From a virus: DNA of 28,070 nt. A program made the position numbers and the translations under genes. Below the pieces are notes generated by a model. The model made no database searches. It was not told the origin of the DNA and saw nothing but the letters and a program-made list of their open reading frames with translations. The DNA lies in the IMG/VR virus record IMGVR_UViG_3300034812_000087, positions 1 to 28,070 of that record. One strand, written 5' to 3'. Position 1 is the first letter of the stretch; each line of letters begins with the position of its first letter. Shown here piece by piece: positions 1-28,070 of this stretch.

Positions 1-1771
1 AAGAGCCTCCATTATCAATATCGGCTAATGCTGTGACAATAGCAGATTTAAGTGAATTAAAATCAGATGCTGCAATAGCTGCAGCTTTAAGTGCTTTGAG
101 TGCAGTACCTACACGCTTAACATCCATTGTGGTGCCATCGTCTAGGTTGAAATTAACGTTACCTGCTTGGATGTTACCTGCAAAATATGCGTTTCCTGAT
201 GAGGTAATTGTAGAGGAAGGAGTAGAGTAACCCTTTGTAAATCCATACCAAATGTATGCACTAGTGTCCTCTTGACAAGCTGCAAAATAGCCTTCCTGGC
301 TAACCTGTGATCCGGCGGCACTACCACTGTTCGGATTGCCACCACAAGTAACAGACTTATTAAAGTTAGCAGTACCGTCATACTGAATTTCGGTGGTATT
401 TGTTCCGCTCTCGTTTACACCTCTGAAAGCATATGCGTTTCCACTACCATCGTGATTTGCAATAAATCCAGCAGATCCGTTGGTGTTTATTTCTTTTGCG
501 TCGATCCTGCCGTTAGATTTTAATTGCAGGGTTATATTGCTAGTTGCACTACCACCTCGGTAGCAGCTGTAAACAGCACCACCATCGTCACGTCTAACAT
601 CAACAGCTGTCGCATAATAAACAGAGCCTTCGCTAGCTGGCGATGTAGCTCCTAATGTGATTGAGCCGTCAGACTTAATTGCTGCATTGACACGTCCATT
701 CAGTGAAGCGTGGAAACATCCATCACCGGATACTGTGCGATCAACATTAACAACGCCTGAAGCTGTCACGCTGCCGTTAGCCTTCATTGTGATGGTTGAC
801 GTGCCATCTGACTTTTGACCGTCAAAGACGATCCCGCTGTCATTTAAGTTTTTAGCTTGAATGGCAGGGTAAGGACCTCTAGAATCATTCGCTAAAAATA
901 CACCACCGACTGTTGAATCTGAACCAGTCATGTTGGCTTTAATTGTCCCATTCGCATTGATGCTGCCGGTTCCATCATTATCAATGTTGACAGTAGTTTC
1001 GCCAGCATTGTTGTAAGTCCGAAGATTAGCGGCAGAAACAACACCACTTGGCGTCATAGTGGTCCCAACACCATTCTCTGATTGCGGATCACCGATTGTC
1101 ACGACACCAAGGTCGGTGATTTTCATGCATTCTCTAATTGAACTGCCTGCGGGTTTTGTAGAGAACAGCAAATCGCCATTATCTTTTTGAGTCGTGCTAC
1201 CACCAGTTCGACCGGCGATGCTTGCAATTCTTGTACCATTCCAGTCGAAACCTTGGAAACCAACAATTTCGTATGCGGTTGAAGTATCTTTGCCGATGTT
1301 TATATCGTTAGTCGTGGTATTGCCATTATCAGTAACTGATTGCAGTGTACCTACTTCAGGACCACTACCACCGCCACCAGCTCCAGCAGGAGAGGCGTCA
1401 ACCCACTGTACTGTATCTGCATCTCTATAGTAGATATAGAGCCTAGCATCACCTGTAGAGTACCACAGGTCCCCCTCAGCAGGGTCAGTAGGAGGAGTTG
1501 CAGAAGTAGTTACATCAGAACCTCCTGTTCCACCATCAGGTGAAGCATCAATCCACTGTGATGTACCGTTTGGATCAGTATAATAAATATAGAGCCTACC
1601 GTCTGTTGTACAGAACCACAGGTCTCCTTCATCAGCACCAGCCGGAGGGTCAGCATCTACAGCTACTTTAGCGTTTTCACCTGCATTGATAATAAGTTCT
1701 TCCCATTTAACCTTGTAAGGGGTAGCATCCCTCTCAACGATAAATAGGTCATCGTTTAATAAATTAGACAT
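1..1771 (-). CDS. Distal tail fibre / receptor-binding protein, 3' end cut by window edge
   Basis: The reading frame is open from an ATG two bases after the preceding stop to the left edge, giving 590 codons without a stop. The N terminus (residues 1-38) is followed by two copies of a ~40-residue module centred on EGDLW and RLYIYY (residues 40-79 and 90-129), then a Gly-rich linker. From about residue 150 the protein is built of short degenerate repeats of the form (I)xAxGT/GS-I-xA, for example near INANGTIKA, KSDGSITLGA and ITSSGNAYFAG, suggesting a beta-rich trimeric shaft. The last visible part is helix-prone (VGTALKALKAA, then IVTALADI), which in such fibres often lies near the C terminus, so little may be missing. 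It is last of three consecutive fibre genes and is therefore the likely host-contacting part. Fibre identity is inferred from repeats and position; no receptor or catalytic motif was recognised. Confidence 0.8.
   Translation of the reverse strand, partial: MSNLLNDDLFIVERDATPYKVKWEELIINAGENAKVAVDADPPAGADEGDLWFCTTDGRLYIYYTDPNGTSQWIDASPDGGTGGSDVTTSATPPTDPAEGDLWYSTGDARLYIYYRDADTVQWVDASPAGAGGGGSGPEVGTLQSVTDNGNTTTNDINIGKDTSTAYEIVGFQGFDWNGTRIASIAGRTGGSTTQKDNGDLLFSTKPAGSSIRECMKITDLGVVTIGDPQSENGVGTTMTPSGVVSAANLRTYNNAGETTVNIDNDGTGSINANGTIKANMTGSDSTVGGVFLANDSRGPYPAIQAKNLNDSGIVFDGQKSDGTSTITMKANGSVTASGVVNVDRTVSGDGCFHASLNGRVNAAIKSDGSITLGATSPASEGSVYYATAVDVRRDDGGAVYSCYRGGSATSNITLQLKSNGRIDAKEINTNGSAGFIANHDGSGNAYAFRGVNESGTNTTEIQYDGTANFNKSVTCGGNPNSGSAAGSQVSQEGYFAACQEDTSAYIWYGFTKGYSTPSSTITSSGNAYFAGNIQAGNVNFNLDDGTTMDVKRVGTALKALKAAAIAASDFNSLKSAIVTALADIDNGGS
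1385..1654 (-). repeat. Two tandem ~40-residue modules in the tail fibre N terminus
   Basis: Unit 1 spans 1535-1654 and unit 2 spans 1385-1504, separated by a Gly/Ser/Thr linker. Both encode the order xPPxxxxEGDLW, RLYIYY, QWxDASP. The protein units are clearly similar while the codons have partly diverged, so this looks like an old intragenic duplication rather than a recent copy. Confidence 0.75.
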
Positions 1772-1773
1772 AA

Positions 1774-3327
1774 TTATTCGTACCTAAATGTATAGTTGTA
1801 GAAGGCATAGACTTGGGAAGAGTATTGACGTAGAAGATTTTCCAAGTCATCAGCACTGCCAGGTAAATTCCTCATATCAAAAAGATTTTGTCTAATTTCC
1901 ATCAATGCATTATAACTATCAGTATCAGAAGGTGGGTACTGTTGAACAGTCAGCATATCGATTAACTGCATTAATTCAGTAATCTCTGACCTCATTGCAT
2001 TAGCTTCAAATGCCGTGTTATCTTCTGGAGTAATTTCAGGGCGACCATCCCAATCAGTTCCAGGGTATTGGTTTTCACTAAATTCCTGGATAGTTTGAGC
2101 CATTGATTTGACTCCTAAAGCATCTGCATCTTGAGCTGCAGTTTTATAAGGCATAATTGCTAGACGACCTCTACCAATACTATACCTTACATTACGAGCT
2201 GAATTTACCTTAGCAGACATAATAAATGTTACCTCTGCTCCAGGTTGGAATCTAATAAGACCAATTTTAAGAGTAGGTGTATTTTCAGATCTTGGACCGT
2301 AAGATTGAGATTCTTGGTTGTAAAGGGTAGCAATGTTAATGTCATGTGGTACGCCAAGAGCACCACCATCTTCAAATGTAGCCCCTTCAACTTCTACTTT
2401 AGTTTCACCATAAAACCAGTGAGGACTTGTTGAAACCAAAGAATTAATTACTGTAGCTCCAGAGGAACTAAAATAATAAACAATAGCCATGTCCGCATCG
2501 TCAGGCATTGTTGCTGTCCAACGATGTGATTCAGTCCATGCTTTTGCAGAATATGCAGCACCAGCTTGAGAAACATTATTCCAATTATCAAGCCATGAAT
2601 CAAACTGTGGATTCATTCCAAGAGTATATGTATTATACTCATTATAAACAGTACCTTCAGGTGTCAACGGTACAGTCTCAAGGTCTACATTAGTTTCACC
2701 AGGCGATACTGAACCATCAGGGAGGATGTTTAAACCACGACCAATCTTAATAATACCACCAGTTTCCCTCGTAGCATAAGGAACTACACCAGTTTCACCT
2801 TGTGGTCCTACAAGATTATCAGTAATAAAACCTAAGTTATCATCACTTTCAAATCTAATTTGATAGTTAGGAGGGCTTTGATCTGTTTCATCAATAATAG
2901 TAGTGCCTGTCCATCCTTTACCAGGGGCACCATCTTGTCCGTCAGTTCCATCAGTTCCATCGACTCCAGGTTCACCCTGAGGTCCACGAATAGGACCACC
3001 TTGATCAAACCAAGTTACACCATTTGAATAGTAGACTTTATTAACATCATCTACAATCCAAAATTCAAGAGGATGTGCTGGAGCATCAGGAAGCTCATCA
3101 TAGGTATCAACAATACCTGAAACGGACATACCCTCTCCAGGGGCACCTGCGGGTCCTGGTGGACCTTGTGGTCCTTGCGGTCCAGGAACTCCAGGCTCTT
3201 CTGGCAGTTCACCGACTGCCCATGTATTAGTAGCTGAGTTGTACTCACCTTTAATATAGCTGCCATCAGGCTGCGGTTGTACAACAATGTCCCCATCTTG
3301 GGGGTTAGCGGGAAAGAAAAAACTCAT
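1774..3327 (-). CDS. Collagen-like tail fibre/appendage protein
   Basis: A 517-residue virion protein with two collagen-like Gly-X-Y tracts, at about residues 46-66 (GVPGPQGPQGPPGPAG) and 115-138 (GEPGVDGTDGTDG). An intervening segment contains LEFWIVDDVNKVYY followed by VTWFDQGG, a small display-type module. Gly-X-Y tracts in phage proteins typically form trimeric rods, so this is probably a shaft between the tail adaptor and the distal fibre. The C-terminal half (residues 230-517) has no motif I recognise. Its ATG overlaps the stop of the upstream adaptor gene by four bases (ATGA), and two bases separate it from the next fibre gene. Fibre role is inferred from collagen repeats and position. 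Confidence 0.75.
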   Translation of the reverse strand: MSFFFPANPQDGDIVVQPQPDGSYIKGEYNSATNTWAVGELPEEPGVPGPQGPQGPPGPAGAPGEGMSVSGIVDTYDELPDAPAHPLEFWIVDDVNKVYYSNGVTWFDQGGPIRGPQGEPGVDGTDGTDGQDGAPGKGWTGTTIIDETDQSPPNYQIRFESDDNLGFITDNLVGPQGETGVVPYATRETGGIIKIGRGLNILPDGSVSPGETNVDLETVPLTPEGTVYNEYNTYTLGMNPQFDSWLDNWNNVSQAGAAYSAKAWTESHRWTATMPDDADMAIVYYFSSSGATVINSLVSTSPHWFYGETKVEVEGATFEDGGALGVPHDINIATLYNQESQSYGPRSENTPTLKIGLIRFQPGAEVTFIMSAKVNSARNVRYSIGRGRLAIMPYKTAAQDADALGVKSMAQTIQEFSENQYPGTDWDGRPEITPEDNTAFEANAMRSEITELMQLIDMLTVQQYPPSDTDSYNALMEIRQNLFDMRNLPGSADDLENLLRQYSSQVYAFYNYTFRYE

Positions 3328-4244
3328 GGTAGTGCAGAAAGTTGAGAAATAGAGAAGTTTACAACAGGCTTATTAACAAAGGTGTTGTCAACAACAATAG
3401 GTAAATTACCAGTAACTTCATCAACAATACCTTCGCCAGATGCACCAGCAGGAATAGTGAAGTTTAAAATAGCAACATTACCTTCACCAGTGTTGACGAC
3501 ATTAGCTTCAGTACCTGGAGCACCAGTATAGGTTTCTCCTACAGACACATCAGCCGCTGCACCATTAGTACCAGGAGTTCCCCTAGGTCCAGTGTTTACA
3601 TAGGCAACCCAAGCTCTAGCTTGAGGATTCCAATAAGAAGACCAACAATCATCAGTATTCATCCAGCCTTTACCAGGCTGTTGATATGGAATAGTACGAG
3701 GACGAACATCCCCAACAATAGTATCTTCTCTAGCAGCAATAGCACCGCTACTTGCTAGATAATCTTGATCACCATTACCATCCCATTTACCTGCTTCTTG
3801 GTCTTCTCTATAAAATATCTCATCTTTATTTACATAATCATCACCTAAACTATTTTTAAAATCTTCCAAAGAACAACGTCCTTCTTGAATAGCAAGACGG
3901 AGTTGATCAAAATCATCGTTTAGGTCCTGTGCTCTAATAGCACTGCCTGGGTAGAATGAAGCCAGCATAGACTCCAAATCTGTACGTCTAGTAATCCAAA
4001 CGTTAGGGACTTTAGGGTCTTGCGGAGGGGGTGGTGTTCTAACAAATTTAACCGTAGTTGCATTTTCCTGAATCATGAAGGATCCAGTAGGTTGAATAAT
4101 CCACTGACCTTCATCATCCATGATAAAGCCGAGAACATCTTCCCAGCTTAAATAGGTAAAAGGAATAGTAAAAAGTTGCTGTTCTCCGTTACCAAAATAT
4201 TTGACTGAAACACTTTCGCATTCGTTGCCGTAACTAGTTGTCAT
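3324..4244 (-). CDS. Tail fibre adaptor, T7 gp17 N-terminal-like
   Basis: A 306-residue protein. The first ~150 residues resemble the N-terminal tail-attachment domain of T7-like gp17 fibres: an early FTIPFTYL segment, WITRRTDLESM, then the family signature YPGSAIRAQDLNDDFDQL at about residues 97-114. The C-terminal third carries a short Gly-rich stretch (GPRGTPGTNG) and beta-type repeats. T7 gp17 is 553 residues with adaptor and receptor parts in one chain. Here the adaptor is a separate gene followed by two more fibre genes, so the complete fibre is probably heteromeric. The start overlaps the gp16-like stop by one base (TAATG), and the stop overlaps the next start as ATGA. Confidence 0.85.
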   Translation of the reverse strand: MTTSYGNECESVSVKYFGNGEQQLFTIPFTYLSWEDVLGFIMDDEGQWIIQPTGSFMIQENATTVKFVRTPPPPQDPKVPNVWITRRTDLESMLASFYPGSAIRAQDLNDDFDQLRLAIQEGRCSLEDFKNSLGDDYVNKDEIFYREDQEAGKWDGNGDQDYLASSGAIAAREDTIVGDVRPRTIPYQQPGKGWMNTDDCWSSYWNPQARAWVAYVNTGPRGTPGTNGAAADVSVGETYTGAPGTEANVVNTGEGNVAILNFTIPAGASGEGIVDEVTGNLPIVVDNTFVNKPVVNFSISQLSALP

Positions 4245-7200
4245 TAGTTAATACCCAATAGTTGATTTAATTTTTCTTGGTCATTCAATTTTTGTGTTTG
4301 TTTGATAAGTTGTTGTCTATTGGCTTTTTCAAGAATACTAGCATCTTTAATTTGAAGCTGCTTTTTAGCATTACCTACAGCTCTATTAAGAGCAGCATTA
4401 ATCTCTCTAACTACAGTGCTGTTAGCCCAGCTAACCATATTATCTCCAGATTTACCTGGAATACCTGCTGCTCTCATCCGTTTCATATCGTCTACTTCTT
4501 TTTTACTTTGTGGTTTATTCCAAATACGGACAACCTCTTTAGCAAATGTACCGTCTTCACCAATAAGCCGTTTAATTTCAGAGATTTGTCGGGCATCCAT
4601 TTTAACCCCAAGAGCCTGCTTAATCATAGCAGTACCGGGGAACTCTACTATCTGCAGAATCTCTTCTGCTTTAGTTTGAGTCTTACTGAGTTTAACAGGA
4701 AGAATTGAGCTACCTATGAAATTTAGACCTTCTTTCTTTTGACCAGTAACAATACTATAGTCATAAGGAAGTTCTTCTGTAATACCTAACTCACCAAGGA
4801 TAGTCCATTTGCTTGCTAATTGACTCAAAAATTCTGTTTCTACTTCCCTGTAAGCAGGGTCAATAGTTCTACCTAGTTGATTAATTAGTGAAATAGAACC
4901 AAGGTTAGCAAGATAGTTATTCATAGCTCCAGGTCTGCCGGATACAAAATCAAACAACGGTTGAAGACCTTTGACAAATGTTTTGTTGGTAATGTTATCA
5001 CCAAAGATATAGGCAATTTTACCCATAAGGTTTTCAGTTCTTGCAGTACCTAAAGAGTCAAAGTTTTCAAGAATATCAACATTAAGAGCAAGGATACTGG
5101 AAATAGGTTCAATGCCATCATAAGAAATCCAAGGCATGCCAGGTCCTAATCTCCAAGACCTTTTTGGTTTACCTGCCAAATCTGATTCCATCCTACCAGT
5201 CGTCCTATCATAAGAACCATTACCAGTCATGTTGCCTGTTGACCAGGCAAAACCAGCATAACCAGTAACCATAGTACCTAGAATAAGCCTACCTTCTGTT
5301 TGACGTTTAAATCTAATCCAATTATCTTCGCTATATTCAATACCTTTATTAGCCAAGAACTTTTTAATTTGCTCAGGGTCTTTTAAAGAATGTGCTCTCC
5401 AATAGTCTACGCTAAGAGGGCTGTGCTTAAACAGAAAACTTGTGCTGTTAAGCATCGTCTTAGGGAACAAGATAAGAGTTTTAAGAATAGGTACGTTGTT
5501 AAGACCTTGACCAAGCATTGATGAGAAGCGATCACCACCATCAATGTTCATTGCCATCTCACCAGCAGCAAACTTTAGATCTGCATTTTGAGGTCTAAAG
5601 TCAGCATCTAGTTGAGTTATAGCATAATCGTATCCTTCTTTAGCAACCTTTTCCTCAATCTCTTTCATTGCTTTTTTAGTAAGCACACCGCCATTCTCTT
5701 GAATAGACTGTCTAAGAAGTTTACCTTTCCAATCAGTAAGAATAACAGCAATGTTATTAGCAGCATCACCTGCTTCCATTAAGTTAGTGCTATACCTAAA
5801 GTATTTGCTATCAGCTATGGCTTGCATGTTTTTCATAGCATTGACTTTCATCTGGAACAAAAGGTCACCAGACTGGTCAGCATAGTTCTGAGCTGCTTTC
5901 ATCCAATCCTGTTGTGCAATAATGCGGTCTTTGTAGTCAGCTCTTGCCAATTCAGACATAGGTAGAGACTGGACTTGCTTAAACCTTTCACCCATTATTC
6001 GTGCAGAAATCGCACTATATGACTGAGCATTATTGAAATACTGTGCCAGAATAATTCTAGCTTCCATAACGTCTGGTGCTTGTAATCCCATTTTTATTGG
6101 AAAACCCTTACCACCGACTGAAACATTTATTGGATTAAGAGCACCTAACGCTTCAGTAGTAGGCTTCATAACGAAGTTTACTATGTTGTTTTGGATAGCT
6201 TTAATAGGAGTATAAAGACTACTCAATTTAAAAGCATAGAACAAACCACTAATAGCTTCTACCATCAAACCAGGAGATGCATAGCCCCAGTTCTTAACAA
6301 CACGCCTACCCTTAGTAGCATCTTTAATAGCTTGAGTAAGACCAGTGACTTCTTTAATGCTACCGTTTGTCAATTCATAGGCTTGGTTTATAGCTTCAGC
6401 ATATTTAGGATTAGTCTTTTCAATTTGTTTGATCTCTTTAGCTAGCCTATTAGTTTGAGCTGCTTTCTCTGCTGCTTCTGCTTTCCAAGCTGGAATCAGT
6501 TCATCAGGAGATACATTCTTAAGACCTTGCTTACGGACATTCAATGCCCAACCTGCATAACTACCAGCCAGTGTACTTTCATAATCAAGGAATTCGATCA
6601 TGTTAAGCATACGCTCAGTAATACGCTCTGTAGGGATCTCCTTGCCGATCAGACCGATTCCAACGGCACTATCCATAACATCGTTAGCCATGGATGTTTG
6701 AGCCAATGCAGAGGCTTGTAGGGTGCCCTTAGAGTAATCATCCAAAAGTTTAGCAGACATCTTAAAGAATGCTGCACCTGTTACAGGATCTACAATATTA
6801 ATCTTTTTACCACCGACACCTACAGTATCATAATCAATGATTTTTTTAAGGTCTTCAAGAGGAAGTTGCATCATTTCTGCTACAAGAGCATCCAGTGCTT
6901 TGACAACTTCTTTATTATTTCTCCATTTGTTACCTACTAGAAAATCAAGATCCAACGCCTGAAGATCTCTAAGTGCAGATTGTATGCCTTTAATAATAGT
7001 ACGTTTTTCTAAACTACCTTGACTGATAGCATCTATAGCAGCTTCACTAAGAAAACGAGGGATGCGTCCATTACCGCCAGGTGTAGTCTTTTGAATTTTA
7101 TAATTATCAACAACTGCTTCCATTATTCCGTCAGCACTAACTGCTTTAGGAACACGCTCAGCTTCATCGAAGAGACCACTCTGAATATAATTATCGAGGT

Positions 7201-8149
7201 CAGATCTCCAAGCATCAGGAATCTCACCACCGTTATCAGCTAAGCGTTTCAAAGCCATCTCTTGATCACTCAGTTCACGCAAACCTTCATCTTTAATCAG
7301 TTCCCTAGCAATAGGGTTCTTTACTTCTTCAGGTACGTCAACTTTGTTTTTAAGTTTTTCTACAGCTTCTCTACTAACAGCATCATTACCTCTTACTTTA
7401 TCTAGGAAACCTTTAGCAATAGGTTTACCTAACCTAAACAAAGAAGCAAGCAGTGTACCAAAGACACCAAAACCTACTGCTTCATACTGTTGTTTAATAC
7501 GCTTAGCTTCAGGAGTATCGCTATCTTTAGTAGCAATAAAATCAGGTAGATCCATACCAAGATCTTCCTTCAGCACTTGACTAAGGTTACCGTTTTCAGC
7601 AGCTCTAGTTGCATCCAACCAAGCTACCTCAGCACCAATATCAAATGCAGCAGACCCTAACCTATCACCAAAGCTACCTTTAGGAATAGATTTAAGCATG
7701 CCTCTACTTCTGAGTGCTTTAACGCCTTTACCTCTACCTACTCCAATAGCAATAAGAGGAACAGCTAATTGTAAAAATTCAGAAAGAGCTTTGCCCCAAC
7801 TAGTTTTTAACTCAGGGGCACCCTCATCAATGTTAACCCATTCAGGTTCAGACGCACCATAATTAATTACATCTTCAACGATAGAAGTAGTAGCGTCTCT
7901 AATAGCATTGGCACCCTCTTGTACTGGATTGTTTTGATCCGGTGCAGCTGCAGGTTGTGGTTGAGGAGATTGATCTAGACCAGGGAAAGGAGATACTTGT
8001 TCGTTAGGAGTTTCCCTATATTGATCTAGATTTTTTTGATTCTGTAACCATTCTTGTTGAATTTCCCGTGTTTCTTGGTCAAAGGCTTGTTGATCAAAGC
8101 CATAACCATCGTTAGGTGAACCCATTGAGGGTGTCCATGAAGAAGTCAT
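4244..8149 (-). CDS. Internal virion (core/ejection) protein, T7 gp16-like
   Basis: A 1301-residue protein in the position of T7 gp16 (1318 residues), between the gp15-like protein and the tail fibre. The family protein forms part of the internal core and is ejected to help carry DNA across the cell envelope. The N-terminal ~80 residues are rich in Gln, Pro and Asn. A hydrophobic stretch near residues 125-140 (LAVPLIAIGVG) and another near residue 230 could contact membrane. The rest is largely helical and charged. Unlike T7 gp16, I see no lysozyme-like transglycosylase motif at the N terminus; that domain is on the neighbouring gp15-like protein. Assignment rests on size and synteny. Confidence 0.8.
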   Translation of the reverse strand: MTSSWTPSMGSPNDGYGFDQQAFDQETREIQQEWLQNQKNLDQYRETPNEQVSPFPGLDQSPQPQPAAAPDQNNPVQEGANAIRDATTSIVEDVINYGASEPEWVNIDEGAPELKTSWGKALSEFLQLAVPLIAIGVGRGKGVKALRSRGMLKSIPKGSFGDRLGSAAFDIGAEVAWLDATRAAENGNLSQVLKEDLGMDLPDFIATKDSDTPEAKRIKQQYEAVGFGVFGTLLASLFRLGKPIAKGFLDKVRGNDAVSREAVEKLKNKVDVPEEVKNPIARELIKDEGLRELSDQEMALKRLADNGGEIPDAWRSDLDNYIQSGLFDEAERVPKAVSADGIMEAVVDNYKIQKTTPGGNGRIPRFLSEAAIDAISQGSLEKRTIIKGIQSALRDLQALDLDFLVGNKWRNNKEVVKALDALVAEMMQLPLEDLKKIIDYDTVGVGGKKINIVDPVTGAAFFKMSAKLLDDYSKGTLQASALAQTSMANDVMDSAVGIGLIGKEIPTERITERMLNMIEFLDYESTLAGSYAGWALNVRKQGLKNVSPDELIPAWKAEAAEKAAQTNRLAKEIKQIEKTNPKYAEAINQAYELTNGSIKEVTGLTQAIKDATKGRRVVKNWGYASPGLMVEAISGLFYAFKLSSLYTPIKAIQNNIVNFVMKPTTEALGALNPINVSVGGKGFPIKMGLQAPDVMEARIILAQYFNNAQSYSAISARIMGERFKQVQSLPMSELARADYKDRIIAQQDWMKAAQNYADQSGDLLFQMKVNAMKNMQAIADSKYFRYSTNLMEAGDAANNIAVILTDWKGKLLRQSIQENGGVLTKKAMKEIEEKVAKEGYDYAITQLDADFRPQNADLKFAAGEMAMNIDGGDRFSSMLGQGLNNVPILKTLILFPKTMLNSTSFLFKHSPLSVDYWRAHSLKDPEQIKKFLANKGIEYSEDNWIRFKRQTEGRLILGTMVTGYAGFAWSTGNMTGNGSYDRTTGRMESDLAGKPKRSWRLGPGMPWISYDGIEPISSILALNVDILENFDSLGTARTENLMGKIAYIFGDNITNKTFVKGLQPLFDFVSGRPGAMNNYLANLGSISLINQLGRTIDPAYREVETEFLSQLASKWTILGELGITEELPYDYSIVTGQKKEGLNFIGSSILPVKLSKTQTKAEEILQIVEFPGTAMIKQALGVKMDARQISEIKRLIGEDGTFAKEVVRIWNKPQSKKEVDDMKRMRAAGIPGKSGDNMVSWANSTVVREINAALNRAVGNAKKQLQIKDASILEKANRQQLIKQTQKLNDQEKLNQLLGIN

Positions 8150-8153
8150 TAGT

Positions 8154-10793
8154 TCATTGTTGTAGTTGTCTGATAGCAGGATTCAAACCAGGGACGTATC
8201 CTTGGTATCCAAACTTAGCAGCGCGTTCTAGTACGCCTGGAGCGTAATCAGTATTCTCTCTGTTACCTGGAATGGGACCATTATAATATTCGACATTGCC
8301 CATGCCTCCGTTGTACGCATACAACGCAAGTTCAAGATCGCCATTAAAATAATCCATCAGATAGCGTAAATATTTAGCAGCACCATAGATGCTAGAAATA
8401 GGATCATTGACATCTACACCAAACTCTCTAGCAGTAGCTGGCATAAATTGTGCAAGACCTTGAGCACCAGCAGGGCTGACAGCATTCTTATCCCACCTAG
8501 ACTCTTGTTCAATTAGACCTGCCAATACAGCAGGATCAACACCGTGTGCATTTGCAGCTTGTGATACAGCAAAGCCGTAGTGATGAGGAACAAAGCTAGG
8601 ATCAAAACCCCACTCTGGACCGCCTTGACCACTAGCAGTAGGATCTACGTCTCCACCTTCTGGAAACTCACCTACTGTTTGACCTACATAAGGATCTTCA
8701 TCAGCATTTTGGCTTGGATTAGCTCCTCTAGGAGTTACAGTAGTCATCCGCATAATACCACGACTACGTCTATTGTAAGAAGGATAGGTATTAAGAAGCC
8801 GTTTAATTTCAGGATCAGACTCTGCTTCTCTTCTAGCAGCATTAGGTAGTTGAATATCAACACCTTTAAATGCTTTAGCTTGGATCTGTAGAATCTCCCA
8901 AGGACTTACCCTACCACCAAAATAAACAGTAGAGATATACTTAGCAGCATAGGGTACTTCATAACCTGCTGTACCAGAGTTTTCAATAGCATCAGTCAAC
9001 TGATCTTCAGTCAACAGGATTTTAGTATCAAGAACTCGTTGCCTATTAGGACCAGCATTAGCAAAAGCAGTTTCAATTGCTTTAGCTTGTTGACTAGCTA
9101 ACGCTGCTCTTTCTTTTCTTAGACGTGCTTCGGGTGTCCCATCCATTCCCCGGATTAGTTTAATAAAACCTTCCTTCGGTGAGAACCAGAAAGGACTTGT
9201 TACATCAGTATTGCCTTGATCAATCTGCTGCTTAACATATATGTAAGCTTGGGTTGCAGCGTCTGATTCAGACATAGTAAGACGATTTTTATTATAAGCT
9301 CTAATAAATAAATCTGCTGCTAAACCTTTAGCTAGGTCAATACCTGGAGTTAGTTTAATAGAATCATAAGGAATTTGACCATTCCTAATTCCTTCTAACA
9401 TACCAGGAACATTTTCAATATCTGATTCAAGTTGATCAATTTGCGGAGCGTCTTTAACTTCAGCCCCGGACTTTAAACGTCCGGCTCCTGGGCTAATGTT
9501 TTTACGGACTGACCATGGGATATTGAGGTTGTTAATATAGGGAGACATGTCAAGACCGAGAGACATAGCCCGGTCGACAATATCTTGCCAATACTTTTCA
9601 TCTTGTTTCTCTTTTGTAATGAATGAAAGGTTATCTAACCTAGGGTCATAAACTCCGTAGGCTGCAGTTGATCTTGCTTTAGCTTCTTGTAAATCTTTCT
9701 CAGTAACCGGCTTACCTTTAACTGTCCATTGTTCAATAAGTGGGTCAGCATAAGCTCGGGCTGCTAATGCTTTTTCATTATCATCTAATGTATTAGCGTC
9801 AATAGCATTCTTTTGAATTCTAGCATATGCTGCATTGAATTCTTTTTTAAATTTAATACCTAGTGGAGTCTTACCATCAAATGACATAAGACCAGCCCAA
9901 GCATCTAAAGTTTGAGTATCGGTTACTTGGCTAAGTGCTTGAACTCTAGACTCAGCTCTAGACAGACCTGCTGCTCTGTACAAAGCCTGTGAAGTATCCC
10001 AGTTAGATTGACTAGGACCATTTTGAATAGCAGTGTTACCGTCTTGTTTACTAAGATCTCTTTGATTTTGAAGCTCTTCGCTTCTCCATTGATTAAGGAT
10101 TGCTTGGTCAGAATCTCGCATCTGTGGAAACAGAAACTCATTCAGAAAAGCATCATTGAAATTAAGAAGACCGGAGTTAACCATCCAGTTTTCACGGTAT
10201 TGTTCAAGAGCTTGGATTTTATCATTAAGGGACATATTAGGGTTTTGCCTAATAGCCTCCATTAATTCTGATTGTTGTTGCAGTGGGTAGCTCTCTCCTA
10301 GCTGTTTAAGGATACCTTGTGAGTAACCTACCTGCGTCCATGGTGACATACCACGAAGAGCTGCACCCATCTCATAAGAAATAGTTTGATTCTCAACAGC
10401 ATCGTTAATGTCTTCAACACTATTAGCTTCATTATCGTTTAACTGTTGAAGAGATCTAGTAAATGCTTCCTGAACATTATCAGGAATACCTTCTGCATAA
10501 GCTTTATTTAAACCTGCAAGTTTATCTCTTTCGTTTTGTTCTTTCTGCCTTTCAATTAAAAATTTAGAAGCTGTTTCAGAAAACTCAGATAGTTTTTCTA
10601 AATTTTCCTCTTCTTGTTGAATTGATTTTAATTGTGTTGCTCTGTTTGTAAGGGCAGATTTACCAGTATTTATCATAGACTGGTAAAGAGTTTCACCTAC
10701 GTTAGCCATTCCTTCTGATAGAGAAGGAACCCCGATAGGATTAAATTCACCCTTACCAGTATATTGAACAAATTGTTGTTGTTGTTGATTCAT
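8154..10793 (-). CDS. Internal virion protein, gp15-like, with C-terminal lytic transglycosylase domain
   Basis: An 879-residue protein in the T7 gp15 position. Residues 1 to ~700 are mostly helical and Gln/Asn/Ala-rich, as expected for a core protein. Residues ~745-850 form a lytic transglycosylase (SLT, goose-lysozyme-like) domain: HGVDPAVLAGLIEQES with the predicted catalytic Glu at residue 764, then GAQGLAQFMPATA, a helix with YGAAKYLRYLM, and AYNGG. Such domains cleave peptidoglycan locally so the genome can pass the wall. A Gly/Pro-rich linker (residues ~690-740) separates the two parts. In T7 this activity is at the N terminus of gp16 instead. The ATG overlaps the stop of the gp14-like gene (ATGA); four bases separate it from the gp16-like gene. 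Confidence 0.88.
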   Translation of the reverse strand: MNQQQQQFVQYTGKGEFNPIGVPSLSEGMANVGETLYQSMINTGKSALTNRATQLKSIQQEEENLEKLSEFSETASKFLIERQKEQNERDKLAGLNKAYAEGIPDNVQEAFTRSLQQLNDNEANSVEDINDAVENQTISYEMGAALRGMSPWTQVGYSQGILKQLGESYPLQQQSELMEAIRQNPNMSLNDKIQALEQYRENWMVNSGLLNFNDAFLNEFLFPQMRDSDQAILNQWRSEELQNQRDLSKQDGNTAIQNGPSQSNWDTSQALYRAAGLSRAESRVQALSQVTDTQTLDAWAGLMSFDGKTPLGIKFKKEFNAAYARIQKNAIDANTLDDNEKALAARAYADPLIEQWTVKGKPVTEKDLQEAKARSTAAYGVYDPRLDNLSFITKEKQDEKYWQDIVDRAMSLGLDMSPYINNLNIPWSVRKNISPGAGRLKSGAEVKDAPQIDQLESDIENVPGMLEGIRNGQIPYDSIKLTPGIDLAKGLAADLFIRAYNKNRLTMSESDAATQAYIYVKQQIDQGNTDVTSPFWFSPKEGFIKLIRGMDGTPEARLRKERAALASQQAKAIETAFANAGPNRQRVLDTKILLTEDQLTDAIENSGTAGYEVPYAAKYISTVYFGGRVSPWEILQIQAKAFKGVDIQLPNAARREAESDPEIKRLLNTYPSYNRRSRGIMRMTTVTPRGANPSQNADEDPYVGQTVGEFPEGGDVDPTASGQGGPEWGFDPSFVPHHYGFAVSQAANAHGVDPAVLAGLIEQESRWDKNAVSPAGAQGLAQFMPATAREFGVDVNDPISSIYGAAKYLRYLMDYFNGDLELALYAYNGGMGNVEYYNGPIPGNRENTDYAPGVLERAAKFGYQGYVPGLNPAIRQLQQ

Positions 10794-11659
10794 GGTTGGT
10801 AAGGAATAACGTCTAATCGTACAGGCTGCCCTGCTGGTGTAGTGGGTGTAGTGGGTGTACGTTCAGAAGGTGTAATATAAGGAAGACTCTCCGCTAATCC
10901 TGCTCCCATAGCTGCTCCGGCACCTTGAATTATACCACCAGGAATTTTATCTAAAGTAATGTTCTGCGTATTTTTAAAAACATTAGGTGCTCTCAAATCT
11001 GAATAGGTACTGAAACCATTGATAGCAGCTTGACCAAGATCAGCAACAAGACCCAAAGCACTAGGACCTTGAACAAAGTCAGGCTTAGGTGTTTCCAATC
11101 CAGGTTGTGGAGGTGTAGCTACATTACTGAAGGCTTGGTTTCTATTACTAATGTATTGTCTCCGTAGAGAATCTACATCATAATTAAAACGTTCGTTAGC
11201 ACCAAGCAGATTGGCTGCCAGGATAGCCTGGTTGCGTCCGTATTGAGACATAGCATTCTGCATGTTCAATTGGGCACTTCTACCACTTTGACCGCTTGCA
11301 AGGGCTCTACCAGTAGCTTGACGTTCTGCAATAGCTCCTGCTTGTGTGCTAAAAGCTGCTGCATCATAAACTTCATTTAAACGTTTTTGGTTCTGTACAT
11401 AACCGCGAGCTAATGCATCTTGTGCTGCACTTTCTCCTAAATCATATTCAACTAATTGACGGTTATAAACTGACAATTGATTACGATACCGTTCACGACG
11501 AAGGTTCTCGTCGATTAAGTATCGATCTCTAATAGCTTTATTAGCTGATGCACTTTGTGCTCGTTTATTGTTGAAGCTGTTAATTGCTCCAAGTCCTTGA
11601 ACACCTGCTTGTGCAGCGCCTAAAGCCATAGCAGTGCCTGCGCTTATTGGTTCACACAT
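10790..11659 (-). CDS. Internal virion protein, T7 gp14-like
   Basis: A 289-residue protein at the T7 gp14 position (196 residues in T7). The N terminus (MCEPISAGTAMALGAAQAG) is a short Cys-containing, Ala/Gly-rich hydrophobic segment like that of T7 gp14, which is thought to act at the outer membrane during ejection. It is followed by a long Arg/Asn/Gln-rich helical region (residues 30-175) and a Pro/Thr-rich tail, including a TPTTPTTP stretch near the C terminus. The start lies 16 bases inside the end of the upstream gp13-like gene. Assignment is by order, N-terminal character and composition. Confidence 0.75.
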   Translation of the reverse strand: MCEPISAGTAMALGAAQAGVQGLGAINSFNNKRAQSASANKAIRDRYLIDENLRRERYRNQLSVYNRQLVEYDLGESAAQDALARGYVQNQKRLNEVYDAAAFSTQAGAIAERQATGRALASGQSGRSAQLNMQNAMSQYGRNQAILAANLLGANERFNYDVDSLRRQYISNRNQAFSNVATPPQPGLETPKPDFVQGPSALGLVADLGQAAINGFSTYSDLRAPNVFKNTQNITLDKIPGGIIQGAGAAMGAGLAESLPYITPSERTPTTPTTPAGQPVRLDVIPYQP

Positions 11660-12090
11660 AATTTACAAAATTCTATAAAGGTTAAATTGTTAGGTCCGTA
11701 AGTAATTTTACGCAAGAATTTAAACCCAAGAAATTTAAGCAATCGAAGGTGTGCTTCATTTCTAGCATCTACTATATTAAATAGAATAGGTTCTGTTCTG
11801 CTTTCAATGAAGCGTTTACATTCTCTTGCAAAAGCAATAGGGTAATTATGTATTTCAGGAGTACAGAGCATCCAGATAGCTCCGTTGTCATGTACTCCAG
11901 CCAGTCCGGCAGTCTTGCCGTTAGGCATGTCGAACGAAATACATTCATGATGGTTGACGGCATATGGTAGGACCACTTGAGGATCACTACCATGTCCTTC
12001 TACACATTCTCTGTAATCTTCATAACGTAGGTTAGAGGCTACATATTCTGCAGCCTCAACCGTTGCTGGGTGGATAGTAATTTTAGGCAC
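11644..12090 (-). CDS. Internal virion protein, T7 gp13-like (GNAT-like fold)
   Basis: A 148-residue protein in the gp13 position (138 residues in T7). It begins PKITIHPATVEAAEYV and has a later VDARNEAHLRLLKFLGFKF segment, which looks like the C-terminal half of a GNAT acetyltransferase fold, as noted for the T7 gp13 family. I choose the GTG at 12090, eight bases inside the end of tail tube B. The longer frame begins at another GTG at 12117 and adds only residues overlapping tail tube B, whereas the chosen start matches where related proteins begin. There is no clear Shine-Dalgarno before either. Whether it keeps any enzymatic activity cannot be told from the sequence. Confidence 0.7.
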   Translation of the reverse strand: MPKITIHPATVEAAEYVASNLRYEDYRECVEGHGSDPQVVLPYAVNHHECISFDMPNGKTAGLAGVHDNGAIWMLCTPEIHNYPIAFARECKRFIESRTEPILFNIVDARNEAHLRLLKFLGFKFLRKITYGPNNLTFIEFCKLCVNQ

Positions 12091-15000
12091 GTTTGTAGTA
12101 CATATCAGTGTAATCACCTTCCCATTCCATAGACTGTAAAGTACAGGGAGAAGGATGAGTAGAACTAAGAATTAATCTTGTTACTTTATTTTCAGCATAG
12201 ATTGAAACATCCTGTGTCCATTCTTGTAAAAACGCTACTTCATTAGCTGGGTAAGCATCAGGTATAGAACTCTCATATAGTTCTGTATAATCATCTCTAC
12301 CTAAAACTTTAACAGTAGTTTCATATACACCTACTTGACCGAAGTTTAGTTTAGCTCTATGAATAGTCAGAGAAGATCTAGTGTCAGATAAGGTAATACT
12401 ATTCAGACCACGATTGGTTGTTTTAGTAGGATAAATTGTTGGAAATTCAACCTTCATATCATATTGATAACCAATCATCATACGGGTATTACCCCAATCA
12501 CCATCCATGACAAACCAAGTTCCCATGTTATCTTGCTCTACTCTGACAGGTATTTTAGAACCAATCTGTTCAAAATAATAGCGTTTACCAGGACCATAAA
12601 GATCATCGTCACCTCCTACTGAATCAGAACCATTACGTTGGAATAGAGTAGGTGATAGCATGTAAGCTACTAAATTTCCTTTATCTACTTCGTCTGCAAA
12701 ATAAATAAGTGGAGCACGGAAATAAGTTTGAACACCGTTACCTGTAGCAAAGTGAGTATAGACTGTAGCTTCACTAGGTTGTGCAATACGATAGTTATCT
12801 AAGTGAGCTTGGTAAGGTTTACCGTTCTCTGATCTTAAATCAATGTCTCCTACAACAGTAGAGGGTACATACTTATCTTCTACAAATGCTGTAGCAAGCT
12901 CATCTTTAAGGTCAATACGTTGGAGGGTAACAATATCAGCTTGATTATTAACATCACTAGAAGACTGTGCTATACTTACTGTCCAAAGGACATCATCCAT
13001 AACACACATATAAATAAGATCTCCTAGCATAGTCCAGCGGAACCAAGAAGACTGTAAGCGTTCTTTATCATTATCAAAATAACGATATACCCAAATGTCT
13101 TTTGTGTTTCGATTAGCAACTGCAAGGAATTGATTATCTTTAGATGATGCTACTAGGTTTACACCATAAGGTATTAGCCTAGATACAGGTTTAGTTAGCT
13201 CATTGACATTAGCTTGACTTGCCCTGCTAATATCATACATCTCCATAACTCTTGTATGAAGACCTGCATTAGATGTAAAACCAATTGAAGTACCCATAGA
13301 GAATACAGGCACACCTCGATAAACTTCGTAAAGCCTACCGTCTGGCTGTCTAATCTGTCTTAGTTCAGCACCTGTGTAACGGTAAGTACCAATACGATTA
13401 AACCTAGCATTTTTAGGACTCAATACTTCAGAGTCTGTACTAAGTAAAAACTGTTGATCTCCAGTAAATACTACAAGACCATCTGATACTTCCATAGAGT
13501 CGTAAAGAACGGCATTAGCGTCACTGCCAGTAGTACCAACAGCAAGGTCAATAGGATCGTTATCCACTTGTGCGAGCGCTGATCCATTCCAAAAATTAAA
13601 AAAGTCTCCAGGTCTAGAACAAATTACATTATCACCTGACAACATGCACAACCTATTACGGAAGAATGCCATGTTGTTAATATAGCACCTACCGTCAGAT
13701 CCAGGTTGAGAAATAAAACTAGGTGGAGGGTTAGTCTTTTCATCACCTACTAGCATAGGTTCCCATTCAACTGGTGATACAGTAAAAGAACCGTCTCTGT
13801 TTCTGCGCATTTGATGCGGCATGAATGCAGGGTTAATAACAGTATTAATATCAGGTGCTACAGTTTCAACCCATGCACCAGGACCATCAAGACCGTCAAA
13901 CTCTGTTTCAAATATAGCATAGTAATCATCAAAATCACTATCAGTATTAGCAATTTTAACTCTGTATCCTCCCCTACATTGTGAAGGAAGGTCTGCAATG
14001 TTGTTCACCTCATTGGTGACAATATTCATTATGGCAGTCTCAGGAGTAGAAAAAGAAAATACGAAGTTAGGATCAGTGTGAGTAACGTATAGTCCATTAC
14101 CAATTCGTTTAACAAAGAAATCAGAATTGTAAGCTATAATAGCAGCTTCAAGTTCTTTTAGGATTGTGTCGGCTGAAACATTTGTACCATCTGGTGTGAT
14201 GTCAGGTTCAATAATGTCTTCAGCATCTGTGTAAAAAGTCTCTGTCTTATTAATAAGAATAGTATAAGTTTTACCACCAGCTTCCATTTGCACAGTATCG
14301 CCTACTTGCCAATTTATACCTGGATTTAAAACCTCTACATTAGCTTCATAATTACACTTATATTCAGGAGAAGTAGCATCACCTTCAACTTCTCTTAAAC
14401 CTCTAACAGTTAATCTAAGTCTAAGGTTAGTCTTATCACCTTCGTTAAAGACTTCAGTTTCAGTAGCTTGAAGTTCACAAGTTTGATCGTCATCTACAGT
14501 GTACTTACCGTTAACAACTTCTGCATCTAAAACTCTAGTGTACGGAGTGACTTCAGAGCTTTCAGTTTTACAATAAAGAGTATAAACTTTGTTAGGTGCT
14601 GCTGCTGTTACTTCAATAAAGTTTTCAGTTTTGTTATCATTATAAGAAGATCCAGACAGCATTGCTGTAGGGACCCTAGGATTACAGAAGAAGACGGTGT
14701 TACCAACTGTCAGAGTTTTAAGCTGATTTGACCCGTCTTGTGTTAAATATTGAGGAACTGTATTTGTTTGAATGATAGCCCTTAATGAAGGGTTAGCACC
14801 GTAACCACAATTAGAAGCTTCATCTTGATAAGCTGCATACAGTTGATCAAGTTCAGCTCTCAATGCTGTTAATTCATCTTTAAGTGCATCGATCTCTGCA
14901 TCACCAGTGCTGTTATCTTTAACAGCAACCATTTCATAGAGATCTACATTTTCATATCTATTGCCTTTATAATAAACAGTAACATCAGTTTCAATTCTAC

Positions 15001-15691
15001 TGCCTCTAACCAGACTATCGTAACCGCCTGGTACATTAGTAGGTACTTGAATGTCAGGACCGCTCTTTCTAATGTAACCTTCAAACAAAGTTAAACGGTC
15101 TTCTTCTCTAGGATAGTTAGTATCTCCTGTGTAGTTATCATCAGACAACCAGTCTTCGTAACTGGTATAGCCTGGTGGAAACCTTACAGTAACATAGTCT
15201 AGCTTTACATCATAAAAAATTTTTCTCGGAGGATTCTGAGCATCTGCTGCCTGATCCCCTACAAGATTATTATAGATTAATTCTTTTTCATTAATTTCTT
15301 TTTGCTTATCTTGCCATGCTGTTTTAGAAGCAGTCAAAGCAGCAATATCGCAATTAGGATAACCTGTGGTAGGTAGTCCATCAAATTCCCATGTGCCATA
15401 GTAAACAGGTATAGGTAAACCATCGGCACAGTTAAACATTTTAACTTGACCATCGGTCTGAACGCAACCAATATACTTTTGGTTGTCAGCATAATTAAAA
15501 TGAAACCATGTACCTTCTGGTTCAGTAACGAGAGGATTAACTAATCTACTACCTGCACGTTTACGCAAACCATCTGTGACATCAGGGAATACATTGACAG
15601 CATCTCTCACTGATCCAAGAGGCATCAATTCATCTGGTTGTTGGGAGATGCCACCAATATAATTGGGGATCTTTTGAGTGATAGAAGTCAT
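12083..15691 (-). CDS. Tail tubular protein B, T7 gp12-like
   Basis: A 1202-residue nozzle protein. The N terminus contains the family hallmark: IPNYIGGISQQPDELMPLG followed by DAVNVFPDVTDGLRKRAG. A middle segment has FFRNRLCMLSGDNVICSRPGD, DFFNFW and DPIDLAVG, motifs typical of gp12 (residues ~690-740). T7 gp12 is 794 residues, so this one is about 400 longer. The extra material appears to lie mainly between the N-terminal signature and the central FFRNRL block, including a coiled-coil-like stretch around residues 265-295. It forms the distal tube where fibres attach and DNA exits. It overlaps tail tube A by four bases (ATGA). Confidence 0.92.
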   Translation of the reverse strand: MTSITQKIPNYIGGISQQPDELMPLGSVRDAVNVFPDVTDGLRKRAGSRLVNPLVTEPEGTWFHFNYADNQKYIGCVQTDGQVKMFNCADGLPIPVYYGTWEFDGLPTTGYPNCDIAALTASKTAWQDKQKEINEKELIYNNLVGDQAADAQNPPRKIFYDVKLDYVTVRFPPGYTSYEDWLSDDNYTGDTNYPREEDRLTLFEGYIRKSGPDIQVPTNVPGGYDSLVRGSRIETDVTVYYKGNRYENVDLYEMVAVKDNSTGDAEIDALKDELTALRAELDQLYAAYQDEASNCGYGANPSLRAIIQTNTVPQYLTQDGSNQLKTLTVGNTVFFCNPRVPTAMLSGSSYNDNKTENFIEVTAAAPNKVYTLYCKTESSEVTPYTRVLDAEVVNGKYTVDDDQTCELQATETEVFNEGDKTNLRLRLTVRGLREVEGDATSPEYKCNYEANVEVLNPGINWQVGDTVQMEAGGKTYTILINKTETFYTDAEDIIEPDITPDGTNVSADTILKELEAAIIAYNSDFFVKRIGNGLYVTHTDPNFVFSFSTPETAIMNIVTNEVNNIADLPSQCRGGYRVKIANTDSDFDDYYAIFETEFDGLDGPGAWVETVAPDINTVINPAFMPHQMRRNRDGSFTVSPVEWEPMLVGDEKTNPPPSFISQPGSDGRCYINNMAFFRNRLCMLSGDNVICSRPGDFFNFWNGSALAQVDNDPIDLAVGTTGSDANAVLYDSMEVSDGLVVFTGDQQFLLSTDSEVLSPKNARFNRIGTYRYTGAELRQIRQPDGRLYEVYRGVPVFSMGTSIGFTSNAGLHTRVMEMYDISRASQANVNELTKPVSRLIPYGVNLVASSKDNQFLAVANRNTKDIWVYRYFDNDKERLQSSWFRWTMLGDLIYMCVMDDVLWTVSIAQSSSDVNNQADIVTLQRIDLKDELATAFVEDKYVPSTVVGDIDLRSENGKPYQAHLDNYRIAQPSEATVYTHFATGNGVQTYFRAPLIYFADEVDKGNLVAYMLSPTLFQRNGSDSVGGDDDLYGPGKRYYFEQIGSKIPVRVEQDNMGTWFVMDGDWGNTRMMIGYQYDMKVEFPTIYPTKTTNRGLNSITLSDTRSSLTIHRAKLNFGQVGVYETTVKVLGRDDYTELYESSIPDAYPANEVAFLQEWTQDVSIYAENKVTRLILSSTHPSPCTLQSMEWEGDYTDMYYKRA

Positions 15692-16302
15692 AGCCTATGA
15701 AATGTTCTATATGGTTGGAACGGACGGTACACAGTACCTTGTGGTGTACCAAAGAAACTATAATCTCCTTGGTTGCATTCATATTCTATACATGAAGCAC
15801 GGGTCATTGCCTCCTGTTGTTGAAGCATCTGTGCTAGTTGCGGGTTACCTACCATTTGAGTTGCAGCCCGGCTAGCAGCTTTAGCAGTAATGTATCTCCT
15901 AAATACACTAGGCAGATCTTCATAAGGAAACTTCCATAGAATATCCATATGGAAAGTACCTTCAAAAATAAAACTATGCTTCATTTTATTATACAGTTTA
16001 CCGTCTCTTTGTACTACATCAGTAGTTTTAATTACTTCATTATCTGATACATCCATTCGGAGAATATTATCAGGAATTTTAATAATACCTTCTGCATCAG
16101 GGACTAGTGGATAATAGCATTCTGTATTATAAACCCATCCTTCGTTCTGTACATCACGAGATGCTTCCATTAGCAATTGATATGCAAATGCAGTCTGTGG
16201 ATTTTCAAAATTAAGACGAGGAATAGGTGCTTGACCGATGCTCGCCAGGATCGAGTTTACACTGGAAAGTTCGGTTTCAGTATCGAAAGTTGTAGGTTGC
16301 AT
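15688..16302 (-). CDS. Tail tubular protein A, T7 gp11-like
   Basis: A 204-residue protein beginning MQPTTFDTETELSSVNSIL, matching the gp11 family pattern (TAAELSAVNDILASIGE in T7), followed by ASIGQAPI, NEGWVYNTE and a C-terminal AKAASRAATQMVGNPQLA helix typical of the family. It joins the portal to the tail nozzle as a ring. The frame extends eight codons upstream to a GTG at 16326, but that lies in the stem of the intrinsic terminator, so I take the ATG at 16302. It is the first gene after the terminator; the length (204) is close to T7 gp11 (196). No Shine-Dalgarno is visible. Confidence 0.92.
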   Translation of the reverse strand: MQPTTFDTETELSSVNSILASIGQAPIPRLNFENPQTAFAYQLLMEASRDVQNEGWVYNTECYYPLVPDAEGIIKIPDNILRMDVSDNEVIKTTDVVQRDGKLYNKMKHSFIFEGTFHMDILWKFPYEDLPSVFRRYITAKAASRAATQMVGNPQLAQMLQQQEAMTRASCIEYECNQGDYSFFGTPQGTVYRPFQPYRTFHRL

Positions 16303-16310
16303 AACGGTCA

Positions 16311-16338
16311 ATAAAAAAGCCCCCACCGGAGTGAGGGC
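16311..16338 (-). terminator. Rho-independent terminator after the capsid gene cluster
   Basis: On the minus strand the arms GCCCTCAC and GTGGGGGC pair over 8 bp (one G-U) around a four-base TCCG loop, followed directly by TTTTTTAT. It lies nine bases after the stop of the 90-residue gene and just before tail tube A, the same place as the T7 Tphi terminator between gene 10 and gene 11. It probably lowers tail gene expression relative to capsid. Confidence 0.88.
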
Positions 16339-16347
16339 ATAAAAGAA

Positions 16348-16620
16348 TTAATCAGTGGTACGTGTGATTGCACCAGGGGCAGCGTCAGCTTCAACGCCAC
16401 TGTAAGCAAAGCGCAGGGCTTGGGTCACAGAGTAAACGTTAGAAGGACCACCACCAAAAGCAGTACGTGCAACTGATGAACGGACAGCAGTAGTCTCAGG
16501 AGCACTCAGGTCACCACCGGAAACACTACCGGTAGTCTCAGCAAGCTGAGCAAGCAACTCCGCAGGAGTACATGAACCTGCTACACCATTATCACCTGCT
16601 GGTTGTGTAAGGTTTGCCAT
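16348..16620 (-). CDS. Small protein of the capsid cluster, function unknown
   Basis: A 90-residue protein starting MANLTQPAGDNG, with a helical LLAQLAETTGS segment and an Ala/Ser/Gly/Thr-rich body; one Cys (CTPAELL). I do not recognise a family. It is co-transcribed with the major capsid gene, six bases after the previous small gene, and is the last gene before the terminator. A minor head or decoration protein would fit this position, but that is inference only. Confidence 0.7.
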   Translation of the reverse strand: MANLTQPAGDNGVAGSCTPAELLAQLAETTGSVSGGDLSAPETTAVRSSVARTAFGGGPSNVYSVTQALRFAYSGVEADAAPGAITRTTD

Positions 16621-16626
16621 AATTTA

Positions 16627-16812
16627 TCAGGATCCTTGATCTGGAATTGGATTACCGCTAGATGCGGTAGTCGTGTACTTAGATTTTGCAGAAGTGCGAC
16701 CAGCTTCGACAGGAGAGAGTCCATCTTGTGTGATAGACTCTGTTCCGCCAATGCCTCTCGCAGCCTCAATCGTACAGTATTTCTGTACGCCAGGTACTAG
16801 AGATGAAGCCAT
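16627..16812 (-). CDS. Small protein directly downstream of capsid gene, function unknown
   Basis: A 61-residue protein beginning MASSLVPGVQKYCTIEAARG, Ser/Thr/Gly-rich with a low-complexity C terminus. The start is supported by a Shine-Dalgarno-like TAGGAG nine bases before the ATG in the 14-base gap after the capsid stop. No family recognised. Its position between the capsid and another small protein suggests a head accessory role. Confidence 0.65.
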   Translation of the reverse strand: MASSLVPGVQKYCTIEAARGIGGTESITQDGLSPVEAGRTSAKSKYTTTASSGNPIPDQGS

Positions 16813-16826
16813 TGGTTATACTCCTA

Positions 16827-17918
16827 TCAAGCAGCTTGCAGTTCAATTGCAGCAGCAGGGTTCAGCCAGTCAGCGCCCATGGCGAGACGACCAACGATCA
16901 GGTCGCCCTGATACATGGTCTTAACATCGGCACCAGTTGTTTGAATCTGGGGTCCAATACCTTGGACAACAGCAGCTGCATCACGCTGGTAGATAAGACC
17001 ACAGCTAGAGCTGAAGTCACCAGAGTAATCGTTGTTCTCACCCAGTTCGCGGGTAACAGTACCAGCCATGAAAGGCAGGTTGTTAGAACGACGAATAGAA
17101 ATACCAGCAATTTCATACAGACCTTCACCAGTATTCATAGAACCTTGATCGTTACCATAACGACGGTTCAGAATGTTGGTGTCAACCTGAGAGATCAACG
17201 CATAATACTGTCTTGGGCTGAGGACCGCCGTACGTCCTGACCCAGGCACATTTTTTTCGTCGAGAATTGAGGCTGCCTCGAAGAATCCATCGACCAAAGA
17301 TTGAGCGTTGAATTCATTACCGGAGCCAAGATTAATCACAGAACCACCAGGCTCAGGACCAGGAGATGCGGTGATAGGATGTGCTTGACGTGCAGAAAGT
17401 GCGATAGTACGGAATACTTTCTTATCGTAAGCTTCTGCAAGAGCATACCCGATCTTATTTGAGATCTCACTTCTCAGAGAGTAGTGCGCAAGGGTCTCAT
17501 CAAGTTCGTATACGAATGCACTGCTGACGAGAAGATCATCCATCAGAATAGTCTTCTCTGCCACGGGAGGATTGTCGCTACCAAGAATAGCGGTACCAGG
17601 CTGATGGTACTGGCTATCCATACGTCCAGTATAGATGAACTGGAGACTGCGACCGTTGCGGAGGGTACGGTTTTGAACAGTTTCTTTAGCGATGCAGGCA
17701 CTTTCATAAGCCTTGATCATCTCTCCGCTAAAGAGCTTTAGGTAGGTAGCATACTTAGCATCGTAATCTGCACCACCTTGAGTCAGACCCAAACCAGGGG
17801 TCTTGTTGATATTACCAATAGCGGTAATACCCATATCTTGCTTGGTACCATACACGTACGAGGCGCCTGTGTTAGCCTGCGATACGGTATTACCATCTTG
17901 TGAATAAAGTGAAGCCAT
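16827..17918 (-). CDS. Major capsid protein, T7 gp10-like
   Basis: A 363-residue HK97-fold capsid protein of the T7-like type (gp10A is 345 residues). Diagnostic parts are the N-terminal FSGEMIKAYE segment, TLRNGRSLQFIYTGR (an E-loop-like region, residues ~85-99), MDDLLVSSAFVYELDE followed by SEISNKIGYALAEAYDKKV (spine helix region), LSPRQYYALI, and the C-terminal GLIYQRDAAAVVQ. It has the longest leader in the window and its own downstream terminator, consistent with the high expression a capsid gene needs. The ATG has no Shine-Dalgarno; it is preceded by an A/T-rich leader. Confidence 0.95.
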   Translation of the reverse strand: MASLYSQDGNTVSQANTGASYVYGTKQDMGITAIGNINKTPGLGLTQGGADYDAKYATYLKLFSGEMIKAYESACIAKETVQNRTLRNGRSLQFIYTGRMDSQYHQPGTAILGSDNPPVAEKTILMDDLLVSSAFVYELDETLAHYSLRSEISNKIGYALAEAYDKKVFRTIALSARQAHPITASPGPEPGGSVINLGSGNEFNAQSLVDGFFEAASILDEKNVPGSGRTAVLSPRQYYALISQVDTNILNRRYGNDQGSMNTGEGLYEIAGISIRRSNNLPFMAGTVTRELGENNDYSGDFSSSCGLIYQRDAAAVVQGIGPQIQTTGADVKTMYQGDLIVGRLAMGADWLNPAAAIELQAA

Positions 17919-18035
17919 TGTTCTAAATTAAAATGTATAAACGTTCTTAACTAGTTAAAATTTTTTGTTGGAAAATTAAAGGTCTTTCCGAACCCGGATT
18001 CGGTAAGCGTTATCCTCGTAAGGGCACCTACCAAT
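17919..18035 (-). promoter_or_regulatory. Capsid gene leader with palindrome and hairpin
   Basis: This non-coding leader sits directly before the major capsid ATG. It holds a perfect 12-base palindrome TTAACTAGTTAA (17947-17958), and a small hairpin with CCGAA/TTCGG arms and six-base loop (17988-18003). An A/T-rich tract with TATACA and TTTAAT stretches follows close to the ATG and could serve as a -10 region, with no convincing -35. No Shine-Dalgarno is present. A promoter here is expected by analogy with T7 phi10; the sequence alone does not identify its start site or which polymerase uses it. Confidence 0.4.
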
Positions 18036-18082
18036 AAGTGAGGGAGGGCTCGAACCTCCCTGTTAGCCTTAACTAATCACTT
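18036..18082 (-). other. tRNA-like three-stem RNA element in the capsid leader
   Basis: A closing stem AAGTGA/TCACTT (6 bp, 18077-18082 with 18036-18041) encloses two hairpins. One is GTTA-AGGC-TAAC. The other has GGAGG/CCTCC arms around a seven-base TTCGAGC loop, which matches the tRNA T-arm consensus TTCRANY; the arm can extend to 7 bp (AGGGAGG/CCTCCCT) by using a base of the closing stem. At 47 bases it is far too short for a normal tRNA, with no separate D and anticodon arms. The 5' stem overlaps the last codon and stop of the 14-residue ORF. It may be a tRNA remnant, a processing signal or a stabilising fold. Confidence 0.5.
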
Positions 18083-18121
18083 GGTGTAACGAACACCACG
18101 ATAGCAATACTGCTTTTTCAT
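18077..18121 (-). CDS. 14-residue micro-ORF with YRGVRY motif (DUF4278-like)
   Basis: A very short ORF reading MKKQYCYRGVRYTK. It has the best-placed Shine-Dalgarno of the capsid leader (GGAGG, seven bases before the ATG). The YRGVRY core resembles the short cyanobacterial DUF4278 family, whose members begin with a similar Y-R-G-x-x-Y pattern; I infer this from memory of the motif. It could be a real microprotein or a leader peptide whose translation affects the tRNA-like fold at its stop codon. Coding status is unproven. Confidence 0.5.
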   Translation of the reverse strand: MKKQYCYRGVRYTK

Positions 18122-18128
18122 GATGAAA

Positions 18129-18133
18129 CCTCC
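18129..18133 (-). promoter_or_regulatory. Ribosome binding site for the 14-residue ORF
   Basis: GGAGG seven bases before the ATG. It is the main reason for accepting this micro-ORF as translated, since most genes here, including the capsid gene, lack one. Confidence 0.6.
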
Positions 18134-18141
18134 GAAGAGAT

Positions 18142-18167
18142 CCTTAGGTCCCGTTCCATACCTAAGG
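18142..18167 (-). other. Perfect 8-bp stem-loop after the 55-residue ORF
   Basis: CCTTAGGT and ACCTAAGG pair perfectly over 8 bp around a ten-base loop. It begins two bases after the stop of the 55-residue gene. No T-run follows, so it is not a typical intrinsic terminator; an RNase processing or mRNA stabilising hairpin is more likely. Confidence 0.5.
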
Positions 18168-18169
18168 CG

Positions 18170-18337
18170 TCATGCGTCCTCTTTGTATTGAACCTCAAGC
18201 ATCAGCCTATCTAATTCAGATTTAAGATGTAGGTAAGCTATCTGTTCTTCTGGGTCACCGCCTGACCAAGTTTCAATGTACTTAGTCACAGCTTTATGCA
18301 CCATAAGTATCCAGATATTATTTACTGTAAGGTTCAT
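18170..18337 (-). CDS. 55-residue protein upstream of capsid leader, function unknown
   Basis: The frame encodes MNLTVNNIWILMVHK, then a helical, acidic C terminus with YIETWSGGDPEEQIAY and ELDRLMLEVQYKEDA. Composition looks like a real small protein: balanced charged residues and an amphipathic helix over the last 25 residues. It lies 27 bases after the 63-residue gene's stop and in the same frame, so readthrough of that TAA would join them. No Shine-Dalgarno is visible; an alternative start is the second Met (residue 12). Function unknown. Confidence 0.6.
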   Translation of the reverse strand: MNLTVNNIWILMVHKAVTKYIETWSGGDPEEQIAYLHLKSELDRLMLEVQYKEDA

Positions 18338-18364
18338 AATAAAGGGATGAACGGAAGGATTTAT

Positions 18365-18556
18365 TTAAGCAAAGTTTTCGCCAACAGTAGTAGTCTCAAT
18401 AGGTGAGACCTTTGCACACGCAGTAACACGTTGTGCCATTGTACCACTGTCAGGCTGGTCACCCTGTGCAGCGTTAGAGCCACCAGGGATAAAGGGTTGG
18501 TTGTTAGCAACAGCAACTGCAGTTACTACACTGTCAATATCAGGTTCGTAAGCCAT
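18365..18556 (-). CDS. 63-residue protein after fibre-like gene, function unknown
   Basis: A small protein beginning MAYEPDIDSVVTAVAVANNQ, with a Gly/Pro/Asn/Gln-rich middle and a Thr-rich C terminus. In style it resembles the other small Ala/Ser/Thr/Gly-rich proteins flanking the capsid gene (61 and 90 residues), though I see no clear homology. Two bases separate it from the upstream 560-residue fibre-like gene, so translation is probably coupled. Function unknown; a small virion component is possible. Confidence 0.65.
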   Translation of the reverse strand: MAYEPDIDSVVTAVAVANNQPFIPGGSNAAQGDQPDSGTMAQRVTACAKVSPIETTTVGENFA

Positions 18557-18558
18557 GA

Positions 18559-20241
18559 TTAAGAGATTCGGATTTTAACAATTTGCATGGTCCGATAAAG
18601 ACCACCCACGGGAACACCACCAGCAGCAGCGGCAGTGTCATTAGCGTATTCAGAGAGAACAGTGGTGAAAGTAAGAGCTGATGCTTCAACTCCACTAGAA
18701 GTAACTGAGAAGTTTTTGTCACCAGAAGCTATGCCTCCAGCGTAGAAATCAAGACTAGAGCTGACGTGTTTGATAGCAGCAGTGGCTGCACCGCCAGCAT
18801 CAGAGAAGAGCAAACGCTTTTCATCATTAGCTTTAATTTCAATATCAGGGAAGCTCTTAGCAATAGAAATGTTTCCAGTAAATGCTGCACCGGAAAGGTT
18901 TGCTTTCCCACTGATGTCCTGGTGAGACTGTAGAGCGGAGTCTGCTTTAGCACCCTGTGCTGCAGTAGCGAAGTCACCGGTAGCTGCAGTAGCAGCAGTA
19001 CCAAGGGTTACACCGTCAAGCTGGTTCAGCTCAGTAGCAGTAGAGGTGACAGCAGTACCATCAATTTTTAGTGCTGATACGTCAACACCATCGGATGCAA
19101 CTGACATAACTTTATCGCTAGCAGTTACACCACCAGCAAAGAAGTCAAGCTCAGAGTCTACATTCTTAATGGCACCAGTAGCACCACCGCCTGCATCAGT
19201 AAAGAGAAGTCTTTTCTCTTCATTTGACTTAAGTTCAAAGTCAGGGAACTGACGCTGGACAATCAAACTACCAGTCAAAGTACCACCACCAAGTCCAAGC
19301 TTATCAGCAAGGGCTGTATTAGTAGCGGTCTCATTGCTATCTACATCTGACTGTACTGCATCGATAGCAGTCTGCAAAGTAGTTTGTAAGTTAGTGCGGG
19401 CTGTAGCAGCAGCCGCTTCATTAGCATCAACATCTGCTTGGACAGCAGCCACAGCAGTAGCTGTAGTTGGATCAGCTTCGAGTGTATCCAGACGTCCACT
19501 GAGAGCAGCCTCAGCGGCATCAGAAGCAGCCTCATTAGCGTCTACGTCAGCTTGTACTGCAGCAACAGCAGCGGCTGTTGTAGGGTCAGCTTCAAGGGTA
19601 TCAAGGCGTCCACTAAGTGCAGCTTCTGCAGCATCACTGTCAGCTTCATTCTGATCTACATCAGCCTGGACTGCTGCAATAGCTGTATTAGCTGCAGTTT
19701 CATTAGCATCAACGTCTGCTTGTACTGCAGCAATGCTAGAATTAACAGTAGTGATAAAGTTTGCATCATCACCAATGGCTGCAGCAATCTCATTCAGTGT
19801 ATCAAGTACACCAGGAGCAGCATCAACCAAGTCAGATACAGCAGTGTCAACATAGGTCTTAGTTACTGGATCTAGTTCCAATGCATCGAGTCTTGCACTG
19901 AGCACACCACGGGCGTTAGAACCAGTCAGTGCTTCAGCATCAATGTTTGCTTGAAGTGCAGTCTGCAGTGCAGTACGTGCAGTAGCTGCAGCAGTAGCCA
20001 GTGCATCGATGTTGTTTTGCAACGTTGTGTTAGCCGTTGCCATGGTGGTAAAGAAAGCAGGGTCATCAGAGATAGCCGCTGCGATTTCATTCAAAGTATC
20101 GAGAGTTTCTGGAGCATCAGCCAACAGCGTTGACATCTGACCAGTCAATGTATCGACATTTTGCTTAAGAGTTTTAACTGTAACGCCGAATGCTGATTGG
20201 GTGTCGATAACAGCTACGACTTTTTGACCGAATTGTGACAT
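18559..20241 (-). CDS. Repeat-rich fibre-like virion structural protein
   Basis: A 560-residue protein in three parts. (a) Residues 40-66 and 139-165 are two copies of the motif APxxLDTLNEIAAAIxDD, widely seen in structural proteins of marine myoviruses. (b) Residues ~170-285 are Ala/Asp-rich heptad-type sequence with repeated AAVQADVDANE, including two adjacent 38-residue units, predicted to be a coiled-coil rod. (c) The C-terminal half has two copies of a ~65-residue module starting FPDFELKSNEEKRLLF and FPDIEIKANDEKRLLF, 132 codons apart. A trimeric fibre or capsid/tail appendage is the best guess. It is located between psbA and the capsid gene, away from the gp17-type fibre cluster, so it may build a separate appendage. 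Role inferred. Confidence 0.75.
   Translation of the reverse strand: MSQFGQKVVAVIDTQSAFGVTVKTLKQNVDTLTGQMSTLLADAPETLDTLNEIAAAISDDPAFFTTMATANTTLQNNIDALATAAATARTALQTALQANIDAEALTGSNARGVLSARLDALELDPVTKTYVDTAVSDLVDAAPGVLDTLNEIAAAIGDDANFITTVNSSIAAVQADVDANETAANTAIAAVQADVDQNEADSDAAEAALSGRLDTLEADPTTAAAVAAVQADVDANEAASDAAEAALSGRLDTLEADPTTATAVAAVQADVDANEAAAATARTNLQTTLQTAIDAVQSDVDSNETATNTALADKLGLGGGTLTGSLIVQRQFPDFELKSNEEKRLLFTDAGGGATGAIKNVDSELDFFAGGVTASDKVMSVASDGVDVSALKIDGTAVTSTATELNQLDGVTLGTAATAATGDFATAAQGAKADSALQSHQDISGKANLSGAAFTGNISIAKSFPDIEIKANDEKRLLFSDAGGAATAAIKHVSSSLDFYAGGIASGDKNFSVTSSGVEASALTFTTVLSEYANDTAAAAGGVPVGGLYRTMQIVKIRIS
18640..19248 (-). repeat. Duplicated C-terminal module of fibre-like protein
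   Basis: Two divergent copies begin near 19248 and 18852, each coding FPD(F/I)E(L/I)K, EKRLLF(T/S)DAGG, LDF(F/Y)AGG and a following VxSVxSxGV segment. Only the protein is well conserved between copies, which points to an old duplication. Confidence 0.7.
19408..19635 (-). repeat. Two adjacent 38-residue coiled-coil repeats
   Basis: Units at 19522-19635 and 19408-19521 both encode DAAEAALSGRLDTLEADPTT followed by AVAAVQADVDANEAA. They differ at only about two residues but at many third codon positions, consistent with selection on protein length or register. Confidence 0.8.
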
Positions 20242-20243
20242 AA

Positions 20244-21326
20244 TTATTCAGTAGTTGAGATTGTCCAAGAGAAGGAAGTAGAGTCTTCTGCTGCACTAGA
20301 TTGAATAGCAACAGAAAGAGATGAAGCACTAGGGAATTCATTAGCAACTTCAACTGTTGCTGAAGCTTGGTTGTTAGGACCACTAATTGTACAAGCACCA
20401 TTCCTGACACTCCACTGCCATAATGCTTTAGAAGCAGGGAGGTTACCAGTATAAGTTGCTGTGTAGTTAGCGGTTGCACCTTTCAGTATTTCTTCGATCT
20501 GGGCTTCAGTCAAAGGTGTGTTAGTAGTAGTGTTTGTTACAGACAAGGTACCGATGGTGTAATATTCCATAGGTCCAAGTTCGTTACTAGCAACCATAGT
20601 GCTTTGACCATCACCTGAAGTAACAGTTACCAGACACTTCATGAGTTTACCAACATCATAAGAGGTGACTACGGTTGTCTGACTCATGTAAGGTACTTCC
20701 CAGATCATTGCATTGGTTTCATCAACCCAGAAATAATCAATTTGATATGAGCCATCACCACCAGTTACAGTCGGTGTTGTACAAGTAATTGTTTCACCAA
20801 CATAAGGAAGACCTGATGCAACAGGAGTGCTAACTGAGAGTGGTGTGTAAGCTACAGTTTTAGTGTTAGTAAAGCTGTTTACCTGCACTACATTTTCAGG
20901 ATCTGTTGCAGCATCTCTTGCTTGAACTTGCAATCTAATCTGTCCACCGGAAACATTAGGATAAGACACCTGTTGTAAATCATTGGGATAGTTAGTCCAA
21001 GTACCATTAACCCAACTATCTTCTGGCTTAGCTCTAGTTTGGAACCGCCACCTGTAGACAGTGTTGTCAGGGTTACCACCAACAAAGGTTCCAGTTGTAG
21101 CTGTTAATGTATTGCCTTCCTCGTAGATGTTATCTTCATGCCACAAGGGTTTATCAGCAATACTTAGTTCATCCCATGGGTCAGGTCCGGGGACTGGTTC
21201 CCATGGGTTTCCATCTGAGTCAACTACCTCAACGACATTAACGTGCTGAGTGTAGTGGGGCATATTTGTATCGACACCCACCTCTTCCACTGAAGCGATG
21301 TTAAGTCGTTGAAGGTATTGAGACAT
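20244..21326 (-). CDS. Ig-like/beta-sandwich domain virion protein, function unknown
   Basis: A 360-residue protein rich in Thr, Ser, Val and Asn with alternating beta-type sequence. Segments such as VGETITCTTPTVTGGDGSY, KCLVTVTSGDGQST and TVEVANEFPSASS look like successive Ig-like domains (roughly residues 60-165, 165-255 and 255-360). There is no signal peptide. Ig-like domains on phage virions usually bind weakly to surfaces or carbohydrates. It starts five bases after the psbA stop and ends two bases before the fibre-like gene, so it probably belongs with that gene as a decoration or appendage subunit. I do not recognise a specific family. Confidence 0.7.
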   Translation of the reverse strand: MSQYLQRLNIASVEEVGVDTNMPHYTQHVNVVEVVDSDGNPWEPVPGPDPWDELSIADKPLWHEDNIYEEGNTLTATTGTFVGGNPDNTVYRWRFQTRAKPEDSWVNGTWTNYPNDLQQVSYPNVSGGQIRLQVQARDAATDPENVVQVNSFTNTKTVAYTPLSVSTPVASGLPYVGETITCTTPTVTGGDGSYQIDYFWVDETNAMIWEVPYMSQTTVVTSYDVGKLMKCLVTVTSGDGQSTMVASNELGPMEYYTIGTLSVTNTTTNTPLTEAQIEEILKGATANYTATYTGNLPASKALWQWSVRNGACTISGPNNQASATVEVANEFPSASSLSVAIQSSAAEDSTSFSWTISTTE

Positions 21327-21331
21327 TTTAA

Positions 21332-22414
21332 TTATCCAATAGTAGGAGTTTTAAGAGCAATAGGCACAATGTTATTTGCAGCCAAGTCAAGGGGGAAGTT
21401 GTGAGCATTGCGCTCATGCATAACTTCAAAGCCCAGGTTAGCACGGTTAAGTACATCAGCCCAGGTGTTGATCACTCGACCCTCAGCAGATTGTACCGAC
21501 TGGTTGAAGTTAAATCCATTCAGATTAAACGCCATAGTTGATACACCAAGAGCAGTAAACCAAATACCCACAACAGGGAAAGCTGCCAAGAAAAAATGAA
21601 GAGAGCGAGAATTATTGAAGCTCGCATATTGGAAGATGAGCCGTCCAAAATACCCATGAGCCGCCACAATATTATAGGTCTCTTCTTCTTGACCGAATTT
21701 GTAGCCATAGTTTTGAGACATTTCTTCGGATGTTTCACGTACCAAGGAAGACGTAACCAAACTACCATGCATAGCTGAGAACAGAGCCCCACCAAATACG
21801 CCGGCAACACCAAGCATATGAAAAGGATGCATAAGAATATTGTGTTCAGCCTGGAATACCAGCATGAAGTTGAAGGTGCCGGAAATGCCAAGTGGCATAC
21901 CGTCAGAGAAGCTACCTTGTCCAAGGGGATAAACAAGAAAGACAGCAGTCGCCGCAGCGACCGGAGCGGAGTAAGCAACAAAGATCCAAGGTCTCATTCC
22001 GAGACGATAACTAAGTTCCCATTCTCGTCCCATGTACCCATAGATACCGATGAGAAAATGGAAGATGACAAGTTGGTAGGGTCCACCGTTGTAGAGCCAT
22101 TCATCAAGTGATCCGGCTTCCCAGATGGGATAGAAATGCAGTCCAATTGCATTAGAAGAGGGCACCACTGCACCGGAGATGATGTTGTTTCCATAGAGTA
22201 GAGAGCCAGCGACGGGTTCACGAATCCCATCAATATCGACGGGAGGTGCTGCAATAAATGCAACAATAAAACAGGTTGTGGCAGCGAGCAGACAAGGGAT
22301 CATCAGCACACCGAACCAACCAACATAAAGACGGTTGTTTGTAGAGGTAACCCACTCACAGAAAGATTCCCATGGTGAGCTACTTCTTTGTGAAATAATA
22401 GTTGAAGTAGCCAT
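21332..22414 (-). CDS. psbA: Photosystem II D1 protein
   Basis: A complete 360-residue D1, numbered one ahead of the plant standard. All functional residues are visible: Tyr-Z at 162 (standard 161), Mn ligands Asp171, Glu190, His333, Glu334, His338, Asp343 and the processing-site Ala345 (standard 344), P680 ligand His199, iron ligands His216 and His273, and QB-site Ser265 (standard 264). A 15-residue C-terminal extension ([15 protein letters not shown]) remains for CtpA cleavage. The residue at standard position 130 is Glu, the high-light D1 type. Phage D1 replaces the rapidly turned-over host D1 in the thylakoid during infection. No internal frame break. The ATG has an A/T-rich leader with a G-rich tract and no normal Shine-Dalgarno. 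Confidence 0.99.
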
Positions 22415-22435
22415 AAAAATTTTTCGTTAAAAAAT

Positions 22436-22449
22436 CCTACCCACCCACC
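22436..22449 (-). promoter_or_regulatory. G-rich tract in psbA leader (possible two-tier G-quadruplex)
   Basis: The coding strand reads GGTGGGTGGGTAGG, four G-runs of two or three bases separated by one- and two-base loops, 21 bases before the psbA ATG. The remainder of the leader is A/T-rich. This could form a two-layer quadruplex in the mRNA. Function is unproven. Confidence 0.4.
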
Positions 22450-22460
22450 ACAATAATTAA

Positions 22461-22763
22461 TTAAAGGAAAGGAGCGAAGTCAAGGATGTTTTGCACTGGG
22501 CAGAACTCCTTGGCAACACGACCTTTCAATGTTTTAGATCCATGCCGACGATCGCAATCTACAGAGTATGCGCGATTGCGCTCAACAGTAAAGGCAGGGA
22601 TACCAATGCTACGCTTTTGGTTGTAGCAAACACCGCGTGAGTAGTCACCATTAATGGGACAAGCGCGAATGTCTGTAGCATCACCGAGATTTACCTCGAC
22701 TTCAACAGCTTGGACAGGGGCAGCAAGAAGAAGTGCTGCGGGAATAAACAAAAGCTTTTTCAT
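22461..22763 (-). CDS. Small exported protein with four cysteines, function unknown
   Basis: A 100-residue protein. I choose the ATG that opens the signal peptide MKKLLFIPAALLLAAPVQA (predicted cut after residue 19); the frame reaches 13 codons further to a start overlapping the upstream gene, which would bury the signal peptide. The mature part has four Cys (35, 46, 70, 88), fitting two disulfides in the periplasm, and is otherwise Arg/Val/Asp-rich. No family recognised. It lies two bases after the outer-membrane-like gene and before psbA, so the two exported proteins are probably made together. Confidence 0.7.
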   Translation of the reverse strand: MKKLLFIPAALLLAAPVQAVEVEVNLGDATDIRACPINGDYSRGVCYNQKRSIGIPAFTVERNRAYSVDCDRRHGSKTLKGRVAKEFCPVQNILDFAPFL

Positions 22764-22765
22764 AA

Positions 22766-23122
22766 TCAGAACCTGTAAGTAGCACCGGCTTTGAAGTTCC
22801 AAGCCGTATCTTCACCAGTAATAAAGTACACTTCCTTGTACAGTTCGACGTTTTCAGTCACGTCAAGGACCACGCCAGCCTTACCTGACAGGTTGGTCTC
22901 AGCATCTTCACCATTAGGGAGAGAGAATGCAGGACCAGCTTGCACATACCAGTCAGCATCAGTATCACCAATAGAACCTTCAAACCCTTTATGGAGTTCG
23001 ATCAAGGAACCAGTGTAGTCATTACCAATACGACCGGAGTTGGACTCAAGGTTGACATAGGGTCCAGCAATAGCAGCGGGAGCCGAAGCGAGGAGGATAC
23101 CTGCAGCAATAAATGATTTCAT
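22766..23122 (-). CDS. Small exported outer-membrane-like beta protein
   Basis: A 118-residue protein with a clear signal peptide (MKSFIAAGILLASAPAAIA, cut before Gly20). The mature part alternates polar and aromatic/hydrophobic residues in strand-length blocks (WYVQAGPAFSL, SGKAGVVLDV, ELYKEVYFIT) and ends in FKAGATYRF. A C-terminal Phe preceded by alternating residues is the usual signal for insertion of outer-membrane barrels by the BAM machinery. At ~99 mature residues it could form a small or oligomeric barrel. Role in infection unknown; altering the host surface or aiding exclusion or release are possibilities. There is no Shine-Dalgarno. Confidence 0.7.
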   Translation of the reverse strand: MKSFIAAGILLASAPAAIAGPYVNLESNSGRIGNDYTGSLIELHKGFEGSIGDTDADWYVQAGPAFSLPNGEDAETNLSGKAGVVLDVTENVELYKEVYFITGEDTAWNFKAGATYRF

Positions 23123-23138
23123 GATTAATAAATAGAGT

Positions 23139-23267
23139 TTACTTTTTTTTAACTTTAACGCAGTTGTTTACGCGGGTACCACCTTTTACTTTAGTACCCG
23201 ATTTCTTATAACCCTTCCAACAGGAAGGATCGAGACGAGTCTTAGTAGCCTTTTTTCTTGCCGCCAC
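23139..23267 (-). CDS. 42-residue basic protein with two cysteines (GTG start), function unknown
   Basis: The protein begins (M)AARKKATKTRLDPSCWKGY and ends VNNCVKVKKK: 14 Lys/Arg and two Cys in 42 residues. I accept a GTG start because a strong GGAGGT lies seven bases before it, one of the clearest ribosome sites in the window. Similar short Lys-rich proteins with DPSCWKGYKK-like cores are common in cyanophages by my recollection, but no function is known. It overlaps the 27-residue ORF by 26 bases in another frame. Confidence 0.7.
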   Translation of the reverse strand: MAARKKATKTRLDPSCWKGYKKSGTKVKGGTRVNNCVKVKKK

Positions 23268-23325
23268 CTTTCTTACCTCCTTTGCAGTTGCCTCTACAGG
23301 CTTTCTTTCTACAGTTTTTACACAT
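23242..23325 (-). CDS. 27-residue Cys/Lys/Gly-rich micro-ORF coupled to hli
   Basis: The ATG shares a base with the hli stop (TGATG), a common coupling signal. The peptide opens MCKNCRKKACRGNCKGG, has four Cys (2, 5, 10, 14) in the first half and a Lys/Gly tail. A CxxC plus two more Cys could bind a metal ion. It contains the ribosome site of the next gene, so it may exist partly to pass ribosomes along. Coding status is likely but not proven because low complexity can arise by chance. Confidence 0.5.
   Translation of the reverse strand: MCKNCRKKACRGNCKGGKKGGGKKKGY
23275..23280 (-). promoter_or_regulatory. Ribosome binding site deciding a GTG start
   Basis: GGAGGT seven bases before the GTG of the 42-residue basic protein; it sits inside the preceding micro-ORF. 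Confidence 0.7.
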
Positions 23326-23483
23326 CAGAATACTCCAGGGATAATTTGACCGGTCAAGGCATACGCACCGAGCGCAGCCACGACGCCTAGCATAGCCAGA
23401 CGCCCGTTCCAAAGTTCACCGTTTTCCATTGTTTTTTTAATCTCATTAAGGGTAACAATAAATTCTGCGTCGTTCACAATCAT
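23325..23483 (-). CDS. hli: High-light-inducible protein
   Basis: A 52-residue single-helix protein of the chlorophyll a/b-binding-like family. The N terminus is short and polar; residues 23-44 hold the diagnostic ELWNGRLAMLGVVAALG, with the Glu and Asn-x-Arg that contact chlorophyll, inside the one membrane helix, followed by ALTGQIIPG. Such proteins bind pigment in the thylakoid and protect photosystem II from excess light; phage copies accompany psbA. The ATG shares one base with the scaffold gene's stop (TGATG), so it is translated in the morphogenesis operon. Confidence 0.96.
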   Translation of the reverse strand: MIVNDAEFIVTLNEIKKTMENGELWNGRLAMLGVVAALGAYALTGQIIPGVF

Positions 23484-24247
23484 CAATAATCAATACTAGA
23501 TTGCTCAAGACGGGCAAAAACATCAGCACGATAGGCTGGGTCTTTATCATAACGAGGATCTTGCATTGCAGCAACAACTTCAGCCTGACTACGGAACCCA
23601 TTGTTTACAATAGGTGCTCCTTTGCCAGTCAACATCTGACCTTCACGACCATTAGAATTATCGTATGCTGATTGCAATCCAGCAGTAGCAAGTTTAATCA
23701 TATTAACATCACCAGTATTGATGAGGTTATCAAAAGCTTGAACATACTGTGGGTCTAGATTTTTACTAGCCCAATCAACAAGTTGACCGTAAGCTTCTTC
23801 ACCACCAACAGTAGCCTGTACTTCCATCACTTCTTTTTCACTAAGGTCAGGAGTACTTTGATAGTTCTGTTGAATATCCATGTATGCATCAAGAAGTTCT
23901 TTACTGTCCATACCTTGGAGAGTTTCCAAAGTTTCAGGTGACAGTTTACCACTCTCTTGATATTCACGAGAAGCTTCAATCAACTGTGTTGTTATTTCGT
24001 TTGAGGTCTCTTCGGGTTGTGTACTGGACTCTTCAGGTTCTTGTTTGCTGGTCTCTTGTTCATTGTTACCGAGTTTACTTTGCAATTCAAGGTAGGCTTG
24101 TTCGAGTGCTTCAGCGTCCTTGAATTTACCAGCAAGCATTTCACTCTGCTGTTGTTCTGCAGCTTCACCAATAGCTAGAGCTTCTTTCTCTGCTTCATTG
24201 AATTCAGGCTGATCTGCAGGGGTGGGATCATACGTCAGTGTTGCCAT
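23483..24247 (-). CDS. Capsid assembly scaffold protein, T7 gp9-like
   Basis: A 254-residue acidic, Gln/Glu-rich, mostly helical protein directly after the portal region, where T7 has gene 9 (307 residues). Features: an N-terminal YDPTPADQPEF segment, a disordered Glu/Ser/Thr/Gln-rich stretch (residues ~60-85), and a C-terminal region (GFRSQAEVVAAMQDPRYDKDPAYRADV) of the type scaffolds use to bind the capsid shell. It guides procapsid assembly and leaves before maturation. It overlaps the preceding small gene by 20 bases. In T7 the capsid gene follows at once; here ~5.5 kb intervene. Confidence 0.85.
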   Translation of the reverse strand: MATLTYDPTPADQPEFNEAEKEALAIGEAAEQQQSEMLAGKFKDAEALEQAYLELQSKLGNNEQETSKQEPEESSTQPEETSNEITTQLIEASREYQESGKLSPETLETLQGMDSKELLDAYMDIQQNYQSTPDLSEKEVMEVQATVGGEEAYGQLVDWASKNLDPQYVQAFDNLINTGDVNMIKLATAGLQSAYDNSNGREGQMLTGKGAPIVNNGFRSQAEVVAAMQDPRYDKDPAYRADVFARLEQSSIDY

Positions 24248-24527
24248 GTGCAGTAGTTACTTTAAGTTTACCAAGACCAACTTTAGTTACATAGTTGGGT
24301 GAACGTCCAAGTTTAGGAGTACCAATCTTTTCTTTTGGTTCATACTTGTTACCAAGTTGAGGAGTTTCAACAGTAACTGTTTCAGATTCTTTCCCTTCCA
24401 TTTTAGAAAGGGTATGTTCTGCTTCCTCTACTTTACGTTCGGGATCAATACGATCAGGTTTCTTAGCCGACCGCTTGGTCCGGGGCTTGCGGGCTTTGTC
24501 CGTCCCCGGCATTGGTTGCATTGCCAT
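24228..24527 (-). CDS. Small basic protein between portal and scaffold, function unknown
   Basis: A 99-residue protein starting MAMQPMPGTDKARKPRTKRS; the first 35 residues are strongly basic, the rest mixed-charge with PQLGNKYEPKEKIGTPKLGR. It overlaps the 3' end of the portal gene by 65 bases in another frame and the scaffold start by 20. Met residues at positions 3 and 6 are alternative starts. The basic, Pro-containing sequence suggests a disordered, perhaps nucleic-acid- or capsid-associated protein. No family recognised; the long overlap makes the exact start uncertain. Confidence 0.6.
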   Translation of the reverse strand: MAMQPMPGTDKARKPRTKRSAKKPDRIDPERKVEEAEHTLSKMEGKESETVTVETPQLGNKYEPKEKIGTPKLGRSPNYVTKVGLGKLKVTTAHGNTDV

Positions 24528-26082
24528 TTAGTTCTGGGTTCTTAGATGGATCAAGGGCAGGAGCACTTGCAAACTGACCGGCTTGACCGACCATTTCACG
24601 TTGTAACTCCATTTGTTGTGCTTGTTGCACTTCACCTTCTACTTGTTCAGGTGTCTTAACAAGGTAAAGATAATCAATACCTTGAGCTGCAGCAAGTCGT
24701 TTGATATATTCTGTAGGATCAATGTACTTAGCAATTGCTTCTGGTCCCATTGTTTGAGCAATAGTAGTGATAAAAGACAGGAGACTTTCTCTATCTTGTC
24801 CACGTCCTAGTGCATTGACACCAGCAACAATCTGTGGTCGTACTAGATCCTTAGGAATCTTAGGTAGTTGTCCTCCTCTTTGGAGTACCAACATGGTACG
24901 ATTAAGATAAGGTACAAGGAATTCAGTAGTCAAAAGGGAGAATAATCCCCCGAGTTGCCGTTCGAGTTCGAGTTGCGTAATTCGGACCTCTTCCGCTGTT
25001 GTGCGCTCAGAATTTCGTACTTGCAGAATAAGGAATGCATCAGCAATTCTTTTTTCTAGTTGGGTAGCCATCTCGGCAGCAGTTCTGAAGTCTGCAGTCT
25101 TACCAACCTGAATAACTTGTACATCTTCAGGTCTACCTTGAACAATTGCACCGTTCCCAGCTTTAGCTAGAGTGTTCGGTTTAGTTGTACTTGATGGTGA
25201 CACAAGGAAGATCACTTTAGCTGCTGCTGCAGAGCCTTCTACAAGTGCTTGAGTTAATGCTTCAAGTGATTTAAGATCACCAAAGAATTCTTCTACTCTA
25301 CCTCTACCATATTCCTCACCATCGACTGTATTAAATCTGAGAACAAGCCATGGACTTGCATTCTTCGGAGCAGTGCTACGGCTATTAGGAATTACTTGAT
25401 CATAAGCTTCCTGATGCCAGACCCACCGCCCACTCTTGCTATCCATGCGAACGTAAGTGTACACTTCAACGTCCTCATTAGTGCTCATGTAGTTGGCATC
25501 AAGCCCACCACCTCCACTAACAGCGTTAGGTTTAGGTTCTTTAATTGGTACGAGTTCTTTTGCAATCAGTTCTTTAGTAACAATTTCAATTACATTACCG
25601 TCACCATCACGATTAACAACGTAACGGTTCAATGGATAATGTTTAAGCCCTTCTTTATTCATAAAGATAAGAGCATTGCCACCTACAATAAGATGTTTGA
25701 TTGCTTCATGTACAACAACACGATCATTAGATGCGTTGATGTAATCCATAACCATTCGTTCAATTTTATTAAACGAAAGGTCTAGTTCACTACGGATCTG
25801 TGGATCTAACTCTTCATTAAGTTTATCATCTCGGATCTGTAGTTTAAAAAATGTAGTCTGTGGTGGTAGCAATGCAAGCATAAGTTTACTTGCCAAAGCT
25901 ACAACTGATTTGGCACCGATCGATTGCCAAGGAGAAGGAAGCGGTTGGTGAATAGTCTGCCCACTATCCTGACGGATTAGGTAAGGAAGGGTGAGCATTG
26001 AACACTCAACAGCTTTATTAAGGAATGCACTACGGTCTCCAGACAGAGCACCGTATCTCATACGAGCATTGACATTAGCCAA
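24463..26082 (-). CDS. Head-tail connector / portal protein, T7 gp8-like
   Basis: A 539-residue protein (T7 gp8: 536). Family features: an N-terminal RYGALSGDRSAFLNKAVEC-type segment, LTLPYLI, SVVALASKLMLALLPP, a GNALIF strand and the later SERTTAEEVR motif with the ELERQLGGLFS helix (residues ~360-390). I choose the TTG at 26082 because AGGAGG lies eight bases before it; the first in-frame ATG (26061) lacks any ribosome site and would remove the seven residues preceding MRYGAL. It forms the dodecameric DNA gate of the capsid. It overlaps the gp7.3-like stop by eight bases. Confidence 0.92.
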   Translation of the reverse strand: MANVNARMRYGALSGDRSAFLNKAVECSMLTLPYLIRQDSGQTIHQPLPSPWQSIGAKSVVALASKLMLALLPPQTTFFKLQIRDDKLNEELDPQIRSELDLSFNKIERMVMDYINASNDRVVVHEAIKHLIVGGNALIFMNKEGLKHYPLNRYVVNRDGDGNVIEIVTKELIAKELVPIKEPKPNAVSGGGGLDANYMSTNEDVEVYTYVRMDSKSGRWVWHQEAYDQVIPNSRSTAPKNASPWLVLRFNTVDGEEYGRGRVEEFFGDLKSLEALTQALVEGSAAAAKVIFLVSPSSTTKPNTLAKAGNGAIVQGRPEDVQVIQVGKTADFRTAAEMATQLEKRIADAFLILQVRNSERTTAEEVRITQLELERQLGGLFSLLTTEFLVPYLNRTMLVLQRGGQLPKIPKDLVRPQIVAGVNALGRGQDRESLLSFITTIAQTMGPEAIAKYIDPTEYIKRLAAAQGIDYLYLVKTPEQVEGEVQQAQQMELQREMVGQAGQFASAPALDPSKNPELNGNATNAGDGQSPQAPDQAVG

Positions 26083-26335
26083 GATTAATTCCTCCTGATT
26101 TAGAAGCTCCAAGATTAATTGGAATCCTCAGCTGACTAGTACCACGGCTTACTGCACCAGAAGCTTCAGCCCTTGATCGCTTCAGTTTAATACCTGGAGC
26201 TTTCTTTTGACCTGATTGAAGAGGTTGTGGTGCTGGTGGTGGGAGTGATGGTGCAGGTGGAGGAGCCACTGGTGCAGGCATTGCTGGCATCGGTGGGATT
26301 GCAGGTTGTGTTGGTTGTTGATTAAATAGGCACAC
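26075..26335 (-). CDS. Proline-rich small virion protein, T7 gp7.3-like
   Basis: An 86-residue protein just upstream of the portal, the place of T7 gene 7.3. The N-terminal half is mostly Pro/Ala (residues 10-43) after MCLFNQQPT. The C terminus reads RGTSQLRIPINLG then SGGINLG, which resembles the conserved end of gp7.3-type proteins (T7: SSGGGINI, from memory). gp7.3 is a minor tail component needed for adsorption. The start is a GTG inside the upstream gene with no Shine-Dalgarno, so the N terminus is uncertain. The stop overlaps the portal start. Confidence 0.6.
   Translation of the reverse strand: MCLFNQQPTQPAIPPMPAMPAPVAPPPAPSLPPPAPQPLQSGQKKAPGIKLKRSRAEASGAVSRGTSQLRIPINLGASKSGGINLG
26091..26096 (-). 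promoter_or_regulatory. Ribosome binding site deciding the portal TTG start
   Basis: AGGAGG eight bases before the TTG of the portal gene, inside the codons for the gp7.3-like C-terminal SGGINLG. Confidence 0.7.
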
Positions 26336-26528
26336 GGGATTCGTCCATTTTATTTAAGATCCACTCCACTACACTACGTTGACCAGCAGAGAACATGATC
26401 TCTCGGTCATTCATGTGAGGAGTGGGATTGACGGGTGGAAAAATCTCATTCATTTCTTCAACAAGTACATTCAATTGAATGCCTTTTGTTTCAAGAAGAC
26501 TAAGCGTACTGGGGGAGGTTGACTGCAT
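26322..26528 (-). CDS. 68-residue protein after RNR small subunit, function unknown
   Basis: From the ATG it reads MQSTSPSTLSLLETKGIQLN, then a NEIFPPVNPTPHMND segment and a helical end MFSAGQRSVVEWILNKM. It overlaps the RNR small subunit end by 29 bases; later Met residues (e.g. before NEIFPPV) are possible starts. The DREIMFSAGQRSVVEW part looks conserved-type, like small proteins preceding the portal in other cyanopodoviruses as I recall them. No function known. Confidence 0.6.
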   Translation of the reverse strand: MQSTSPSTLSLLETKGIQLNVLVEEMNEIFPPVNPTPHMNDREIMFSAGQRSVVEWILNKMDESRVPI

Positions 26529-27216
26529 TGTGTTCAAAGAAAGCAGGCATACGTGCTGCCTGTGTGAAAGAAAGTTCAGGTGCTTTGCCCTGATACATAA
26601 GATTGTCGCTCTGTTTCAGCCAAAAATTTTTGTCCAATTTTTTATCGGCTGCATTAGCTTTCAAAGGCTGCATTACCCAGTTAATTGTAGCTTTTCTAAG
26701 CTTATCCAAACTAGGACTAATATCCAATCCAAGTTCTTTACACACAAGGGAATTACATGCGACATGGATCTGTTCGTCTCGACTAATATCGGCACTTACC
26801 GTACGCATCCCAGCATCACCATTAGCGCGAAAGAAGGGCAAGAGAACAAAGAAAATCGCACGTTCGGCAACCATCGCTTTGGTGATTGTATGATCTGGAT
26901 GCTCAATCCAAGCTTTCTGCAATGCAAGTGCTTCCCTCTCAGCTTTGGGATCCACTCCAAAAGAATTGGCGATGTAACCAAGTGCCAGGTCGTGATTCTC
27001 CTCATCTTTAACGTTTGAGAGGAGTAATGATTTAGCCGAATCGGGAACGTTCTTTTCCAGTGCATCTGCAATAAAATTTCCTACGGGTACTTCCATATGG
27101 CGCATTGCCAGAGCACGGTAGATAGCTTCTTCTGCACCTTCTTTTACTTTACCAGCTGTTGTTTGTACTGGTGTCCATTTGCGCTTCCGCGCCATTAGCT
27201 TTTCGTATGGGTTCAT
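26500..27216 (-). CDS. nrdB: Ribonucleotide reductase small (beta) subunit, class I, short and tyrosine-less
   Basis: A 238-residue ferritin-like protein directly after the RNR large subunit with an ATGA overlap; a TTG further upstream is rejected for that reason. Metal-ligand patterns of class I beta subunits are visible: E72xxH75 (in DEENH), E119 (AERAIFFVLL) and E148xxH151 (SRDEQIH, matching ARDEALH of E. coli NrdB), with E42 or nearby as the remaining carboxylate. It stores the oxidant that starts ribonucleotide reduction in the large subunit. It is shorter than usual (~320-375 residues). The residue four after the first His, the radical Tyr in class Ia, is Leu79. Another ferritin-like oxidase is possible but the neighbour argues for NrdB. 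Confidence 0.75.
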   Translation of the reverse strand: MNPYEKLMARKRKWTPVQTTAGKVKEGAEEAIYRALAMRHMEVPVGNFIADALEKNVPDSAKSLLLSNVKDEENHDLALGYIANSFGVDPKAEREALALQKAWIEHPDHTITKAMVAERAIFFVLLPFFRANGDAGMRTVSADISRDEQIHVACNSLVCKELGLDISPSLDKLRKATINWVMQPLKANAADKKLDKNFWLKQSDNLMYQGKAPELSFTQAARMPAFFEHNAVNLPQYA

Positions 27217-28070
27217 TCTTGACAATCACATTGAGGTTCGTTTAAAAGAGCGTCAAGATAATCGTCAACGTCACTGTCTTTAAGAGCAGCGTATGCATCA
27301 GATTTATCCTGAACATCTCCCATTACTTGTAGGGAGTAGTAGAGGGATGTCTGGGGCGATTCAAGCCACTCTTCGATAAACGCTTCATCCATGATAGTCA
27401 AGTCTGACCACCAATTAAATGAATAACCGTGAAGAAGTCCAGTCCTATTATAAAGCCGCATGATACCATCTGCGACTCGTTTGTAATTTTCCCAGCCTAC
27501 ATCTGAGGCGATCTCTACTTCGCCATATTCGTAGGTTTGGACACCAAATGTACCACTGTCTCTATCAACAGTCTTAGCAATTGGTGGGGCAATTTCAGGA
27601 GCACATGTAAAACCATCTGCATCTTTACTTCGATAAGAACACGAAGCAGTAGGAGCGATAGCAAATGCTCTTTTCATATTATATTTTTTAGCTACTTCAG
27701 CCGCAGCTTTAATAGCTTCATCTAATCTAACAACCAGCTGGTACGCGACAGTTGCTTTAACATCTCCTTGGAGGAATTGCTGGATAGCCCGCCCGAACTG
27801 TTCATAACTGACACTGTACCTTCGCAACATGTTTGCGAGCCCCAAGATTCCAAGTCCAACTTGTCTATCTTCGGTTGGATCGAGGTATTCGCCAGTCTCT
27901 CCAACGCCTGTTCGACCATGCAATTCACACAACTCTTGCATCCCGTAAACGAAAGCACCTGTAAGGTCTTCGATGTCTGTAGATCCGAGGTTAATATGCT
28001 GAAGGAGACAGGTGCCACGACTGGGTAAATAGACCTCCAAACATACATTTCCACGGATACGTTTTGTTCC
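27213..28070 (-). CDS. nrdA: Ribonucleotide reductase large (alpha) subunit, class I, 3' part
   Basis: The last 285 residues; the frame is open to the right edge, so the 5' part lies outside. The visible portion has NVCLE (equivalent to E. coli Asn437, Cys439, Glu441, the catalytic triad), a GTCLLQHINLG segment with the second redox Cys, the phosphate-binding APTASCS, a SLYYS pair matching Tyr730-Tyr731 of the radical path, and a C-terminal CDC for re-reduction by thioredoxin. The YY pair and the adjacent beta subunit point to class I rather than class II. It makes dNTPs for phage DNA synthesis. Confidence 0.92.
   Translation of the reverse strand, partial: GTKRIRGNVCLEVYLPSRGTCLLQHINLGSTDIEDLTGAFVYGMQELCELHGRTGVGETGEYLDPTEDRQVGLGILGLANMLRRYSVSYEQFGRAIQQFLQGDVKATVAYQLVVRLDEAIKAAAEVAKKYNMKRAFAIAPTASCSYRSKDADGFTCAPEIAPPIAKTVDRDSGTFGVQTYEYGEVEIASDVGWENYKRVADGIMRLYNRTGLLHGYSFNWWSDLTIMDEAFIEEWLESPQTSLYYSLQVMGDVQDKSDAYAALKDSDVDDYLDALLNEPQCDCQE

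Follow-up and report, generated by a model that had tools for sequence, protein, structure and literature searches.

Lom of phage lambda is a small barrel that the phage places in the outer membrane of its host; it is expressed from the prophage and belongs to enterobacterial phages. Compared by description only, its likeness to the protein studied here lies in being a small phage-encoded outer-membrane barrel. Cyanophages, which account for much of the mortality among the ocean's main photosynthesisers, carry a family treated in the literature as PhCOG173/DUF680 (PMC6224464). When phage S-TIM4 evolves on Synechococcus WH8102, loss of its family member, ORF224, is selected for: on this host only, independent mutations, many in number, inactivated the gene in effectively every phage of the population (PMC6224464). 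The corresponding gene cluster is over-represented, together with pstS, at the low-phosphate BATS site (PMC3686209), and PMC6224464, citing earlier work, ties the family to phosphate stress. Two family peptides (25% coverage) were reported from CsCl-purified S-SZBM1 particles (PMC9146016), whereas Enav et al. class PhCOG173 as not particle-associated (PMC6224464). The loss on WH8102, the enrichment at BATS and the S-SZBM1 peptides fit a conditionally useful, costly envelope protein.

The window analysed here, 28 kb in length and listed in IMG/VR as a virus record, is part of a T7-like cyanophage. It encodes ribonucleotide reductase, portal, scaffold, hli, a pair of exported proteins, psbA, fibre-like genes, capsid, tail and internal virion proteins, each from the minus strand (Table 1). 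The pair had been singled out in an earlier note made from the sequence alone, and the anatomy described there was recovered in full: both proteins carry export signals, the first has a barrel-like C-terminus with a terminal Phe, the second has four cysteines, and two bases separate the stop codon of gene 1 (TGA, 22766–22768) from the ATG of gene 2 (22761–22763; ...AGGTTCTGATTATGAAA). Nothing in the cassette scored above chance as a promoter, terminator or Rfam element. Both genes of the pair are real genes, as detailed below for each.

Table 1 Features of the psbA cassette and its borders in the window.
Feature	Position	Strand	Description
Major capsid protein	16827–17918	-	PF21703 Gp10A-like; downstream side of the insertion region
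psbA (photosystem II D1)	21332–22414	-	Next gene downstream of the pair
Four-cysteine gene (gene 2, P0001)	22461–22763	-	100 aa, exported; new family, three known members
Phage_OMP gene (gene 1, P0002)	22766–23122	-	118 aa; PF24653/phrog_417/PhCOG173, GenBank 'DUF680'
42-aa basic protein	23139–23267	-	Directly upstream of OMP; basic segment of phrog_4359, E 1e-9
High-light-inducible protein (hli)	23325–23486	-	phrog_178; cassette neighbour
Capsid scaffold protein	23483–24247	-	PF05396/phrog_1052; upstream border of the cassette

The 118-aa protein matches PF24653 (Phage_OMP, 'Cyanophage outer membrane protein like beta barrel domain') over residues 2–118 of 118 (E 1.2e-35, 122.8 bits, against a gathering cut-off of 27 bits) and PHROG 417 (phrog_417, function unassigned; E 1e-33). 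Relatives were found by tblastn (E < 1e-3) in at least 460 annotated phage records, nearly all of them marine cyanophages; this spread and the Pfam match establish gene 1 as real. S-TIM4 ORF224 (L027 11633–11992) scores PF24653 at 109 bits and is also a phrog_417 protein, and by these profile matches the 118-aa protein is of the same family as ORF224 ('DUF680'/PhCOG173). No DUF680 Pfam model matched P0002 (E up to 1) or ORF224 (E up to 0.1); we therefore rejected a DUF680 filing, and the GenBank name looks misapplied to the family. The Phage_OMP barrel is among the commonest cyanophage genes of unassigned function; it accompanies psbA across phage lineages that are not related, and selection acts against it on one host or more. 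The supposition that such a protein is unusual in a lytic phage is not supported, and the pair is an undescribed small system in one half only: the barrel is an already catalogued, widespread family, and only its four-cysteine partner is new. Two other filings, anti-phage defence and spanin, were rejected. PADLOC defence models did not match P0001, P0002 or the L002 homologue of P0001, and the pair contains no outer-membrane lipoprotein with a lipobox, as a two-component spanin would, since P0001 has no cysteine before residue 35, which is 16 residues beyond the predicted cleavage site, and P0002 is cysteine-free.

The 118-aa protein begins MKSFIAAGILLASAPAAIA, continues after the predicted cleavage with GPY... 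and ends in Phe. Signal peptides were called heuristically, by eye and with a simple script, and the script was positive for 115 of 119 Phage_OMP family members. Structure prediction, which the earlier note had proposed as the check on a barrel, returned one: an AlphaFold2 model built with 18 relatives has six strands (residues 20–32, 35–50, 56–69, 75–87, 92–101 and 107–116), and most of its mature part has a pLDDT of at least 90. The transmembrane domain of OmpA superposes on the predicted barrel through residues 47–170 (Z 11.1, 2.3 Å over 94 residues); OprF scores equally (Z 11.1), OmpW is close behind, and avidin-type soluble barrels reach only ~7.6, well under these values. Polar and apolar residues alternate across the predicted strands far more than in shuffled sequences (p = 5e-5). 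The up-and-down fold would thus be common to the phage barrel and the eight-stranded barrels of OmpA, OprF and OmpX. However, OmpA and OmpX have eight transmembrane strands and the phage barrel a predicted six: residues 47–170 of OmpA correspond to its strands 3–8, and from this alignment the first hairpin is absent.

The C-terminus of the protein reads K-A-G-A-T-Y-R-F. We scored such ends as polar-x-Gly-x-x-hydrophobic-x-aromatic, the known BAM recognition pattern, and found this beta-signal in 110 of 112 complete Phage_OMP relatives versus about a dozen of ~4,790 other ORFs. Known natural monomeric outer-membrane barrels have at least eight strands; the six predicted here could point to an oligomer or to a sheet that stays open. 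Two OMP-family ORFs, mostly adjacent, share a single locus in seven cases (L154 3986–4724; L134, L140, L159, L160, L166 and L179), perhaps forming a heteromeric barrel.

Host proteins offer a candidate origin for this fold. Picocyanobacterial proteins of ~200 aa (L119, L120) score as PF13505 OMP_b-brl, while PF24653 scores them under its cut-off; hhalign aligns their profile with the central part of the phage barrel at a probability of 91%, and PF24653 against a host protein gives E 2e-5. Because these longer Cyanobiaceae proteins resemble the middle of the phage barrel, its descent from a host barrel through hairpin loss is plausible on sequence grounds. Several presumed host copies of the phage gene were rejected: L113, L114 and L116 have T7-like phage genes for neighbours (psbA, capsid or scaffold), and L115, a full-length copy, is on a contig whose 189 kb would suit a cyanomyovirus. 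The copy at L117 1501–1830, on a 2.4-Mb Cyanobiaceae contig that looks like host chromosome, is broken, with two TAG stops in frame and no recognisable phage genes beside it.

The 100-aa protein begins MKKLLFIPAALLLAAPVQA, with VEV... after the predicted cleavage, and has its cysteines at residues 35, 46, 70 and 88. It matched nothing in Pfam, PHROGs, PADLOC, PDB sequences or the phage collection, and its one NCBIfam match was far under the cut-off. Two homologues are on the viral contigs L006 (76% identical) and L002 (53%). Each is encoded immediately after OMP, again at a distance of two bases, with psbA next, and each retains the four cysteines; the three proteins share the motif VCYNQ...VDC-RR...KT-G-VA-EFCP. 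Against L006, dN is 0.165 and dS 1.04 (dN/dS about 0.16), which, with the same place on independent viral contigs, identifies gene 2 as real. No relatives of P0001 beyond these two came from three scans of viral contigs, one of genome contigs, the phage collection and 400 genomes of Cyanobiaceae. A single genome match (E 0.003) was rejected, as it is interrupted by three in-frame stops and lies on the antisense strand of a dnaA-like gene. OMPs that the P0001 profile matched through the signal peptide only (L018, L019, L161 and others) were kept out of the homologue count. In some OMPs (L018 5932–6270; L019, L161, L176, L178, L180 and L184) an ordinary mature barrel follows a signal peptide like that of the four-cysteine protein (PAALFAAAPALA type), which suggests signal-peptide swapping within the cassette. 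The model of the 100-aa protein, shallow as it is built from three sequences, has three strands and a helix at moderate confidence (pLDDT 77) and no PDB match above Z 3.7, hence no known fold.

To describe the surroundings of the barrel, we sampled 55 T7-like loci that were picked for having OMP, leaving out the T4-like L027. The psbA gene is on the same fragment in 48 of the 55, a figure that, from OMP-selected loci, does not give the share of psbA phages with OMP. In these loci OMP lies within the scaffold-capsid cassette, most often with hli upstream and psbA downstream. Phage P-SSP7 has hli and psbA side by side without OMP, so OMP is dispensable. The basic protein upstream of OMP in the window is found in the same position in L001, L002 and L006. 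The four-cysteine partner is present in only three of the 55 loci; the search for the pair in cyanophages and hosts that the earlier note had called for therefore did find it again, albeit rarely, and the 400 Cyanobiaceae genomes yielded no copy of the partner.

A phage lysozyme, PF18013 Phage_lysozyme2 (phrog_512), lies just upstream of OMP in 10 T7-like contigs and the isolate S-RIP1, and in these 11 loci the lysozyme stop and the OMP start overlap by exactly four bases (ATGA). No PF18013 lysozyme was found near the pair in the window. In T4-like isolates this lysozyme is often 4–10 kb from OMP and in others 28–48 kb; with distances that vary so widely, only the T7-like group offers a firm link. 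Delivery of the lysozyme may differ as well: its T4-like version, Syn9 gp214 (L204 884–1471), has at its N-terminus a signal or anchor that is missing from the T7-like copies of 150 aa. Syn9 gp215, between lysozyme and psbA, was rejected as a barrel candidate because it is not a barrel. S-TIM4 ORF224 and Syn9 gp222 resemble the window OMP in their full-length profile match, signal peptide, terminal beta-signal and position near psbA. In contrast to the window gene, the T4-like copies adjoin nrdC rather than lying inside the scaffold-capsid gap, and none was seen with a four-cysteine partner. In several T4-like phages OMP is followed by phrog_2587 'HAH', a one-helix membrane protein with an H-x-x-AH motif (L143 4409–4594, L174 4415–4612, L177 4409–4597 and others); it was dropped as an OMP partner, as in most records it adjoins hsp20, far from OMP.

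From what was observed, namely family and anatomy, the predicted fold, the beta-signal, the position in the cassette and the coupling of genes, we consider it fairly probable that the phage-made barrel is inserted by host BAM and remodels the outer membrane of the infected cell, with the four-cysteine protein as an exported accessory. Against this reading stand the count of six strands, the S-SZBM1 peptides, the lack of a PF18013 lysozyme beside the pair in the window, the dispensability of OMP shown by P-SSP7 and the moderate confidence of the partner's model. The barrel would be exported via Sec, and host BAM would read its conserved C-terminal beta-signal and very probably fold it into the host outer membrane. 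It is probably made during the re-tooling of the cell for phage production, since it lies in the hli/psbA auxiliary cassette, in which no internal promoter or terminator rises above chance. The four-cysteine protein, probably with two disulfides, would be translated from the same message and act as a periplasmic or secreted accessory. Most likely, an infected cell with the barrel would differ in its outer surface or its stability. Among specific roles, help with envelope breakdown alongside lysozyme, towards which the lysozyme coupling leans, is a tentative candidate that ranks slightly above superinfection blocking and further above nutrient uptake and a virion role. The fullest version, in which a shortened six-stranded OmpA-type barrel enters via the BAM signal, weakens or jams the outer membrane and, with the coupled lysozyme of relatives, supplies the missing outer-membrane step of cyanophage lysis, the four-cysteine protein being a clade-specific periplasmic partner, seems to us improbable as a whole.

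In superinfection exclusion or surface masking, which we regard as rather unlikely, the barrel would sit in the infected cell's outer membrane and block or hide phage receptors, like other phage-made envelope proteins. The predicted OmpA/OmpX/Ail-like fold leaves this open, and the barrel is conserved within cyanophages that co-infect the same hosts; the gene loss favoured on WH8102, however, fits a cost whose cause is left unnamed (PMC6224464). Easier entry of a limiting nutrient during infection, phosphate in particular, would agree with the phosphate-stress tie that PMC6224464 draws from earlier work and with the joint over-representation with pstS at BATS (PMC3686209). Yet six- or eight-stranded barrels should have little or no open pore, making a pore role less likely for so small a barrel, and the T7-like OMP starts a few bases after the previous gene without a promoter of its own, and therefore without separate Pho regulation in T7-like phages; we think this role improbable. 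A barrel packaged in or attached to particles appears just as improbable. The T7-like gene does sit among structural genes, and the finding of family peptides in purified S-SZBM1 particles (PMC9146016) goes some way towards a virion component, which the earlier note had set against its own reading; but outer-membrane fragments can co-purify with particles, leaving an outer-membrane site compatible, the export signal and beta-signal are conserved throughout the family, and the classification by Enav et al. (PMC6224464) is against it.

Whether the two proteins cooperate is a separate matter, and there is a nearly even chance that they do not, the four-cysteine gene having slipped in between OMP and psbA as a passing insertion. 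Its rarity among the T7-like loci fits this, as does L001, which has the most similar OMP (87% identical) and no four-cysteine gene; against it, all three known copies keep the same order, the identical two-base spacing and purifying selection. With its only two homologues in the same place, their gap and cysteines kept and dN/dS low, the 100-aa protein is, as far as sequence can tell, a real, rare, clade-level add-on, and it adds an uncatalogued protein family. For the barrel, the strand count, the BAM signal and the coupling to lysozyme replace a vague 'phosphate response' label with hypotheses about the envelope that can be tested.

Other proteins accompany these cassettes. In some T7-like phages a further small exported protein, His-rich and of 48–49 aa (HVTGTDHTHDH...FCIEDEQEIH), is encoded directly upstream of OMP (L004 5843–5992 and L016 3609–3755), and its L016 copy had no Pfam or PHROG match. 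In the window, psbA is followed by a 360-aa Ig-like/fibre-like protein (20244–21326) without a PHROG match, a homologue of which occupies the same place in L001 (3614–4401).
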